From positions 372,001 to 436,000 of the forward strand of contig NZ_CP067087.1 in assembly GCF_016745095.1 (NCBI RefSeq): a DNA stretch of 64,000 nt. Reading direction: 5' to 3'. Below are positions 1 through 64,000 of the stretch, one piece after another. The first letter of the stretch is position 1, and the number at the start of each line of letters is the position of its first letter. Source of the stretch: Croceicoccus sp. YJ47. Its GTDB lineage: Bacteria > Pseudomonadota > Alphaproteobacteria > Sphingomonadales > Sphingomonadaceae. The translations under genes and the position numbers were made by a program. The notes beneath the pieces were generated by a model. The model was not told the origin of the DNA. It did not search any database and saw nothing but the letters and a program-made list of their open reading frames with translations.

Positions 1-2
1 AA

Positions 3-905
3 CATATCACCGTCGGCGACCTCATCGATTACCTGCGCGAAAATGCCGATCTTTCTACCGAGTTCTGGGAAGTGTTCGTCGTCGATCCCGCGCACCGCCC
101 GGTCGGCACGTGTCAGCTGTCGTGGATCCTTCGCGTCCCGCGCAATATCGCGATTTCCGACGTGATGAAGCGGGACCAGACCTTGATCCCCGTCGAGATG
201 GACCAGGAAGAGGTCGCGCTCCGCTTTCAGAAATACGCCCTCATTTCCGCCGCCGTGGTCGACGGGTCGGGCCGGTTGCTGGGCCAGATTACCGCAGACG
301 ACATCGTCCACATCATGTCGGAAGAGGCGGGCGAGGACGCATTGCTCATGTCCGGCGCGGGCGAAGGCGACATCAACGAGCCGATTCGCCAATCCTATAC
401 CGAGCGTGTGCGCTGGCTCATCGCAGATCTGGGCACGGCGCTCATCGCCTCGCTCATCATCGCGAGCTTCGGCGCCGCGATCGAGCGTCTCGTCGCGCTC
501 GCCGTGCTCATGCCCATCGTCGCCAGCATCGGCGGCAATGCGGGGACGCAGACGATGGCGGTCGCGGTGCGCGCGCTCGCCACCAATCAGCTTACCCGGT
601 CAAACACCCGGCGCGTGATATGGCGCGAAATGCGGGTCGCCCTGCTCAATGGCGGGACGGTCGCGGTGCTTATCGGGGCGGCGACGGCGTTCATCTTCAC
701 CCCGATGCTGGGCGCGGTGATCGGGGCGGCGGTCGTCATCAATATCGTCACCGCCGGTTTCGCCGGCGTTGCGGTGCCGGTATTGTTCGACCGGATGAAC
801 CAGGATCCCGCCGTGGCCTCGTCCGTGTTCGTCACGATGATCACGGATTCCATGGGTTTCTTCGCGTTTCTCGGCCTCGCGGTGGCGAGCGGGCTGACGG
901 GATGA
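3..905 (+). CDS. mgtE: Magnesium transporter MgtE, C-terminal part (5' end outside window)
   Basis: MgtE proteins are inner-membrane Mg2+ channels gated by cytoplasmic CBS domains. The open frame enters from the left edge, so the N-domain and start are missing. What remains begins inside the CBS region, including ISDVMKRDQTLIPV and LLGQITADDIVHIM. The membrane domain follows with several hydrophobic helices. The family pore motif appears as ASIGGNAGTQTMAVAVRAL, and MNQDPAVASSVFVTMITDSM lies near the C-terminus. Both the CBS and SLC41/MgtE parts are typical, so the family call is secure. Magnesium rather than another divalent ion as substrate is inferred from the family. Confidence 0.93.
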   Translation, partial: HITVGDLIDYLRENADLSTEFWEVFVVDPAHRPVGTCQLSWILRVPRNIAISDVMKRDQTLIPVEMDQEEVALRFQKYALISAAVVDGSGRLLGQITADDIVHIMSEEAGEDALLMSGAGEGDINEPIRQSYTERVRWLIADLGTALIASLIIASFGAAIERLVALAVLMPIVASIGGNAGTQTMAVAVRALATNQLTRSNTRRVIWREMRVALLNGGTVAVLIGAATAFIFTPMLGAVIGAAVVINIVTAGFAGVAVPVLFDRMNQDPAVASSVFVTMITDSMGFFAFLGLAVASGLTG

Positions 906-952
906 AACGCGCGGCGCTGGCACATGGCGCCGCTGCTCCCTAGATACGCATC

Positions 953-1348
953 ATGCCGCTCAACATGACCAAGATCGCCTTTCGCGCCAATGGCGTCGAC
1001 GGCCTGCGCCAGCGGATCGCCGCGCACGAGGCCGAGTTTCGCATCAACACGCGCTACATCCCGAAGCGGCACGAGGAGATGATCGGCGGCTCGCTCTACT
1101 GGATCGTGGACCATGCCATCGTCGGGAGGAGCGAGATCCGCGCCTTCGAAAAGCGTGAGGATGGCCGGTATGACATCGTGCTCGCCCCCGAACTGATCGC
1201 GGTGGAAACCCGGCCCAAGCGTGCGCATCAAGGCTGGCGCTATCTGGAGGAGGCGGACGCGCCGCGCGACCTTCCCGAGGGCGCGGATCCGGGCGACGTG
1301 CTTCCGGGCCGGCTGCTCAACCGTCTGACGAAGCTGGGCCTCGTCTGA
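953..1348 (+). CDS. DUF1489 family protein
   Basis: A 131-residue soluble protein of the DUF1489 (COG5458) family, which is common in alphaproteobacteria and has no known biochemical role. It starts MPLNMTKIAF and contains the conserved blocks YIPKRHEEM, GGSLYWIVDH and HQGWRYLEE. It has no signal peptide or membrane segment. It lies 47 bases after mgtE on the same strand, but nothing in the sequence links the two functionally. The family call is confident; the function is unknown. Confidence 0.85.
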   Translation: MPLNMTKIAFRANGVDGLRQRIAAHEAEFRINTRYIPKRHEEMIGGSLYWIVDHAIVGRSEIRAFEKREDGRYDIVLAPELIAVETRPKRAHQGWRYLEEADAPRDLPEGADPGDVLPGRLLNRLTKLGLV

Positions 1349-1407
1349 GCGAGAACGACGGAACGTGTGCCCTCCCCGGCCCGTTGACCGGGTAAAGGAG
1401 AAAGCAC

Positions 1408-1657
1408 ATGCCAGAACGCCAATCGCGTCACCCCGACAATGACATCATCGACGCCGCACAGGAACAGGCCACCCCGTCGCAGCAAGGCTCCGCGGCGCGG
1501 CGACCTGGAACGCCGCGTGGGTAAACGCGCGGAGGAGAAGAACGCCTTCACCCCCGAAAATCAGGTCGAACGCGTCACCGGACAGGATCAGCCCGCACAG
1601 GACGCGCAAAAGGGTGAAAAGACCCGCGCCGCGATACAGTCCGAACGCGCGGACTGA
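1408..1657 (+). pseudogene. Small hydrophilic sphingomonad protein, frameshifted as sequenced
   Basis: A strong ribosome-binding site (AAAGGAGAAA) precedes ATG 1408, which opens a frame reading MPERQSRHPDNDIIDAAQEQ and stops at 1524. The rest of what looks like the same protein continues in the +1 frame: GDLERRVGKRAEE and then VERVTGQDQPAQDAQKGEKT, ending at 1657. Joining the frames near 1492-1502, in a GCGGCGCGGCG tract, by removing one base gives an 82-residue, charged, probably disordered protein. I recall similar small proteins in sphingomonads, which is why I join the frames. No function is known. The lesion may be real or a one-base read error. Confidence 0.6.
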
Positions 1658-1676
1658 ACCGCCGGGCGCAGCGGGT

Positions 1677-2564
1677 TCAGCCCCGCTCCCACCATTCGCA
1701 GATCAGCCGATGCGCGATGGCATAGGCAGGCGGCATCGAAAATCCCGCGCTCGCCTTTCCATCGCGCGCGTCGGCGATCTGCGCCCGCGTGAACCAGCGC
1801 GCATCCTCCAGCTCGTTCTCGTCCACGGTGATACGGTCATCGTCGGCATGCGCATGGCAGCCCAGCATCAATTGCGAGGGAAACGGCCAGGCCTGGCTCG
1901 CCCGATAGGTGACGTCGCGGACGCGGACGCCCGCCTCCTCCATGATTTCGCGCGCGACCGCATCCTCCAGCGTTTCGCCCGGTTCGACAAAGCCGGCGAG
2001 CGCGGAATACATGCCATCGGGAAAGCCCGCCTGCCGCCCGAGCAACAGCACGCGTTCGCCATCGGGGCGGCGGTGTTCCACGGTCATGATCGCCACCGGG
2101 TCGGAGCGGGGATAATGCGTCGCGGCGCAGGCCGGATCGGTGCAGTCCCGCTGCCACCCGCCCCGCGCGATACGCGTCGGCGCGCCGCACACGGCACAGA
2201 ACCGATGGCGCGCGTGCCAGTCGGCCATGCTCCGCGCGCAGGCGAACACGGCGAACTCATCGGAATGCAGCCGCGCGGCCAAGTCGCGCACGGCGCGCAT
2301 CGGCACGGGATCGCTGATCGCCGGGACCGCCGCGAAACAGCCCCGCTCCCCATCGAGACCGAGGAACACCAGCTCTGCCCCCTCCGGCGCATCGGACAGC
2401 GCGGTCCAGCGCAGCCGGTCCTGCGCATCGAAATCGGGGGCCATGCCGGCCATCGACAAAAGCCGCGCATCGCCCCGCAGCAGCGCAGCGATGGCGTCGC
2501 CATCCCCGCGCAAATGGTCGGCACGGTCGATGAAACAGGGCTTTGCGGCGGCGGGGGTGGACAT
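1677..2564 (-). CDS. nudC: NAD(H) pyrophosphatase NudC (Nudix hydrolase)
   Basis: Hydrolyses NAD(H) to NMN(H) and AMP; in some bacteria it removes NAD caps from RNA. The 295-residue protein has a zinc ribbon (Cys123, Cys126, Cys141, Cys146). A complete Nudix box begins GFVEPGETLEDAVAREIMEE (about 191-213), and the NudC-specific signature follows as SQAWPFPSQ. The start is placed at MSTPAAAKPCF because upstream codons have no family similarity. It ends the mutY-nudC minus-strand pair, 26 bases after the mutY stop. The three motifs together make the assignment strong. Confidence 0.92.
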   Translation of the reverse strand: MSTPAAAKPCFIDRADHLRGDGDAIAALLRGDARLLSMAGMAPDFDAQDRLRWTALSDAPEGAELVFLGLDGERGCFAAVPAISDPVPMRAVRDLAARLHSDEFAVFACARSMADWHARHRFCAVCGAPTRIARGGWQRDCTDPACAATHYPRSDPVAIMTVEHRRPDGERVLLLGRQAGFPDGMYSALAGFVEPGETLEDAVAREIMEEAGVRVRDVTYRASQAWPFPSQLMLGCHAHADDDRITVDENELEDARWFTRAQIADARDGKASAGFSMPPAYAIAHRLICEWWERG

Positions 2565-2590
2565 GGTGCGGTTCCTCTCGGCCACCATCC

Positions 2591-3640
2591 CTAATCCGCC
2601 GTATCGCAAAGCGCCAGCCGCACCGCCTTTGCAAACAATGTCGGCAGCCCGGCCTCCGCGATCCGGTCGAGAGGCCACCACTGGCCCTCCGGAAGATTGC
2701 GCCGGGTCGCGACCTCCGCCCTCATGACCGAGAGCGAAAGGGCAAAATGGGTAAAGCCATGATCGACGGTCCCGTCCGCCCTGGTCCAATCGGCCGTAAA
2801 CGGGGCCATGCCGTCCCCGTCCTGCCCCGCTGCCCAGCCATCGTCGGGCAAGGCCCACATCCCGCCGAGCATCCCCCGCCCCGCCCGCCGGACGAGGAGA
2901 ACAGCACCGTCATGCAAGGCTAGGAACGCTGTGCCGCGGCGGTCGGGCCGGGGTTTCTTCGGCAATTTGCGGGGCAGCTCGGCGGCCACGCCCTGTTCGC
3001 GCCCCAAGCAACCGGCGTTTAGCGGACATCCGGGGCAATCCGGCCCCTTGGGCGTGCAGATCGTCGCGCCGAGGTCCATCATCGCCTGCGCAAAATCGCC
3101 GGCGCGCATGACGGGCGTGATCGCGTCCGTTGCGGCGCGGATCGTGGGGCGCGATTTCGGGAGCGGTTCCGTGATTGCGAACAGGCGCGACACCACCCGT
3201 TCGACATTGGCATCGACGACGACCGCCCGCCTGCCGAACGCGATCGCCGCAATCGCCGCCGCGGTATAGGCGCCGACGCCGGGCAGGGCGCGCAACCCCT
3301 CCTCCGTATCGGGAAAGCCGCCACGCAGGCTTACCGCCCTTGCACAGGCGAGCAGGTTGCGCGCCCGAGCATAATAGCCCAGCCCCGCCCACGCCGCCAT
3401 GATCGCATCGTCGTCCGCCGCCGCGAGCGCGTCCACATCGGGCCAGCGCGCGGTGAATTGCGCGAAATAGGGGCGCACGGCGGCCACCGTGGTCTGCTGC
3501 AACATGATTTCCGACAGCCACACGCGGTAGGGATCGGGCCGCGCCTGCGAACCGGGCGGGGTACGCCACGGCAGATCGCGCGCAAAGGCATCGTACCATG
3601 ACAGCAACAGGCGCGCGGGCATGGGATCGGGTTCGAACAT
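2591..3640 (-). CDS. mutY: A/G-specific adenine DNA glycosylase MutY
   Basis: Removes adenine mispaired with 8-oxoguanine in base-excision repair. The 349-residue protein has Glu44 in WLSEIMLQQT, a helix-hairpin-helix with LPGVGAYTAAAI, and the catalytic Asp143 in VVVDANVERVVSRL. A [4Fe-4S] cluster motif is formed by Cys195, Cys202, Cys205 and Cys211 (C-x6-C-x2-C-x5-C). A C-terminal NUDIX-like 8-oxoG recognition domain follows. The start MFEPDPMPARLL is chosen because the frame upstream overlaps the divergent DUF721 gene. Its own start region and that gene share the roughly 30-base gap. Confidence 0.95.
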   Translation of the reverse strand: MFEPDPMPARLLLSWYDAFARDLPWRTPPGSQARPDPYRVWLSEIMLQQTTVAAVRPYFAQFTARWPDVDALAAADDDAIMAAWAGLGYYARARNLLACARAVSLRGGFPDTEEGLRALPGVGAYTAAAIAAIAFGRRAVVVDANVERVVSRLFAITEPLPKSRPTIRAATDAITPVMRAGDFAQAMMDLGATICTPKGPDCPGCPLNAGCLGREQGVAAELPRKLPKKPRPDRRGTAFLALHDGAVLLVRRAGRGMLGGMWALPDDGWAAGQDGDGMAPFTADWTRADGTVDHGFTHFALSLSVMRAEVATRRNLPEGQWWPLDRIAEAGLPTLFAKAVRLALCDTAD

Positions 3641-3688
3641 CTGGGAACTGGTCTTCACGCCCGGTTCTATGGCATGGGCGGTGCATCC

Positions 3689-4237
3689 ATGAAAAGCGAC
3701 TCCACCAAACCTGCCAAACCGCGCAAGGCCGCTGCGAAGCCGTATGAGCGTCCGCGCGGCGGCGGGGCGAAGCCGATTGCCGATCTCATGCCGCAGATCG
3801 GGCGGACCGCGTTTCGCCGCTTCGGTTTCGTGCAGTCGAGCATCGTCACGCGCTGGCCCGAGATTGTCGGGGCCGAACACGCGCGCGTCACCGCGCCCGA
3901 ATCCATCCGCTTTCCCCCCGGCGAAAAGGCGCACGGCACGCTCAACCTCGTGGTGCTGCCCGCGCATGCCCCGCTCATTCAGCATGTCGTGCCCGACATT
4001 ATCGAGCGGGTGAACCGGTTCTTCGGCTATCGCGCGATACAGCGGGTGAAGATCCGGCAAGGCGCGGTTCAGCCGCCGAAGGACAATGGGGCAAGGCTGG
4101 CGGCGCCCCCATCGCTCAAACCGATTTCGATGGAACTGGGCGACTCACTGCGCGATATTGGCGATCCGGAACTTCGCACCGTGCTGGAATCGCTGGCACG
4201 CTCGATGGAATCGGCAGGGAACAGGACGAAGAACTGA
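3689..4237 (+). CDS. DUF721 domain-containing protein
   Basis: A basic cytoplasmic protein of about 180 residues in the DUF721 family, which includes proteins resembling DciA, the bacterial replicative-helicase loader. DciA identity is not established here. The conserved core contains FGFVQSSIVTRWPEIVG and a segment with LNLVVLPAHAPLIQHV, followed by IIERVNRFFGY. The C-terminal tail contains DPELRTVLESLARSM. I prefer ATG 3689, which has GGGCGG upstream; ATG 3674 in the same frame is an alternative. It overlaps the following dsbA-like gene by one base, so the two are probably translated together. Confidence 0.82.
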   Translation: MKSDSTKPAKPRKAAAKPYERPRGGGAKPIADLMPQIGRTAFRRFGFVQSSIVTRWPEIVGAEHARVTAPESIRFPPGEKAHGTLNLVVLPAHAPLIQHVVPDIIERVNRFFGYRAIQRVKIRQGAVQPPKDNGARLAAPPSLKPISMELGDSLRDIGDPELRTVLESLARSMESAGNRTKN

Positions 4238-4920
4238 TGCGCATGATCTCGGCATTTCTCGGCACTGCGCTGGCCGCGAGCCTGGCCGCCGCCCCCGCCG
4301 TATCGGCGCAGGAGAGTGCGACCCCGCAGAGCGCGCCGATGGCGGGCCACCTCATCGGCCGGGTCGATGCCGATATGCGGCTCGCCGAATATGTGAGCTA
4401 TACCTGCCCGCATTGTGCACATTTCGAGCAGGAGGCCGGCGACACGCTCAAGCTCGCCTATGCCCGGCCCGGCCATGTCGGGGTGGAGATTCGCCATCTC
4501 GTTCGCGACCCGCTCGACCTGACCGTGGCGCTGATCGCCAATTGCGGCAAGCCGGCGAATTTCGCCACGAACCACGCCGTGTTGATGAAGGCGCAGCCGC
4601 AATGGCTCGACCGTATCCGCGCGACCACGCCTGCACAGCGGGCGCGTTACGAAACCGGCACCAACGCATCGCGGCGGCAGGCGCTTGCCCGCGATGCGGG
4701 GCTGTACGAGCTGATGAAGGGGCGCGGCTATACCCCGGCGGCGCTCGATCGCTGCATCGCGGACGATACCATGGCGCAGACCCTCGCCACGCGCACGCGC
4801 CAATATGCCGAGGCTGGCGTCACTGGCACGCCGAGCTTCGCCATCGACGGGACGCTTCTTCCCGGCGTCCACGACTGGGCCGCGTTGAAGCCGGTGCTGG
4901 ACGCGCGCATCCTGCCCTGA
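4237..4920 (+). CDS. DsbA-family periplasmic thiol:disulfide oxidoreductase
   Basis: A 227-residue exported thioredoxin-fold protein with an N-terminal signal peptide (MRMISAFLGTALAASLAAA, cleavage likely after VSA). Its active site is Cys57-Pro-His-Cys60 in SYTCPHCAHF, and the cis-Pro loop appears as VTGTPSFAIDG near the C-terminus. These features indicate a DsbA or DsbG/ScsC-type oxidoreductase that forms or corrects disulfides in the periplasm. The start codon overlaps the DUF721 stop by one base. A second DsbA-like gene follows. Which partner it uses (DsbB- or DsbD-like) is not visible in this window. Confidence 0.88.
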   Translation: MRMISAFLGTALAASLAAAPAVSAQESATPQSAPMAGHLIGRVDADMRLAEYVSYTCPHCAHFEQEAGDTLKLAYARPGHVGVEIRHLVRDPLDLTVALIANCGKPANFATNHAVLMKAQPQWLDRIRATTPAQRARYETGTNASRRQALARDAGLYELMKGRGYTPAALDRCIADDTMAQTLATRTRQYAEAGVTGTPSFAIDGTLLPGVHDWAALKPVLDARILP

Positions 4921-5056
4921 GGCGTTTCCCTCGTCCAACCGGCCCGTTGTGGACAATCGCGGGGCCGCGCGGCATGGCGTTTGCCTCGTGCCGCGAATGG
5001 GCTATTCATGGGGGAAAGACATCCCTTTGTCCGTCATACGAGGATATTGCCCGATC

Positions 5057-5815
5057 ATGACCCGCCTGCCCGCAAAGACCGCCTTTTTGGCCGCTCCGCT
5101 CATCCTCGCTCTCGCTGCCTGCGGTTCGGGCGAAGAGGAGGCCGCAGGTCCGAGCGCGGCGAATGGCGAACCGGTCGCCAGCGTCACGGCGCCCGAAGGC
5201 CAGAGCTGGTCGGAGACGATCAGCCAGACGGCCGAGGGCGGCTATATCATGGGCAACCCCGATGCGCCGATCAAGCTGGTCGAATATGGCTCGCTCACCT
5301 GCAGCCATTGCGCCGAATTTTCCGCCGCTGCGATGGAGCCGCTGCGCACCGAATATGTCGATACCGGCCGCGTGAGTTTCGAGCTTCGCAATTTCGTGCG
5401 CGATCCGATCGACATCACCGGCGCGATGCTGACCCGGTGCGGTGCGGATGAAAGCTATTTCGCGCTCACCGACCAGTTCTGGGCGAATCAGCCGCAATTC
5501 TTCGAGGCGGTGCAGAACGCGGGCGAGCAGGCGTATCAAAGCGCGATTTCCGCGCCCGACAATCAACGCTACGTCGCAATGGCCGACATCACCGGCATGT
5601 TCGATTTCTTCGCCGCGCGGGGCATTTCGCGCGATCAGGCGATCTCCTGCCTTCAAAACGCGCCGACCGCCACGCAGCTTGCCGAAAATACGCAGACGCA
5701 GGGCGAGCAATTCGACATCACCGGCACGCCGACGTTCCTCATCAACGGACGCAAGATCGAGGCGCTGACCTGGCCGGAGGTGCAGACCGCGTTGCAGAAC
5801 GCGGGCGCGCGGTGA
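5057..5815 (+). CDS. DsbA-family thioredoxin-domain lipoprotein
   Basis: A 252-residue DsbA-like protein anchored as a lipoprotein. The signal ends in the lipobox LALAAC (Cys22) and is followed by an acidic linker. The thioredoxin domain begins at about residue 60 (GGYIMGNPDAPIKLVEYGSL). Its active site is CSHC (Cys82, Cys85), and the cis-Pro segment is ITGTPTFLINGRKI. The start is set at MTRLPAKTAF because the in-frame upstream GTG codons would not give a signal peptide. It resembles the preceding gene in architecture but differs in anchoring, suggesting divided tasks. It lies 40 bases upstream of smc. Confidence 0.88.
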   Translation: MTRLPAKTAFLAAPLILALAACGSGEEEAAGPSAANGEPVASVTAPEGQSWSETISQTAEGGYIMGNPDAPIKLVEYGSLTCSHCAEFSAAAMEPLRTEYVDTGRVSFELRNFVRDPIDITGAMLTRCGADESYFALTDQFWANQPQFFEAVQNAGEQAYQSAISAPDNQRYVAMADITGMFDFFAARGISRDQAISCLQNAPTATQLAENTQTQGEQFDITGTPTFLINGRKIEALTWPEVQTALQNAGAR

Positions 5816-5855
5816 TCGAAGACCCGGCGATTCCGGGCGCGCAGCGGGCACGCTG

Positions 5856-8800
5856 ATGCAATTCCGGCGGCTCCGGCTGAGCGGGTTCAAGAGTTTCGTC
5901 GAACCGACCGAACTGCATATCGAGCCCGGCCTGACCGGCGTCGTCGGCCCCAACGGCTGCGGCAAGTCCAACCTGTTCGAGGCGTTGCGCTGGGTCATGG
6001 GCGAATCCAGCCCCAAATCCATGCGCGGTTCCGGCATGGAGGACGTGATCTTTGCCGGGACGCAGCGCCGCCCGGCGCGCAATTTCGCCGAGGTCGTACT
6101 GCTCGCCGAAACCGACGATGGCGAGGACATGGAGGTCATGCGCCGCATCGAAAAGGATGCGGGCAGCGCCTATCGCCTGAACGGGCGGGACGTGCGGGCA
6201 AAGGACGTATCGCTGATGTTCGCCGACGCGGCGACCGGCGCGCACAGCCCCGCTCTCGTCAGCCAGGGCCGCATCGCCGCCGTCATCGCGGCCAAGCCGG
6301 CGCAGCGTCGCGAAATGCTGGAGGAAGCGGCCGGGATCGCCGGGCTTCACGTCCGGCGGCGCGACGCGGAAAACAAGCTGCGCGCAACAGAGGCCAATCT
6401 TCAGCGGCTCGACGAATTGCTGGCGCAGCTCGACAGCCGGATCGGCACCTTGCGGCGGCAGGCGAAGGCCGCCGAAAAATACCGCGAATTGTCGGACACG
6501 ATCCGCAAGGGCGAGGCGCGGCTGCTCTTTGCCCGGTGGCGCGATGCGGCGATCGCGGCGGACACCGCGCGCGCCGCCGCCCGGCAGGCGGAGGCCGACG
6601 TCGCCGCGGCGCAGGACACGCTCAACACCGCGACGAAAGCGCAGCGCGAGGGCGCCGAACGGCTCGCCGCGACGCGCGAGATCGTGGCCGACCGGCGCGA
6701 CGATCTCAATGCGCAGGCGAACATGCTCGCCGTGCTCACCGGAAAGCTGGAGGCAGCGGAGGAAAAGCTTGCCGATCTCGACCGGCAGCACGCGCGGATG
6801 GAGGCGGACGAGGGCGATGCCAACCGCACCACGCGCGATGCTGCCGATGCGATTGGCCGGCTCGAACGCGAGGTCAAGGATGCGGAGGCGAAGCTGGCCG
6901 GGGACGAGGCCAGACGCCCCGCCCTCGTCCAGGCGCAGGAACGGGCCGAACGCGACGCGCGCCAGGCGGAACTGACCCTCGCGCAGGCCATGGCGGAACA
7001 GGCACGGGTCGAGGCGGACTGGCGCGTGGCGGAGGCGGCGGTGGCACAGGCGGAGCAGACGCTGGCCCGGTTGCGACGGGAAAAGGAGCAGCGCGCCGAG
7101 AAGGCCGCCGGGGCCGGCGATGCCGCCGCCCTCGCCGCCGCGCTGGCCGAGGCGGGCGAGCGCGTGGAGCGCGCAGAGGCCGCTTTGCACGGGGCGCGGG
7201 ATACGCTCGAACAGGAAAGCGCCGCGCGGGAAGGCTTGCGCAGCGCGCGCGACGATGCCGCCGGCGCGCTGTCGGCGACGAAGGCGGAACTGGCCGGCGT
7301 CGCGCGTGAGCATGACGCGCTCGACCACGACAGGATCGCGCGGGAAAAGGCCCGCGACCGGCAGAAGGGACAGCGCCGCGCCATCGACGCGCTCGCAGCC
7401 GAGCCGGGCTACGAACGGGCGCTCGCCGCAGTGCTGGGCCGGGATGCCGCCGCGCCGCTGGGTCGGCCGGGCGCGGAGGAGGATGGTCGGTTCTGGACCG
7501 GGGCGCCGCCCCCGCCCGCGATTCCCGGCAGCCTTGCCGACCATGTCCGCGATGCGCCCGATGAATTGCGCGCGCGGCTTGCGCTGGTCCGGGTGGCGGA
7601 ACGCGACGACGGGGACGCGCTGGCGCCCGGCGAATGGCTGGTGACGATGGCGGGTGCCCTGCGCCGGTGGGACGGGTTCGTGGCGCGGGGCGAAGGTGCG
7701 GCGGAGGCAGCGCGGCTGGAGGCGGCCAACCGCCTCGACGCGCTTGCCGCGCGGCTGCCGGAATTGACGGATGCGGTGGCACGGGCGGAGGCCGAGGCGG
7801 CGGCTGCGAATGATGCGCTGCGCCAGGCGGGCGAGCGGCGCGGCGCGGCGGAGCGCACCCTTGCGCAGGCCGCAGAAGAACAGCGCAGCGCCCTGCGCGC
7901 CCGCGACCAGGCCGAAAGCGCGGTCGAACGACACGCCCGCCTTGCCGAGGAACTGGCCGAGAGGCTGGCCGAACTCGACACGCAGATTGCCGCCGCCGTG
8001 AAGCATCGCGATGAGGCGGAAGCGGCGCGCGCCCGGTTGCCCGACCCTGCGGCTCAACGCGCCGTCCACGACGCGGCGCAGAAGGCGAACGACACCGCTC
8101 GCACCGCGATGCAGGCCGCGATGGCGGAGCTTGCCGCACTGGAACAGCAGCTGGCCGTGGGCCGCGAACGCGTCATCGGCCTCAGCAGCGACATGCGCGG
8201 ATGGCAGGCGCGGGCCGGCGACGCGGCAAAGCGGCTGGCCGGGATGACCCGCCGGCGCGAACAGATCGAGGAGGAGCGCGCGATCACCGCCGCCCGGCCC
8301 GACGCCTTGCACCGCGAAATTGCCGAGGCCGAAACGGCCCGCGATCGGCTTGCCGGCGAGTTGGCTGCCGCCGAAAGCGCCCATGCCGCCGCTGCCGAGG
8401 CCGCCCGCGCGGGCGAGACGGCCTTCACCGCCGCGAACGAAGCGGTGTCGCAGGCCCGCGAACATCGCGCCGGTGCCGCCGCCCGCGCCGAGAACGAGGA
8501 AGCGCGCCGCGGCGAACTCGCCCGCCAGTCGGGAGAGCGGTTCCAATGTCCGCCGCCCCTCCTCCCCGAGCGCGCCGCGTTCGAGAAGGACGATGTCGGC
8601 ACGGCGCAGGGCGAGAGCGACACGCTCGACCGCCACGTCGCGGCGCGCGAACGGCTGGGCGCGGTCAATCTCGTCGCGGCGGACGAACTCGCCGAAGCCG
8701 AGGCGCAGCAGGGCACCAGCGCGCAGGAGCAGGCCGATCTTGCCGAGGCGGTCCATCGCCTGCGCGGTTCGATCGGCAGCCTGAACCGCGAGGGCCGCGA

Positions 8801-9281
8801 ACGATTGCGGGCCGCCTTCGACGCGGTGGACGGACATTTCCGTTCGCTGTTCACGACGCTGTTCGGCGGGGGGCAGGCGCATCTCGCCCTCGTCGACAGC
8901 GACGATCCGTTGCAGGCCGGCCTCGAAATCTATGCACAACCGCCGGGTAAGAAACTGCAATCGCTCACGCTTTTGTCGGGTGGGGAGCAGGCACTGACGG
9001 CGGTCGCGCTGATCTTCGCGCTGTTCTTGACGAACCCGGCGCCGATCTGCGTGCTGGACGAGGTGGATGCGCCATTGGACGATGCGAATATCGATCGGTT
9101 CTGCGATCTTCTCGAGGCGATGGTGCGCGAGACGCGAACGCGCTATCTCATCGTGACGCATAATGCCGTGACGATGAGCCGGATGCACCGCCTGTTCGGC
9201 GTGACCATGGTGGAACAGGGGGTGTCCCGGCTGGTCAGCGTGGATCTGGGCGGGGCGGAGGAATTGCTCGCCGCGGAATGA
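5856..9281 (+). CDS. smc: Chromosome segregation ATPase SMC
   Basis: The 1141-residue SMC ATPase condenses and aligns chromosome arms, working with ScpA and ScpB. The Walker A motif is GPNGCGKSN (about 31-39). Long Ala/Glu/Arg-rich coiled coils flank a central hinge near residues 505-620 that starts around GYERALAAVLG and looks short. The C-terminal head has the signature LSGGEQALTAVALIF and Walker B ICVLDEVDAPLDDAN. The start MQFRRLRLSGFKSF is the normal N-terminus. Its position after dsbA-like genes is a familiar sphingomonad arrangement. A huge open frame on the other strand is only a high-GC shadow. Confidence 0.96.
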   Translation: MQFRRLRLSGFKSFVEPTELHIEPGLTGVVGPNGCGKSNLFEALRWVMGESSPKSMRGSGMEDVIFAGTQRRPARNFAEVVLLAETDDGEDMEVMRRIEKDAGSAYRLNGRDVRAKDVSLMFADAATGAHSPALVSQGRIAAVIAAKPAQRREMLEEAAGIAGLHVRRRDAENKLRATEANLQRLDELLAQLDSRIGTLRRQAKAAEKYRELSDTIRKGEARLLFARWRDAAIAADTARAAARQAEADVAAAQDTLNTATKAQREGAERLAATREIVADRRDDLNAQANMLAVLTGKLEAAEEKLADLDRQHARMEADEGDANRTTRDAADAIGRLEREVKDAEAKLAGDEARRPALVQAQERAERDARQAELTLAQAMAEQARVEADWRVAEAAVAQAEQTLARLRREKEQRAEKAAGAGDAAALAAALAEAGERVERAEAALHGARDTLEQESAAREGLRSARDDAAGALSATKAELAGVAREHDALDHDRIAREKARDRQKGQRRAIDALAAEPGYERALAAVLGRDAAAPLGRPGAEEDGRFWTGAPPPPAIPGSLADHVRDAPDELRARLALVRVAERDDGDALAPGEWLVTMAGALRRWDGFVARGEGAAEAARLEAANRLDALAARLPELTDAVARAEAEAAAANDALRQAGERRGAAERTLAQAAEEQRSALRARDQAESAVERHARLAEELAERLAELDTQIAAAVKHRDEAEAARARLPDPAAQRAVHDAAQKANDTARTAMQAAMAELAALEQQLAVGRERVIGLSSDMRGWQARAGDAAKRLAGMTRRREQIEEERAITAARPDALHREIAEAETARDRLAGELAAAESAHAAAAEAARAGETAFTAANEAVSQAREHRAGAAARAENEEARRGELARQSGERFQCPPPLLPERAAFEKDDVGTAQGESDTLDRHVAARERLGAVNLVAADELAEAEAQQGTSAQEQADLAEAVHRLRGSIGSLNREGRERLRAAFDAVDGHFRSLFTTLFGGGQAHLALVDSDDPLQAGLEIYAQPPGKKLQSLTLLSGGEQALTAVALIFALFLTNPAPICVLDEVDAPLDDANIDRFCDLLEAMVRETRTRYLIVTHNAVTMSRMHRLFGVTMVEQGVSRLVSVDLGGAEELLAAE

Positions 9282-9293
9282 GGGGACGCGATA

Positions 9294-9761
9294 ATGGATG
9301 AAAACACGCTCGATCCGCTGCACCCGAACATGATCAAGGTGTTGCGGGTGCGCGCGATCTTGATGATCGTGCCGCTGGCCGTCGCGGCGATTGGCGCGGA
9401 GATTGCCGCCCCGCTGCCCACAGGCGCGATCATTGCGCCGGTCGCGCTCCTGCTGCTTGGCTTTGTCGCGGTGATGCCGCGCCGCCGCTACCGGCGCATG
9501 GGCTACCGCCTGACGCGCGACCGGTTGCGCGTGGTGCGCGGATGGTGGAACCGGCGCGATACGGTGGTTCCCTTTGGCAGGGTGCAGCATATCGACGTCA
9601 ATGCGGAGGCGATCGAGCGGCTGTTCGGGCTCGCCACGCTGGTGGTGCATACGGCGGGCACGCATAATGCATCGGTCGCGCTGCCGGGGCTCCGCCACGA
9701 CGATGCGCTCGCCATGCGGGAAACGATCCGCGCCTTCATCGCCGACGGCGAAGCGGGATGA
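9294..9761 (+). CDS. PH domain-containing membrane protein (YdbS-like)
   Basis: A 155-residue protein of the bacterial PH domain (bPH2, formerly DUF304) group. Two hydrophobic segments near residues 20-65 are followed by the PH-like block: YRLTRDRLRVVRGWWNRR, then VVPFGRVQHIDVN and ERLFGLATLVVHTAG. The stop overlaps the start of the next, larger PH-domain gene (ATGA). Such pairs resemble Bacillus YdbS and YdbT, which are implicated in resistance to certain bacteriocins. Whether these proteins do the same is unknown. Confidence 0.82.
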   Translation: MDENTLDPLHPNMIKVLRVRAILMIVPLAVAAIGAEIAAPLPTGAIIAPVALLLLGFVAVMPRRRYRRMGYRLTRDRLRVVRGWWNRRDTVVPFGRVQHIDVNAEAIERLFGLATLVVHTAGTHNASVALPGLRHDDALAMRETIRAFIADGEAG

Positions 9762-11296
9762 GCGATGGGGCCGACGACGGCGCGCTGATGCGCACGCATC
9801 CCTATGGCATTGCCGTGCGCGCGGCGAAGGGCGTGTGGCAGGGCGCGCTCGGCATCGCGGCGCTGGCATTCGGCGCGCTGCGCGAGGATGTGCCCGACTG
9901 GGTCATCTGGATCGCGCCGGTCATCGTCGTGATCGCGGTCGTCGGCGGCGCATGGATTTCCTGGCGGCAGCTTGGCTATCGCGTGGGGACAGACGATATT
10001 CGTGTCGAACGCGGGCTTATCAATAAAGAGGCGCGGTCCATCCCCTACGACCGGATACAGGACGTCAGCCTGTCGGAAACGCTGCTTTCGCGCCTGTTCG
10101 GGCTGGTCGAGGTGCAGTTCGAGACCGGTGCCGGCGGCAAGGAGGAGGTCACCCTCGCCTATGTCACCGCGGCAGAAGGCGCACGATTGCGCGAGCAGGT
10201 CCGCGATGCCCGCGCGCGCGTGTCCGGGGATGGCGGCCCGGCACGGGATCGGGGCGGCGATGGCACGGACGGCGCATCGCCGCCCACCGCAACCGAATCG
10301 GCGCAGACTGTTTTCGCCATGGACAACAGGCGGCTCGTCACCTTCGGCGCGTTCGAATTCTCACTTCTCGTCTTCGCGGTCCTGGCCGCCGGGTTTCAAC
10401 AGTTCGAATTCCTGCTCTCCCCCCTGATATGGGATGACAGCTTCTGGAAGGAACTCATTGGGCAGCAAGGGGAATATGTTGCCGCAGCGGGCGTCGCGCT
10501 GGCCGTTGCGGGCGCGGTGCTCGGGCTGGGGACGTTGCTGCTCGTCGGGTTCGTGACCGGTCTCGTTCGCACGATCCTTCGCGATTACCGCTTCCTCCTC
10601 GAACGCACGGAGAAGGGATTTCGCCGCCGCCGCGGGCTTCTCACGCGCAGCGACGTGGTCATGCCGCTGCACCGCGTGCAGGCCGCAATCATCGGCACCG
10701 GCGTGATCCGGCGTCTCCTTGGCTGGCACGGATTGTCCTTCGTCAGCCTGGCGAGCGACAAATCGGACGCGAGCCATGTCGTCGCGCCCTTTGCCACAAT
10801 GGCGGAAATCGCCCGGATCGTCGCAATCACCGGCATCGACCTGCCCGATGCGGCGACGCGCTGGCACAGGCCGGATGCGCGGTACTTCACCGATGCGGCG
10901 CTGATCGGCGCGGTTCCGCTGTTGTTGATCGCGGTGGGGCTGGCGGTTTCGCCGTACTGGCCCTTTGCCGCGATTCCGGTGCTTGTCGCCGGGCTGATCG
11001 CGGCGTCACGCTGGCTGCAATGGCGGCGGCATCGCCATGCGCTCGACGAGGCGACATTGTTCGGACAGGTGGGCCTGCTCTCCCCCGAACTCACCGCCGC
11101 GCCCCGGATACGCCTGCACAGCGTGGAAATCGCACAGGGTCCGCTGGCCCGGATGCGCGGCTATGCGCGTCTGCATTTCGGGCTGGCGGGCGGGAAGTTC
11201 GCGATTGCCGGCATCAGGCTCGACGAGGCGCGAGCGGTCCGCGCCCGCGTGCTCGACCATATTGCTGCGGTCGATTTTGCGCGCCTGCCGCGATAG
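9758..11296 (+). CDS. PH domain-containing membrane protein (YdbT-like)
   Basis: A 512-residue integral membrane protein with repeated bPH2 units. The first (about residues 75-140) includes DRIQDVSLSETLLSRLFGL. The second includes VMPLHRVQAAIIGTGVIRRL, and a weaker third has LHSVEIAQGPLARMRGYAR. Hydrophobic helix pairs separate the units, and a low-complexity linker lies near residues 150-185. It overlaps the preceding YdbS-like gene by four bases, so the two probably form a complex. The function of YdbS/YdbT proteins is poorly defined; envelope stress or antimicrobial-peptide tolerance is a family-based guess. Confidence 0.82.
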   Translation: MSDGADDGALMRTHPYGIAVRAAKGVWQGALGIAALAFGALREDVPDWVIWIAPVIVVIAVVGGAWISWRQLGYRVGTDDIRVERGLINKEARSIPYDRIQDVSLSETLLSRLFGLVEVQFETGAGGKEEVTLAYVTAAEGARLREQVRDARARVSGDGGPARDRGGDGTDGASPPTATESAQTVFAMDNRRLVTFGAFEFSLLVFAVLAAGFQQFEFLLSPLIWDDSFWKELIGQQGEYVAAAGVALAVAGAVLGLGTLLLVGFVTGLVRTILRDYRFLLERTEKGFRRRRGLLTRSDVVMPLHRVQAAIIGTGVIRRLLGWHGLSFVSLASDKSDASHVVAPFATMAEIARIVAITGIDLPDAATRWHRPDARYFTDAALIGAVPLLLIAVGLAVSPYWPFAAIPVLVAGLIAASRWLQWRRHRHALDEATLFGQVGLLSPELTAAPRIRLHSVEIAQGPLARMRGYARLHFGLAGGKFAIAGIRLDEARAVRARVLDHIAAVDFARLPR

Positions 11297-11299
11297 TCC

Positions 11300-12208
11300 T
11301 CACATCCCCGCATTGCCCGCGACGAGACAGGCCAGCGCCATCAGCAACCCGGCAAACCGGTTCGAACGGAACTTGGCCAGCGGATCGGCCGGATCGGCGG
11401 GCCGCAACGTCCCGATCTGCCAGATGAGATGCAGCGCCATCGGCAGCAGCGCCAAAAGCGCCAGCCAGTGTTCCCGCAGCAACCAGAACGCCGCCGCCCA
11501 GAACACCATCGCCGCAAGGTAGAAGCCCGCCACCCCGCCGCGCACCCGTCCGCCCAATGCCCGCGCGCTCGACCGCACGCCGACCAGCGCGTCATCCTCG
11601 ATATCCTGCAACGCATAGATCGTGTCATAGCCGATGACCCAGCAGATCGCCCCGGCGTAAAGCGCAGCCAGCACGCCCCACTGCGGCAGGCCGATCTCCA
11701 CCCAGCCGACCAGCGCGCCCCAGCTGAACACCATGCCCAGCCACGCCTGCGGCCACCAGGTGATGCGCTTCATCAACGGATAGGCGGCCACCGGCAGAAT
11801 GCTGGCCAGCGCGACGAGCTGTGCCTGCAACCGCAATTGCAGCAGCACGATCAACCCGACAATGCACAGCACCCCCAGCCACAGCAGCGCCCGCATCGCG
11901 GACACCGCCCCGCTGGCGAGCGGGCGGGTCGCGGTGCGCGCGATCTGCCGGTCGAGATCGCGGTCGAGAAAATCATTCCAGACACAGCCCGCCCCGCGCA
12001 TCGCGATCGACCCGAGCAGCAGCCAGAGCAGCAGCGGCCAGCGGTCCACCCCGCCCGCCAGCAACACCCCCCACGCGCAGGGCCAGAACAGCAGCCACCA
12101 GCCGATCGGCCGATCGAACCGGGCAAGCAGCGCATAGGGCCGCGCCGGCGCGGGGAGCCAGGCGACGAGGCCGCGATGTTGCGTGTCGGGCGTTGCGGTC
12201 ACATCCAT
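11300..12208 (-). CDS. ubiA: 4-hydroxybenzoate polyprenyltransferase UbiA
   Basis: Attaches the polyprenyl tail to 4-hydroxybenzoate in ubiquinone synthesis, in the inner membrane. The 302-residue polytopic protein has both Asp-rich motifs of the family: NDFLDRDLDRQIARTATRPL near residue 80 and YDTIYALQDIEDD near residue 200. Nine hydrophobic helices are plausible. It is convergent with the YdbT-like gene, leaving only three bases between the stops, and divergent from rsmE. Similar motifs occur in heme o synthase, but the sequence around the first motif matches UbiA better, and CtaB is found separately at 37.5 kb. Confidence 0.93.
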   Translation of the reverse strand: MDVTATPDTQHRGLVAWLPAPARPYALLARFDRPIGWWLLFWPCAWGVLLAGGVDRWPLLLWLLLGSIAMRGAGCVWNDFLDRDLDRQIARTATRPLASGAVSAMRALLWLGVLCIVGLIVLLQLRLQAQLVALASILPVAAYPLMKRITWWPQAWLGMVFSWGALVGWVEIGLPQWGVLAALYAGAICWVIGYDTIYALQDIEDDALVGVRSSARALGGRVRGGVAGFYLAAMVFWAAAFWLLREHWLALLALLPMALHLIWQIGTLRPADPADPLAKFRSNRFAGLLMALACLVAGNAGM

Positions 12209-12262
12209 GTCAGCGTGCTAGCGTCTTTTCGCGGCGATGCGAAGCGGCTAGACGCTGGCCCC

Positions 12263-13027
12263 ATGCCCGCAACCCCCGCCTGGCCGCCGCGCAGCGCCCC
12301 CCGCCTTTTCGTGCCCCACCCCCTATCGCCGGGGCAGGACATCCGGATCGAGGGCAATGCCGCGCATTACCTCGCCCGCGTGATGCGCGTGGGGACAGGC
12401 GACGCGGTGATGCTGTGCGACGATGCGACCGGCGAATGGGCCGCCCGCGTGACCGACGTGGGCAAGCGTTCGGTGACCGCCGAAATCGTCGAACACATGC
12501 GCCCCCGCGAAACCGTGCCGGATTTCACGCTGTGCGCCGCGCTGCTGAAAAAACCGCGCTTCGATCAGGTGCTGGAAAAGGCGACGGAACTGGGCGTGCG
12601 GCGGATCCAGCCGGTCGTGACGCGGCGCTGCGTCGCCGATGCGCTCAACCTCGATCGCGCGCGCACCATCGTGACGGAGGCGGCTGAACAATGCGCGCGC
12701 ACCGCCCTGCCCGAACTGTGCGAGCCGGTGCCGCTCGCCGCGTTGCTGCGCGACTGGCCCGATGACCGGGCGTTGTATTTCGCGGATGAAACGGGCGGAG
12801 CCGCGGCGGCGGCGGAATTTGCGCGCGGCCCGCGAACCGCCGCCCTGCTGACCGGACCGGAGGGCGGCTTCGACGATGCCGAACGCGACGCGATCCGGGC
12901 CGTAGAGTCTGCGCGCGCGATCACGCTCGGCCCCCGTATCCTGCGCGGGGAAACCGCGACCTTTGCCGCGACGGCGCTGTGGATGGGGATTGCGGGCGAC
13001 TGGGCGGCGGACACGCCCGTTCCATAA
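12263..13027 (+). CDS. rsmE: 16S rRNA (uracil-1498-N3)-methyltransferase RsmE
   Basis: Methylates U1498 of 16S rRNA using S-adenosylmethionine. The 254-residue protein has an N-terminal PUA-like part (RLFVPHPLSPG, then HYLARVMRVGTGD). A SPOUT domain follows, with KKPRFDQVLEKATELGVRRI, the knot motif LLTGPEGGF, and LGPRILRGETA near the C-terminus. The long frame extending upstream is antisense to ubiA, so the start is set at MPATPAWPPRSAP, 54 bases beyond the ubiA start. It is followed by gshA on the same strand. Confidence 0.93.
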   Translation: MPATPAWPPRSAPRLFVPHPLSPGQDIRIEGNAAHYLARVMRVGTGDAVMLCDDATGEWAARVTDVGKRSVTAEIVEHMRPRETVPDFTLCAALLKKPRFDQVLEKATELGVRRIQPVVTRRCVADALNLDRARTIVTEAAEQCARTALPELCEPVPLAALLRDWPDDRALYFADETGGAAAAAEFARGPRTAALLTGPEGGFDDAERDAIRAVESARAITLGPRILRGETATFAATALWMGIAGDWAADTPVP

Positions 13028-13071
13028 AATTGCGCTGGCATCGCGGGGCGCGGCGTCCTAACGCGCAGGGC

Positions 13072-14445
13072 ATGAGTACGCGCAAAACCTCTGCCCAAGC
13101 CGCGCCGGTCATCGAGAGCCGCGACGCCCTGATCCGCCCGATGGCCGACGGGGAAAAGCCGCCCGAAAACTGGCGCATCGGCACCGAACATGAAAAGCTG
13201 GTGTACAAACGCGGCGATCACCACGCGCCCAGCTATGACGAGCCGGGCGGCATTCGCGACATTCTCATGGGGCTGACCGAATTCGGATGGTCGCCGGTGG
13301 AGGAGAACGGCAAGGTCATCGCCATGTCCGGCCCCGACGGCACGGTCAGCCTGGAACCTGCGGGACAGCTCGAACTGTCGGGTGCGCCGCTTGAAAACCT
13401 GCACGAAACCTGCGCCGAAACCGGGCGCCACCTCGAACAGGTGAAGGCGATCGGCGAACGTTTCGGCGTGGGTTTCCTCGGCGCCGGCATGTGGCCGGAC
13501 AAGACGCGCGAGGAACTCCCCATGATGCCGAAGGGGCGGTACGACATCATGCGCCGCCACATGCCGCGCGTCGGCAATCTCGGTCTCGACATGATGCTGC
13601 GCACCTGCACGATACAGGTGAACCTCGATTACGAGAGCGAGGCCGACATGGTGGCCAAGTTCCGCGTCGGGCTGGCGCTGCAACCGCTGGCGACCGCATT
13701 GTTCGCCAATTCGCCGTTTCTGGAGGGCAAGCCGAACGGTTTCCTCTCCTATCGCAGCCATATCTGGTCCGACACCGATCCGCACCGCACCGGCATGCTG
13801 CCCTTCGTGTTCGAGGATGGCTTCGGGTACGAACGCTATGCCGATTACATGCTCGACGTGCCGATGTATTTCGTGTTTCGCGACGGGAAATATATCGACG
13901 CGGCGGGCCATTCGTTTCGCGATTTCCTCGACGGCAAACTGTCCGTCCTGCCCGGCGAAAAACCGACCGCCGCCGATTGGGAGGACCACATGTCCACCGC
14001 CTTTCCCGAGGTGCGGCTGAAAAGCTTCCTCGAAATGCGGGGGGCCGACGGGGGACCGTGGAACCGGATCTGTGCGCTTCCGGCGCTCTGGGTGGGGATC
14101 CTTTACGACCGGACCGCGCTCGCCGCGGCGTGGGATCTGGTCAAGGGCTGGACCATGGCCGAGCGTGAGGAACTGCGCGACGCGGTGCCGAAAATGGGGC
14201 TGACCGCGCCCTTGCCGGGGGGCGGCACGCTGCGCGACATCGCGGGCGAGGTGCTATCCATCGCGCGGGCCGGATTGTCCGCACGCGACCGCCGCAATGC
14301 GAGCGGGGACAACGAAACGGGCTTTCTCGAACCGCTGGACGAGGTGGTGCGCAGCGGAAAGACGCTCGCCGACAAATGCCTCGACCTGTATCACGGCGAG
14401 TGGAACGGCGACGTGTCGCGCATCTACGGCGCGAAGAGCTTCTGA
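13072..14445 (+). CDS. gshA: Glutamate-cysteine ligase (plant/alphaproteobacterial type)
   Basis: Catalyses ATP-dependent joining of glutamate and cysteine, the first step of glutathione synthesis. The 457-residue protein belongs to the GCS2 group found in plants and alphaproteobacteria. It shows ENWRIGTEHEKLVY, SLEPAGQLELSGAP, MPKGRYDIMRRHMP and LRTCTIQVNLDYESE in the expected order. The start MSTRKTSAQAAP lies 45 bases after rsmE. A strong hairpin follows the stop. No gshB occurs in the window. Confidence 0.95.
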   Translation: MSTRKTSAQAAPVIESRDALIRPMADGEKPPENWRIGTEHEKLVYKRGDHHAPSYDEPGGIRDILMGLTEFGWSPVEENGKVIAMSGPDGTVSLEPAGQLELSGAPLENLHETCAETGRHLEQVKAIGERFGVGFLGAGMWPDKTREELPMMPKGRYDIMRRHMPRVGNLGLDMMLRTCTIQVNLDYESEADMVAKFRVGLALQPLATALFANSPFLEGKPNGFLSYRSHIWSDTDPHRTGMLPFVFEDGFGYERYADYMLDVPMYFVFRDGKYIDAAGHSFRDFLDGKLSVLPGEKPTAADWEDHMSTAFPEVRLKSFLEMRGADGGPWNRICALPALWVGILYDRTALAAAWDLVKGWTMAEREELRDAVPKMGLTAPLPGGGTLRDIAGEVLSIARAGLSARDRRNASGDNETGFLEPLDEVVRSGKTLADKCLDLYHGEWNGDVSRIYGAKSF

Positions 14446-14451
14446 TCATGG

Positions 14452-14478
14452 CGCGTCCGGCGCGACACGCCGGACGCG
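14452..14478. terminator. Bidirectional hairpin between gshA and bamB
   Basis: An 11-base-pair perfect inverted repeat (CGCGTCCGGCG / CGCCGGACGCG) with a five-base loop sits between two convergent stop codons. There is no clear T-run, so it may act in Rho-independent termination in both directions only weakly or as an mRNA-end stabiliser. Confidence 0.55.
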
Positions 14479-14487
14479 GACCATGGC

Positions 14488-15861
14488 TTAGCGAAAGGCG
14501 GTGATCCGCCCGCTTTCGTCCAGCACGTAAAGCGTGTTGTTCGCGACCACCGGGGCCAGCGATACGCCGGCGTTGAGTTCCGCAACCCTTGTCGCCTCGC
14601 CATCGGCGGCATTCACGGCCCATAGCTCGCCGCGCGAATTCGCAATCCACAACCGCTCCCCCGCGAGCACCGGCCCGGACCAGAAGATCTCGCCTTCCTT
14701 GTTCTTCGGCTTGCGATAATGGGCAAGCTGCGCGATCCAGCGGACCTTGCCGGTCGCGCGGCTGATCGCCAACATCCGCGCATCGTCGGTAAGCGTGAAG
14801 ATCCAGTCGCCCGCAACCGCAGGCGTCGAAATCCCCGCGAGGTTGAGCTCCCAGATACGCTGCCCGGTGACGAGCTCGTAAGCCGCCATGCGCCCGCCCT
14901 GGCCCAGCGCATAGACGCGGCCCGAATCGATGATCGGATCGGCGTCGATGTCGGTCAGCGTGCCGACGGATGTCGAAATGCTGGTCCGCGAAAGCGCGTC
15001 GGCCCACAGGTTGCGCCCGTTTTCATAGCGATAGGCGATCAGCTCTCCCGAGGAATAGCCCGCGATCACCGTGCCCTGCCCCGCCGCGGGCGCCGCCACG
15101 CCGAACACGCCCGACTGGCCCGAAGAGCCTGCCTCGGTCCAGTTCTGCGACCCGTCCTGCGAATCCAGCGCATAGATCCGGTTGTCCTGCGTCATCACGA
15201 ACACCTCGCCGAACGCGAGCGTGGGCGCCCCGCGCAGCGGCGAATTCAGGTTCACGCGCCAGATTTCGGCACCCGTCTGCGCGTCGAGCGCGGCAACCTC
15301 GCCAAGGCCCGTGGTCGCATAGACGCGCCCTTCACCATAGCTGACCCCGCCGCCGAACAGCGAATTGCTGCCCGCGCCTTCGGATTCGAGCGAATGCTGC
15401 CACAGGCGCGCGCCGGTATCCGCATCGAACGCCTGCACCGTTCCCGCCGTGTCATAGACGAACATGATGCCATTGCCGATGACCGGCGACGCGGCCAGCC
15501 GGCGGCGCGTATTGCCCCCGGCAATATCGACCGACCAGGCCCGGCTCGGCGAAGCGGACAGCGCGAGATGGCCGTAGCTTTTCGAGGCCGATCCGCCTGC
15601 CTGCGCCCATTCGGCGTTCACCTGCTGCGCCGGGAGCACGACCGGCACGTTGGCCAGCGCCGGGTCCACCTTCGCGCCGCTCTCGATCTTGGACAGGATC
15701 GGGGTGCGATTGCCGACCGTCGGCGTGGTTTCGGGGTCGCCCTTGTCAAAAACGCTGCACGCGCCGAGCGAGACGGCAAGCACGGCCATCGCCGCACCGC
15801 GCAGCAAACCTGCGCCGCGCCGGCGGGTCGATGTCGGAAAATATGTGTTCAAAACCTGCAT
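14488..15861 (-). CDS. bamB: Outer-membrane assembly lipoprotein BamB (PQQ-like beta-propeller)
   Basis: A 457-residue lipoprotein; the lipobox Cys35 is in LAVSLGAC. It consists of beta-propeller repeats such as GTVQAFDADTGARLWQHSL, GEVAALDAQTGAEIWRVNL and RIYALDSQDGSQNWTE. BamB is a scaffold of the BAM complex, which folds beta-barrel proteins into the outer membrane. Its first 13 bases overlap the end of the TPR gene. YfgM-like plus BamB adjacency is common in proteobacteria and supports the call. PQQ-dehydrogenase function is unlikely because catalytic and cofactor-binding residues of those enzymes are absent. Confidence 0.9.
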   Translation of the reverse strand: MQVLNTYFPTSTRRRGAGLLRGAAMAVLAVSLGACSVFDKGDPETTPTVGNRTPILSKIESGAKVDPALANVPVVLPAQQVNAEWAQAGGSASKSYGHLALSASPSRAWSVDIAGGNTRRRLAASPVIGNGIMFVYDTAGTVQAFDADTGARLWQHSLESEGAGSNSLFGGGVSYGEGRVYATTGLGEVAALDAQTGAEIWRVNLNSPLRGAPTLAFGEVFVMTQDNRIYALDSQDGSQNWTEAGSSGQSGVFGVAAPAAGQGTVIAGYSSGELIAYRYENGRNLWADALSRTSISTSVGTLTDIDADPIIDSGRVYALGQGGRMAAYELVTGQRIWELNLAGISTPAVAGDWIFTLTDDARMLAISRATGKVRWIAQLAHYRKPKNKEGEIFWSGPVLAGERLWIANSRGELWAVNAADGEATRVAELNAGVSLAPVVANNTLYVLDESGRITAFR

Positions 15862-16655
15862 CCGATCCTCTTACGGCCGCGCCTTGCGGCGCTGCCTTGT
15901 ATGATATCCTCGACGACCTGCTGCGGATCGTCGACCGCGTCGGTGCCCAGCACGCCGGCCATCTGCCGCGCGCGGGCACGCAGCGATTGCGGCACGTCGT
16001 CCTCGCGCGCGATCTGCGCGAACATGGCGCCAGCCTCGTCCTCGTTGCCCTGCTTGATCTGTGCCATGGCGACCAGCTCGCCCGCGCTGCCGAAGAACGG
16101 ATTGCCGGGCGCCGCGATCGGGCCCAGCCGCGCGATCACATCGGCAGGTTCCATCGCGTCGAAATTAGCCGAAACCGCCCGCAGCCGCGCAAGATCGCGC
16201 AAGGCTTCGGGGGCATCGGCATCGTCGGCAACGAGGTCGAACAGTCGCGTCGCCTCCGCCGCATCGCCCTGTTCAAGCGCGATGCCCGCCGCCGCCATGC
16301 GGGCAGGCGTGCGATAGCCCGCAATGTCGGACTCCAGCAACGGGGCAAGCCGCTCGCTCGCCTCGTCAAGCCGATTCGCATCGATGCGATCCATCGCGAG
16401 CGTCAGTTCGACCGCATCGGCCTCCGCCTCCGCGACTTGGCGCCCGTGCCACCAGACGTAGCCGCCCAGCCCGATAATCACCAGAACCGCGACGATGAGC
16501 GCCGGCACGCCATAGCGGCGCATCGCGCTCTGCATCCGGTCCTGCCGCACGGCTTCGTCCACCTCGCGGCGGAACACGTCTTCCTGCGCCTTTTCCTGGC
16601 GGGCGAGGGCCTGCTGCCGGTCTTCGGGGGTTTTCGGGCGAAGCGCCAAGTTCAT
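15849..16655 (-). CDS. Membrane-anchored TPR-like protein (YfgM/DUF2133 type)
   Basis: A 268-residue protein with a cytoplasmic N-terminus, one transmembrane helix (about 48-68, GVPALIVAVLVIIGLGGYVW) and a periplasmic alpha-helical domain of TPR-like repeats. Its architecture matches YfgM, which sits at the Sec translocon with the chaperone PpiD. It is upstream of bamB with a 13-base overlap, so the two are co-translated and an envelope-biogenesis role is likely. The C-terminus ends in a basic tail, RRGRKRIGCRF, beyond the repeats. Confidence 0.82.
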   Translation of the reverse strand: MNLALRPKTPEDRQQALARQEKAQEDVFRREVDEAVRQDRMQSAMRRYGVPALIVAVLVIIGLGGYVWWHGRQVAEAEADAVELTLAMDRIDANRLDEASERLAPLLESDIAGYRTPARMAAAGIALEQGDAAEATRLFDLVADDADAPEALRDLARLRAVSANFDAMEPADVIARLGPIAAPGNPFFGSAGELVAMAQIKQGNEDEAGAMFAQIAREDDVPQSLRARARQMAGVLGTDAVDDPQQVVEDIIQGSAARRGRKRIGCRF

Positions 16656-16801
16656 TGCCTTTCATGCGGTCGGTTCGCGCGGGGTCTAGGCGGCGCGACA
16701 GGGCTTTTCAATCGCCAATCCCTCTCGCCCATCCGGCCCCTGCATAGAGCGGTTAGCCCCTGAACCCGCGATGAAAGGGCAAACCGCCGCCGCGGCGCCG
16801 C

Positions 16802-17896
16802 TCAATCGAGATGCGGGATGTCGAGCAGCCCGGCGATCAGCGCGTGATACCCCGCGGGATCGGCGCGTTCCTTGCCATAAGACGCATTGGCCGCGCCCGC
16901 CTCCGCCGCATTGTCGCCCGCGACCATACGGGACAGCGCATCACGCAGGCCGTCGCCACCCTTTGCCCCGACAAGCCCGAACCGGCTTTCGGGCGGCAGC
17001 AGTTCGGACAACGCCCGCGGCCCGCGCACGAGCACGGCGGAACCGGCCGCCATCGCCTCGGCCATGCCCACCGGCACCCCGCCGTCCGACGCGCACAGGA
17101 CAACGTCGTAAAGGCCAGCGAAATCGGACGGCCCCGCAACCCTGTCGGTGGTCAGCACGCGGTCCTGCATCGCATCGGCCTCCGCCCGCGCGACGAGCGG
17201 CGCCGTCTCCTCGCGCGTCCCGAACAGCACCAGCCGCCAGTGATCCGCCATTTGCGGCAGCGCCCCCAGCACCGCATCGGCCACCGGCGCGACATCGCAT
17301 GCCCGCGCCGCGATCCACCGTTCCGCCCCCCGTTTTACCAGCCGGGGCATCGCATCGGGGCGCGGTTTCGCGCGCGGCGCCGACGGGAACAGCGGGGGCA
17401 GGATCTGCAGGCTGCCCGCAGGGGGCGACCAGGCGCGCGCGAATTCGGCCGCGCTGTCCATGGTCGGCACCACGATCGCGGGCGTTCGGGCAAAAGCGAG
17501 GCGCCTGCGAAAATCGTGCAGCATCCCGCCGGCGAACCCGGCCACCCCGTCGTGCAGATGGAGCAGCGGCGGCAGGCCTAGCTGCCCGGCGAAAAACGTA
17601 TGCGCCATGACCGGGTTCAACGCCCTGTCGCCATGCGTCACGACGAGATCGTAGCCGCGCATCGCCCGCGCCATCCGCGACAGCCGACCCAGCCCCGCAA
17701 CACCCGAAAGCACAGGGAAATCAGGGCGGTAAAGCTGCAACCTCGACGCCGTATCATCATCGGCGAAAGGCGAATGGTTCTGCATCTTGGGCGGGAGGCC
17801 GCGGATCAACCGCGCCGACCACGCCATCGCATCGGCATCGATACCCAGGTGCAGCAGCTTGCGCACCTTGAAAACCTTGATCTTCTTCTTCGCCAT
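16802..17896 (-). CDS. GT-B fold glycosyltransferase (family 4-like)
   Basis: A 364-residue soluble protein. The N-terminal half has Rossmann-like segments (RGYDLVVTHGDRALNPV; LLHLHDGVAGFAGG). The C-terminal half has the nucleotide-sugar site typical of GT4 enzymes, VLCASDGGVPVGMAEAMAAG followed by SAVLVRGPRALSELLP. Donor and acceptor are unknown; lipid or polysaccharide glycosylation is a general inference. The start MAKKKIKVFKVRKL is seven bases beyond the stop of the upstream alpha/beta hydrolase, so the pair is probably an operon. No other polysaccharide genes are nearby. Confidence 0.75.
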   Translation of the reverse strand: MAKKKIKVFKVRKLLHLGIDADAMAWSARLIRGLPPKMQNHSPFADDDTASRLQLYRPDFPVLSGVAGLGRLSRMARAMRGYDLVVTHGDRALNPVMAHTFFAGQLGLPPLLHLHDGVAGFAGGMLHDFRRRLAFARTPAIVVPTMDSAAEFARAWSPPAGSLQILPPLFPSAPRAKPRPDAMPRLVKRGAERWIAARACDVAPVADAVLGALPQMADHWRLVLFGTREETAPLVARAEADAMQDRVLTTDRVAGPSDFAGLYDVVLCASDGGVPVGMAEAMAAGSAVLVRGPRALSELLPPESRFGLVGAKGGDGLRDALSRMVAGDNAAEAGAANASYGKERADPAGYHALIAGLLDIPHLD

Positions 17897-17903
17897 GACA
17901 GGA

Positions 17904-18890
17904 TCAGCCCGTTCGTTGCAGCAGCGCGGCGATGGCCTCGCGCGACTGCGGTTCGTCGAGCGTGGGCGCATGGCCGGTTCGCGGCACGGTGACAAGCGCA
18001 ACCTCGGGCCAACGCTCCGCCATCTTCGCGGCGGTTGCGGGCGAAAGCAGGTCCGAATTCTCCCCGCGCAGCACGAGCACGGGCCGCCCCGAAAGCGCGT
18101 CGAATCCGGGCCAGAGCGAAACGGGCGCCGGCGCGTCATCCTCCGACCGGTCATCATCGCGGGCAAAGGCATCGGCGATGCGGGAATCGTAATCGAACCC
18201 GATCCGCCCGTTATTGCCCATCACCATCAATCGTTTCGCATGGGCCAGCCATTCGTCGAGGCCCCAGTCGGGATAGCATTCGCCCTGGCTTTCCTGCAAC
18301 GCGCGGGCCGCGTGCATCCATGTCGGATAATTGCGCCCCTGCCCGACATATCCAGCGATGCGGTCAAGTCCCGCCTGCTCGATCTCCGGTCCGATATCAT
18401 TGAGCACGGCGCCCGCGACCTGTTCCGGTTGGCTCAGCGCGTAAAGCATGGTCACGATCCCGCCGAGCGAGGTGCCGATGAACACCGCGCGCGCGATCCC
18501 TTCCTGTGCGAACAGTCCGGCGATGTCTTGCGCGTAGGTGACGGGGGTGTAGCTCGCCGCATCGCGCGGTTGTTCGCTCAACCCCCGGCCCCGCAATTCG
18601 GCGACGAGCACGCGGCGGTCCTCCGCAAGCGTTTCGGCAAGCGATTCGAAATCGCGCGCATTCCGGGTCAGCCCCGGAATGCAGAGCGCAGGCAGCGCGT
18701 CCGATCCCTCCGGCCCCTCGTAATCGCGGTAGTGGAGTTGCAGGCCATCATCGCTTTCCCAGAACCTGTCGATATAGGGCGCCGCCCTGCCCGGATCGCT
18801 CGCCGGCTCGGTCTGGGTTTCGCGTGTGTCGCGCGGGGTGTCGGTCAATTTCGTATCCTGATCGTCGTGGGCGGGGCGGTGGGCAGCCAT
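17904..18890 (-). CDS. Alpha/beta hydrolase
   Basis: A 328-residue alpha/beta-hydrolase fold protein. The nucleophile elbow is FIGTSLGGIV (Ser), the acid is probably in LRGENSDLLSP, and the catalytic His is in VPRTGHAPTLDEP. The oxyanion segment CIPGLTRNARDFE and the strand ELRGRGLSEQ are also present. A charged, low-complexity N-terminal stretch precedes the domain from about residue 50. The start at MAAHRPAHDD is uncertain. Ester or epoxide substrates cannot be told apart from the sequence. It is divergent from selO, with a 65-base shared promoter region. Confidence 0.8.
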   Translation of the reverse strand: MAAHRPAHDDQDTKLTDTPRDTRETQTEPASDPGRAAPYIDRFWESDDGLQLHYRDYEGPEGSDALPALCIPGLTRNARDFESLAETLAEDRRVLVAELRGRGLSEQPRDAASYTPVTYAQDIAGLFAQEGIARAVFIGTSLGGIVTMLYALSQPEQVAGAVLNDIGPEIEQAGLDRIAGYVGQGRNYPTWMHAARALQESQGECYPDWGLDEWLAHAKRLMVMGNNGRIGFDYDSRIADAFARDDDRSEDDAPAPVSLWPGFDALSGRPVLVLRGENSDLLSPATAAKMAERWPEVALVTVPRTGHAPTLDEPQSREAIAALLQRTG

Positions 18891-18955
18891 GCGTTTAGCG
18901 TGCCTTTCTTCAAAAGAGAATTGCACGATGGCGGGCACGTCCCCACTATCGCGGG

Positions 18956-20362
18956 ATGCAAGGCGATCCGCAAACAGCCCGCTATCGGCCCGAAACGCCG
19001 ATCCTGTCCATCGCATCGTGGATCGCCGACCCGGTCGAGGCGGCGAGATTTCCGGCGCATACCCTGCGTTTCCGTAACGACCGTGCGGCGCGGGAGGTGG
19101 GTCTTGCCGATATGTCCGACGCGGACTGGATCGCGCATTTCGGGCGGTTCGGATCGCTTGCCGACAATCTCCCGGCCCCGCTCGCGCTGCGCTATCACGG
19201 GCATCAGTTTCGCAATTACAATCCGGACATCGGCGACGGGCGCGGTTTCCTGTTCGCACAGATGCGCGACGGCGGCGGCAGGCTCATGGATCTCGGCACG
19301 AAAGGCTCGGGACAGACACCCCATAGCCGGTTCGGCGACGGTAAGCTCACGTGCAAGGGCGCGGTGCGCGAGATCCTCGCGACCGAGATGCTGGAGGCGC
19401 TGGGCGTTCACACCTCGCGTACGTTTTCGGTGATCGAGACGGGCGAGAGTCTCGAACGCGGCGACGAACCCTCGCCTACGCGCAGTGCGGTGATGGTGCG
19501 GCTGAGCCACGGCCATATCCGCATCGGCAGTTTCCAACGGCTCGCCTTCCTGCGTGAGGAGGACCATCTGCGCGCCCTCACCCACTATGCGCTCACCCAC
19601 TATCCCGGCCCGCCGCCGCCCGAGGACGCACCGGGACGCGACGATCCGGCGGTTCGACTGGTACATCTCGTCGTCGAACGACTCGCGGATCAGGCCGCAT
19701 CCTATGCCGTGGCGGGTTTCGTGCATGGCGTGCTCAACACCGACAACATGAATGTGTCGGGCGAAAGTTTCGATTACGGGCCGTGGCGCTTCCTGCCGCA
19801 ATGGGATGCTGCGTTCACCGCCGCCTATTTCGACAGGGAGGGGCTCTACGCCTTCGGGCGGCAGGGCGATGCGCTCCACTGGAACTGTGCGCAGCTGGCC
19901 ATCGCGCTGCGCCCCATATGCGAGGCGGAGCCGCTCATCGCCGCGCTCGACCGTTATGCCGCATTGTTCACCGCCGCGGTCCGGCGCCGGTTTGCCTGGC
20001 GGCTCGGCGTTCGTAATTGCGATGACGACACCGCCGCCGCACTGGTGAGCGAAGGCGAAAAGGCCATGCGCGCGACCGGCATGCAGCCCGATGCGTTCTT
20101 TCACGCCGCGCGGACGGACCGGTTGCCGCCCGATGCCGCCGATTTTGCCGCGGTCGTGTCCGGAACCGACAGGGTGGCCGATACGCACCCCTACTGGTCG
20201 GAGGAGACGGCGCAATCCATGCTGATCGAGGAGGTCGAGGCCATCTGGGCCGCGATCGACCGGGACGACGACTGGACCCCTCTCCATGCGAAGGTCGAGG
20301 CCGTGCGCCGCATGGGCGATGCGCATGGCGATGCGCCCCGCCCCGCCGGACAGCCGCAATGA
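18956..20362 (+). CDS. selO: Protein adenylyltransferase SelO (YdiU/UPF0061)
   Basis: SelO is a pseudokinase-fold enzyme that transfers AMP to hydroxyl side chains of target proteins, often under redox stress. The 468-residue protein has the family blocks LGTKGSGQTPHSRFGDGKLT, GAVREILATEMLEALGVHTS and FVHGVLNTDNMNVSGESFDY, the last carrying the metal-binding Asn/Asp residues. The usual HQFG motif reads HQFR here (Arg86), with YNPDIGDGRG following. No C-terminal Sec or Cys tail is present, as in most bacterial forms. The start MQGDPQTARY gives a normal length. Confidence 0.92.
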   Translation: MQGDPQTARYRPETPILSIASWIADPVEAARFPAHTLRFRNDRAAREVGLADMSDADWIAHFGRFGSLADNLPAPLALRYHGHQFRNYNPDIGDGRGFLFAQMRDGGGRLMDLGTKGSGQTPHSRFGDGKLTCKGAVREILATEMLEALGVHTSRTFSVIETGESLERGDEPSPTRSAVMVRLSHGHIRIGSFQRLAFLREEDHLRALTHYALTHYPGPPPPEDAPGRDDPAVRLVHLVVERLADQAASYAVAGFVHGVLNTDNMNVSGESFDYGPWRFLPQWDAAFTAAYFDREGLYAFGRQGDALHWNCAQLAIALRPICEAEPLIAALDRYAALFTAAVRRRFAWRLGVRNCDDDTAAALVSEGEKAMRATGMQPDAFFHAARTDRLPPDAADFAAVVSGTDRVADTHPYWSEETAQSMLIEEVEAIWAAIDRDDDWTPLHAKVEAVRRMGDAHGDAPRPAGQPQ

Positions 20363-20457
20363 TGGGCGTGCAATTCGGCGCGCCATGCCCATATGGATGC
20401 ACCTGAAACCAGTTTACGCCCGTGACGAACGGGCCTGCGATAAAAAGAGGATTGCAC

Positions 20458-21861
20458 GTGACCGCCCCCATCGTTTCGACCGAACCCGCCACCGACGAAG
20501 AAATCGCCCGCATTGCCATCGGCGATGTCGATGCGGCGCTTACCCGTGCGCGCGATGCCTTTCCCGACTGGGCCGCGCGGGGCACCGATGCGCGGATCGC
20601 GATCCTGCGCCGCTTTGCCGATGAGGTGCGCGACGATGCGGAGGATTTCGCAAGGCTCATCGCGCGCGAGACGGGCAAGCCGTTCTGGGAAGCGAAGACC
20701 GAGGTGTCGGCCGTCGTCGCCAAGGTCGAGATTTCGGTAAAGGCGCACGAGGAACGCACCGGCACGCGCGCGCTGGACGGGGCGGCGACGGGCGCGCTGC
20801 GGCATAAACCGCATGGCGTGATGGCGGTGCTCGGCCCGTATAATTTTCCGGCGCATCTGCCCAATGGCCATATCGTGCCGGCGTTGATCGCGGGGAATGT
20901 CGTGATCTTCAAACCGTCGGAAAAAACCCCCGCGGTGGGCCAGCGCCTCGTCGAATATTATCACCGCGCGGGCGTGCCCGCCGATGTCGTGCAATTCCTG
21001 CCCGGCGGGGCGGAGGAAGGCCGCGCGCTTACCGGCGATGCCCGCATCGACGGGGTGCTGTTCACCGGGTCGTCCACCACCGGCATCGCCATCAACAAGG
21101 CGCTGGCCGACCGGCCCGGCATCATCACCGCGCTCGAAATGGGGGGCAACAATCCGCTGATCGTGTGGGACACCGACGATCTCGACGCGGACGCGACGAT
21201 CATCGTGCAATCGGCCTATACCACGGCGGGACAGCGGTGCACCGCGGCACGGCGGCTGATCGTGCGGGACGATCTGCACGATGCATTGATGGAGCGGCTG
21301 CTGCCGATGGTGGACCGCATCATCGTGGGCGCCCCGTTTGACGAGCCGCAGCCTTTCATGGGCCCGGTCATCGACAATCATGCGGCCTAAGGGTTGATCT
21401 CCGCCTATGATGCGCTGGTGGCGAAGGGCGCGCGCGTCGTGCGTCCGCTCCGCCGGGTGGCGGAGGGCAAGCCGATGCTGACCCCTGCGATCCTCGACGT
21501 GAGCGATGTGGCCGACCGGCCCGACGACGAATTGTTCGGCCCGTTGCTACAGATCATTCGCGTCGCCGATCTCGATGCCGCGATCGATGCGGCGAACGAC
21601 ACTGCCTACGGGCTTTCGGCATCGCTCGTCGGCGGAAGCCGGGCGGATTACGAACGGTTCTGGCAATTGTCGCGCGCGGGGATCGTGAACTGGAACAAGC
21701 CGACGAATGGCGCATCCTCCGCCGCGCCGTTCGGCGGCACCGGGCTTTCGGGCAATCATCGGCCCGGCGCCTATTACGCGGCGGATTACTGCTCCTATCC
21801 CGTCACCAGCACCGAGGCCGACACCCCCGAGGCCGCGATTCCCGTCGGACTGAAGGACTAA
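20458..21861 (+). pseudogene. astD: Succinylglutamate-semialdehyde dehydrogenase AstD, interrupted by in-frame TAA
   Basis: An aldehyde dehydrogenase-superfamily protein resembling AstD of the arginine succinyltransferase pathway. The start is GTG 20458, preceded by AGAGG. The substrate and NAD regions VLGPYNFPAHLPNGHIVPAL, VIFKPSEKTP and FTGSSTTGIA are present, as are the catalytic Glu (ALEMGGNNP) and Cys (TTAGQRCTAARR). Codon 311 (21388-21390) is TAA, after GPVIDNHAA. The same frame then resumes with GLISAYDALVAKGARVV and runs 157 codons to a normal end. A single base change from GAA or CAA would explain it. The first part retains the active site but lacks the C-terminal region. Confidence 0.82.
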
Positions 21862-21875
21862 GACCGCACGCGAAA

Positions 21876-21910
21876 AGACGCCGCTCCCCGAAGGGGAAGG
21901 CGCGGCGTCT
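21876..21910. terminator. Hairpin between astD and the glycine-zipper gene
   Basis: The inverted repeat AGACGCCGC / GCGGCGTCT (nine base pairs) encloses an inner CCCC/GGGG pairing. It lies between two convergent genes, and the preceding AAAA gives a T-run for minus-strand transcripts, so it probably terminates both. Confidence 0.6.
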
Positions 21911-21949
21911 CCTCATCCGACCACACGGGCCGAAACGATCAAATTGTTA

Positions 21950-22441
21950 TCAGCGGCAGCGCGAATTGCTGCGGTCGATCTCGCGGCCGAGCAGCGCACC
22001 GCCGGCGGCCCCCAGAATCGCGCCGAGCGTGCGGTCACCGCGCCCTGCGATCTCGTTACCGATCAACCCGCCGACCGCGCCGCCGATCAGCAGGCCGGTC
22101 GTGCCGTTTTCCTTGCGGCAATACACGCGGCCATCGTCACCGCGCCACACGCGGGTGTCGCGGCGCACCGGCTCGCCATAGCTGCGATAGCGGTCGTCAT
22201 AGCGGCGATCGTCATAACGGCGGTCGTCGTAACGTCCGAAACGGCCATTGTTCCACCGGTCGCGGCGGTCCTTGCGATGCTGCACGGCTTCGTCCGCGGC
22301 GCCGGGCAATGCGTACTGGCTCACGACCTCGGCACTCGCATGGGTGGGGAAGGTCGCGGCCTGCGCGGCGGGCGCGGACAGTGCGACGGCCGGGATGGCG
22401 GCGGCCAGTGCGACATTGCGGAACATTGCGATGCGGGTCAT
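21950..22441 (-). CDS. Exported glycine-zipper 2TM domain protein
   Basis: A 163-residue protein with a signal peptide (MTRIAMFRNVALAAAIPAVA, cleavage likely after AQA). A charged region follows with three copies of an RYDDR-type repeat. The C-terminal glycine zipper is TTGLLIGGAVGGLIGNEIAG then LGAILGAAGGALLGREIDRS. Glycine-zipper 2TM proteins sit in the envelope, and some are lipoproteins; this one lacks a lipobox. The start at 22441 is preferred over 22453 because GGAG lies six bases upstream. Upstream DNA contains the regulatory motifs listed separately. The function is unknown. Confidence 0.8.
   Translation of the reverse strand: MTRIAMFRNVALAAAIPAVALSAPAAQAATFPTHASAEVVSQYALPGAADEAVQHRKDRRDRWNNGRFGRYDDRRYDDRRYDDRYRSYGEPVRRDTRVWRGDDGRVYCRKENGTTGLLIGGAVGGLIGNEIAGRGDRTLGAILGAAGGALLGREIDRSNSRCR
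22191..22235. repeat. Three tandem 15-base repeats inside the glycine-zipper gene
   Basis: Three adjacent 15-base units of the form CGRTCGTCRTARCGG, with small substitutions, encode the YDDRR repeats of the exported protein. They are a likely site of length variation between strains. Confidence 0.75.
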
Positions 22442-22514
22442 GCGATTCTCCATTCTTTCCGGACTTCCGGGCAAGTGACGGGATAGCCTTGCCGGTTCCG
22501 ATTGCTCATTTGGC

Positions 22515-22546
22515 ACGTTCATAAATATCTGAACTTTTATGAACGT
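22515..22546. promoter_or_regulatory. 11-bp perfect dyad in an AT-rich intergenic region
   Basis: ACGTTCATAAA and its exact inverted copy TTTATGAACGT are separated by ten bases, so the arm centres lie about two helical turns apart. This fits a dimeric regulator binding site between the divergent glycine-zipper gene and rarD. No regulator can be named. Confidence 0.5.
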
Positions 22547-22555
22547 TAAACGAAC
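22541..22555. promoter_or_regulatory. Candidate LexA-type box (GAAC-N7-GAAC)
   Basis: The sequence GAACGTTAAACGAAC matches the alphaproteobacterial LexA consensus of two GAAC half-sites seven bases apart. It overlaps the right arm of the dyad. Chance occurrence in a 64-kb window is likely somewhere, but less so in this short intergenic region. SOS control of either neighbour would be unusual. Confidence 0.3.
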
Positions 22556-22568
22556 GGAGATGCAGTTT

Positions 22569-22583
22569 TTAAAAAGTTTTTAA
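22569..22583. promoter_or_regulatory. Candidate CtrA site (TTAA-N7-TTAA)
   Basis: TTAAAAAGTTTTTAA matches the CtrA core of two TTAA half-sites seven bases apart. The usual trailing C is absent. It lies 97 bases before the rarD start and 128 bases before the glycine-zipper start, in an AT-rich patch that stands out from the GC-rich surroundings. Confidence 0.35.
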
Positions 22584-22679
22584 TGTTTCGGCTTTGCCTA
22601 TCGCGATGCTGATGCCTAAGCGCCGCGCCATGACGCGCGTTTCACCCCGCAGGACTGCCATGTCGAAGATGACTGCACG

Positions 22680-23603
22680 ATGACTGAACCCGCCACCGCA
22701 GCGCCGGTGCGCAGCGGCCTGCCCTATGCCATCGGCGCCTATGGGATGTGGGGGATTTTCCCGCTCTACCTCGTCCTGCTCAACGCGGTCAGCCCGTGGG
22801 CGCTGGTCGGCTGGCGCATCCTGTGGACCTTGCCGCTGTGTGCGATCATGTTGAGCGTGGCGGGACAGTGGGGCGCGATCCGGGCCGCGCTGCGCGACCG
22901 CCGCGTCCTGATCGCGATGGTCGGCAGCTCCGCTTTGATCAGCGTGAACTGGCTCGTGTATATCTACGCGGTGCAGAGCGGGTCGTTCTACGCAGCGAGC
23001 CTTGGCTATTACATCAATCCGCTCGTGAACGTGCTGCTCGGCACGGTCGTGCTCAAGGAACGGTTGAGTAAGCTGCAATGGCTTGCCGTCGGGCTGGCCG
23101 CGATCGGCATCGCGATTCTCGCATGGGAAGCGGAGGCGACCTTGTGGATCAGCCTCGTGCTCGCCTTTTCCTTTTCGACCTATGGCCTCATTCGCAAGAC
23201 GGTGGCCATCGCGCCGCTGCCGGGGTTGACGGTGGAGGTGATCCTGCTTGCGGTGTAAGCTGTGGCCGCGGTCGCGCTCGCGCCCGCGGGCACGGCGCAG
23301 TTCGGCGATTCGCTGTCGATCTCGCTGCTCCTGGTGGGTGCGGGCGCGATGACGACCTTTCCCTTGCTGATGTTCGCGACCGCGGCGCGCCGGATGAGCT
23401 ATTCCGCGCTCGGCTTCGTGCAGTTCCTCGCGCCGACGATCGTGTTCCTGCTCGCCATGTTCGTGTTCGATCAGCCGCTTCTGATTGCGCAGCTGGTCTG
23501 CTTCGTCTTCATCTGGACGGCGATCGCGCTGTTCTGCACCGACATCGTGAAACGCGGCAACGCCACCCGCCGCGCCGCCCGCCAAAGAAAACTGCCCGTA
23601 TAA
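22680..23603 (+). pseudogene. rarD: RarD-type EamA permease, interrupted by in-frame TAA
   Basis: A member of the RarD branch of the drug/metabolite (EamA) transporter superfamily. The first half has GAYGMWGIFPLYLVLLNAVS, WRILWTLPLC and ASLGYYINPLVNVLLGTVVL. Codon 193 (23256-23258) is TAA after LTVEVILLAV. The frame then continues without another stop through SLLLVGAGAMTTFPLLMFA, RRMSYSALGFVQFLAPTIVF and a basic C-terminus, for 308 codons in all. One substitution from a Tyr codon would suffice. A half-transporter of about five helices is unlikely to work, so this is a pseudogene or sequence error. Chloramphenicol resistance should not be inferred. Confidence 0.8.
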
Positions 23604-23640
23604 AACCGCGAGGCCGAAGCCGCGCGCCTTTCCGCGCGGC

Positions 23641-24969
23641 CTAGAGCGCGCCTGCGAAGCGCAACGGTTCGCCTGTCGCGCGCTCGCCCAGTTGCCCGTC
23701 CCACATGGCGGTGTGCCCGCGGATGATCGTGCCGACGACGCGCCCCTTCAGCTCCATGCCCGTAAACGGCGACCAGCCGCAGCGCGAGGCGAGCCATTCC
23801 TCGGTAATCGTGAAGGAGCCCTTGCGGTCGATCACGGTGAAATCGGCGTCGTAACCGGCGGCGATGCGCCCCTTGCCGACCAGGCCGAAGATCCGCTGCA
23901 CCCCCGCGCTGGTCATGTCGATCAGCCGGTCGAGAGTCATGCGCCCCTCCGCCACATGGTTCAGCATCAGCGGCAGCAGCGTCTGCACCCCCGGCATGCC
24001 CGACGGCGCATCGGGATAGGGTTTCGCCTTTTCCTCCGCCGTGTGCGGCGCATGGTCGGAGCCGAGCACGTCGGGCACGCCCTGCTGCAACCAGTGCCAC
24101 AGCCCGTCGCGATGCGCGGCGCTGCGGATCGGGGGGTTCATCTGTGCATGGGTGCCGAGCCGGGGATACGCATCCTCCGCCGCGAGCGTGAGATGTTGCG
24201 GCGTAACCTCGCAGCTGGCGATGTCGCGATGCTTGCTGATCTCGGCCAGCTCCGCCGGGGTGGTCACGTGCAGGATATGGATCGGGCGATTCGCCGCGCG
24301 CGCGATGCGCAGGATGCGGCGGGTGGCGAGCATCGCGCTTTCATCGTCGCGCCATACCGGATGGGAGGACGGATCGTTCGGCACACGCTCGCCCTTCCGC
24401 GCATTCATGCGGTCCTCGTCCTCGGCATGGATGGCGACGCGGCGCACCCCGGAATTGAGCACGCGGGCCAGATTGTCGTCGTCCGACACCAGCAGGCTGC
24501 CGGTGGACGCGCCCATGAAGATCTTCACCCCCGCCGTGCCGCGCATCCGCTCCAGCTCGGCCAGATGTTCCGCATTTTCGGCCGTCGCCCCGATGTAGAA
24601 CGCATGGTCGCACCACATGCGGTGATGGGCGCGCGACAGCTTGTCCGTGATGCGTTCGGCGGTATCGGTATTGGGGTTGGTGTTCGGCATTTCAAAGACC
24701 GCGGTGATTCCGCCCAGGACCGCGGCGCGGCTTCCGGTTTCGAGGTCTTCCTTGTGCTCCAGCCCCGGTTCGCGAAAATGGACTTGGCTGTCGATGACGC
24801 CGGGCAGGATGTCGAGCCCGGTGCAATCCACGCTGCGCACCCCGGGGAAATGGCCGATGCCCACGATCTTTCCGTCGCGAATGCCGACATCGCGCTCGAC
24901 GGGACCAGATGGCGTGTGGACGGTTCCCCCGCTAAGGGACCATTCGGGCGTGTCATGCGTATCGTTCAT
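23641..24969 (-). CDS. Dihydroorotase-type amidohydrolase
   Basis: A 442-residue amidohydrolase of the long (class I/AllB-like) dihydroorotase type, predicted to convert carbamoyl-aspartate and dihydroorotate in pyrimidine synthesis. Visible features are VIDSQVHFREPGLEHKEDL, the metal-bridging Lys in GTAGVKIFMGAST, ligands in IHAEDEDR and ILHVTTPAE, and the catalytic Asp in LGSDHAPHTAEEKA. The first ligand of the usual HxH motif reads Gln62, not His. I recall homologues with QVHFREPG annotated as dihydroorotase. Allantoinase or hydantoinase activity remains possible. pyrE lies far away at 41.6 kb. Confidence 0.85.
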   Translation of the reverse strand: MNDTHDTPEWSLSGGTVHTPSGPVERDVGIRDGKIVGIGHFPGVRSVDCTGLDILPGVIDSQVHFREPGLEHKEDLETGSRAAVLGGITAVFEMPNTNPNTDTAERITDKLSRAHHRMWCDHAFYIGATAENAEHLAELERMRGTAGVKIFMGASTGSLLVSDDDNLARVLNSGVRRVAIHAEDEDRMNARKGERVPNDPSSHPVWRDDESAMLATRRILRIARAANRPIHILHVTTPAELAEISKHRDIASCEVTPQHLTLAAEDAYPRLGTHAQMNPPIRSAAHRDGLWHWLQQGVPDVLGSDHAPHTAEEKAKPYPDAPSGMPGVQTLLPLMLNHVAEGRMTLDRLIDMTSAGVQRIFGLVGKGRIAAGYDADFTVIDRKGSFTITEEWLASRCGWSPFTGMELKGRVVGTIIRGHTAMWDGQLGERATGEPLRFAGAL

Positions 24970-25050
24970 GCCATAGCGATAGACGGCCCCGGCCCGTTGG
25001 CCAAGACCTGCCGCGCCCTATCGGACAAGAGACCGCAAGGAAGGACCGAA

Positions 25051-25839
25051 ATGCCCCACGATTCCCGCTCGCCCGCCCCCGCGCCGATGCGCGGGCTGGC
25101 CACCCGCCTGTGCGAACGTGCCGTCATCCGGCTTTCGGGCGACGACGCGGTAAGCTTTCTTCAGGGGCTGATTACGACCGACGTGACGAAATCGCTCCCT
25201 GTGTGGGCTGCGCTGCTTTCGGCGCAGGGCAAGGTGCTGTTCGATTTCTTCGTCTGGCTTTCGGGCAAGGACATGCTGATCGATTGCGAGGCGGAGCATA
25301 CCGAGGAACTGATCCGGCGGCTCTCGCTCTATCGCCTGCGCCGCAAGATCGACATCGCGGTCGATCCGAAGGTTACCGTCCACTGGAACGCGCATCCGGG
25401 CGACGGCGGGGCGGACGATCCGCGCCTGTCCGCGCTCGGTCAACGCTGGCTCGAACCTGTCGACGAAAGCGATGCGGCATGCGCCGATGCGGCCTATCGC
25501 GAACATCGGCTCTCGCTCGGCGTGACGGAAGGGCGCGCGGAACTCGGCCATGATCAGACGCTCTGGCTCGAATGCAATGCCGGCGAACTCCACGGGGTGA
25601 GTTTCGACAAGGGTTGCTATATCGGGCAGGAAAACACGGCGCGAATGAACTGGCGGCAGAAGGTGAACCGGCGGCTGACCGTGGTGCCGATACAGCTTTC
25701 GGACGAAAAGCGGCGGCGCATCGCCTATGACGATCTCGGCCTTGCGGTGGATCACCGGCGGGTCGACGATATCGATGCGGACCGCGCGCCGCGCTGGATG
25801 GCGAAGGCGCTGGAGGCGGGCAACGCTGACCCGGCCTAA
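25051..25839 (+). CDS. ygfZ: YgfZ/GcvT-like folate-binding Fe-S maintenance protein
   Basis: A 262-residue relative of the GcvT folate-binding fold. YgfZ helps repair or assemble certain [4Fe-4S] proteins. The signature KGCYIGQENTARM, with its essential Cys, lies near residue 190. The N-terminal part has AVIRLSGDDAVSFLQGLITT and QGKVLFDFFVWL. The start ATG 25051 has AAGGA seven bases upstream. The last bases overlap the end of the convergent tetR-like gene by four. True GcvT (glycine cleavage) is excluded by the short length and the YgfZ signature. Confidence 0.88.
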   Translation: MPHDSRSPAPAPMRGLATRLCERAVIRLSGDDAVSFLQGLITTDVTKSLPVWAALLSAQGKVLFDFFVWLSGKDMLIDCEAEHTEELIRRLSLYRLRRKIDIAVDPKVTVHWNAHPGDGGADDPRLSALGQRWLEPVDESDAACADAAYREHRLSLGVTEGRAELGHDQTLWLECNAGELHGVSFDKGCYIGQENTARMNWRQKVNRRLTVVPIQLSDEKRRRIAYDDLGLAVDHRRVDDIDADRAPRWMAKALEAGNADPA

Positions 25840-26423
25840 ACGCAGGCGATCGCCTCGTCCGGGAGCATGGCGAGCAATTGCCGCTCCGCCATGTCGCGCG
25901 CGGCATCGCCGGGAAGGGCGAGCGAGGCGGCCAGCGCATCGCCCATTGTCGCCTGACCGAGCGCCAGCAGCACGAGCATCATCGTCGCCTCCCGGATGGG
26001 GCGCGTATCCTCACCCGGCGCGATATTGTCGACGAGCGTGTGAATCGCCTCGAACACGGGGTCGAGCGCATCCTCGTTCCCCGAAAGCAGCATCCAGCTC
26101 GCCAGCGCGCCCGCCCCCTCGCGCCCGAACGCATCGAAGACCAGATCGACCACCTCGCGCGCGCTCCCGTGCCCGGCCCGGCGCGCGGCGATCGCCTCTG
26201 CAATGATCGTGCACACCGTCGTCGCGAGATAGCCGGCCAGCGCTTTTTGCAGGCCCGCCGCGCTTCCGAAATGGTGGAGGAGGTTGGAATGGGTGCGCCC
26301 GATCCGGCCCGCGACCGCCTTCAACGTGACGGCCTGCGGCCCGCTTTCGACGAGCAGCGCGCGCGCCGCATCGAGCGCGGCACGGCGGCTGTCTTCGGGG
26401 CTCAGGCGCTTCCTTATTGACAT
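25836..26423 (-). CDS. TetR-family transcriptional regulator
   Basis: A 195-residue protein. The N-terminal helix-turn-helix is recognisable as ALDAARALLVESGPQAVTLK, then AGRIGRTHSNLLHHFGSAAG. A ligand-binding helical domain with no informative motifs follows. It is transcribed away from the metal-hydrolase gene across only 28 bases, so it very probably controls that gene and itself. A partial dyad overlapping its start codon is listed separately. The effector is unknown. Confidence 0.85.
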   Translation of the reverse strand: MSIRKRLSPEDSRRAALDAARALLVESGPQAVTLKAVAGRIGRTHSNLLHHFGSAAGLQKALAGYLATTVCTIIAEAIAARRAGHGSAREVVDLVFDAFGREGAGALASWMLLSGNEDALDPVFEAIHTLVDNIAPGEDTRPIREATMMLVLLALGQATMGDALAASLALPGDAARDMAERQLLAMLPDEAIACV

Positions 26424-26436
26424 CTATGTAAGTCCA
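26417..26436. promoter_or_regulatory. Candidate TetR operator (partial dyad)
   Basis: The 20-base segment beginning TTGACATCTA has imperfect dyad symmetry, with GAC/GTC arms and T/A flanks. It lies in the short gap between the divergent regulator and metal-hydrolase starts. Symmetry is weak, so the call rests mainly on position. Confidence 0.25.
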
Positions 26437-26451
26437 TCCCATTCTCTGGTC

Positions 26452-27354
26452 ATGGCCCATAGCAACATCACGCCCGATTTGACAGCGACCGCACCGGCCG
26501 GCCTGATGCCGCCCGTCGCGATCCAGATTCGCAACCGCCGGTTCAAGCGCGGCGAGCCGGCGCAACGCTGGTGGGCGGGGGGCGATCCGTTCGCGACCGC
26601 CGTGTTCAATTCGCTGTCGATCACCTTTCCCAAGGGCGAGGCCTATTTCATCAGATCGGTGAAGGCGCATCGCAAGGGCGCCCCACCCGAGCTCGCCGCG
26701 CAGATCCGCGATTTCGTGACACAGGAAGTCAATCACACGCGCGAGCACGTCGCCTTCAACAAGGCGGTGACGAACGCAGGCTACGACATCGCCGATTTGG
26801 AGCGGCAGGTGGACGAGGATCTTGCCGAGGCGCGACAGCGGCCGGTGATCTTCAATCTCGCCGCGACCATGGCGCTCGAACATTTTACGGCGATGTTCGC
26901 CCATCAATTGCTCGCCGATCCGCGCCATCTGCGCGGAGTCGAAGGCGATGCGGCCTATCTGTGGCGCTGGCACGCGGTCGAGGAGATCGAGCACAAGGGC
27001 GTCGCCTACGATACCTACGCCCATGCCACGCGCGACTGGAGCCGGTGGAAGCGCTACAAGCTGAAATCGGTGATGATGCTGCTGGTGACGAAGAATTTTC
27101 TGTCGCGGCGGTATCGCGGGGCGATCGAACTGCTGCGTCAGGACGGCATCACCGGCCCGCGCGCGCATCTCGGCGTGCTGCGCCATGCGTTGCTCTCGCC
27201 GGGCATCCTGCGCAAGGCGATCCCGGACTGGCTATCCTATTTCAAGCCGGGCTTTCACCCCTGGAACCTCGACGACAGCCATCTGCTCGCACGCTATGAC
27301 GCGGGGGCCGACACGGTCGCCCCCCACGCGGCCGGCGACACCGCCGCGGCCTAG
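26452..27354 (+). CDS. Predicted metal-dependent hydrolase (PF10118)
   Basis: A 300-residue protein of the PF10118 family of predicted metal-dependent hydrolases. Likely metal ligands are in FVTQEVNHTREHVAFN, AATMALEHFTAMFAHQ and WRWHAVEEIEHKGVAYD, a pattern resembling ferritin-like di-iron helices. Two hydrophobic patches near the C-terminal third (KSVMMLLVTKNFL) suggest membrane association. The substrate is unknown. The divergent TetR gene suggests induction by a small, possibly lipid-like or aromatic molecule, but that is inference. Its stop overlaps that of the convergent GNAT gene. Confidence 0.83.
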   Translation: MAHSNITPDLTATAPAGLMPPVAIQIRNRRFKRGEPAQRWWAGGDPFATAVFNSLSITFPKGEAYFIRSVKAHRKGAPPELAAQIRDFVTQEVNHTREHVAFNKAVTNAGYDIADLERQVDEDLAEARQRPVIFNLAATMALEHFTAMFAHQLLADPRHLRGVEGDAAYLWRWHAVEEIEHKGVAYDTYAHATRDWSRWKRYKLKSVMMLLVTKNFLSRRYRGAIELLRQDGITGPRAHLGVLRHALLSPGILRKAIPDWLSYFKPGFHPWNLDDSHLLARYDAGADTVAPHAAGDTAAA

Positions 27355-27710
27355 GCGGCGATAAGGTCCGGCGTACGCATCACGCGCTGCCCGCCGTCCG
27401 GCGAGGGCAGAACCTGCGTCAAGCTGGCAAGCGCCGCCTCGATCTCCGCATCGAGACCGAGATTGCGATAGGCCGGGGCGAGCCAGGCCGCCCTTTTCCA
27501 CCCGTTCCCATGCGCGCGCAGCGTCGCCGCGCCGATGATCCGTGCGCCCGCATGCGGCATCGTCACGACGAGCGCGTGCCGCTCCGCATCGTGCGCGGGG
27601 TTCGACCCGGGCGGAGGGTCGAACGCCGCCGGCGCGTTCAGATGGTGCAGACGCGGCGCATCCTCGACCCAGGCAGGCCGCAGGAACAGGGTTTCGCTTC
27701 GGATGAACAC
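27351..27710 (-). CDS. Short GNAT-like acetyltransferase domain protein
   Basis: The N-terminus reads like a GNAT acetyltransferase (FIRSETLFLRPAWVEDAPRL), and a central segment GARIIGAATLRAHGNGW could be the first core strands. The usual acetyl-CoA-binding loop is not evident and the protein is only about 119 residues, roughly two thirds of the normal length. I chose GTG 27710, preceded by GAGAAGCGA; ATG 27752 or 27761 in the same frame are alternatives. GNAT genes are often beside rpmA/rplU in sphingomonads, which supports a real but reduced gene. Activity is doubtful. Confidence 0.55.
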   Translation of the reverse strand: MFIRSETLFLRPAWVEDAPRLHHLNAPAAFDPPPGSNPAHDAERHALVVTMPHAGARIIGAATLRAHGNGWKRAAWLAPAYRNLGLDAEIEAALASLTQVLPSPDGGQRVMRTPDLIAA

Positions 27711-27804
27711 TTCGCTTCTCCCGGATACAGGGCACGTATAGCCGCCCTGCATTGCAATCATGTGGCAGCGGGAATGCTGCCGCAGGCGGATTTCGGGAAG
27801 AGCC

Positions 27805-27841
27805 AAGAAAAAAGGGAGACGGAGCCTGTGGCCCCTCTCCC
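27805..27841 (-). terminator. Possible terminator after rplU-rpmA
   Basis: Read on the minus strand, GGGAGA pairs with TCTCCC and is followed by a run of six T. It lies about 70 bases after the rpmA stop. The stem is short and the loop long (16 bases), so support is moderate. Confidence 0.4.
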
Positions 27842-27909
27842 CTGTTTCGTCCGGCTGCGTCATACGCCGGAAGGGCCACCCCGTCGGGACGGCCCATATA
27901 CGACCGTCG

Positions 27910-28179
27910 TTATTCGGCAGCTTCTGCCATGACATCGACGGATACGTATTTGCGGCCTAGCTTGCCGTCATGGAAACGCACGCGACCTTCGCCCAGCGCG
28001 AACAGCGTGTGGTCCTTGCCGATGCCGACATTGGTGCCGGGATAGAACTTCGTACCGCGCTGACGCACGATGATGTTGCCGCCGATGACGTTCTCGCCGC
28101 CGAACTTCTTGACGCCGAGGCGGCGGCCAGCCAGATCGCGACCGTTGCGCGAAGAGCCGCCTGCTTTTTTATGTGCCAT
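27910..28179 (-). CDS. rpmA: 50S ribosomal protein L27
   Basis: An 89-residue basic ribosomal protein. L27 sits near the peptidyl-transferase centre of the large subunit. The sequence has the standard N-terminus [15 protein letters not shown], then [20 protein letters not shown] and [15 protein letters not shown]. The extended C-terminus is normal for alphaproteobacteria. It follows rplU by 40 bases in the usual rplU-rpmA operon. Confidence 0.97.
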
Positions 28180-28219
28180 GGTGAACTGTCCTTCGAATTA
28201 TCGGGTTCGCGGCGCGGGC

Positions 28220-28558
28220 TCAGGCCGCGTCGTCGGTCTTTTTCGCGGCCTTCTTGGCACCGCTCCCGACCGAGGTGATGCGCAGGAGGGTCATCTGCTG
28301 ACGGTGGCCCTGCTTGCGGCGATAGTTGTGACGGCGACGCTTTTTAAAGACGACGACCTTCTCCGACTTCGCCTGCGCGATGATTTCCGCCGAAACGGTC
28401 ACCTTGCCGGCATCCGAAAGCTCGGCACCTTCGTAAGCCAGCAGGACATCGCCCAGCGTGATCGTGTCACCGGCCTCGCCAGCCAGCTTCTCGACAGCGA
28501 TCTTGTCTCCCTCGGCGACGCGATACTGCTTGCCGCCAGTGCGCACGATTGCGAACAT
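28220..28558 (-). CDS. rplU: 50S ribosomal protein L21
   Basis: A 112-residue protein with the L21 hallmarks [20 protein letters not shown] and [20 protein letters not shown]. It has an Ala/Lys-rich tail typical of the group. The start is set at MFAIVRTGG; the open frame runs further upstream but has no family similarity there. It heads the rplU-rpmA operon. The 249-base region before it has no gene and contains a 12-base palindrome, GACCGATCGGTC, at 28609-28620 in the likely leader. Confidence 0.96.
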
Positions 28559-28807
28559 GTTAGTCAAATCCGTTTCTTGCTGCCCTTCACGATCCTTACG
28601 CGGAATACGACCGATCGGTCCCATCCCAGGCAAAAGAATCGCTACGGGCAATGAACCGGCATAGGCACCGCCATGTGCGCACCGCCGGATTGAGTGGCGC
28701 CCGATACGCAACATCGCCGCCCGTGTCAACGCGTAAGGGGGCGAAAAGCGCGCATGATCCGACGGAACGCTTCCCACGCGGGCGGGACATGCTATGGCAC
28801 GAAACCC

Positions 28808-29320
28808 ATGTCGATACAGCCCCGCCCCGCCCTGCTCGCCCTTTCGATCGCCGCCGCCTCCCTTGCCGGATGTGCGAAGGATACAGGGGAGTATCCCTCG
28901 CTCGAACGCAGGCCCATCGAACGCGCCGGCGCGATCGGTGCGCCGACCCCGCCGCCGCCGCCCGCGCCGCTATCCCCCGAATTGCCGGCCCGTCTCGACA
29001 CTCTCGCCGCGCAGGCGCGTGCGGCCCATGCGCGTTTCGTGGATCAGTTGCCCGCCGCCCGCCGCCGCATCCGCGAAGGATCGCGCGCCCCCATCGGCAG
29101 CGACGCCTGGGGCGATGCGCAGGTCGCGCTCGCCAGCCTTCAATCGGCGCGGAGCCAGACCATGCTGCCGCTGGCCGATCTCGACCTGCTGCTCACCGAA
29201 CGCGCGGCGCAGGAGCTGGCGCGCGATGTGACGCGAATCGTCGCGACGCGCGACATGGTGGCCGCACTCGTCGCCGAAGAGGATGCCGCGCTCGGCGCGC
29301 TCGTCCCGGCGCGCCCATGA
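28808..29320 (+). CDS. Small lipoprotein of unknown function
   Basis: A 170-residue predicted lipoprotein. The signal ends in the lipobox SLAGC (Cys22) and is followed by a proline-rich linker (PTPPPPPAP). A helical, Ala/Arg-rich C-terminal domain contains [20 protein letters not shown] and [21 protein letters not shown] do not recognise a named family. The helical part could be a periplasmic coiled coil. It is convergent with the membrane protein at 29.4 kb across a hairpin terminator. Confidence 0.68.
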
Positions 29321-29325
29321 AAAAA

Positions 29326-29356
29326 GGCGCGGAACCGGAAGGATCCGGTCCGCGCC
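29326..29356. terminator. Terminator between convergent lipoprotein and membrane protein genes
   Basis: GGCGCGGAACCGGA pairs with TCCGGTCCGCGCC with one bulged base. The seven A residues at 29319-29325 give a T-run to minus-strand transcripts, so it mainly ends the membrane-protein gene. Confidence 0.65.
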
Positions 29357-29384
29357 AGGGGGGAGAGAACTGTACGCCGCCGGG

Positions 29385-29849
29385 CTAGCCGACGATGGCG
29401 CGAATGGTGACGATGCCCACGCCCCAGCCGAGAATCAGCACCGGCAGGATGACGACCTGCACCGTTGCGGCTCCTGCCTCCATCCGCCCGGTCATGGTCG
29501 TGATCCCGTCGCGGCGGAACGCACCCCAGTCGAGGGGACGGTCGCCATGGTCCGGCTTCATCCGCACCCAGAGTGCGGGCACGCCGAAACCGGCGATGAC
29601 GAAAAGGAAGAAGATCGCCATCGGAATGGCAAGGCCCGGCGCCGACAGCCCCAGCCCCATCACCGCGAGATAGGCGAGATAGGCCCCGACCGTGACCGCG
29701 TAGAGGCCGGTCGGCAATTCGAAGCTGCGGTCGACATGCGTGCGCGCGCCGCCATGTTCGGCCAGCGCATCGGACGGAATCGCGGCGGGCAGCTCGGTAT
29801 GGACGAAGGCTCGTTCGGTTACGAGCTGACGGCTCAATTTCATGCTCAT
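29385..29849 (-). CDS. Integral membrane protein of unknown function
   Basis: A 154-residue protein with a charged N-terminal 45 residues, then about three hydrophobic helices: LYAVTVGAYLAYLAVMGLGL, LAIPMAIFFLFVIAGFGVPA, and VVILPVLILGWGVGIVTIRA at the C-terminus. A cytoplasmic loop between helices two and three contains FRRDGITTMTGRMEAGAA. I do not recognise a family with a known role. It is downstream of moaE on the same strand but 86 bases away, so it may be transcribed independently. Confidence 0.7.
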   Translation of the reverse strand: MSMKLSRQLVTERAFVHTELPAAIPSDALAEHGGARTHVDRSFELPTGLYAVTVGAYLAYLAVMGLGLSAPGLAIPMAIFFLFVIAGFGVPALWVRMKPDHGDRPLDWGAFRRDGITTMTGRMEAGAATVQVVILPVLILGWGVGIVTIRAIVG

Positions 29850-29935
29850 CGTGCATCTCCTGCGTGATGGGCATGATGTATCGCGGCGGCGGTCCCGATT
29901 CCTTGATCCGGATCAAAGCGCGAAAATTATGCGCC

Positions 29936-30409
29936 TCATGCGATATGCGCCCACCGGGCGAGATCGGCGTGATCCTCATCGCGCGGCTCGATCCAGCGCC
30001 ACCCCGCCGCCGTATGCTCACGTTTCCAGAACCACGCCCGGCTCTTGAGATGATCCATGAGGAAATCCGCCGCGGCAAAGGCATCGCGGCGGTGGCGCGC
30101 GGCACATGCGACGAGCACGATGGCGTCGCCGGGCCGCATCTGCCCCACGCGGTGCAGGGCCATGACCCCCGCCAGCGGCCAATGCGCGAGGGCGCGGTTC
30201 GCGAGCGCCTCCATCCCCGGAACGGTCAACGGCCCGAAATGCCGCAGCTCCAGCATGTCGACCGAGGCATCGCCGGCCTCGCGCCGCACCTTTCCGAGGA
30301 AGCTGACGATTCCGCCCGCCGCGTCATGGGCCGCCGAAAATTGCGCCATTTCCCGCGACGGATCGAAATCCCGCTCGATCAGCCGGACATCGCGCACCGG
30401 GCTATCCAC
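29936..30409 (-). CDS. moaE: Molybdopterin synthase catalytic subunit MoaE
   Basis: The large subunit of molybdopterin synthase, which adds two sulfurs from MoaD thiocarboxylate to precursor Z. The 157-residue protein has GGIVSFLGKVRREAGDASVD, LAHWPLAGVMALHRVGQM and the lysine-bearing FLMDHLKSRAWFWKRE. It uses a GTG start that overlaps the end of moaD by eight bases, so translation is probably coupled. Confidence 0.93.
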   Translation of the reverse strand: MDSPVRDVRLIERDFDPSREMAQFSAAHDAAGGIVSFLGKVRREAGDASVDMLELRHFGPLTVPGMEALANRALAHWPLAGVMALHRVGQMRPGDAIVLVACAARHRRDAFAAADFLMDHLKSRAWFWKREHTAAGWRWIEPRDEDHADLARWAHIA

Positions 30410-30645
30410 CGCTGACGGGTGGGAGGAAGGCGAGCTCGTCCCCGTCGCCCGCGCGCCAGTCGTCCCCGGCGACGATGACGCCGTTCAGCGCGATCTTCGT
30501 GGTGGGATCGCCGATCTGCGCCGCGAAATCCGCGTCAAACTGCGCGCAAATCTGCGAAAGCGTGAGCGGCGCGGCGACGTCGATGTGCCGCTGAGGCCCG
30601 CCGGCCACATCTTCGAAGCCGGCCCAGGAACAACAGTGTCAGCAT
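30402..30645 (-). pseudogene. moaD: Molybdopterin synthase sulfur carrier MoaD, frameshifted near its start as sequenced
   Basis: MoaD is the ubiquitin-like sulfur carrier of molybdopterin synthase. The main frame ends in LAFLPPVSGG, the required C-terminal Gly-Gly. Its first ten residues lie in another frame: ATG 30645 gives MLTLLFLGRL, and the correct continuation EDVAGGPQRHIDVAAPL needs one base removed near 30614 (CTTCGAAG). Repaired, the protein would be 80 residues, the normal size. Alternatively translation could begin at GTG 30608, giving a 68-residue form without the first beta strand, which would probably not fold well. It lies four bases after the moaA stop. Confidence 0.8.
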
Positions 30646-30649
30646 GAAC

Positions 30650-31672
30650 TCAGCCGCCGGTCATCGACATGTGGCGGGCGAGCGCGGGGGCCTCGCCCGA
30701 TTTGCGGATGGCGAAATGGTGGCGTTCCGGCTTGATCGCCATGGCCAGGTTCAATGCGTCGTCGAGCGCGCGATCGGGATCGTCCGACCGGACCGCGGCG
30801 CGCAGGTCGACCTGCTCCTGCCCGCCGAGACAGGCGTAGAGCTGTCCCGTGGCGGTCACGCGCACCCGGTTGCACCCGGCGCAAAAATTCTGCGTCAGCG
30901 GCGTGATGAGGCCGAGCCGCCCGCCCGTCTCCGCAATGTCCCAGTAGCGCGCCGGGCCGCCGGTGCGGTGCCCGCTCTCGCGCAGCGTCCAGCGCCGGTT
31001 CAATTCGTCCTGTATCACGGTGAGCGGCAGGTAATGGTCGATCCGCTCGCCATCCACCTCGCCCAGCGGCATGACCTCGATCAGGGTAATGTCGTGCCCC
31101 TCGCCATGGGCCCAGGCGATGATGTCGGGAATTTCCGACTCGTTGATACCCTTCAAGGCGACCGTGTTGAGCTTGACCCGAAGCCCGGCCTGTTTCGCCG
31201 CCGCGATGCCCGCCAACACGTCGTCGAGCCGGTCCCGCCGCGACAGCTCCGCGAATGTGCGCGCATCGAGCGTATCGAGCGAAACATTCACGCGCCGCAC
31301 GCCCGCATCGGCCAGCCCGTCCGCAAATTCGGCAAGCCGCGTCGCATTGGTCGTGAGCGTCAGTTCATCGAGCCCGTCGCCGAGCCGCCGCCCCAGCGCG
31401 CGGGTCAGTTCCATCATGTCCCGCCGCACCAGCGGTTCGCCGCCGGTCAGCCGGATCTTGCGCACGCCGCGGTCGATGAAGCCCAGCGCCACGCGGTGCA
31501 ATTCCTCGAGGCTGAGCACGTCCTTGCGTGGCAGGAACTGCATCCGTTCGGGCATGCAATACTGACAGCGAAGGTCGCACCGGTCGGTCACCGACAGGCG
31601 CAGATAGGTGATGGCCCGTTGAAACTGGTCCACCAGCGGGGCATTTCGGATCGTCGGTTCGGGCTTGGCCAT
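30650..31672 (-). CDS. moaA: GTP 3',8-cyclase MoaA (radical SAM)
   Basis: Rearranges GTP with MoaC to make precursor Z, the first step of molybdenum cofactor synthesis. The 340-residue protein has the radical-SAM cysteines in TDRCDLRCQYCMPERMQF and the second-cluster cysteines in TQNFCAGCNRVRV plus YACLGG. It keeps the C-terminal Gly-Gly (MSMTGG) needed for activity. The start MAKPEPTIRNAPLVDQF is chosen; upstream codons lack similarity. moaD and moaE follow; moaC is not in the window. Confidence 0.94.
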   Translation of the reverse strand: MAKPEPTIRNAPLVDQFQRAITYLRLSVTDRCDLRCQYCMPERMQFLPRKDVLSLEELHRVALGFIDRGVRKIRLTGGEPLVRRDMMELTRALGRRLGDGLDELTLTTNATRLAEFADGLADAGVRRVNVSLDTLDARTFAELSRRDRLDDVLAGIAAAKQAGLRVKLNTVALKGINESEIPDIIAWAHGEGHDITLIEVMPLGEVDGERIDHYLPLTVIQDELNRRWTLRESGHRTGGPARYWDIAETGGRLGLITPLTQNFCAGCNRVRVTATGQLYACLGGQEQVDLRAAVRSDDPDRALDDALNLAMAIKPERHHFAIRKSGEAPALARHMSMTGG

Positions 31673-31721
31673 GCGGTCCGTTCTGTCACAAGAGGCACGC
31701 GAAGGCAAAACGTGAAGCCGC

Positions 31722-32045
31722 CTACCCTGCGCGTATCAATTGCCCGGTGACGCCTTCGTTCCCGTCGAGAAAGGCGATGGTCGCCGCGATCGCCTCCTCA
31801 TCCGCGTTTTCCTGCGCCGGCGCGACTCCGTTTACCCGGCGTGGGGCATGGCGCCGGGCCAGCGCGGCAATCGCCTCCACCCGCCAGCGATGGGGCTTTT
31901 CCTCCGCATGGGAAAAACGGATGGTCAGCACATCCGTCGTATTGAGCGCATTTTCGATATGCGGGAGATGATAGTCGTGAAACCGCGCCGCGGCGGAGAG
32001 CGGCTCCGCGCCGGAAAGATCGGCGGTATAGACCAGCCCCCGCAT
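31722..32045 (-). CDS. Small Rossmann-like protein, possible SDR remnant
   Basis: A 107-residue protein whose last third (DEEAIAATIAFLDGNEGVTG then QLIRAG) resembles the end of short-chain dehydrogenases. The N-terminal part, including AARFHDYHLPHIENALNTTD, lacks a recognisable nucleotide-binding glycine motif. I recall short proteins of this kind called Rossmann-fold domain proteins in sphingomonads. It overlaps the folB stop by one base (TAATG), so it is co-translated with folB. A role in folate or pterin metabolism is only inferred from that position. No catalytic residues are evident. Confidence 0.65.
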   Translation of the reverse strand: MRGLVYTADLSGAEPLSAAARFHDYHLPHIENALNTTDVLTIRFSHAEEKPHRWRVEAIAALARRHAPRRVNGVAPAQENADEEAIAATIAFLDGNEGVTGQLIRAG

Positions 32046-32416
32046 TACCGGCGGTCGCGGACGAGCGTCATGCCGATCTTCTCGTCATGTTCGGCAATGG
32101 CGAGCTTCACGATCTTGACCGTGACCTGCTCCACCCGGTCATCCTGAAGGAAGAGCGTTTCGCAGATATGGTCGGCCACCGCCTCGATCAGCTTGAAATG
32201 CACGCCTTCGGGCAGGGCTTCGCTCGCCGCGAATTTCAGGTCCATGTAGTTCTTGCTCGCGTCGAGCGGGGTGTCGGGCTCGAACCGGTCCGGCACTTTC
32301 ATTCGTACGGCGAGCGAAATGCGGAGCGGCTGCGGCTTTCCCGTCTCCTCCGAATAGATGCCGGTCAGGACATCGACGACGAGATCGGACACTTCGAGCG
32401 TGAGCGAATCGGTCAT
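32045..32416 (-). CDS. folB: Dihydroneopterin aldolase FolB
   Basis: Cleaves dihydroneopterin to 6-hydroxymethyl-dihydropterin in folate synthesis. The 123-residue protein has LEVSDLVVDVLTGIYSEETG, PLDASKNYMDLKF and GVHFKLIEAVADHICETLFL, and near the end VTVKIVKLAIAEHDEKIGMT. ATG 32416 is preferred; TTG 32422, next to the methyltransferase stop, is an alternative. The gene sits tightly after the methyltransferase and before the Rossmann-like gene. Confidence 0.9.
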   Translation of the reverse strand: MTDSLTLEVSDLVVDVLTGIYSEETGKPQPLRISLAVRMKVPDRFEPDTPLDASKNYMDLKFAASEALPEGVHFKLIEAVADHICETLFLQDDRVEQVTVKIVKLAIAEHDEKIGMTLVRDRR

Positions 32417-32422
32417 GAGCAA

Positions 32423-33322
32423 TCAGCCTTCGTTGGACCAGCGGGCATAGATCGCGGTCGGCAGGATCCGCCCCGCCTGTCCTGCGACGCCTTCCTCCCG
32501 CACGGCGAGGTCGCCATGTTCGACGCAGCCCGGCAGATCGCCGAAATGTTCGGCCAGCAATCCTGCCAGCGAGAGCGAGGACATGCGCACGGCATAGGCG
32601 GTGAGGAACAGGAAACGCGAATTGCCATCGATCAATTGCCGGCAATCGGCGACGAGACCGGGCAGCCCATCCTCGATCCGCCAGACCTCGCCATTGGGGC
32701 CGCGCCCGAATTTCGGGGGGTCGAGAATGATACCATCATACCGCCGTTCGCGCCGCACCTCGCGCGCGGCGAACTTGGCGGCATCGTCGATCAGCCAGCG
32801 CACCGGCCGGTCCTCCATCGCCGAAAGCGCGGCGTTTTCGCGTGCCTGCGCCACGGATTTCTTGGACGCATCGACATGCGTGACCCGCCCCCGCCGCGCG
32901 AGCGAAAGCGACCCGACGCCGGTATAGCCGAACAGGTTCAGCGTCTGCGGATCGGGCATCCCGTCCAGCTGCGCGTCCATCCATTCCCACACCGGCGCCA
33001 TGTCGGGAAAAAAGCCCAAATGCCGGAACGGGGTACATTGCGCATTGAACCGGATGCCATTCCACTCCAGCGTCCAGCCATCGCGCGGCACGCGGCCATC
33101 GAATTGCCAGCGCCCGCCGCCATCCTCGTCCGAGGCGGGCACGAATTCACCATGCGCGTCCCATTGCGCGAGGCGCGGCGTCCACATCGCCTGCGGTTCG
33201 GGGCGGATGAACCGGTAATCGCCATAGGCTTCGAGCTTGCGCCCGTGCCCGCTGTCGAGCAGGCGAAATCCGTCCCACCCCTCGCCCAGCATGAGGCCGG
33301 GCCGTTCCGTCAACACCGCCAT
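32423..33322 (-). CDS. Class I SAM-dependent methyltransferase (RlmI-like)
   Basis: A 299-residue methyltransferase related to the rRNA cytosine enzymes RlmI/RlmK-L. The SAM site is LNLFGYTGVGSLSLARRG, the acidic loop is THVDASKKSVAQARENA, and the catalytic motif is GIILDPPKFGRGPNGEVW. The N-terminal 95 residues resemble the beta-rich region of the group, but a clear PUA domain is not seen. RNA substrates are likely. Its start overlaps the thrC stop by one base. Confidence 0.87.
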   Translation of the reverse strand: MAVLTERPGLMLGEGWDGFRLLDSGHGRKLEAYGDYRFIRPEPQAMWTPRLAQWDAHGEFVPASDEDGGGRWQFDGRVPRDGWTLEWNGIRFNAQCTPFRHLGFFPDMAPVWEWMDAQLDGMPDPQTLNLFGYTGVGSLSLARRGRVTHVDASKKSVAQARENAALSAMEDRPVRWLIDDAAKFAAREVRRERRYDGIILDPPKFGRGPNGEVWRIEDGLPGLVADCRQLIDGNSRFLFLTAYAVRMSSLSLAGLLAEHFGDLPGCVEHGDLAVREEGVAGQAGRILPTAIYARWSNEG

Positions 33323-34731
33323 TACGCGGGGTCTGCGCTGACCGTGGCGCGCTCTGCGACATAGGAGGCGATGGCGTCGTATTCGCCCGAAAGCACGTCG
33401 TAGCGTTCCTCCCGCTCGTGCAGGTCGGCGAGGCGTTCCGGCAGCACCGGATCGACGCCGGTGGCGGCCTTTACCGCCGGGCCGAACTTGGCCGGATGCG
33501 CGGTGGCGAGCGTGACGACCGGGACATGCGCCGGCAGATCGGCGGCGCGCGCGGCGTAGAGGCCGATCGCGGTATGCGGATCGATCACCTCGCCCGCGGC
33601 GTCATGCGCCCATCGCATCGCGGCATTCATCGCATCGGCATCCACCCGCGCACTGGAAAACAGGGCGGCGGCCCCTTCACGCTGCGCATTGGTGAGCTGC
33701 ATCGCGCGGGCGCCATCGAAACCGCGCATCTGCTCCGCCATGGCGGCGCCGTCGCGCCCGCCTGCATCAAACAGCAGCCGCTCGAAATTCGAGCTGACCT
33801 GAATGTCCATAGAGGGGGCGTCGGTGGGCGTGACGCCCTGCGCCGAATAATCGCCCGATGCGATCGCGCGGTGCAGGATGTCGTTCACGTTCGTCGCGAC
33901 GATCAGCCGCTCGACCGGAAGGCCCATGCGCGCCGCGACATAGCCTGCGAACACATCGCCGAAATTGCCGGTTGGCACGCTGAACGCGATTTTCCGGTGC
34001 GGCGCGCCAAGCGCCACGGCGGCGGTGAAGTAATACACCACCTGCGCCATGAGCCGCGCCCAGTTGATGGAGTTCACCGCGCTGATCCGGAAACGGCCGG
34101 TCATGGCGGTGTCGCCGAACATGCGCTTTACCGTGGCCTGTGCATCGTCGAAGCTGCCGTCGATGGCGATGTTGTGAATGTTGCGGGCGAGCACCGTCGT
34201 CATCTGCCGCCGCTGCACCTCCGACACGCGGCCGCGCGGGTGCAGCATGAACACGTCCACATGCGCACGGTAAGCAAGCGCCTCGATCGCGGCGGACCCG
34301 GTATCGCCCGAGGTTGCGCCCACCACGGTCAGATGCCGGTCGCCATCTTTCAAAAATTCCTCGAACAGCAGGCCGAGCAATTGCAGCGCGACGTCCTTAA
34401 ACGCCAGTGTCGGTCCGTGAAACAGTTCGAGCAGCCATTGCCGCTCGTCGAGCTGCTTGATCGGCGCGACCGCGGCATGCGCGAACCGGCCATAGGCAGC
34501 CTCGCACAATTCGAGCAGGCGTTCAGGCGCCAGCGATGCGCCGACGAACGGCGCCATGACGCGGGCGGCCACCTGCGCATAGGGGAGGCCCGCCATCGCG
34601 GCGATGTCATCGTGGGTGAACTGCGGCCACTCGCAGGGGATGAACAACCCCCCGTCGCTCGCCAGCCCGGCCAGCGTGACACCCTTGAAATCGAGCGGCG
34701 ATGCCCCGCCCCGTGTGCTGATATAATCCAT
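33322..34731 (-). CDS. thrC: Threonine synthase ThrC
   Basis: A pyridoxal-phosphate enzyme converting O-phosphohomoserine to threonine. The 469-residue protein starts MDYISTRGGASPLDFKG. It has the PLP lysine in ELFHGPTLAFKDVALQLLG, the phosphate loop VGATSGDTGSAA, and AFSVPTGNFGDVFAGYVAAR. This is the long bacterial and fungal form. It follows surf1 by 11 bases in the transcript that begins with the cta genes, a neighbourhood familiar in sphingomonads. Confidence 0.95.
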   Translation of the reverse strand: MDYISTRGGASPLDFKGVTLAGLASDGGLFIPCEWPQFTHDDIAAMAGLPYAQVAARVMAPFVGASLAPERLLELCEAAYGRFAHAAVAPIKQLDERQWLLELFHGPTLAFKDVALQLLGLLFEEFLKDGDRHLTVVGATSGDTGSAAIEALAYRAHVDVFMLHPRGRVSEVQRRQMTTVLARNIHNIAIDGSFDDAQATVKRMFGDTAMTGRFRISAVNSINWARLMAQVVYYFTAAVALGAPHRKIAFSVPTGNFGDVFAGYVAARMGLPVERLIVATNVNDILHRAIASGDYSAQGVTPTDAPSMDIQVSSNFERLLFDAGGRDGAAMAEQMRGFDGARAMQLTNAQREGAAALFSSARVDADAMNAAMRWAHDAAGEVIDPHTAIGLYAARAADLPAHVPVVTLATAHPAKFGPAVKAATGVDPVLPERLADLHEREERYDVLSGEYDAIASYVAERATVSADPA

Positions 34732-34742
34732 GCGCCGCGCGA

Positions 34743-35335
34743 TTACCTCCCGTCATCCTTGCGCGCAAGCCGTGCACGCAGGGCCAGCCCATAGATGACG
34801 AGCGCCGTCGCGGCGAAGAAGAACCATTGCACCATGTAGGAGATATGATTGTTGGGCAGATTGTGCGGATCGGGCCGGGCCAGCGGTGCGAGCCCGGCCT
34901 GCGGCGGATCGGCGACGAGCCGGACCCCCATGCCCATGCCGGCGCCACGGTCCCGGTCACAACGCCGCCGTCCCAGGGCCGAACCCCGGGCTGCAGGACC
35001 CAGCCCAGCATGACCTCCGCCTCCCCGCCCCCGCGAAGGCGGCATTGCGCGACCTGGCCCCATCCCTTGCGCCCGTCGCGCGCGGTGGCGCCGATTGCGC
35101 CCTGCTCGACCACCTCGGCGCAATCGACCTGGCTTTGCCGGTAAAGCGCCGCCTCGCTCGCGGTTTCGCTTTGCGGGAAGGGAACGGGCTCGCTTCGGCC
35201 CTGCGCCTGCTCGTAATAGGCGATGATGGCGGTCTTTTCCTGCGCCCGGCGATATTGCCAGATGCCGAGCGCGAACATCACGGCGACCGCCACGCCAACC
35301 ACCAATGTCGCGAATACGGGTATGCGGCGCATCAT
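34743..35335 (-). pseudogene. SURF1-family oxidase assembly protein, frameshifted as sequenced
   Basis: SURF1 proteins help insert heme a into cytochrome oxidase subunit I. The first frame gives MMRRIPVFATLVVGVAVAVM (first membrane helix), LGIWQYRRAQEKTA, and a periplasmic part to PWDGGVVTGTVAP. The family sequence then continues in another frame with MGMGVRLVADPPQAGLAPL, NNHISYMVQWFFFAATALVI and the second helix. The switch lies near 34936-34945 and looks like one missing base; repaired length is 197 residues. The start overlaps the DUF983 stop (ATGATGA). Confidence 0.8.
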
Positions 35336-35739
35336 TCCCCGCCGCCGTCACCGCGCGATTGCGCCTCGCGCGCGCCGCGCCGATATTCCACGATCAGCAA
35401 CGCGCCCTTCGCGAGCCGAAGGCCATAGACCACCATCGCGATCGTCAACGGCACCCAGAGAATGACGTGAACCCAGAACGGCGGGTGAAGCATCTGATCC
35501 ACGACGATGGCGAGGATCGCCATCACCGCGCCGACGATCAGGGTGAGGAAACCGGCGGGCCCGTCGCCGACGTTGAAGCGGGAATAATCAAGCCCGCAAT
35601 GGCCGCATTTATCCGCGAATTGCACCGCGCCCCTGAACATGGTCGGGGCGGCGCATCGGGGGCATTCCCCAAGCGCCGCCGCCTTGATCAGCGAAGCGGG
35701 CGAGCGAGGGCCCGGCCCGTCTTCGGGTGTATCGGTCAT
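35332..35739 (-). CDS. DUF983 family membrane protein
   Basis: A 135-residue protein with an N-terminal zinc-ribbon-like segment (ECPRCAAPTMFRG then KCGHCGLDYSRFN) and two membrane helices near residues 65-110 (FLTLIVGAVMAILAIVVDQM; ILWVPLTIAMVVYGLRLA). DUF983 genes are regularly found between ctaE and surf1 in alphaproteobacteria, so a role in oxidase assembly is probable but unproven. Start and stop overlap both neighbours, indicating tight coupling. Confidence 0.85.
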   Translation of the reverse strand: MTDTPEDGPGPRSPASLIKAAALGECPRCAAPTMFRGAVQFADKCGHCGLDYSRFNVGDGPAGFLTLIVGAVMAILAIVVDQMLHPPFWVHVILWVPLTIAMVVYGLRLAKGALLIVEYRRGAREAQSRGDGGGE

Positions 35740-36560
35740 CAGTGAACCGGCGCGCCCCAACCGCCCCAGACATACACCGCCACGAAGAGGAACAGCCACA
35801 CCACGTCGACGAAGTGCCAGTACCAGGCAGCCGCCTCGAAACCGAAATGCTGACGCGGGGTGAAATCCCCCTTGTAGCTGCGCACGAGCGCGACAATCAG
35901 CATGATCGTCCCGATGATGACGTGCGCGCCGTGGAACCCGGTCGCCATGTAGAAGGCCGAACCATAGGTGTTCTCGCCGAAGGGGAACGGCGCATGCATG
36001 TATTCGTAAGCCTGCACCCCGCTGAAGATCAGACCGAGGATGATGGTCAGCCACAGCCCTTTCTTGAGCCCGTCGCGATCCCCGTGGATCAGCGAATGGT
36101 GCGCCCAGGTCACCGTCGTGCCCGAACACAGGAGGATGAGCGTGTTGAGCAGCGGCAGGTCGAACGGATCCATCACCGCCTCGATCCCCGCGGGCGGCCA
36201 TTGCCCGTCGACCACCTCGGTCAGCGTGGTGGGGAAGAGCGCGAAATCGAAGAACGCCCAGAACCAGCCCACGAAGAACATGACCTCGGACGCGATGAAC
36301 AGGATCATCGCATAGCGCAGGTGCAGCTGCACCACAGGCGTATGGTCGCCGGCGCGCGCTTCCTTGATGATATTGCTGAACCAGCTGTACATGGCGACCA
36401 GCACGCCGATCACGCCAGCGATCAGCACATAGGTGCCGAGCGCCATTTCATGCATGAACATCGCCATGCCGCTCGTGAAGACGAGCAGCGAGAACGACAG
36501 CAGGAACGGCCAGGGGTCCGTCGGCAGAATATGATAATCGTGGTTCTTCGTGCCGGCCAT
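35739..36560 (-). CDS. ctaE: Cytochrome c oxidase subunit III
   Basis: A 273-residue polytopic subunit of the aa3-type oxidase. It has the seven-helix pattern and the subunit III sequences DYHILPTDPWPFLLSFSL, FIASEVMFFVGWFWAFFDFA, TVTWAHHSLIHGDRDGLKK and the C-terminal AAAWYWHFVDVVWLFLFVAV. The start MAGTKNHDYH is preferred to an upstream in-frame codon. It is separated from ctaG by 130 bases in which no gene was seen, and its stop overlaps DUF983. Confidence 0.95.
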   Translation of the reverse strand: MAGTKNHDYHILPTDPWPFLLSFSLLVFTSGMAMFMHEMALGTYVLIAGVIGVLVAMYSWFSNIIKEARAGDHTPVVQLHLRYAMILFIASEVMFFVGWFWAFFDFALFPTTLTEVVDGQWPPAGIEAVMDPFDLPLLNTLILLCSGTTVTWAHHSLIHGDRDGLKKGLWLTIILGLIFSGVQAYEYMHAPFPFGENTYGSAFYMATGFHGAHVIIGTIMLIVALVRSYKGDFTPRQHFGFEAAAWYWHFVDVVWLFLFVAVYVWGGWGAPVH

Positions 36561-36690
36561 GATGCGTATTTCCCCTGAACTTTCAGCCTGAGCGATCAGT
36601 GACGGACCTCGGCGGTCCACAAAATCCTTTGCGCGCCTTTAGCGGCGCCGACGCGCGCGGTCCAGAGCCTTTGCGCCAAAGCGCGCGACG

Positions 36691-37242
36691 TTACTCGTCC
36701 GCATGCGCGTAGAACGTGTAACTGAGCGTGATCTGCTTCAGGTCCCGCGTATCCGGATCGTCGAGAATCGCCGGGTCCACGTAATACAGCACGGGCATGC
36801 GCATTTCCTGCCCCGCCTGCAACGTCTGATCCGTGAAGCAGAAACACTGTATCTTGTTGAAATACTTGCCCGCCTGCACCGGGGACACGTTGAAGCTCGC
36901 CGTACCGGTGATCGGGTGATCGGATTCGTTCTTCGCGAGGAAAATCGCCATGTCGCGCGCGCCAATGGATACGGTATCGGTGGTGTGTTCCGGGCGGAAA
37001 TTCCACGGCATGCCGCGTTCGACATTCGCGTCGAAGCGAATCGACATCGTGTCCTCGGCCACGAAGACCTTCGCCGCCTCGGCCTCGGTCACGCGCTGCG
37101 TCGTGCCGTCGAGCCCGGTCACCTGGCAGAACATCCGGTAGAGCGGCACCGCGGCATAGCCGAGCCCCAGCATGAGCACCGCAACGCCCAGGAATATCAA
37201 TCCGACGCGGCGGTTCCGGTTATCGATCAGATGGGCAGACAT
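36691..37242 (-). CDS. ctaG: Cytochrome c oxidase assembly protein CtaG (Cox11)
   Basis: Delivers copper to the Cu-B site of subunit I. The 183-residue protein has one N-terminal membrane helix (RVGLIFLGVAVLMLGLGYAA). A periplasmic domain follows with PLYRMFCQVTGLDGTTQR, MPWNFRPEH and the copper-binding KIQCFCFTDQTLQAGQEM. It lies between the small membrane protein gene and ctaE, as usual in alphaproteobacteria. Confidence 0.95.
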   Translation of the reverse strand: MSAHLIDNRNRRVGLIFLGVAVLMLGLGYAAVPLYRMFCQVTGLDGTTQRVTEAEAAKVFVAEDTMSIRFDANVERGMPWNFRPEHTTDTVSIGARDMAIFLAKNESDHPITGTASFNVSPVQAGKYFNKIQCFCFTDQTLQAGQEMRMPVLYYVDPAILDDPDTRDLKQITLSYTFYAHADE

Positions 37243-37308
37243 GATCCGATCCCATACGGCAGTTCGGCCCGAATGGCAAAGACGCAGATCACGCGGCGAT
37301 CACCCGAA

Positions 37309-37503
37309 CTACCGACCCGAATTCTGCGCGGCGTCCTGCTCCGCCGCGGCGGCGGCACGGTCCTCCGGCGTCGGGAAACGCACGAAGGTCAGAACAAAAA
37401 ACAGCACGACGAGCCCGACCAGAACGAAGCCGAGCACCTTGTTCCGGCCTTTCTGACGCGCGTGCACTTCGTCGGAATGGCGGCGTTTTTCGTCGGGCGT
37501 CAT
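37309..37503 (-). CDS. Small single-pass membrane protein of the cta operon
   Basis: A 64-residue protein with a charged N-terminus ([20 protein letters not shown]), one membrane helix ([20 protein letters not shown]) and an Ala-rich tail. Its ATG overlaps the ctaB stop (ATGA). Small proteins of this form between ctaB and ctaG are common in alphaproteobacteria and are sometimes called CoxF or CtaF. The role is unknown, presumably oxidase assembly or stability. Confidence 0.75.
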
Positions 37504-38420
37504 GCAATCCATCCATAATTGGCGGCCAGTCGATCCGCGACCAGCACACCGAACAGCGCGAACAGGTAGAGGATCGAGAAGGCGAAGAGACGCTTTTCCG
37601 GCTTCATGGCATCGTCCGGCCCGGAAAACCGCGTGCCCACCGGCACCGCAAGCGCGAAGAATGCCAGCGACAGGATCGCCGCCCCAATGGCGTAGATCGC
37701 GCCCGCCCCGCCGATGAACCATGGCGCCATCGCGACGGGTGCAAGGATCACGGTATAGGCCAGAATCTGGCGGCGGGTGGCCTTCTCCCCGGCAACGACG
37801 GGCATCATCGGAATGCCGACATTGGCATAATCGGTCTTCACAAAAAGCGCGAGCGCCCAGAAATGCGGCGGCGTCCACAAGAAGATAATCGCGAATAGCA
37901 CGACGGGCATGAGCGTAATCTCACCCGTGACCGCCACCCATCCGATCAGCGGCGGAAATGCACCGGCGCCGCCACCGACCACGATATTCTGCGGCGTGCG
38001 CGGTTTCAGCCACATCGTGTAGACCACCGCATAATAGACGATGGAAATGACCAGCAGGATCGCGGCAAGCCAGCCCACGCCCAGCCCCATCACCATGACC
38101 GATCCTGCCGAGAGGGCAATGCCGAAATCCCGCGCGCTGCCGCGTTCCATGCGCCCGGCGGGAAGCGGCCGGTTCGCCGTGCGCTTCATCCCGCCGTCGA
38201 TTTCGGCCTCGTACCACTGATTCAGCGCAGCAGCGCCGCCGGCACCCACGGCGATGCACAATATGGCGGTGAAGGCGATGACCGGATGGATCGATCCGGG
38301 CGCCGCAAGCAAGCCGCACAGGCCCGTAAACACCACCAGCGTCATCACGCGCGGCTTGGTCAGCGCGAGGAAGTCGCGCCAGTGCGTCGGCAGGGCGACG
38401 CTATGGTCTGCGGTGATCAT
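37500..38420 (-). CDS. ctaB: Protoheme IX farnesyltransferase (heme o synthase) CtaB
   Basis: Farnesylates heme b to heme o, the precursor of heme a. The 306-residue UbiA-superfamily protein has [20 protein letters not shown] with the first Asp-rich site, [20 protein letters not shown], and the second site in [20 protein letters not shown]. About nine membrane helices are visible. It lies downstream of ctaD, separated by a 13-base-pair hairpin. Confidence 0.95.
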
Positions 38421-38476
38421 GCAGGGGCCTATAGCTGCAAAGGAAGCACGCGCAAAGCCCGGATCGCAAAACCAGA

Positions 38477-38507
38477 GCGCCCCGGCGGAGAGTATCCGCC
38501 GGGGCGC
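38477..38507. terminator. Perfect 13-bp hairpin between ctaD and ctaB
   Basis: GCGCCCCGGCGGA and its exact complement TCCGCCGGGGCGC enclose a five-base loop. It follows the ctaD stop on the minus strand, before ctaB. It may partly terminate or stabilise the ctaCD message, giving more oxidase subunits than assembly factors; this role is inferred. Confidence 0.6.
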
Positions 38508-38534
38508 CGGGTGACTTTGCGCCGAAGGAAGCGA

Positions 38535-40234
38535 TCAATGCGCGTGGGCGTGATCGTCGATTTCGGGCAGCGTTTCGAACTGGTGGAACGGGGGCGGGCT
38601 GGACAGCGTCCATTCCAGCGTGGTCGCACCCTCACCCCAGTAGTTCGGGGCCGGCTTCTTGCCCGCAACGATGGCGTAGATGATGTTCAGGAAGAACACG
38701 CCGACGCTGATCGCCATGATGACATAGCCGACCGACGAGATGTGGTTCCAGTAGCTGAACGCCGGGGTGTAGTCGGGATAGCGGCGCGCCATGCCCTGCA
38801 TGCCAAGGAAGTGCATCGGGAAGAACACGAGGTTCACGCCGATGAAGAAGATCACGAACTGAATCTTCGACAGCAGTTCCGAGTGCCAGCGGCCGAACAT
38901 CTTCGGGAACCAGTAATACCAGCCCGCGAACATGGCGGTCACCGCGCCCAGCGACAGAACATAGTGGAAGTGCGCGACGACATAATAGCTGTCGTGCAGG
39001 TTGTCGTCGACGCCGCCATTCGCCAGCACGACGCCGGTCACGCCGCCCACGGTGAACAGGAAGATGAAGCCCAGCGCCCACCACATCGGCGATTTGAACT
39101 CCAGGCTGCCGCCCCACATGGTGGCGATCCAGCTGAAGATCTTGATGCCGGTCGGCACCGCAATGATCATCGTCGCGGCGGTGAAGTACATCTTTTCGTT
39201 CACCGAGAGGCCGACCGTGTACATGTGGTGCGCCCACACGACGAAGCCGACGACGCCGATCGCGACCATGGCATAGGCCATGCCGAGATAGCCGAAGACG
39301 GGCTTGCGGCTGAAGGTGGAGACGATCTGGCTGATGATGCCGAAGCCCGGCAGGATCATGATGTACACTTCGGGGTGGCCGAAGAACCAGAACAGGTGCT
39401 GATAAAGGACGGGGTCGCCGCCGCCGACGGGATCGAAGAACGTCGTGCCGAAATTACGATCGGTCAGCAGCATGGTGATCGCCGCGGCCAGAACCGGCAA
39501 AGCGAGCAGCAGCAGGAAGGCCGTGACCAGCACCGACCACACGAACAGCGGCATCTTGTGCAGGGTCATGCCCGGTGCGCGCATGTTGAAAATGGTGGTG
39601 ATGAAATTGATCGCGCCCATGATCGAGTAAGCGTAGCAAGGTGCAGCGCGAAAATGGCGAAATCGACCGCCGGCCCGGGCGAACCCGTGGTCGACAGCGG
39701 TGCGTAGACGGTCCAGCCCGTGCCGGCGCCCGTTCCGGTGCCGCCCGGCATGAAGGCCGAGATCATCAGCGAGCAGAAGCCCATGAACGTCAGCCAGAAG
39801 CTGATGTTGTTCATGCGCGGGAACGCCATGTCGGGCGCGCCGATCATGATCGGAACGAACCAGTTGGCGAAACCGCCGATCATGGCCGGCATCACGACGA
39901 AGAACACCATGATGAGGCCGTGCGCGGAAATCAGGACGTTCCACAGGTGCAGCGTCTGGTCGAAATCGACCGCTTCGCCGCCGCCGAGGAACTGCGCCCA
40001 CCAGCCGAGAACCTGGATGCCCGGTTCGGCAAGCTCGGCCCGCATGATGCCCGAAATGCCGCCGCCGATGATGGCCGCGAAGATTGAGAAGATCAGGTAG
40101 AGCGTACCGATGTCCTTGTGGTTGGTGGACATGAACCAGCGCGCGAAGAACGACGGCTTGTGATCGGCATGGCTATGCAGATCGTGCGCGTCGTCATGCG
40201 CGGGATGATGGTCGGGGTGAGCGGTGGTAGCCAT
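38535..40234 (-). pseudogene. ctaD: Cytochrome c oxidase subunit I, frameshifted as sequenced
   Basis: The heme-copper catalytic subunit. The first frame gives 200 residues from [18 protein letters not shown], including [17 protein letters not shown] and a heme a ligand in [12 protein letters not shown], to [10 protein letters not shown]. The second frame carries [20 protein letters not shown], the Cu-B/Tyr site [31 protein letters not shown] and the heme ligands in [14 protein letters not shown]. The join at about 39626-39634 is one base short. The conserved Gly-Ala-Ser before IMGAINF is not encoded either. All other catalytic residues are intact and the operon is complete, so a sequence error is as likely as a true loss. 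Confidence 0.9.
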
Positions 40235-40254
40235 GTCTGGAAACCTTTACCTTC

Positions 40255-41310
40255 TTAGACGGTCGGGGCCGCGGTGGCGGCGGCGCCTTCGGGAGCGGGG
40301 TTGCGGGCACCGGCCGCCCCGGGAATTGCGGACTCGGGCTGCTGAATGCCGGGAATCTCGGTCACGTCGGACGGTTCGTCGCCCAGCGTGCCGCCCGGCT
40401 GCGTCAGCACCCATTGCTCGAACTGCGCACGGGGGAGAGCCTCGACCGCGATCGGCATGTAGCCGTGACGCGCGCCGCAAAGCTCCATGCATTGTCCGTA
40501 ATAGACGCCCGGCTCTTCGACGATCAGCATCTTCTCATTGAGGCGGCCCGGAACCGCGTCGAGCTTAAACCACAGCGAAGGCACGGCGAAGGAGTGGATG
40601 ACGTCCGCACCGATCGTCTGGATCCGGATGGGCTCGCCCACCGGCACAACCAGGCGATTGTCCACGGCGAGCTGCGGCGGCTCGCCATTGGCGATGGCCT
40701 CGTCCTCGTCCATCATGTTCGAGATCACCTCGAAATCGCCGTAATCGGGATAGGTATAGCCCCAGTACCACTGATACCCCGTAACCTTCACGGTCAGGGC
40801 ATCTTCGGGTGCCGTCTCATATTGCTTGGCAAGCAGGTCGATCGAGGGGACCGCGATGCCGAGCAGGATCAGCACGGGGAGCAGCGTCCAGATCACCTCG
40901 ACCACGGTGTTGTGCGCGGTCTTCGACGGCGTCGGGTTCGCGGCGCGGCGATATTTCACCATCACCCACAGCATCAGGAACAGCACGAGCAGCGACACGA
41001 TGACGATCACCGGCATCAGGATCGCATTGTGCATCCACAGGCCATATTCACCGATCGGCGAATATTGGTCCTGGAACCCGATGGCGCCGTCGATCGGCAT
41101 GCCCTTGCCCGGCGTCGGAGCCATGGGCGTGTACGAGCCGGCTAGCGCCGCCTCGGCAACGGGCGCAGCCGCCGGAACCGCGGTAAGCGCGTTTTCGATG
41201 ACGTCAGGTTGGGCAGGCGCAATTGCGGCCAGCACGGTTTGCGGCAGAAATGCCACACCCATGGCGAGACCGAATCCCGCCGTCTTAATCTTGTCAGCCG
41301 CGCGGCGCAT
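40255..41310 (-). CDS. ctaC: Cytochrome c oxidase subunit II
   Basis: Carries the Cu-A centre that receives electrons from cytochrome c. The 351-residue protein has a signal-like N-terminus, two membrane helices (about 95-115 and 135-155), WYWGYTYPDYGDFEVIS, and the Cu-A ligands in YYGQCMELCGARHGYMPIAV with His in DVIHSFAVPSLWF. An Ala/Pro-rich tail follows. ATG 41310 is preferred to GTG 41319. It is the first gene of the cta operon, 20 bases before ctaD. The 250-base gap to the divergent pyrE should hold promoters for both. Confidence 0.95.
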   Translation of the reverse strand: MRRAADKIKTAGFGLAMGVAFLPQTVLAAIAPAQPDVIENALTAVPAAAPVAEAALAGSYTPMAPTPGKGMPIDGAIGFQDQYSPIGEYGLWMHNAILMPVIVIVSLLVLFLMLWVMVKYRRAANPTPSKTAHNTVVEVIWTLLPVLILLGIAVPSIDLLAKQYETAPEDALTVKVTGYQWYWGYTYPDYGDFEVISNMMDEDEAIANGEPPQLAVDNRLVVPVGEPIRIQTIGADVIHSFAVPSLWFKLDAVPGRLNEKMLIVEEPGVYYGQCMELCGARHGYMPIAVEALPRAQFEQWVLTQPGGTLGDEPSDVTEIPGIQQPESAIPGAAGARNPAPEGAAATAAPTV

Positions 41311-41560
41311 GTTGCTCACCAGTTCGCTCGCTTTCCTGCCTGAATCCTAAGGTTCGCGAAGTGCTTCGTCGTGACGGACCATGCCGTCAACCGACATTAT
41401 GGCACGTTTCGCCTCCACTTGCGAGCCAGCCTATACGCGCGCTTGCGGCCTGTCTCAAGCACCTCTAGGGGATATTTTTATCGAGGCGGGGCGCATGGGC
41501 CGCGGCGCAGGCACGCCGGGCCATGCCCCCGCCGCACCGGGATCAAGGCAGACGGAACCC

Positions 41561-42142
41561 ATGAACGAGACCAGCATCCTTGCCGAATTTCGCGCCGCGG
41601 GCGCCCTGCTAGAAGGGCATTTCAAGCTTTCGTCGGGACGACATAGCGCGCATTACCTGCAATGCGCGCGCGTTTTGATGAATCCGGACCGGGCCGCGCG
41701 CCTTGCCGCCGCGCTCGCCGCGAAGCTTCCGCGCGACCTGCGCGCGCGTATCGACAAGGTCGTGTCGCCCGCGATGGGCGGCATCATCATCGGGCAGGAA
41801 ATGGGCCGCGCGCTGGGCCGGGACGCGGTGTTCGTCGAACGGCCGACCGGCACGTTCGAACTGCGCCGCGGGTTCGACATCGCACCCGGCGAAAAAATCC
41901 TGATGGTGGAGGACGTCGTGACCACCGGCCTCTCCAGCCGGGAGGCGATCAAGGCGGTCGAGGACGAAGGCGGCGAGGTCATCGCGCTCGCCAGCCTGGT
42001 CGACCGTTCGGGCGGCGACACCGCGTTCGACATTCCCTTCGTGCCGCTCGTCGAAATCCGCTTTCCCACCTACGCGCCGGATGAAGTTCCCCCGGAACTC
42101 GCCGCGATTCCCGTGACGAAGCCGGGGAGCCGGAAAGCATGA
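41561..42142 (+). CDS. pyrE: Orotate phosphoribosyltransferase PyrE
   Basis: Makes orotidine monophosphate from orotate and PRPP in pyrimidine synthesis. The 193-residue protein has [15 protein letters not shown], the segment [20 protein letters not shown], and the PRPP loop [12 protein letters not shown] (115-126). The start [20 protein letters not shown] is chosen because the longer frame upstream has no similarity. The stop overlaps the pdxJ start (ATGA). Confidence 0.94.
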
Positions 42143-42888
42143 CCGGGCGCAGCCCGACACAGGCGCGTCCGCTGCGGCTCGGCGTCAATATTGACCATGT
42201 CGCGACCATCCGCAATGCGCGCGGCGGCGACCATCCCGACCCGGTCCGTGCGGCGCAGATCGTCGCTTCGGTCGGCGGCGACGGCATCACCGCCCATCTG
42301 CGGGAGGATCGCCGCCACATTCGCGATGCCGATCTGCGCCGGATACAGGATGCGACCGACCTTCCGCTGAACCTTGAAATGGCGGCGACGGAGGAGATGC
42401 TCGCCATCGCCTTGCGCCATGCGCCCCACGCGGCCTGCATCGTTCCCGAAAAGCGCGAAGAGCGCACGACCGAAGGCGGGCTCGACGCCGCGGGGCAGCA
42501 CAACCGGCTTGCGCCCATCTGTGCGCGCCTCGCCGATGCGGGCATCCGCGTCAGCCTTTTCATCGAGCCGGAGGAGCGCCAGATCGAGGCGGCGATGCGG
42601 CTCGGCGCGCCGGTCGTCGAGTTTCACACCGGCGAATATGCCCATGCGACGGGCGATGCGCGCGCGGTCGAACTGAAACGGCTGGCCGACATGGCCGCGC
42701 TTGCCGCCAAGAACGGGATCGAGCCCCATGCCGGCCACGGGCTGACCTATGAAAACGTGATGCCGGTCGCCGCCATTCCGCAGCTCGCGGAGCTCAATAT
42801 CGGGCATTATCTCATTGGCGAGGCGGTGTTCGTGGGGCTGGAAAATGCGGTGCGGCGCATGCGCACGCTCATGGACGAGGCGAGGTAG
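42139..42888 (+). CDS. pdxJ: Pyridoxine 5'-phosphate synthase PdxJ
   Basis: Condenses 1-deoxyxylulose 5-phosphate with 3-amino-2-oxopropyl phosphate to give pyridoxine phosphate (vitamin B6). The 249-residue TIM barrel has [60 protein letters not shown] and [11 protein letters not shown]. It is followed by acpS on the same strand, an order also seen in enterobacteria. Confidence 0.95.
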
Positions 42889-42952
42889 ACGCGCGCCGAA
42901 CCGTGCAACTTGTCCGTTCCACCGTCATGGTTTTGCCGCTAGACCGCTTGCC

Positions 42953-43381
42953 ATGATCATCGGGATGGGTTCCGACCTTTGCAATATCGACCGCATCGCC
43001 AATTCGCTTTCCCGGTTCGGGCAGCGGTTCGAGAATCGCGTGTTCACCGAGGTTGAGCGGGCCAAGGCCGCGCGGCGCCCCCATACGCAGGCCTGCACCT
43101 ATGCCAAGCGGTTCGCAGCAAAGGAGGCCTTTTCCAAGGCCGTGGGGACCGGCTTTCGCCGCGGCGTCTTCATGAAGGATATCGGCGTGGTGAACGCGCC
43201 GTCGGGCGCGCCGACGCTCGCGCTTTCGGGCGGGGCGGCGGCCCGGCTTGCCGACATGGTCCCGCCGGGACACGAGGCGAAAGTGCATCTTACCATGACC
43301 GACGACCATCCCTGGGCGCAGGCCTTCGTCATTATCGAGGCGCTGCCCACGCCCGCCACCGCGCAGGACACCCGCGCGTGA
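42953..43381 (+). CDS. acpS: Holo-[acyl-carrier-protein] synthase AcpS
   Basis: Transfers phosphopantetheine from CoA to acyl carrier protein. The 142-residue protein has the Mg2+-binding [15 protein letters not shown] and the second motif [19 protein letters not shown]. The start at MIIGMGSD is the typical N-terminus. Its stop overlaps the GTG start of lepB, suggesting coupled translation. Confidence 0.94.
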
Positions 43382-44292
43382 GCGAGAGCACGATGCCGCC
43401 CCCCGCCCCGCAGGCGCCGGTCGCCTTCGAAAAGGACGAGCCGGTCGACTGGCGGCGGGAGATCACAGGGCTGGCCCTGATGCTGCTCGCGGTGATCGGC
43501 TTTCACTCGCTGGTGGCGAAACCGTTCTACATTCCGTCGATCTCGATGATGCCGAACCTTCTCGTCGGCGACCGGCTGGTGGTGAGCAAATATCCCTATG
43601 GCTGGTCGTGGGTGTCGGCCTCGTTCCATGCGCTTCCCCGGTCCGACATGCGCGTGCTGGGCCGGACGCCGGAATATGGCGATATCGTCATCGTCAGCCC
43701 GCCGCACGCCAAGGAAGACTGGATCAAGCGGGTCGTCGCCCTGCCCGGCGACCGCATCGCCATTCGCGACGGGCGCATCGTGCTCAACGGCCGGATGATC
43801 GCGCAGGACGCCGAACCGCCGGTGCAGATCGACGCCGACGATGCCCAGACATGCAATGGCGTGCCGTGCCTTGCCGCCTTCGCACCCTATCGCACCCGTT
43901 TGCCGAGCGGGCGCTCGGTCTACGAACTGCCGACTTATCGCGAGACTTTGCCCAATGGCGCGTCCTATCTGATCGTCGACCACATCAGCCAGAAGCTCGA
44001 CAACCGGCCCGAGATCACGATTCCGGCAGGCCATGTCTTTCTCATGGGCGACAATCGGGACCATAGCGCCGACAGCCGCGAAACGCTGCCGGGCGTCGGG
44101 CTTGGCGGGCCGGTGCCGCTGTCCGACATCGGGGGCCGGGCCGAATTCGTGACCTTCTCGCTCGACGGGAGCGAGGGGTGGAACCCGCTGTCCTGGTTCG
44201 GCGCGCTGCGCGATGGGCGTGCCCTCGGCACTCTGCGCCCGCCGATCCGCCCGGCGCAACGTGCCGGGGAAGCGCACCTCGCCGCACGCTGA
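43378..44292 (+). CDS. lepB: Signal peptidase I LepB
   Basis: Cleaves signal peptides of exported proteins at the periplasmic face of the inner membrane. The 304-residue protein (GTG start; ATG 43393 possible) has one N-terminal membrane helix, the catalytic Ser56 in [16 protein letters not shown], and the Lys116 base in [20 protein letters not shown]. The box [17 protein letters not shown] follows. A C-terminal extension is common in this group. Confidence 0.93.
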
Positions 44293-44352
44293 TCCGCGGC
44301 GACGGGCGGACACCACGCTTGTAAAGGCATTTCATTGCGTTAAACCGCGTCA

Positions 44353-45432
44353 ATGACCGATGAGCCGCATATCGAAGACGCGATCCCCGAGGGACACAGC
44401 CCCTCCACCATCGCCGACCCCCGCCTCCGGTTCGAGGCGCGCCGGGCGATGGTGTGGCTCGGCGTCGCGGCGATCTTCGGCCTGTGCCTCTACATGTCGC
44501 AGGCTTTGCTGGTCATATTCGGCGGGCTCGTCTTTGCCGCGTTGATCGACGGCGGCGCGCGGCTCGTGGGCCGGGCGTTGCCCATTGGGCGCGGCTGGCG
44601 CGTGGCGCTCGTGCTCATCGCGGCGACGGCGTTCCTGGCCTGGCTGCTGTTCTTTGCCGGCACGCAATTCGCGTCGGAGGCGGCGCAGTTCCCCGACCTC
44701 ATCCGCCGGCAGGTCGCGACGGTCATGAGCTGGCTCGAATCGCAGGGCATCACGATCGCCCCCGACATGCAGACCATCGTGCAGCAGGGCGTGGGCGGCA
44801 TCGGCAAGGTGACGAGCATGATCGGCGGGGTGGTCGGCGGATTGACCACGTTTTTCCTGATCCTGATCCTCGGCATCTATTTCGCGGCGGAACCGCGGCT
44901 TTACGAACGCGGGCTTGCGTGGCTGCTCCCCGACCGGCGGCGCGGCAGCTTCCTCGAAATGATGGAAAAAATGGCGTTCGCGATGCGCCGCCTGCTGTTC
45001 GGCCGGGTGGTCGGCATGGTTTTCGAAGGCGTCCTTACCGGCATCGCGCTGGGCGTGTATGGGGTGCCGATGGCCTCGCTGCTTGGCCTCATCACCGGGC
45101 TGCTCGCGTTCATTCCCAACATTGGCGCGGTGATTTCGGGCGTGCTGATGGTCCTTGTCGGGCTTTCGGGGGGGACGGACATGGCGCTCTACGCGCTCGG
45201 CGTCTATGCCGTGGTGCAGACGTTCGATGGCTATATCGTGGTGCCGATGATCGCGAAGAAGACGGTCGATCTCGCCCCGGCGCTGGTGCTCGCGATGCAG
45301 TTGATCCTCGGCATCCTGTTTGGCATTCTGGGGCTGGCGCTGGCCGACCCGCTCGTCGCGATGATCAAGACGATGCTCGAACACCGCTCCGACCATGCGG
45401 GAGAGGATCATCCGTTGGCCGCGCGGGGCTGA
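44353..45432 (+). CDS. AI-2E family transporter (PerM/TqsA-like)
   Basis: A 359-residue permease with about eight helices and the family's soluble domain after the third helix (GITIAPDMQTIVQQGVGGIG). Characteristic segments include FFLILILGIYFAAEPRLYER, GRVVGMVFEGVLTGIALGVY and LLAFIPNIGAVISGVLMVLV. Despite the family name, members include Na+/H+ antiporters and exporters of unknown substrates, so no substrate is assigned. It sits 60 bases after lepB and three bases before the DUF3089 gene. Confidence 0.87.
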   Translation: MTDEPHIEDAIPEGHSPSTIADPRLRFEARRAMVWLGVAAIFGLCLYMSQALLVIFGGLVFAALIDGGARLVGRALPIGRGWRVALVLIAATAFLAWLLFFAGTQFASEAAQFPDLIRRQVATVMSWLESQGITIAPDMQTIVQQGVGGIGKVTSMIGGVVGGLTTFFLILILGIYFAAEPRLYERGLAWLLPDRRRGSFLEMMEKMAFAMRRLLFGRVVGMVFEGVLTGIALGVYGVPMASLLGLITGLLAFIPNIGAVISGVLMVLVGLSGGTDMALYALGVYAVVQTFDGYIVVPMIAKKTVDLAPALVLAMQLILGILFGILGLALADPLVAMIKTMLEHRSDHAGEDHPLAARG

Positions 45433-45435
45433 ACA

Positions 45436-46584
45436 ATGGCGCGCAAGTTCCTGTATGTCATCGCGATTCTCATCGTCCTCATCATCGCTGGCGGGCTGGC
45501 CCTGTCCTATTTCGCGGACGATCTGACCGAATTCGCCTTCGTCCCCGACACCGCGTTTGCGGAGCAGGATGCCCTGCCCGACAATGCCTATGCCGATGGC
45601 GCCATGTGGATCAGCCGCCCGGGCATGGACGGCAACGATCCCGCACGCTGGCTCCCCGACGGGTTTACCGAAACCGACGGGCGCATGGCGGCGGCGGTGT
45701 TCTTCGTCCACCCGACCAGCTTTGTCGAAAACACCGCATGGAATGCGCCGCTCGACGATGCGGCGTCGCGGCAACGGGCCGATCTGTTCGTGCGCGGCAT
45801 GGCCAGCCCATTTAACCGGGCGGAGCAGATCTGGGCCCCGCGTTATCGCCAGGCGGCGGTGGGCGCGTTCCTCACCGACCGGCCGGAGGCGCAGCGCGCG
45901 ATCGACGCCGCCTATCGCGATGTGGAGCAGGCCTTTGCGCAGTTCGTGGAGGAGGCGGATCCGGCGCTGCCCATCGTGCTGGCGGGACATAGCCAAGGCG
46001 CGCTGCACCTCCGGCGATTGTTGCGCGAACGGATCGCCGGCACCCCCGTCGCCGACCGGATCGCCGCCGCCTATATCATCGGCTGGCCGATTTCGGTGGC
46101 GAACGATCTGCCCGCGCTCGGGCTTCCCGCCTGCGGCGATGCGCGGCAATCGGGCTGCGTGATGAGCTGGTCGAGCTTTGCCGAACCCGCCGATCCGGAT
46201 CGCCTGTTGCGCTCCTATTCCGCCGGGCTGGGCCTTAATGGCCTCCCCAATGCGGAGACGGAGCTGTTGTGCTCCAACCCCCTCACCGGCGGGATCGGCG
46301 GCGCCGCACCGGCCAGTGCGAACCTCGGCACGCTGGTTCCCAATGCCGATTTCACGAGCGGGCGACTGGTCGAGGAGGCGGTGCCGGCGCGCTGCGATCC
46401 GCGCGGTATTCTGCTCATCGGCGATCCGCCCGATCTCGGCAATGCGGTGCTGCCGGGCAACAATTACCATGTTTACGACATTCCGCTGTTCTGGGCCAAT
46501 CTGCGCCGCGATGTTGCGGCCCGCGTATCGGCTTGGAATGCGGCGCAGGGCGGGGCGTCATCGCCTGTCGTGGGCGGGCGATGA
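45436..46584 (+). CDS. DUF3089 alpha/beta-hydrolase-like protein, membrane anchored
   Basis: A 382-residue protein with an N-terminal membrane anchor or signal (FLYVIAILIVLIIAGGLALS). The DUF3089 domain has an alpha/beta-hydrolase fold. The putative nucleophile is in IVLAGHSQGALHLRRLL, and family features FFVHPTSFVEN and NRAEQIWAPRYRQAAVGAF are present. A His near the end, in NNYHVYDIPLFWANLRRD, could complete a triad. The substrate is unknown. The stop overlaps the ruvX start (ATGA). Confidence 0.85.
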   Translation: MARKFLYVIAILIVLIIAGGLALSYFADDLTEFAFVPDTAFAEQDALPDNAYADGAMWISRPGMDGNDPARWLPDGFTETDGRMAAAVFFVHPTSFVENTAWNAPLDDAASRQRADLFVRGMASPFNRAEQIWAPRYRQAAVGAFLTDRPEAQRAIDAAYRDVEQAFAQFVEEADPALPIVLAGHSQGALHLRRLLRERIAGTPVADRIAAAYIIGWPISVANDLPALGLPACGDARQSGCVMSWSSFAEPADPDRLLRSYSAGLGLNGLPNAETELLCSNPLTGGIGGAAPASANLGTLVPNADFTSGRLVEEAVPARCDPRGILLIGDPPDLGNAVLPGNNYHVYDIPLFWANLRRDVAARVSAWNAAQGGASSPVVGGR

Positions 46585-47069
46585 TTACCGAGAAAGTTCG
46601 CGAATTCGATGCCGCGCTCCCCGATGGCGGCGTGCTGATCGGCATCGATCCCGGCACGAAAACCGTCGGGCTCGCCACGTGCGACGCGGGATGGCATTTC
46701 GCCACGGCGGGAAAGACGCATCCGCGTGGCAAGTTCGGCGCGCTGCGCGACGTGATCGCGGCGACGGTACGCGAACGGCGGGTCGCCGGTTTCGTCGTGG
46801 GACTGCCCCGCAACATGGACGGGAGCGAGGGATCGCGCGCGCAGGCCAGCCGCGCCCTCGCCCGCAATCTCGTCGAGGCGTTCGGGTTGCCGGTTCTGCT
46901 CTGGGATGAAAGGCTGTCCACCGTGGGCGCCGAACGCGCGCTCATCGAACAGGATTTCAGCCGCGCCCGCCGCGCGACCCGGATCGACAGCCACGCCGCC
47001 GCGATCATCCTTCAAGGCGCGATCGACGCGCTCGGCAGCGGGGGCTTCGCCTTCGACGAGGATGGCTGA
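46581..47069 (+). CDS. ruvX: RuvX/YqgF-type RNase H-fold nuclease
   Basis: A 162-residue YqgF-family protein, annotated as putative pre-16S rRNA nuclease or Holliday junction resolvase. It has the acidic RNase-H-fold residues in LIGIDPGTKTVGLATCDAG, VVGLPRNMDGSEGSRAQASR, LLWDERLSTVGAERALIEQ and RIDSHAAAIILQGAID. The start MITEKVREFD overlaps the preceding stop. Essential in many bacteria, probably for rRNA maturation. Confidence 0.92.
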   Translation: MITEKVREFDAALPDGGVLIGIDPGTKTVGLATCDAGWHFATAGKTHPRGKFGALRDVIAATVRERRVAGFVVGLPRNMDGSEGSRAQASRALARNLVEAFGLPVLLWDERLSTVGAERALIEQDFSRARRATRIDSHAAAIILQGAIDALGSGGFAFDEDG

Positions 47070-47078
47070 ATAGAAAAA

Positions 47079-47108
47079 CGGGCCGCCGGACGATAGGTCC
47101 GCGGCCCG
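47079..47108. terminator. Hairpin terminator between ruvX and the acidic lipoprotein gene
   Basis: CGGGCCGCCGGAC pairs with GTCCGCGGCCCG in 12 base pairs with one bulge and a five-base loop. AAAAA on its left gives a T-run to minus-strand transcripts, so it probably terminates both convergent genes. Confidence 0.65.
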
Positions 47109-47129
47109 CTTCTCATTCTCGAAAAACCC

Positions 47130-47375
47130 TTATTCCGAAGGGTCGGTCGCCGGTTCGCCCTCGGCATCGGGGGTGTCCACGTCGATGACGGGCACTTCAA
47201 CCGTGCGTTCCTCGGTATCGATGTTCACGTCGGGCGCCTCGACGTCATATTCGGGCATGTTGCCACCCTCGACATTCACCTCCGGCAGTTCGCCTTCCTC
47301 GGTCTGATCCACGTCGCAGGCAGACAAGCCCAGTGCCAGCGTTCCGGCGGCAAAAACCATGGCGAATTTCTTCAT
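47130..47375 (-). CDS. Small, highly acidic lipoprotein
   Basis: An 81-residue protein with a lipoprotein signal (AMVFAAGTLALGLSAC, Cys20). Its mature part is almost entirely acidic and Pro/Val-rich, with loose repeats such as PEVNVEG, PEYDVEAPDVNIDTEE and VEVPVIDVDTPDAEG. It has no basic residues except one Arg. Such sequences may bind cations or act as flexible envelope spacers, but no family function is known. The short length and clear lipobox support a real gene. Confidence 0.72.
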   Translation of the reverse strand: MKKFAMVFAAGTLALGLSACDVDQTEEGELPEVNVEGGNMPEYDVEAPDVNIDTEERTVEVPVIDVDTPDAEGEPATDPSE

Positions 47376-47476
47376 CTCGATATCCCTTACGTAGCTATCG
47401 GATGCAAAACGGGCGCATCGGGTCGATCGTTCCCGGCGCCTGCCATAATTTTGCCAAATTGCGGAGACGCGCCGCC

Positions 47477-48247
47477 TCAGGGCCCGTGTATCGCGACGAT
47501 GACCCCGTCGCCGGTCGTATCGCTTTCCGCCACCGGCACACGGACGGCATCGGCGCGCGCACGGTTCAGGATCGCTGCGGGTACGCCGGGGGCGTGAACG
47601 ACATAATCGGCGCTGCCCAGCAGTCTCGCCTCCCGCAGGGTGAGGTCGTCCGGATCGGCGGAGCGCAGCGCAATGGCATAGCGCCCCTCCCGCATGGTGT
47701 CCGCATCGCTTACCAGCCAGTCGTCCACCACCCCGGCCCCATGTTCGGTCAGCGGATCGAGTGCGCCCCCCTCGCCCAGCGCGATGTCGAGCGCGCGGCG
47801 CCGGTCCGCCCCCTGCGGATAGCGCGCCCGGATCGCCTCGCGCGCCATGCCGAGCGCCTGCGCCAGCCGGCCCAGCCCCGGCGGGAGCAGCCGTTCGAGC
47901 CGCAGACGCAGCATCTTTGCCAGCCCCGCCGACGCCCCGCCGGTGCCCACCGCGACCAGCACCGGATCGCGGTCGAGGATCGAGGGCACGGTAAATTCGC
48001 ACAAGGCCGTACGGTCGGTGACATTCACCAGAAGGCCGCGGCACCGCATGCGGATCGCCGCCGCCTCACCCTCGCGCGCATCGTCGATCGCGATGAAGGC
48101 GAGCCTTGCGTGATGCGCCTCCGGCTCGCCGACGCAGATCCCGCCGGCCCGCTCGATCAGCCGCCGCTTCGCCGCCGCGGCCTCCCCCTCGCCCAGCACG
48201 ACGATCTTCTGTCCCGCGACACGGTGAAACAGCGGCAGCGATTGCAT
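47477..48247 (-). CDS. Siroheme synthase N-terminal type protein (precorrin-2 dehydrogenase)
   Basis: A 256-residue protein matching the CysG N-terminal module (CysGB/Met8p), which oxidises precorrin-2 to sirohydrochlorin and inserts iron. The NAD-binding turn is GQKIVVLGEGEAAAAKRRLI. LLVNVTDRTALCEFTVPSIL and VLVAVGTGGASAGLAKMLRL are typical. The C-terminal part (RYAIALRSADPDDLTLREAR) resembles a trimmed start of the uroporphyrinogen methyltransferase domain, so the methylase activity is probably absent. It lies 16 bases downstream of lysA. Confidence 0.82.
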   Translation of the reverse strand: MQSLPLFHRVAGQKIVVLGEGEAAAAKRRLIERAGGICVGEPEAHHARLAFIAIDDAREGEAAAIRMRCRGLLVNVTDRTALCEFTVPSILDRDPVLVAVGTGGASAGLAKMLRLRLERLLPPGLGRLAQALGMAREAIRARYPQGADRRRALDIALGEGGALDPLTEHGAGVVDDWLVSDADTMREGRYAIALRSADPDDLTLREARLLGSADYVVHAPGVPAAILNRARADAVRVPVAESDTTGDGVIVAIHGP

Positions 48248-48263
48248 CAGCGGACGCAGCCCA

Positions 48264-49523
48264 TCATGCGAGCCAGTGCGGCACGCGTTCGGCGGCGAGG
48301 ATTTCCGCCGGTTCGATCCGGTCCGCGACAACGGCATAGCGATCGCCCGAGACCAGCACCTCGGGCACCAGCGGGCGGCTGTTGTAGGTGTTCGCCATCG
48401 TCGCGCCATAGGCACCGGCGGTGCGGAACGCCGCGAGGTCGCCCGTTTCCACCGCGGCGATGTCACGGCCCATGGCGAAGGTGTCGCTGCTCTCGCAAAT
48501 CGGGCCGACGATATTCGCGACCATCGTGTCGCCGCGATCGGTCACGGCGACGAAATCGTGCCAGGCATCGTACATGGCGGGGCGGGCAAGATCGTTCATC
48601 GCCGCATCGACCACGACAAAGGGATGCGACACCCCCTGCTTCACCCGGACGACGCGGGTGACGAGAATGCCCGAATTGCCCGAAATCACGCGGCCCGGCT
48701 CGAACATGAGGCGCACGCCCCAATCCTTCGTCACGCGCGCGACCATTGCGGCATAATCCTGCGGCGAGGGAAAGCGTTCCCCTTCGCGATAGGGCACGCC
48801 GACACCGCCGCCCAGATCCATGTGGGTCACGGCGTGCCCCTCCGCACGGATCGCCTCCATGAGCGCACCCATGCGTGCGAACGCCGCCTCCAGCGGGTCG
48901 AGGCTGGCAAGCTGGCTCCCGATATGCACGGCCAGCCCGCGCATGGCGAGGCCGTCCCGCCCCGCGAGCCGGTCGAAAATCGCCGCCGCCCGGTCATAGG
49001 GCACGCCGAACTTGTTCTCCGCCTTGCCGGTGGAGATCTTCTCATGCGTGCCGGCCTCGACATCGGGATTGACGCGCAGCGCACATTGCGCCTGCACCCC
49101 CCGTGCCGCGGCGATTTTCGCGAGCGCGTCGCCCTCTTCCTCCGATTCCAGGTTGAACTGTCCGATCCCGGCATCGAGCGCCTCGGCCAGTTCGTCATCG
49201 GTCTTGCCGACGCCCGAAAACACGATGTCCCCGTACGCCATGCCCGCCGCGAGCGCGCGCCGCATCTCGCCCGCCGACACGACATCGGCGCCGAACCCCT
49301 CTGCGCGGAGCACGCGGAGCACGGCGAGATTCGGGTTCGACTTCACCGCAAAGGCGCAATGCACGTCGGGCAGAATCGCAAGCGCCTCGCGGAAAACACG
49401 CGCATGGCGGGACAGCGTGGCCTGCGAATAGACATAGACGGGGGTGCCGACCTCTTCGGCGATGCGCGTCAGAGGCACGTCCTCGGCATGCAGCACGCCG
49501 TCGCGGCGGGAGAAATGGTCCAT
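48264..49523 (-). CDS. lysA: Diaminopimelate decarboxylase LysA
   Basis: Decarboxylates meso-diaminopimelate to lysine using pyridoxal phosphate. The 419-residue protein has the PLP lysine in HCAFAVKSNPNLAVLRVLRA, LRVNPDVEAGTHEKISTGK, HMDLGGGVGVPY, the phosphate-binding FEPGRVISGNSGILVTRV, and the active-site Cys in GPICESSDTFAMGRDI. It follows the small lipoprotein gene in an argH-lptM-lysA order that is common in proteobacteria. Confidence 0.95.
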   Translation of the reverse strand: MDHFSRRDGVLHAEDVPLTRIAEEVGTPVYVYSQATLSRHARVFREALAILPDVHCAFAVKSNPNLAVLRVLRAEGFGADVVSAGEMRRALAAGMAYGDIVFSGVGKTDDELAEALDAGIGQFNLESEEEGDALAKIAAARGVQAQCALRVNPDVEAGTHEKISTGKAENKFGVPYDRAAAIFDRLAGRDGLAMRGLAVHIGSQLASLDPLEAAFARMGALMEAIRAEGHAVTHMDLGGGVGVPYREGERFPSPQDYAAMVARVTKDWGVRLMFEPGRVISGNSGILVTRVVRVKQGVSHPFVVVDAAMNDLARPAMYDAWHDFVAVTDRGDTMVANIVGPICESSDTFAMGRDIAAVETGDLAAFRTAGAYGATMANTYNSRPLVPEVLVSGDRYAVVADRIEPAEILAAERVPHWLA

Positions 49524-49526
49524 GGT

Positions 49527-49780
49527 CTAACGCTCCGGCGGCAGGTCGAAAGGGTCGGGTTCGCGCGGTTCGGACTGCGTGCGCAGTTCGACATTGCGTT
49601 CGGGCGCAGCCTGCGGCGAACGTTCGAGCAATTCCTCAACCGTGGGGCGCGTCGCCTCGCCATAGGCGGCGGGCGGAAGCGTGTTGCCGGGCAAGGGCTC
49701 CAGATCGGTCCGTTGCGCGCAGCCGGCGGTAAGGATGGCCGCCGCCGCGACGCCGAGATGGACGATGCGCCGCCCGCTCA
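49527..49780 (-). CDS. Small lipoprotein between argH and lysA (LptM-like position)
   Basis: An 84-residue predicted lipoprotein with a signal ending AILTAGC (Cys21) and a Pro/Glu-rich hydrophilic tail (VEELLERSPQAAPERNVEL). The initiating ATG spans 49779-49781 and overlaps the argH stop (ATGA); the stop lies three bases before lysA. LptM (YifL), which promotes LptD maturation, is encoded at this place in many proteobacteria. The position and lipobox suggest an equivalent, but sequence similarity is not clear, so the name is not assigned. Confidence 0.7.
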
Positions 49781-51217
49781 TGCCCCGTCCCCCATGTTCA
49801 GCACGCGCCGCGCATCGGCGACCCGCGCGCGGACCTGCGCCGGGGCGGTACCGCCGTGGCTGCTCCGCGCCGCGACCGACGCCTCGACCGAAAGCGCGGT
49901 ATACACGCGTTCGTCGATGCGCGGGTCGATGTCCTGCAACTGCGCGAGGGTGAGATCGTCGAGCGCCACGCCCTTCCCCTCGGCGAGCTTCACCGCGGCG
50001 CCGGTGATGTGGTGCGCCTCGCGGAACGGGATGTCCGCCTCCCGCACGAGCCAGTCGGCAAGATCGGTGGCGGTGGCAAAGCCCATTTCCGCCGCCTGCC
50101 GCATGCGGGCGGTGTTGAAGGTGGATTCCGCAATCATCCCCGTCATCGCCGCCACCGACAGGGCGAGGAGCGAAGCCGCCTCGAACACCGGGGGCTTGTC
50201 GTCCTGCATGTCCTTCGAATAGGCCAGCGGGAGCCCCTTCATCGTCATGCTCAATTGCATGAGGCATCCGGTGATGCGCCCCGCATGCCCGCGAATCAGC
50301 TCGGCCGCGTCGGGGTTTTTCTTCTGCGGCATGATCGAGCTTCCGGTCGACAGCGAATCGGTAATCCGCACAAAACCGAACGGCTGGCTCGCCCACAGGA
50401 TCAATTCTTCGGCAAGGCGGGAGAGGTGCAGCGAGGTCTGCGCCGCTGCCGACAGGTAATCGAGCGCGAAATCGCGATCCGACACGGCATCGAGGCTGTT
50501 GTCCGTGGGCCGGTCGAAACCGAGTTCGCGCGCGGTCCGATCCCGGTCGATGGGAAAGCCGGTGCCTACCAGCGCCGCGGAGCCGAGCGGACATTCGTTC
50601 AACCGCACCCGCGCATCGGCAAAGCGCGAACGGTCGCGGCGGAACATCTCGTAATAGGCCATGAGATGATGGCCCAGCGTCACCGGCTGCGCCGTTTGCA
50701 GATGGGTAAAACCGGGCAGGATGCTGTCCGCATGTTCGCCCGCGCGGGTCACCAACGCGCGTTGCAGCGCGGCGAGCGCGGCATCGGTCTGGTCGATCGT
50801 GTCGCGCACCCAGAGCTTGAAATCAGTCGCGACCTGGTCGTTGCGGCTGCGCGCGGTGTGAAGCCGCCCCGCCGCCGCGCCGACGATTTGCGACAGGCGA
50901 TCCTCGGTCACCATGTGGATGTCTTCAAGATCCCAGTTTTCGGGCACGCCATCGCGTTCATATTCGCCCGCGATGGTGTCCAGCCCGTCGGCGATGGTGC
51001 GGGCGTCGGCGTCCGTCACGATCCCTTGCGCGGCGAGCATGGCGACATGCGCCTTCGATGCGGCGATGTCCTGCCGCCACAACACCTTGTCGAAGGGGAT
51101 GGAGGCATTTATCTCGCGCATGATCGCGGACGGCCCCTCGGCAAAGCGTCCGCCCCACATCTGATTTGCCTGCCCGCCATTCGCCTTGTCGTCGGAGCCT
51201 GCCTTGCCCTTGCCCAT
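49778..51217 (-). CDS. argH: Argininosuccinate lyase ArgH
   Basis: Splits argininosuccinate to arginine and fumarate. The 479-residue protein has [67 protein letters not shown] and the superfamily signature [17 protein letters not shown]. The start [11 protein letters not shown] puts its ATG back to back with that of the divergent tlpA gene (CATG). Starting at the later in-frame Met of QMWGGRF would leave a promoter gap instead. Confidence 0.94.
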
Positions 51218-51781
51218 GAAATTCCGCCCAGTCCTGTCCGTTGCCGCCGCAGCGACCTTGCGGCCGGCAGCTTTGCGATTGCCGGGTGCGATAGGCAAGA
51301 GACCGCCGCTTCGCAAGCAAAGGGCGATGGGGACGATGCCGTCCTGACGGGCGAGATCGACCGCAGCCACGCGGGCGAGCCGATGCCCGAGGCGGTGCTG
51401 ACGCTGGCGGACGGCACGACGCGCAGTCTCGATGAATTTTCGGGTCAGCCGGTGCTCGTCAACCTGTGGGCGACATGGTGCGCGCCCTGCGTCCTCGAAA
51501 TGCCGATGCTCGACGATCTGGCAAAGGCACGCGAGGGGGAGCTTGCCGTGCTCACCGTGTCGCAGGATCTGGACGGGGCGGACAAGGTCGCGGCCTTCTT
51601 CGATCAGCGTAAATTCACGATGCTACGCCCCTGGCTCGATCCGGAAAACGCGCTCGGCTTCGCCTATGGCACGGGGGTGTTGCCGACGACGGTGTACTAC
51701 GGCAGCGACGGGCGCGAAATCTGGCGCGTGGTCGGCGGATATGACTGGTCCGGCGGGGAAGCTGCGCAATTGTTCGATTGA
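51216..51781 (+). pseudogene. TlpA-like thioredoxin lipoprotein, frameshifted in the signal peptide as sequenced
   Basis: The main frame carries a TlpA/ResA-type thioredoxin domain with [20 protein letters not shown] and the cis-Pro segment GTGVLPTTVYYG, a membrane-tethered reductant used for example in cytochrome c or oxidase maturation. Its frame opens only inside a lipobox, [10 protein letters not shown]. The rest of a good signal peptide, [14 protein letters not shown], lies in another frame from ATG 51216. Adding one base at about 51256 (ACCTT, perhaps ACCCTT) gives a continuous 188-residue lipoprotein. No adequate alternative start exists in the main frame. Confidence 0.75.
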
Positions 51782-51864
51782 GCGTGCGGCCGATGGGCCC
51801 GTCGCGCGACGCCGCGGGCGCCGATTCGCATGGTGGCAGCGCCAGTCGCAGGGCCTGCAAACGA

Positions 51865-51940
51865 TGGTGGGCGGTGAGGGGCTCGAACCCCCGACCCTCT
51901 CGGTGTAAACGAGATGCTCTACCAGCTGAGCTAACCGCCC
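51865..51940 (-). tRNA. tRNA-Val (anticodon UAC)
   Basis: A 76-base cloverleaf on the minus strand with acceptor stem GGGCGGT/ACCGCCC, D-arm GCTC...GAGC, anticodon loop TTTACAC (anticodon TAC) between TCTCG and CGAGA, and T-loop TTCGAGC. The CCA end is encoded. The small open frame across it on the plus strand is an artefact of the tRNA sequence. Confidence 0.95.
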
Positions 51941-52079
51941 GATCCGTCGGAGCGCGCGGATTTAGCGGGTTTTGCCCGGCGGTCAAGTGGAACTTGGCGG
52001 CGTTCGCCATGCGCCCCTGTGCGCGCCGCGCATCCGCAACGGGCTTTGCGCAACCCGCGAAACGCGCTAGCCACGGGGC

Positions 52080-52811
52080 ATGAACGACGCCCCGCACAGG
52101 ATCGATGCCGCCCGGGTCGGGCATTTTCGCTTCTACGATCTCGTCATGGCGGCTTTCGTCATGATCGTGCTGCTGTCCAATGTCATCGGCGCATCGAAAC
52201 TTAGCTACATCACCTTGCCCGGCGGCACGCAATGGGTGTTCGGCGCGGGCGTTCTCTTCTTTCCGGTCAGCTATATCATCGGTGACGTCCTGACCGAGGT
52301 ATACGGCTATGCCCGGGCGCGGCGGGTCATCTGGACGGGGTTTGCGGCGCTTTTGTTCATGGCGTTCATGGCATGGGCGGTCGTCTCCCTGCCGCCGATG
52401 GAAGGGTGGGAGGGGCAGGACGCCTACGAATTCGTGTTCGGCAATACCTGGCGCATCGTGGCGGCCTCCATCGTGGCATTCTGGGTCGGGGAATTCGCCA
52501 ATTCCTACGTCCTTGCAAAGATGAAGAGCCGGATGCAGGGGCGCCATCTGTGGATGCGGATCATCGGATCGACCGTCGTGGGGCAAGGGCTGGACAGCCT
52601 GATCTTCTATCCGGTCGCGTTTCTCGGCGTGCCGGGCTTCCCGCCGGAGCTCATCGCGCAGGCGGTCGTGTCGCAATGGGCGATCAAGACGGGGTGGGAG
52701 GCATTGCTGACCCCTGTGACCTATCGCGTGATCGGCGCGCTCAAACGCGCAGAGGCGGTCGACGTCTACGACGAAACGACCGATTTCTCACCCTTCGCGA
52801 AGGGCGGCTGA
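52080..52811 (+). CDS. Queuosine precursor transporter (YhhQ/VUT family)
   Basis: A 243-residue polytopic protein of the YhhQ family, which imports 7-cyano-7-deazaguanine or related precursors of queuosine for tRNA modification. Characteristic segments are FVMIVLLSNVIGASKLSYIT, VLFFPVSYIIGDVLTEVYGY and the C-terminal SQWAIKTGWEALLTPVTYRV. About six helices are visible. It lies downstream of tRNA-Val on the other strand and is convergent with the BLUF gene, 18 bases from its stop. No other queuosine genes are in the window. Confidence 0.88.
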   Translation: MNDAPHRIDAARVGHFRFYDLVMAAFVMIVLLSNVIGASKLSYITLPGGTQWVFGAGVLFFPVSYIIGDVLTEVYGYARARRVIWTGFAALLFMAFMAWAVVSLPPMEGWEGQDAYEFVFGNTWRIVAASIVAFWVGEFANSYVLAKMKSRMQGRHLWMRIIGSTVVGQGLDSLIFYPVAFLGVPGFPPELIAQAVVSQWAIKTGWEALLTPVTYRVIGALKRAEAVDVYDETTDFSPFAKGG

Positions 52812-52829
52812 ACCGGTCGGGCGTCCGCA

Positions 52830-53315
52830 TCACGCGGCGGCGGTGCGCGGTTCGTCGGTCGTCCCGCCGCCTTCGCATCGTTCGTCGCCCTGCTCGAACA
52901 GCGCGCGCAGCTGCTCCACCGCCTTGCGTGCGTTGACGCCGAGGAGGAAAGCGATTTCGTCGCTGTCGTTCTCCATGTCCTTCATGATTTCATGGTCCGG
53001 CCCGACGAACGCCATTCGCCATTCGCCGAACATTCGCACATCGACCGGGCTGAAATCGATGAGATTGACGTCGACATGGCGCAGATCGCGGCAGATACTC
53101 TCGAACAGGCTCTCCACGCTGGCCGCCGGTCCCTCCAGCACCTGCACGAACTTGGTCCCGTCGAACAGCAGGCCGCCGCTCACCCCGCTTTGCCGGTTGC
53201 GGTAGCTGGCCCCGCCGACGATCTCGCGCACCATGGTTTCGCCGGCCTGATCGCCGGGCGCCGCCGTGCTGGTATAGAGAAGCCGGCACAGCATGTCGGG
53301 GGACGGCGGGCTCAT
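52830..53315 (-). CDS. BLUF-domain blue-light photoreceptor
   Basis: A 161-residue stand-alone BLUF protein that should bind FAD. The light-sensing residues are all present: Tyr14 in CRLLYTSTA, Asn40 in SYRNRQSGVSG, Gln58 in FDGTKFVQVLEGP, and Trp99 and Met101 in RMFGEWRMAFVG. After the BLUF core (about 8-105) come helices ending in an Ala/Glu-rich tail with no effector domain. The ATG overlaps the stop of the MHYT-GGDEF-EAL gene (ATGA), so the two are co-translated. Direct regulation of that enzyme by light is the natural inference. Confidence 0.93.
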   Translation of the reverse strand: MSPPSPDMLCRLLYTSTAAPGDQAGETMVREIVGGASYRNRQSGVSGGLLFDGTKFVQVLEGPAASVESLFESICRDLRHVDVNLIDFSPVDVRMFGEWRMAFVGPDHEIMKDMENDSDEIAFLLGVNARKAVEQLRALFEQGDERCEGGGTTDEPRTAAA

Positions 53316-55348
53316 GCGGCGGTCCTGTCCTTGCCCGCGCGGAGCAGGTCGATGAAGGCATCGCAATCGAGCGGATGGCTGATGAGGAAGCCTTGCAGGC
53401 ATTCGCATCCCTGCGCGGTCATGAAATCATGCTGCGCGCGCGTCTCGATCCCCTCGGCGGTCACGCTCATCTCCAGGCTGGTGCCGAGCTGGATCAGCGA
53501 TTTGACGATCGACATGCTCTGCAGATCGTCGGGCAGGCTTTGAATGAACGACTGGTCGATCTTGATCCGGTCGATCGGAAAGCGATGCAGATAGCTCAGC
53601 GAGGAATAGCCGCAGCCGAAATCGTCGAGGGCGATACGCACGCCGATCCCGCTGATCCGGTTGAGAATGCGCATGGCGATCTCGTCATTTTCAATGAGTG
53701 CGGTTTCGGTGATTTCAAGCTCCAGCCGCGAGGGGTCCAGCCCCGCATGCGCAAGCGCGCGCGCCACCATCTGCGGGAGGCGGGGATCGAGCAGCTGTAC
53801 CGGCGACAGGTTGACGGACAGGGTGATGTCGCTGTCCCACGACATGGCATCGCAGCATGCCCGATTGAGCACGCTGGCCCCGATGCGCGAGATCAGGCCC
53901 AACTCCTCCGCAATCGGGATGAATTCCGACGGCGCCATGTCGCCGCGCTCTTCGCTGTGCCAGCGCAGCAACGCCTCCGCACCGATGATGCGGCCCGTCG
54001 CGGCATGGGTGATCGGTTGATAGACCAGCGTGAATTCGTCGCGCAGACAGGCGCGGCGCAGATCGGCGGCGATGGCACGGCGGCGCTCCATCCGCTCGCC
54101 CAGCTCCGCATCGAACAGACAATGCCTGCCGCGCCCTTCCTTCTTCACCGCGTAAAGCGCGATGTCGGCACATTGCACCAGCCGTTCCGGATCGTCGGCG
54201 TTCAACGGGGCCAGCGCGACGCCGATGCTGGCCCCGGTTTCGGCCACATTGCCGTCGATGACATAGGGCCGCCGCAGCAGTTCGCCGATCCGGGCGGCCA
54301 GCGCATCCGCATCCGCGCTGTAATCGATACCGGGCGCGATCACGGCGAATTCGTCGCCGCCCACCCGCGCGATCAGATCGCCGGGACGCACCGCCGCGCC
54401 GATTCTCCTGGCCACGCGGCGCAGAACCTCGTCCCCGGTCCGATGCCCCAGCGTATCGTTGACCGGTTTGAACCTGTCGAGATCGATCAGGATCAGCGCG
54501 AAGCTTTCCTCCCCCGCCCCGGCCATCCGGCAATGTTTTGCCACGGCATTGCCGAATCCGCGTCGATTGATGATCTTCGTAAGGTCGTCATGAAGGGCGA
54601 GATGACGCAGGTTCGCACGGGCAATCTGCCCGTGACGCTCGACGAAATGCGCCGATATGCCGATCAACATGATGAGAAGCGCAGCGAGCGCGATGACCAC
54701 CGCCATCGCCGGGAACGGCTCGCCCGTCACCCTTGCGGCCCGGCCCACGGACGGCGTCACGGTAAAGCCCACCATCCCGGCGAAATGCAGGCCGAAAACC
54801 GCGACGGTCAGGATCGCGACCGGCCGCATCGCATGCGCCTGTCCCGCTTTCGTCCTTATCAAACAGATCGCCGCGGTGAACAACACCATCGACATCCCGG
54901 CCGCGAGCGCAACCCAGCCCGGCAACCACCGCACGATCCCGTCCACGCGATAGGCGAGCATGCCCACCCAATGCATGGCCGCGATGGACAGGCCCACAAT
55001 GGCCCCGCCGATCACACCCGCAATCCATGCACTGCGATGCATCGCGACCAGCAGCCCCACATAGGTGCCCAGAATCGCGGTCAGCGCGGACGCGATCGTC
55101 AATGTCGCATCGAAGGTCACGGGTGTCCCGGGATCATATCCCAGCATGGCGATGAAATGGGTGGACCAGTACACCATGCCGCCCGTCGTCGCGGCAAGCA
55201 GCGCCCAGTAAAACCGCGCCGGTCCCTGCTCTGTAAAGGTCCGATGGCTCAACCGCACGAAGGTGAGGGAGCCAAGCACGCACATCAGCAGGGCCAGGAA
55301 AACCAGCCACAGATTATGGTCCTGCATGAAATAGGCCGCGACCTGCAT
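53312..55348 (-). CDS. MHYT-GGDEF-EAL cyclic-di-GMP enzyme
   Basis: A 678-residue membrane protein. Residues 1-235 form an MHYT-type sensor of about seven helices with the repeated His motifs STHFIAML, AMHWVGML and GLHFAGMVG, thought to bind copper and sense gases. The GGDEF domain has an intact RVGGDEFAV (330-334) and an upstream RPGD inhibitory site (321-324). The EAL domain has EALLRW (458-463), NLSPVQL, ELEITETALIE, ALDDFGCGYSS, KID and AEGIET, so phosphodiesterase activity is also plausible. The net direction of c-di-GMP change cannot be read from sequence. It is coupled to the BLUF gene downstream. Confidence 0.93.
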   Translation of the reverse strand: MQVAAYFMQDHNLWLVFLALLMCVLGSLTFVRLSHRTFTEQGPARFYWALLAATTGGMVYWSTHFIAMLGYDPGTPVTFDATLTIASALTAILGTYVGLLVAMHRSAWIAGVIGGAIVGLSIAAMHWVGMLAYRVDGIVRWLPGWVALAAGMSMVLFTAAICLIRTKAGQAHAMRPVAILTVAVFGLHFAGMVGFTVTPSVGRAARVTGEPFPAMAVVIALAALLIMLIGISAHFVERHGQIARANLRHLALHDDLTKIINRRGFGNAVAKHCRMAGAGEESFALILIDLDRFKPVNDTLGHRTGDEVLRRVARRIGAAVRPGDLIARVGGDEFAVIAPGIDYSADADALAARIGELLRRPYVIDGNVAETGASIGVALAPLNADDPERLVQCADIALYAVKKEGRGRHCLFDAELGERMERRRAIAADLRRACLRDEFTLVYQPITHAATGRIIGAEALLRWHSEERGDMAPSEFIPIAEELGLISRIGASVLNRACCDAMSWDSDITLSVNLSPVQLLDPRLPQMVARALAHAGLDPSRLELEITETALIENDEIAMRILNRISGIGVRIALDDFGCGYSSLSYLHRFPIDRIKIDQSFIQSLPDDLQSMSIVKSLIQLGTSLEMSVTAEGIETRAQHDFMTAQGCECLQGFLISHPLDCDAFIDLLRAGKDRTAA

Positions 55349-55517
55349 GATCCTGCTCCCACGCGAACGAACACGACATTATCGGACCGGATATGCACGC
55401 AAAGCCGATAAGAACGGGTTAACCGCATCCTATGGCAGAGCGGCGCGTGACCGCGGGCCAAGCGGGAATCTCCGACGTGCTTTGACGCCCGTACCCCTGT
55501 CGCGGTAGGGCTTTACG

Positions 55518-57242
55518 ATGATGATGACCGCTTCCCTCCCCGCGATCCGCCGCGCTCTTGTGGCGCTCGGCCTTTGCGTATTGGCGCTTGCGCTGCTGGG
55601 CGGGGTGGCGGGTGCGCAATCGGGGGACGGGCCGCCCGTCTACGAACGCGATGCGATCAATGCCGGCCTTCCGGGGGAACCGCCGGGGTATTACGATACG
55701 CCGCAGGCCACTATGGAAAGCTTTCACGACGCGGCGGAGCGCGAGGACTGGACCGCTGCGGCCCATGCGCTCGATTTGGGTTTCCTCCCGCCGGACCAGC
55801 AGGCCCGCGCCGGGCCACGGCTCGCCCGGCAGTTTCACGCCGTGCTCGGCCGGGCGATGACGCTTGACTGGGACGCATTGCCGGACCGTCCCGACGCGCT
55901 CGACGATACGAGTTCGAGCAAGAATCCCATGGCCGGGGTGCCGCGCCGCGACATCCGGCTCGGCCGGATCGACATGCCGACGCGCGCCGTCACCGTCCGC
56001 ATCGCCCGCTACCGCGCCGGCGATGGCGATCCGCGCTGGCTCATCGCGGGACAGACGGTACAGAACCTGTCGCAGCTTTACGAACGATACGGTCCCACCG
56101 CGTTCGAGCAGGCCCTGCCCGACATGTTGCGCCAGCCTGCGTTCTGGACCCTGCTATGGTGGGAGGTAATCGCGTTGCCGTTCGTCATCGCCGTGGCGTT
56201 CCTGGCCGCTGCGCTGACCTGGCGGGCGCTCCGTACGCTCTCCGACCGCTATGGCGACAAATGGATCGTCGGCGTGCTCGACGCGGTGCGCACGCCGGTC
56301 GCGCTGTTTGCCTTTGCCGGGACGTTCGCGGTGATGCGGCAATTGTTCTTCACCTTTTCGGGGCCGATCGCCGCCATTCTCGATCCGGTGCAGATTCTCG
56401 CCATCGTGCTGGCCATCGCGTCCATTTTCCTCGCCGTGATCGAAGGCATTCTCGACACCGTCGCGCAGAACCAGATCGACGACATCAGCGAGCCGGAGGC
56501 AGAGCGCGACCGCAATTATTATACCACGCTGTCGGCGGTGCGGCGCATCGTGATCGTCATCCTCCTCCTCGTCGCGATCGGGGTCGTCCTCATTCAGACG
56601 AACCTGACCGAAACGCTCGGCTTTTCGCTGGTCGCATCGGCGGGTTTCCTCACGCTGATCCTCGCCTTTGCCGCGCGCACCATGCTTTCCGACGTGATGG
56701 CCTCGCTTCAGATCGCCTTTTCAAAAACGGCGCGCATCGGCGATGCCGTGAAATACGACGGCAGCTGGTCCTATGTCGAAAAGATCGGCTTTACCCATCT
56801 GCGTCTGCGCACCTGGGACGAGCGGCGCGTGCTCGTCCCTGTGGGCGAATTCGTGCAATCCAGCTTCGAGAACTGGACCAAGACCGATCCCTACTTGATG
56901 GAGGTGGCGCGGCTGCATCTCGACCATCGTGCCGACATTGCGAAGCTGCGCGAGGAATTCGCGAAATTCGTCGCGGACGACGATGATGCGATCTCTCCCG
57001 AAGAGGCGAAATTGCAGGTGGTCGACCACACCGACCGGGCCATGGTGGTGCGCATGATCGTGCGGGCGACCGACCCGTCGACCGGGTGGGACATGCTGTG
57101 CCGTCTGCGCGAACACATGCTGCGCATGGCGGCGCGGATGGACGCCGCAGCGGGCGCAGAGCCGGCGCCCGCCTTCCTCCCACGCGAGCGCGAGGTCCGC
57201 ATGGACGAAAATGCGGCCGGGAACGGGGACCCCGCGCAATGA
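55518..57242 (+). CDS. MscS-family mechanosensitive ion channel
   Basis: A 574-residue protein with a signal peptide, a periplasmic domain of about 170 residues, several membrane helices between about 210 and 400, and the MscS core. The pore-lining helix is in VASAGFLTLILAFAARTMLS, followed by the beta domain with KTARIGDAVKYDGSWSYVEK and LRLRTWDERRVLVPVGEFV. The acidic C-terminal tail is not typical. It should open under membrane tension to release solutes. The start has three consecutive ATG codons. The stop overlaps the metalloprotease start (ATGA). Confidence 0.88.
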   Translation: MMMTASLPAIRRALVALGLCVLALALLGGVAGAQSGDGPPVYERDAINAGLPGEPPGYYDTPQATMESFHDAAEREDWTAAAHALDLGFLPPDQQARAGPRLARQFHAVLGRAMTLDWDALPDRPDALDDTSSSKNPMAGVPRRDIRLGRIDMPTRAVTVRIARYRAGDGDPRWLIAGQTVQNLSQLYERYGPTAFEQALPDMLRQPAFWTLLWWEVIALPFVIAVAFLAAALTWRALRTLSDRYGDKWIVGVLDAVRTPVALFAFAGTFAVMRQLFFTFSGPIAAILDPVQILAIVLAIASIFLAVIEGILDTVAQNQIDDISEPEAERDRNYYTTLSAVRRIVIVILLLVAIGVVLIQTNLTETLGFSLVASAGFLTLILAFAARTMLSDVMASLQIAFSKTARIGDAVKYDGSWSYVEKIGFTHLRLRTWDERRVLVPVGEFVQSSFENWTKTDPYLMEVARLHLDHRADIAKLREEFAKFVADDDDAISPEEAKLQVVDHTDRAMVVRMIVRATDPSTGWDMLCRLREHMLRMAARMDAAAGAEPAPAFLPREREVRMDENAAGNGDPAQ

Positions 57243-57670
57243 CACGTGGCAAACGCACCATCGGCCACGCCCCCACGGCACAGGAGATGGAGGCCATGGC
57301 CCGCCGCGCGCTCGCCGCGCTACCCCCCGCCTTCGCCGTCCATTGCGAGGGGATCGTCCTCAGCATCGAGGATTTCGCCGACGACGAAACGCTCCGGAGC
57401 GTCGGCCTCGACGAACCGTTCGAACTCACCGGCATTTACGAGGGCATCCCCCTTTCCGACAAGAGCATCGAGCATTCGGGCACGATGCCCGACCGGGTCC
57501 GGCTGTTTCGCCGCCCGATCCTCGACGAATGGGCGGAGCGGGGGGATGAAACGCTCGAACATCTCGTCGCGCATGTCGTGATCCACGAAATCGGCCATCA
57601 CTTCGGATTGTCGGACGACGATATGCACGCATTGGAAGACGCGGCGGACCTGGACACGGCAGAGGGATAG
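57239..57670 (+). CDS. Zincin-like metallopeptidase (PF06262)
   Basis: A 143-residue small zinc peptidase-like protein of the PF06262 family. The active-site helix is LVAHVVIHEIGHHFGLSDDD, with the HExxH motif as HEIGH and further ligands downstream. The central PFELTGIYEGIPLSDKSI is typical. Substrates are unknown for the family. It overlaps the MscS gene end, so the two are likely co-transcribed. Confidence 0.9.
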   Translation: MTRGKRTIGHAPTAQEMEAMARRALAALPPAFAVHCEGIVLSIEDFADDETLRSVGLDEPFELTGIYEGIPLSDKSIEHSGTMPDRVRLFRRPILDEWAERGDETLEHLVAHVVIHEIGHHFGLSDDDMHALEDAADLDTAEG

Positions 57671-57711
57671 GACCGCTTGCGTTTCGGTGCGGGGCGGGCA
57701 TTATCGCGGCC

Positions 57712-58746
<1,035 letters not shown>

Positions 58747-58750
58747 CCCG

Positions 58751-60841
58751 TCAGACCCGCTCGGCCTGCGCCACCGCATCGCTGGCGCGCAATGCGCTGA
58801 CGATGCGGGTGAGGTGGGCGAGGTCGCGCACCTCGATGTCCACCTCGTAATTGCCGAAAAGCTCGTCGCGCGATTGCAGCGAAAGATTGGCGATATTGGC
58901 GTGGTGCGCGCTGAACAATCCGGTCATTTCGGAGAGCGTGCCCATGCGGTTGTAGAGCATGACCTTCAACCGCCCGGTCGCGCCGTCGGTGGTCGGGTCC
59001 CATTGCAGGTCGATCCATTGCTCCGACGTGTTTTTCGCAAGTTCGAGGCAGTCGATCGCGTGGACGCATACCGTTTTCCCCGCCCGCAGCCCGACGATGC
59101 GGTCGCCCGGCACCGGATGGCAGCATGTCGAAAGCTCGAACGCCGTCCCTTTCTTCAATCCGCGCACACGCACCGCGCGTTCCGGCGAATGCCAGAAGCT
59201 GTCGTCGGGCAGGTCCGCGGCGCTTCCGGGGACGAGCGCCTCCATCAATTCCCTCTCGCTCAACCGCGCTTCGCCGATGGCGAGCAGCATCGCCGTCTCA
59301 TCCGCCATGTCGAGCCGTTTGAGCGCGGCATTGCGCGCCTTCGTCCCGATCTTCTGCGGGAGGCGGGCCACGACCGAATCGTAGATTTCGCCGCCGATGC
59401 GGACCATCTCGTCCCGCTCCTTCATCCGCACCGAACGGCGGATCGCGGCGCGCGCCTTGCCGGTCACGACAAAGCTCAGCCAGTGGAGCTGCGGCTCGGT
59501 ATCGTGGCCCTTGATGATTTCCACAATGTCGCCGTTCGACAGCGGCGTGCGCAGCGGCATGTGGCGCCCGTTGATCTTCGCGCCCACCGCCGTCCCGCCA
59601 AGATCGGTATGCACGGCAAAGGCGAAATCCACCGGCGTTGCCCCCTTCGGAAGCTGATACAGCGCACCCTTGGGCGTGAAGGCGAAGATGCGATCCTGGT
59701 ACATCGCCAGCTTCGCATGTTCGAGCAGCTCTTCCGCATCCTGCGCCGTGTCGAGAATCTCGATAAGGTCGCGCAGCCAGCCGACCTGCCCGTCGGGCGT
59801 CGCCCCGCCCTGCTTGTACGCCCAGTGCGCGGCGAGGCCGAATTCATTGGTGCGATGCATTTCTCCGGTGCGGATCTGCACCTCCATCCGCATCGAATTT
59901 TCGAACACCAGCGCGGTATGAAGCGAACGGTAGCCGTTCGATTTCGGTGTCGAGATGTAATCCTTGAACCGGCCCGGAATCATCGACCAGGTGCGGTGCA
60001 GCACGCCCAAAGCGCGGTAACAATCCTCCGCCGTGTCGGTGATGACGCGAAACGCCATGATGTCGGTGATCTGTTCGAAACTCACATGGCGTTCGGCCAT
60101 CTTCTTCCAGATGGAATAGGGGTGTTTTTCCCGGCCCGACACCTCGACATTGAGCCCCGCCTCGGCCAGCGCCTGCTTGATCGCCCAGGCGATGTCGTCG
60201 ACCTGCCCGCCCTCCTGGCTGCGGATCTGTGCGAGGCGGCCGGTGATCGTGCCATAGGCTTCGGGCTCGAGCTGTTCGAAGGCGAGCAGTTGCATCTCGC
60301 GCATGTATTCGTACATGCCGACCCGCTCCGCCAGCGGCGCGTATATATCCATCGTCTCGCGCGCGATGCGGCGGCGTTTCTCCGGTTTGGAGATGAAGTG
60401 CAGCGTGCGCATATTGTGCAGCCGGTCGGCAAGCTTCACCAGCAGCACGCGCAGATCCTCGCTCATCGCGAGGAGGAACTTGCGCAGGTTTTCGGCCGCG
60501 CGCTCGTTCTCGGCCATCTGCTCGATCTTCGACAGCTTCGTCACGCCATCGACGAGCCGCGCGACATCGGCGCCGAAATTGCGCTCTATGTCGTCGATGG
60601 TGGCCAGCGTGTCCTCCACCGTGTCGTGGAGCAGCGCGGTGACGATCGTTTCCTGATCGAGCTTGAGGTCGGTCATCAGGCCCGCGACCTCGACCGGATG
60701 GCTGAAATACGGGTCGCCCGATGCGCGCTTCTGCGTGCCGTGTTTCTGCACGGTATAGACATAGGCGCGGTTGAGCATCGCCTCGTCCGCATCGGGATCG
60801 TAGGATTTTACACGTTCGACAAGTTCGTATTGGCGCAGCAT
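58751..60841 (-). CDS. Bifunctional (p)ppGpp synthase/hydrolase Rsh (RelA/SpoT)
   Basis: Makes and degrades the stringent-response alarmone (p)ppGpp. The 696-residue protein has an intact hydrolase HD site (LLHDTVEDT, His72-Asp73, Glu76-Asp77) and the synthase region with GRFKDYISTPKSNGYRSLHT and MRMEVQIRTGEMHRTNEFGL. The TGS domain is FAFTPKGALYQLPKGATPVD, and a C-terminal ACT domain follows. Alphaproteobacteria usually have a single such bifunctional enzyme. The AT-rich gap upstream (60842-60930) probably holds its promoter. Confidence 0.95.
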   Translation of the reverse strand: MLRQYELVERVKSYDPDADEAMLNRAYVYTVQKHGTQKRASGDPYFSHPVEVAGLMTDLKLDQETIVTALLHDTVEDTLATIDDIERNFGADVARLVDGVTKLSKIEQMAENERAAENLRKFLLAMSEDLRVLLVKLADRLHNMRTLHFISKPEKRRRIARETMDIYAPLAERVGMYEYMREMQLLAFEQLEPEAYGTITGRLAQIRSQEGGQVDDIAWAIKQALAEAGLNVEVSGREKHPYSIWKKMAERHVSFEQITDIMAFRVITDTAEDCYRALGVLHRTWSMIPGRFKDYISTPKSNGYRSLHTALVFENSMRMEVQIRTGEMHRTNEFGLAAHWAYKQGGATPDGQVGWLRDLIEILDTAQDAEELLEHAKLAMYQDRIFAFTPKGALYQLPKGATPVDFAFAVHTDLGGTAVGAKINGRHMPLRTPLSNGDIVEIIKGHDTEPQLHWLSFVVTGKARAAIRRSVRMKERDEMVRIGGEIYDSVVARLPQKIGTKARNAALKRLDMADETAMLLAIGEARLSERELMEALVPGSAADLPDDSFWHSPERAVRVRGLKKGTAFELSTCCHPVPGDRIVGLRAGKTVCVHAIDCLELAKNTSEQWIDLQWDPTTDGATGRLKVMLYNRMGTLSEMTGLFSAHHANIANLSLQSRDELFGNYEVDIEVRDLAHLTRIVSALRASDAVAQAERV

Positions 60842-60930
60842 CGAAAACAGGATGTGCGGATTATTGCGCGCATTGCAATCGCATTCGCCATATATTTACC
60901 ACGCATGCGCCTCGGCCGCCCGGCGGCGCC

Positions 60931-61479
60931 CTAAACCGCGATCTCGCGCCATTGCCCGGGTGCGAGCCCGTCCAGCGTCCATTCCCCCACCTGCCAGCGC
61001 ACCAGCCGCAGCGTCGGATGCCCCACCGCCGCCGTCATGCGCCGCACCTGGCGATTGCGCCCCTCCGCAATGGTGAGCGCGATCCAGCGGTCGGGCACGG
61101 TCTTGCGAAACCGCACGGGGGGCACGCGCTCCCATATCGCGGGCGGGTCCATGCGTTCGGCGCGTGCGGGCCGGGTCGTGCCATCCTTCAACGCGACCCC
61201 GCGGCGCAGGCGTTCGAGCGCGGCATCGTCCGGCTCGCCCTCGACCTGCGCCCAATAGGTCTTGGGCAATTTGTAGCGCGGCTCCGCGATGCGCGATTGC
61301 AGCCGCCCATCGTCGGTGAGCAGCAGCAACCCCTCGCTATCCTTGTCCAGCCGCCCGGCGGGATAGACGCCGGGCACATCGACGAAGGACGCAAGCGTGT
61401 CGCGCGCATCGCCGCCCGCCCCGCCGCTGAACTGCGATTGCACGCCGAACGGCTTGTTGAGCAGGATCAGCCGCGCCAC
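60931..61479 (-). CDS. rRNA pseudouridine synthase, RluE/RsuA family
   Basis: A 182-residue single-domain pseudouridine synthase, closest in form to RluE (23S rRNA U2457). It has LILLNKPFGVQSQFSG, the catalytic Asp in YPAGRLDKDSEGLLLLTDDG, LPKTYWAQVEGEP and EGRNRQVRRMTAAVGHPTL. The N-terminal S4 domain of RsuA is absent, which supports the RluE type. The start is GTG. It lies seven bases upstream of the hemF stop in the minus-strand order hemF to rlu. Confidence 0.88.
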   Translation of the reverse strand: MARLILLNKPFGVQSQFSGGAGGDARDTLASFVDVPGVYPAGRLDKDSEGLLLLTDDGRLQSRIAEPRYKLPKTYWAQVEGEPDDAALERLRRGVALKDGTTRPARAERMDPPAIWERVPPVRFRKTVPDRWIALTIAEGRNRQVRRMTAAVGHPTLRLVRWQVGEWTLDGLAPGQWREIAV

Positions 61480-61486
61480 GCCGCGG

Positions 61487-62359
61487 TCAATTCCACGCCG
61501 CGAGCGGGGGCAGGCTCATCAATATGGCGTCGATATTCCCCCCGGTCTTCAGCCCGAACAGCGTGCCCCGGTCATGCACCAGATTGAATTCGGCATAGCG
61601 CCCCCGCCATTCGAGCATGCGGGCATAGTCCGCGTCATCCCATTCATGGTCCATGCGGCGCCGCACGATGTCGGGAAAGGACGCCAGGAACGCCTCCCCC
61701 ACGTCGCGGGTGAAGGCGAAATTGTCGGCGAACTGCCTCTCGTCCGCGCATTCCAGATGGTCGTAGAATATGCCCCCCACGCCGCGGTGCACGCCCCGGT
61801 GCGGGATGAAGAAATAATCGTCGGCCCATTTCTTGAACCGGGGATAATACGCATCGTCATGACCTTCGCACGCCTTGCGGAAGGCCTCGTGGAACTGCGC
61901 GGTATCTTCCTCATACGGGATCGGCGGGTTGAGATCGCCGCCGCCGCCGAACCATGCCGCCTGCGTCGTGAGGAAGCGGGTGTTCATGTGCACCGCCGGC
62001 ACGTGCGGGTTCGCCATGTGCGCGACGAGGCTGATGCCAGTGGCGGTGAATTGCGGATGTTCGGCGCTGGCGCCGTTGATGGTGGCGGCGAATTCCGGCT
62101 TGAACCGGCCATGCACGGTCGACACGTTCACGCCGACCTTTTCGAAGATCTTCCCCTTCATCACCCCGCGCGTTCCGCCGCCGCCGTCGGTCTCCCCCTC
62201 GTCCGGTTCGCGGGTCCAGGGGGTATATTCGAACGCGGCGTCGCTGCCGGCTTCTCGCTCGATCGCCTCGAAACTTTGGCAGATGCGCGTTCGCAGCTGT
62301 TCGAACCACTCCCTCGCGGCGGCGGTTTCGGCGGTCCAGTCGGTTTTCGGTTCGGTCAT
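61487..62359 (-). CDS. hemF: Oxygen-dependent coproporphyrinogen III oxidase HemF
   Basis: Converts coproporphyrinogen III to protoporphyrinogen IX with oxygen, in heme synthesis. The 290-residue protein has VHGRFKPEFAATINGA, SLVAHMANPHVPAVHMNTRF, AAWFGGGGDLNPPIPYEED, KKWADDYFFIPHRGVHRGVG and EFNLVHDRGTLFGLKTGGNI. The start MTEPKTDWTAETAAARE is chosen over the long upstream frame, which is antisense to pdeM. Dependence on oxygen fits the aerobic aa3 respiration nearby. Confidence 0.95.
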   Translation of the reverse strand: MTEPKTDWTAETAAAREWFEQLRTRICQSFEAIEREAGSDAAFEYTPWTREPDEGETDGGGGTRGVMKGKIFEKVGVNVSTVHGRFKPEFAATINGASAEHPQFTATGISLVAHMANPHVPAVHMNTRFLTTQAAWFGGGGDLNPPIPYEEDTAQFHEAFRKACEGHDDAYYPRFKKWADDYFFIPHRGVHRGVGGIFYDHLECADERQFADNFAFTRDVGEAFLASFPDIVRRRMDHEWDDADYARMLEWRGRYAEFNLVHDRGTLFGLKTGGNIDAILMSLPPLAAWN

Positions 62360-62404
62360 GGCCCGCGCTTGCCAAAGCGGCGCGGCTGCGGCAATAGGCT
62401 TCGC

Positions 62405-63151
62405 ATGGTTCCCCTTTCGTTCGCAGATCAGGAATGGCGCATCGTCGATGGCCGCGCGCTCTACTGGCCGCGCGAGGATGCGTTGCTGGTGGCGGACCTG
62501 CATCTTGAAAAGGCGAGCTTTTACGCGCGCACCGGACAGATGCTGCCGCCGTATGACAGCCGCGAAACGCTCGAACGGGTGGCCGCCGCGATCCGCAGCA
62601 CGGGCGCGCGGCGGGTCTTCACGCTGGGCGACAATTTCCACGATGCGGGCGGGCCGGGCCGGCTGGAGGCGCATGCACGCGGCATGCTCGACGCGCTGAC
62701 GCGGGCGGTGGACTGGGTCTGGATCACCGGCAATCACGATGCGAAGGATTACCTCGCCCCCGCGCATCACCGCCGCCGGGAGGCCGACGCCCCCGGCGGC
62801 ACGCAGGTCGAGGAACTGGAAACCGGCGGCATCGTGCTGCGCCATCAGGCGAAGGCGGGCGAAACCCGGCCCGAATTGTCCGGCCATTTCCACCCCCGAT
62901 TGCAGATCATGGTGAAGGGGCGCCGCATCGTCCGGCCCTGTGCCGTGATCGGCGATGGCGCGAACGACGGCGACGAAACGGGCACGGGCACTGGCGCGCG
63001 TATGATCCTTCCCGCATTTGGCACGTTGACGGCGGGGATGGATGCGGGCGATGCGGCGATCGTCCATGCCATGCAACCGGCGCGGCATATTACGGCAATG
63101 GTGCCCGCGGCGGGGCGGTTGCTGCGCTTTCCCTTGTGGCAGGCGGCGTGA
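62405..63151 (+). CDS. pdeM: DNA-repair-associated metallophosphoesterase PdeM
   Basis: A 248-residue calcineurin-like phosphoesterase of the 'ligase-associated DNA damage response' PdeM group. Metal motifs are LLVADLHLEKASFYARTGQM, FTLGDNFHDAGG, WITGNHD and ELSGHFHP. The start MVPLSFADQEW is chosen because upstream the frame is antisense to hemF. In other genomes the gene clusters with a Lhr-like helicase and a DNA ligase; neither is present here, so the repair role is inherited from the family name. Confidence 0.87.
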   Translation: MVPLSFADQEWRIVDGRALYWPREDALLVADLHLEKASFYARTGQMLPPYDSRETLERVAAAIRSTGARRVFTLGDNFHDAGGPGRLEAHARGMLDALTRAVDWVWITGNHDAKDYLAPAHHRRREADAPGGTQVEELETGGIVLRHQAKAGETRPELSGHFHPRLQIMVKGRRIVRPCAVIGDGANDGDETGTGTGARMILPAFGTLTAGMDAGDAAIVHAMQPARHITAMVPAAGRLLRFPLWQAA

Positions 63152-63291
63152 TTGCGCCCTTGCGAAACGGGCGTTTCATCCCCATCTCTTTCGCGAGTGA
63201 AGGAACCTGCGGGCCACTTGGTGCGTAAGCGAGTTCACAAAGGCGCGATTCTGGGATAAGAGCGCGCCTCTAATCGGTCTTTCGCGATTCT

Positions 63292-63312
63292 GCGGACGGC
63301 CGCCCGTTTTTT
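63292..63312 (+). promoter_or_regulatory. Hairpin plus T-run in the infC leader
   Basis: GCGG-ACGG-CCGC is followed by CCG and six T, 29 bases before the proposed infC start. It could be a weak terminator of upstream transcription or an attenuator of infC. The stem is only four base pairs, so this is a low-confidence call. Confidence 0.3.
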
Positions 63313-63340
63313 CTAATAAGCCACCTCAGGAGAAGGCCCC

Positions 63341-63883
63341 ATAGCACGTCCCCCTCGCCGATCATTGCAACCGCCGGTCAAGAGCGGCCCGCGATACAAC
63401 ACCATGATTCAGTCCGACAAGGTTCGGGTCATCGACGACGAGGGCGAAAACCTGGGGGTCATGTACACGCGCGAAGCGATCGAGCGCGCGGCTGAGACGG
63501 GGCTGGACCTTGTTGAGGTCTCTCCGAACGCAGACCCGCCGGTGTGCAAGTTCCTCGATGTCGGCAAGTTCCGGTACGAGGCGCAGAAGAAAGCCAATGC
63601 GCAGCGCAAGACGCAGAAGACGCAGGAGCTTAAAGAAATCAAGATGCGCCCGAACATCGACGATCACGATTACGATGTGAAGATGCGCAACGTGAACAAG
63701 TTCCTGGAAAACGGCGACAAGGTGAAACTGACGCTGCGTTTCCGCGGGCGCGAAATGGCGCACCAGGAACTCGGCATGGACCTGTTGAAGCGGGTGCAGG
63801 ACGATGTTCGCGAAATCGCCAAGGTGGAGGCGTTCCCCCGCCTCGAAGGGCGACAGATGCTGATGGTGCTGGCGCCGAAATAA
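63341..63883 (+). CDS. infC: Translation initiation factor IF-3 (probable ATA start)
   Basis: IF-3 binds the 30S subunit and checks start codons. The core has [40 protein letters not shown] and [20 protein letters not shown]. The alphaproteobacterial N-terminus ([19 protein letters not shown]) reads back without a stop to ATA 63341, which has AGGAG eight bases upstream. The first ATG or TTG codons within the frame would remove this conserved start and lack a ribosome site. IF-3 genes are known to use rare initiators (AUU in E. coli) for autoregulation. The protein would be 180 residues. Confidence 0.95.
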
Positions 63884-63909
63884 GCGCCCGCACGATTGCG
63901 ACGATCACG

Positions 63910-63942
63910 ATGCCGTCCGGAGACGATCCGGGCGGCATTTTT
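63910..63942 (+). terminator. Rho-independent terminator of infC
   Basis: ATGCCGTCCGG and CCGGGCGGCAT pair over 11 base pairs (one G-T) with a seven-base loop and are followed by five T. It lies 27 bases after the infC stop, so infC is transcribed without rpmI/rplT. Confidence 0.85.
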
Positions 63943-64000
63943 CGTGGCCAGCCTGCTTCGCCGGGCGTGGGGCGATCCTCCTCTTCGGATATATGCGGCG

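Follow-up and report, generated by a model that had tools for sequence, protein, structure and literature searches.

The locus considered here raises the question of whether a perfect inverted repeat lying between two divergent genes of Croceicoccus, a genus of the order Sphingomonadales, is a genuine control site, which of the two genes it serves, and what kind of regulator it may belong to. In the window (by which we mean the whole analysed stretch of 64 kb) the 11-bp dyad ACGTTCATAAA-N10-TTTATGAACGT occurs as an exact match at 22515-22546, just where an earlier inspection of the letters (the sequence-only reading) had placed it. The tetramer GAAC starts, as had also been stated there, at 22531, 22541 and 22552, in steps of 10 and 11 bp, and the AT-rich island that was described between divergent genes is recognizable as a GC content of 0.47-0.49 in two 200-bp segments over the dyad versus ~0.58-0.72 around it, the flanking genes coding for a glycine-zipper protein (minus strand) and an EamA/RarD-like protein (plus strand). 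The accompanying claim that the dyad stands out strongly calls for two qualifications. Perfect 11-bp inverted repeats with a spacer of at most 30 give six overlapping matches (four places) in the window, as compared to a mean of 3.2 and a maximum of 9 in 40 dinucleotide shuffles, and a perfect 11-bp palindrome in 64 kb is, taken alone, unremarkable; in the 240-bp intergenic stretch such a repeat appears in 9 of 3000 shuffles. With up to three mismatches allowed, the dyad remains a single occurrence in the 3.35-Mb genome (one contig). The genome search that had been suggested was thus productive in relatives, as described below, but returned no further copy at home, so that the case for the site rests on conservation rather than on copy number.

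On the minus strand, this region has the sequence CTCC-GTTCG-TTTAAC-GTTCA-TAAAA-GTTCA-GATATTTA-TGAAC-GTG, where three direct GTTC half-sites start at 22555, 22544 and 22534 (spacing 11 and 10) and one more is inverted. The elements and genes referred to below are as follows.

22515..22546, no strand assigned: perfect dyad (exact match), kept before orthologues
22517-22544, no strand assigned: conserved dyad core GTTCA-N18-TGAAC, conservation seen before orthologues
22526..22555, minus strand: tandem box with a -10-like TA, GTTCG-N6-GTTCA-N12-TA, one mismatch to RTTCA-N6-RTTCA-N12-TA
22551..22555, minus strand: half-site 1, GTTCG, located 11 bp before half-site 2
22540..22544, minus strand: half-site 2, GTTCA, identical with the left dyad arm as read on this strand
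22530..22534, minus strand: half-site 3, GTTCA, 10 bp beyond half-site 2
22522..22527, minus strand: proposed -10 element TATTTA, its TA at +17/+18 of the site
22517..22521, minus strand: inverted arm TGAAC, which completes the dyad just downstream of the -10-like TA
22448..22451, minus strand: likely ribosome binding site GGAG, read from the sequence
21950..22441, minus strand: glycine-zipper 2TM protein gene (PF05433, E 4.9e-10) with ATG at 22441, presumed to be regulated
22680..23603, plus strand: divergent EamA/RarD-like transporter gene, presumed non-target, interrupted in the assembly by an in-frame TAA at 23256-23258

The dyad core lies ~100 bp upstream of the glycine-zipper gene, whose product is called secreted on the basis of a signal peptide judged by eye. 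Scans for sigma-70 consensus promoters and for terminators returned nothing at 22400-22700, and Rfam gave only two sub-threshold matches. Readings of the element as an EcfG or a sigma-54 promoter were dropped after comparison by eye with the respective consensi. As to the quality of the assembly, in-frame TAA triplets at 21388-21390 (aldehyde dehydrogenase) and 23256-23258 (RarD-like) interrupt genes that are both intact in two same-genus genomes, and a 3.24-kb stretch is present at both ends of the contig, its two copies agreeing at 98.4% and differing by 23 mismatches and 25 gap openings; these copies correspond to L239 and L240, near 15 kb and 3.35 Mb. The contig is probably an untrimmed circular one with residual errors, which may explain the in-frame stops as well as a broken kinase frame in L245.

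A glycine-zipper homologue was detected in 30 of the 40 genomes searched, our own included; 24 of these 30 loci had their upstream regions inspected in oriented form, and among them half-site 3 is confined to the genome of the window and its two closest relatives (L005, L006 and L007). A scan of public genomes took the best 80 of 563 relatives, of which L107 and L151 were dropped for want of usable upstream sequence, leaving 78. The core GTTCA-N18-TGAAC is exact in 31 of the 78 upstream regions and found within one mismatch in 49, and other spacings from 8 to 30 gave at most 2 exact cases and at most 12 within one mismatch; since the loci are related and include paralogues, these counts are not independent. 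Two of the 49 near-exact dyads lie ~242 bp away and look like chance, and the remaining 47 less L083, which is nearly identical to the window, constitute a profiled set of 46 sites at 50-130 bp from gene starts that were set by a simple rule, not by annotation. In this set the left arm reads GTTCAK-n-WW and the right one is its mirror image, with K at position 5 in 46 sites, M at 22 in 44, WW at 7-8 in 40 and WW at 19-20 in 33. The asymmetric TA at +17/+18 is present in 35 of the 46, and the majority carry TCTGAC ~21 bp and GTTGC ~10 bp before GTTCA. The conserved part would accordingly be described as GTTCAKnWW-N10-WWnMTGAAC, not as the exact 11-mer. Absence from relatives had been named as the outcome that would speak against an operator; the dyad is kept at an equal place with fixed N18, and the operator reading is supported by the comparison. 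Judged from these alignments, the mirrored motif is a real, conserved element and probably a control site before a gene for a small secreted envelope protein, its presumed target being the minus-strand gene.

To search for further copies we used a sequence-only profile (R1) built on 40 sites, among them those of the window and its relatives, whose own matches therefore come by construction. In our genome, with 150 of 592 first-look candidates scored, the window is the sole match at E ≤1; under stricter filters, 56 of 119 family genomes have a match at E ≤0.03, those which supplied the profile being counted among them. From 83 listed places, 40 were fetched, mainly second or weaker matches plus five of the eleven best, and 35 of them carry the dyad with at most one mismatch, the other 5 having three or more and not being dyads. 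By our own reading of the open reading frames, 29 of the 35 confirmed dyads lie before a gene for a secreted protein or lipoprotein; at L212 the dyad faces a hydroxylase-like frame and has a secreted gene on its opposite side, and five (L195, L200, L206, L214 and L221) have no clear target. RcnB (PF11776) was confirmed for all three RcnB-like targets tested, the targets of L194 and L197 matched no Pfam family, and none of nine profile matches examined in other families lay before a clear secreted-protein gene. When a draw of 289 genomes from the class was searched, the refined dyad turned up in 4 of 5 family members (our own included) and in 7 of 284 others, and a control pattern gave 5 matches, all outside the family, so that there the refined dyad is near chance. 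A looser search of our genome for GTTCA-N18-TGAAC within one mismatch returned at least 146 places versus 17 for the reversed control, an 8-fold excess; among the matches listed, 10 are exact, most of them without TA at +17. Codon usage is suspected as the source of this excess, and the count was left out of the argument for the site. The direct pattern GTTCA-N5/6-GTTCA proved uninformative in the same genome, its three matches being equalled by three control matches.

Elsewhere in our genome, similar half-sites precede an operon in which a SIMPL gene upstream is followed by a PepSY-like gene, a response regulator and a kinase. The regulator combines Response_reg (PF00072) with Trans_reg_C (PF00486); its nearest PDB sequence is BasR/PmrA (E 4.3e-49), and PmrA/BasR is also its best NCBIfam match, yet with a score of 227.1 versus a cut-off of 330 (NF007928), i.e., below equivalog level. 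The PepSY-like match reaches 20.2 bits, under the Pfam cut-off of 24, and in the kinase PF08521 alone passes the Pfam cut-off, the C-terminal part lying in another frame in the assembly. The operon promoter reads ATTCA-GATTGC-GTTCA-ATGGCTTGATAC-TA, with half-sites 11 bp apart, with TA at N12 after the second of them, as in the dyad promoters, and without a TGAAC arm. This box was first spotted by eye and was for that reason tested in relatives. A regulator match exists in 31 of 31 genomes, with 83-100% identity within the family (19 genomes, in one of which a contig end truncates it) and 66-73% in 11 of the 12 genomes from other families, the twelfth, G031, having only a 37% match. Upstream of it, RTTCA-N6-RTTCA is found in 27 of the 29 loci with full flanks, where no other half-site spacing from 0 to 15 occurs more than once. 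The full composite RTTCA-N6-RTTCA-N12-TA is present in 24 of the 29 (17 of 18 in the family and 7 of 11 in others), other TA distances reach at most 4 of 29, each of the five loci lacking the composite is one base off, and block shuffles of these upstream regions yielded it in 0 of 5800 cases. This arrangement suggests that the operon is autoregulated. The phased half-sites noticed in the sequence-only reading as GAAC thereby find a counterpart, as GTTC and with one mismatch, in a tandem box recurring upstream of a response-regulator operon. Two traits of OmpR/PhoB-type control are present, namely, head-to-tail half-sites about one helical turn apart (11 bp, with the one mismatch in the window box) and a winged-helix response regulator whose own promoter carries the box (24 of 29 loci). 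The dyad profile itself gave no match at E ≤5 in twelve loci of our genome with OmpR-type (10) or LytTR (2) hits, among them the PepSY-like operon, two of the ten OmpR-type hits being one gene repeated at the contig ends.

The composite is not restricted to this operon. It was found in 40 of 40 genomes, with 155 matches versus 11 for the reversed pattern by our own sum, although these genomes are related and the counts overstate independence. When one composite locus per genome was inspected, 22 of 30 preceded a secreted-type frame under a strict rule versus 3 of 30 in the backward direction; four have the composite directly upstream of LolA (PF03548; L291, L294, L295 and L296), a glycine-zipper lipoprotein is also recognized by Pfam, and further targets were named by eye. 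Our genome has the exact composite at a single place, the regulator operon; the window box differs from it in one base (GTTCG for GTTCA), and since the dyad profile matches there only in the window, the local regulon looks very small. Among glycine-zipper loci, 12 of 30 come within one mismatch of the composite versus 3 of 3000 shuffled 400-bp stretches; in this comparison the shuffles are shorter than some real stretches and near-identical loci (L005/L006/L007 and L029/L030) are all counted.

Tandem half-sites about one turn apart are the usual targets of OmpR-family regulators. With a probability of roughly 0.55, we propose an activated glycine-zipper promoter with the dyad as its core, in which a PmrA-like regulator would occupy the tandem half-sites and the TGAAC arm would tune the output. 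One arm of the dyad, by its sequence, appears to serve at the same time as a half-site of the tandem box. An OmpR/PmrA-type regulator would bind head-to-tail TTC(A) half-sites at 22555-22540, in the window also at 22534, thus taking the -35 position and recruiting RNA polymerase to a weak -10 element TATTTA at 22527-22522. The same composite would drive the regulator operon itself and, order-wide, further envelope genes. In the family, promoters of small secreted glycine-zipper/RcnB-like proteins would have gained an inverted TGAAC just downstream of the -10 element, by which the dyad arises, and a further regulator subunit on this arm would tune expression, most likely limiting it at high regulator activity. 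PmrA boxes are described as two 6-bp half-sites 5 bp apart, i.e., with an 11-bp period (PMC3973317, available in part), and more than 80% of N. aromaticivorans sigma-70 promoters are reported, in the accessible part of the source, to be without a conserved -7 T (PMC8407463), which makes TATTTA an acceptable -10 element. The TA at N12, the lax -7 T and OmpR-type tandem binding together lead us to read 22555-22526 as the activated promoter and 22521-22517 as the added half-site. For R. sphaeroides, the available part of PMC9275681 places predicted CenR sites of repressed units between -35 and the transcription start, two of them reversed; by analogy, the inverted arm may cap expression. From the sequence, positions, spacing, conservation and target types, all directly observed, we infer the kind of binder, its activating role, the -10 assignment and the function of the inverted arm. 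The site probably belongs, as an activated promoter, to an envelope regulon of Sphingomonadales with a PmrA-like regulator as binder, and the inverted arm over the -10 region appears, from its distribution, to be a family-level addition.

Several observations count against this model. Among them are the apparently very small regulon of our genome, the five regulator loci with an incomplete composite, and the operon itself, where the dyad profile has no match and the TGAAC arm is missing. In 16 of 24 operon boxes, moreover, an A follows the second half-site, at a position where 46 of 46 dyads have G or T; dyad promoters of a second group (MKTITKALAKG-type genes, e.g., L194, L196, L210 and L215) are devoid of the upstream half-site at 11 bp; and most profiled glycine-zipper promoters carry GTTGC at 10 bp upstream instead of a tandem half-site. 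Together with the excess of loose dyads, they make a serious rival of a different dimeric transcription factor, which would bind the GTTCAKnWW inverted repeat while a separate tandem system merely shares its left arm. Such a factor would also suit the symmetry of the dyad, extending past the five-base arms, and the contrast between a refined dyad that is near chance outside the family and a tandem composite that is order-wide. The half-site and the N12 distance to TA are, however, equal in both elements, and three more distant genomes of other families (L029, L030 and L034, the first two near-identical) carry the exact composite before glycine-zipper homologues without any dyad; we regard a separate dimeric factor as possible, if rather unlikely.

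The remaining explanations fare worse. LytTR-type regulators recognize direct repeats two helical turns apart, and an AlgR-like member binding the dyad arms could be imagined since CCGTTCAK appears to resemble a LytTR half-site and the genome has two LytTR genes; the arms of the dyad are inverted and not direct, neither of the two LytTR loci gave a profile match or holds a dyad below two mismatches, and the 11 loose matches in one of them (L234) compare with 5.7 expected, which leaves this assignment improbable. The alphaproteobacterial LexA consensus is GTTC-N7-GTTC, and exactly this is present at 22541-22555 and in L005 and L007, as expected of an SOS box. Nevertheless, the congeners L008-L012 have ATTCG, ATTCT or ATTAC as the first half-site, so that GTTC is broken and not conserved, and the targets seen are envelope proteins and not repair genes; binding by LexA is, if anything, a shade less credible than that by a LytTR protein. 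Finally, perfect 11-bp repeats are common enough in 64 kb for a chance palindrome to be considered, or else an RNA hairpin or terminator, but the spacing and position fixed across genera contradict the former, the proposed transcript would begin at the edge of the dyad, and the region holds no terminator-like site, making this the least plausible of all.

To our knowledge, the identity of the envelope two-component system of Sphingomonadales is an open question. Tandem boxes of OmpR-type regulators are, as such, well known. The question stands because a CenK/CenR homologue is reported, in the available part of PMC9275681, to be absent from the order. Resemblance to PmrA/BasR of Enterobacteriaceae lies in an OmpR-family winged-helix regulator and head-to-tail half-sites with an 11-bp period (PMC3973317, available in part), but the half-sites are CTTAAT there and RTTCA here, CTTAAT being absent from our boxes, and a PepSY-like gene in the operon as well as an inverted arm over the -10 region in dyad promoters set the present system apart. 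CenKR of R. sphaeroides and other Alphaproteobacteria uses a TGA-N8-TGA tandem, to which TGAAY-N6-TGAAY on the other strand corresponds here, and CenR likewise controls envelope and secreted proteins; on the other hand, 28 of 31 CenR sites are co-directional with transcription as TGA, where ours read TTCA, and the accessible part of the report mentions no such dyad (PMC9275681). UzcRS of Caulobacter, whose regulator acts chiefly as an activator of genes coding for secreted or membrane proteins, is similar in its targets but recognizes CATTAC-N6-TTAA (PMC8963506, available in part). Literature on an RTTCA or dyad motif or regulon was not found, within a coverage without most subscription journals; thus control of this kind is known, and the motif and regulon are without a match in the literature searched. 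For Sphingomonadales, the site offers a specific regulator, a predicted exact binding motif and candidate targets among LolA, lipoproteins, glycine-zipper and RcnB proteins, and the inverted arm over the -10 region would illustrate how one regulator acts as both gas and brake at one promoter. A bolder version, which we find doubtful at present, is that a PepSY-linked PmrA-like system with a TTCA-N7-TTCA box runs the envelope order-wide and that the family dyad packs activator and governor into a 40-bp promoter. If it were true, an order-wide system would control LolA, lipoproteins and glycine-zipper/RcnB proteins in Sphingomonadales, with the tandem pair activating while the same regulator on the inverted half-site over the -10 region caps expression.

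Some variation around the dyad deserves mention in its own right. A second, weaker TTCA-N18-TGAA lies ~40-50 bp upstream of it in L008, L009, L010, L012 and L015. A group of paralogues (L113, L114, L117, L123 and L226) carries a variant such as GTTCATCTGAGGTTGGGGATCGCTGAAC, some of them without the TGAAC arm, and half-copies of this type of variant are seen in L119, L129 and L132. In two genomes of one other genus (L069 1501-1528 and L206 311-338) the aldehyde dehydrogenase and RarD-like genes flank the dyad, and a neighbouring glycine-zipper gene is not seen; the promoter may be a remnant, or it may serve RarD.
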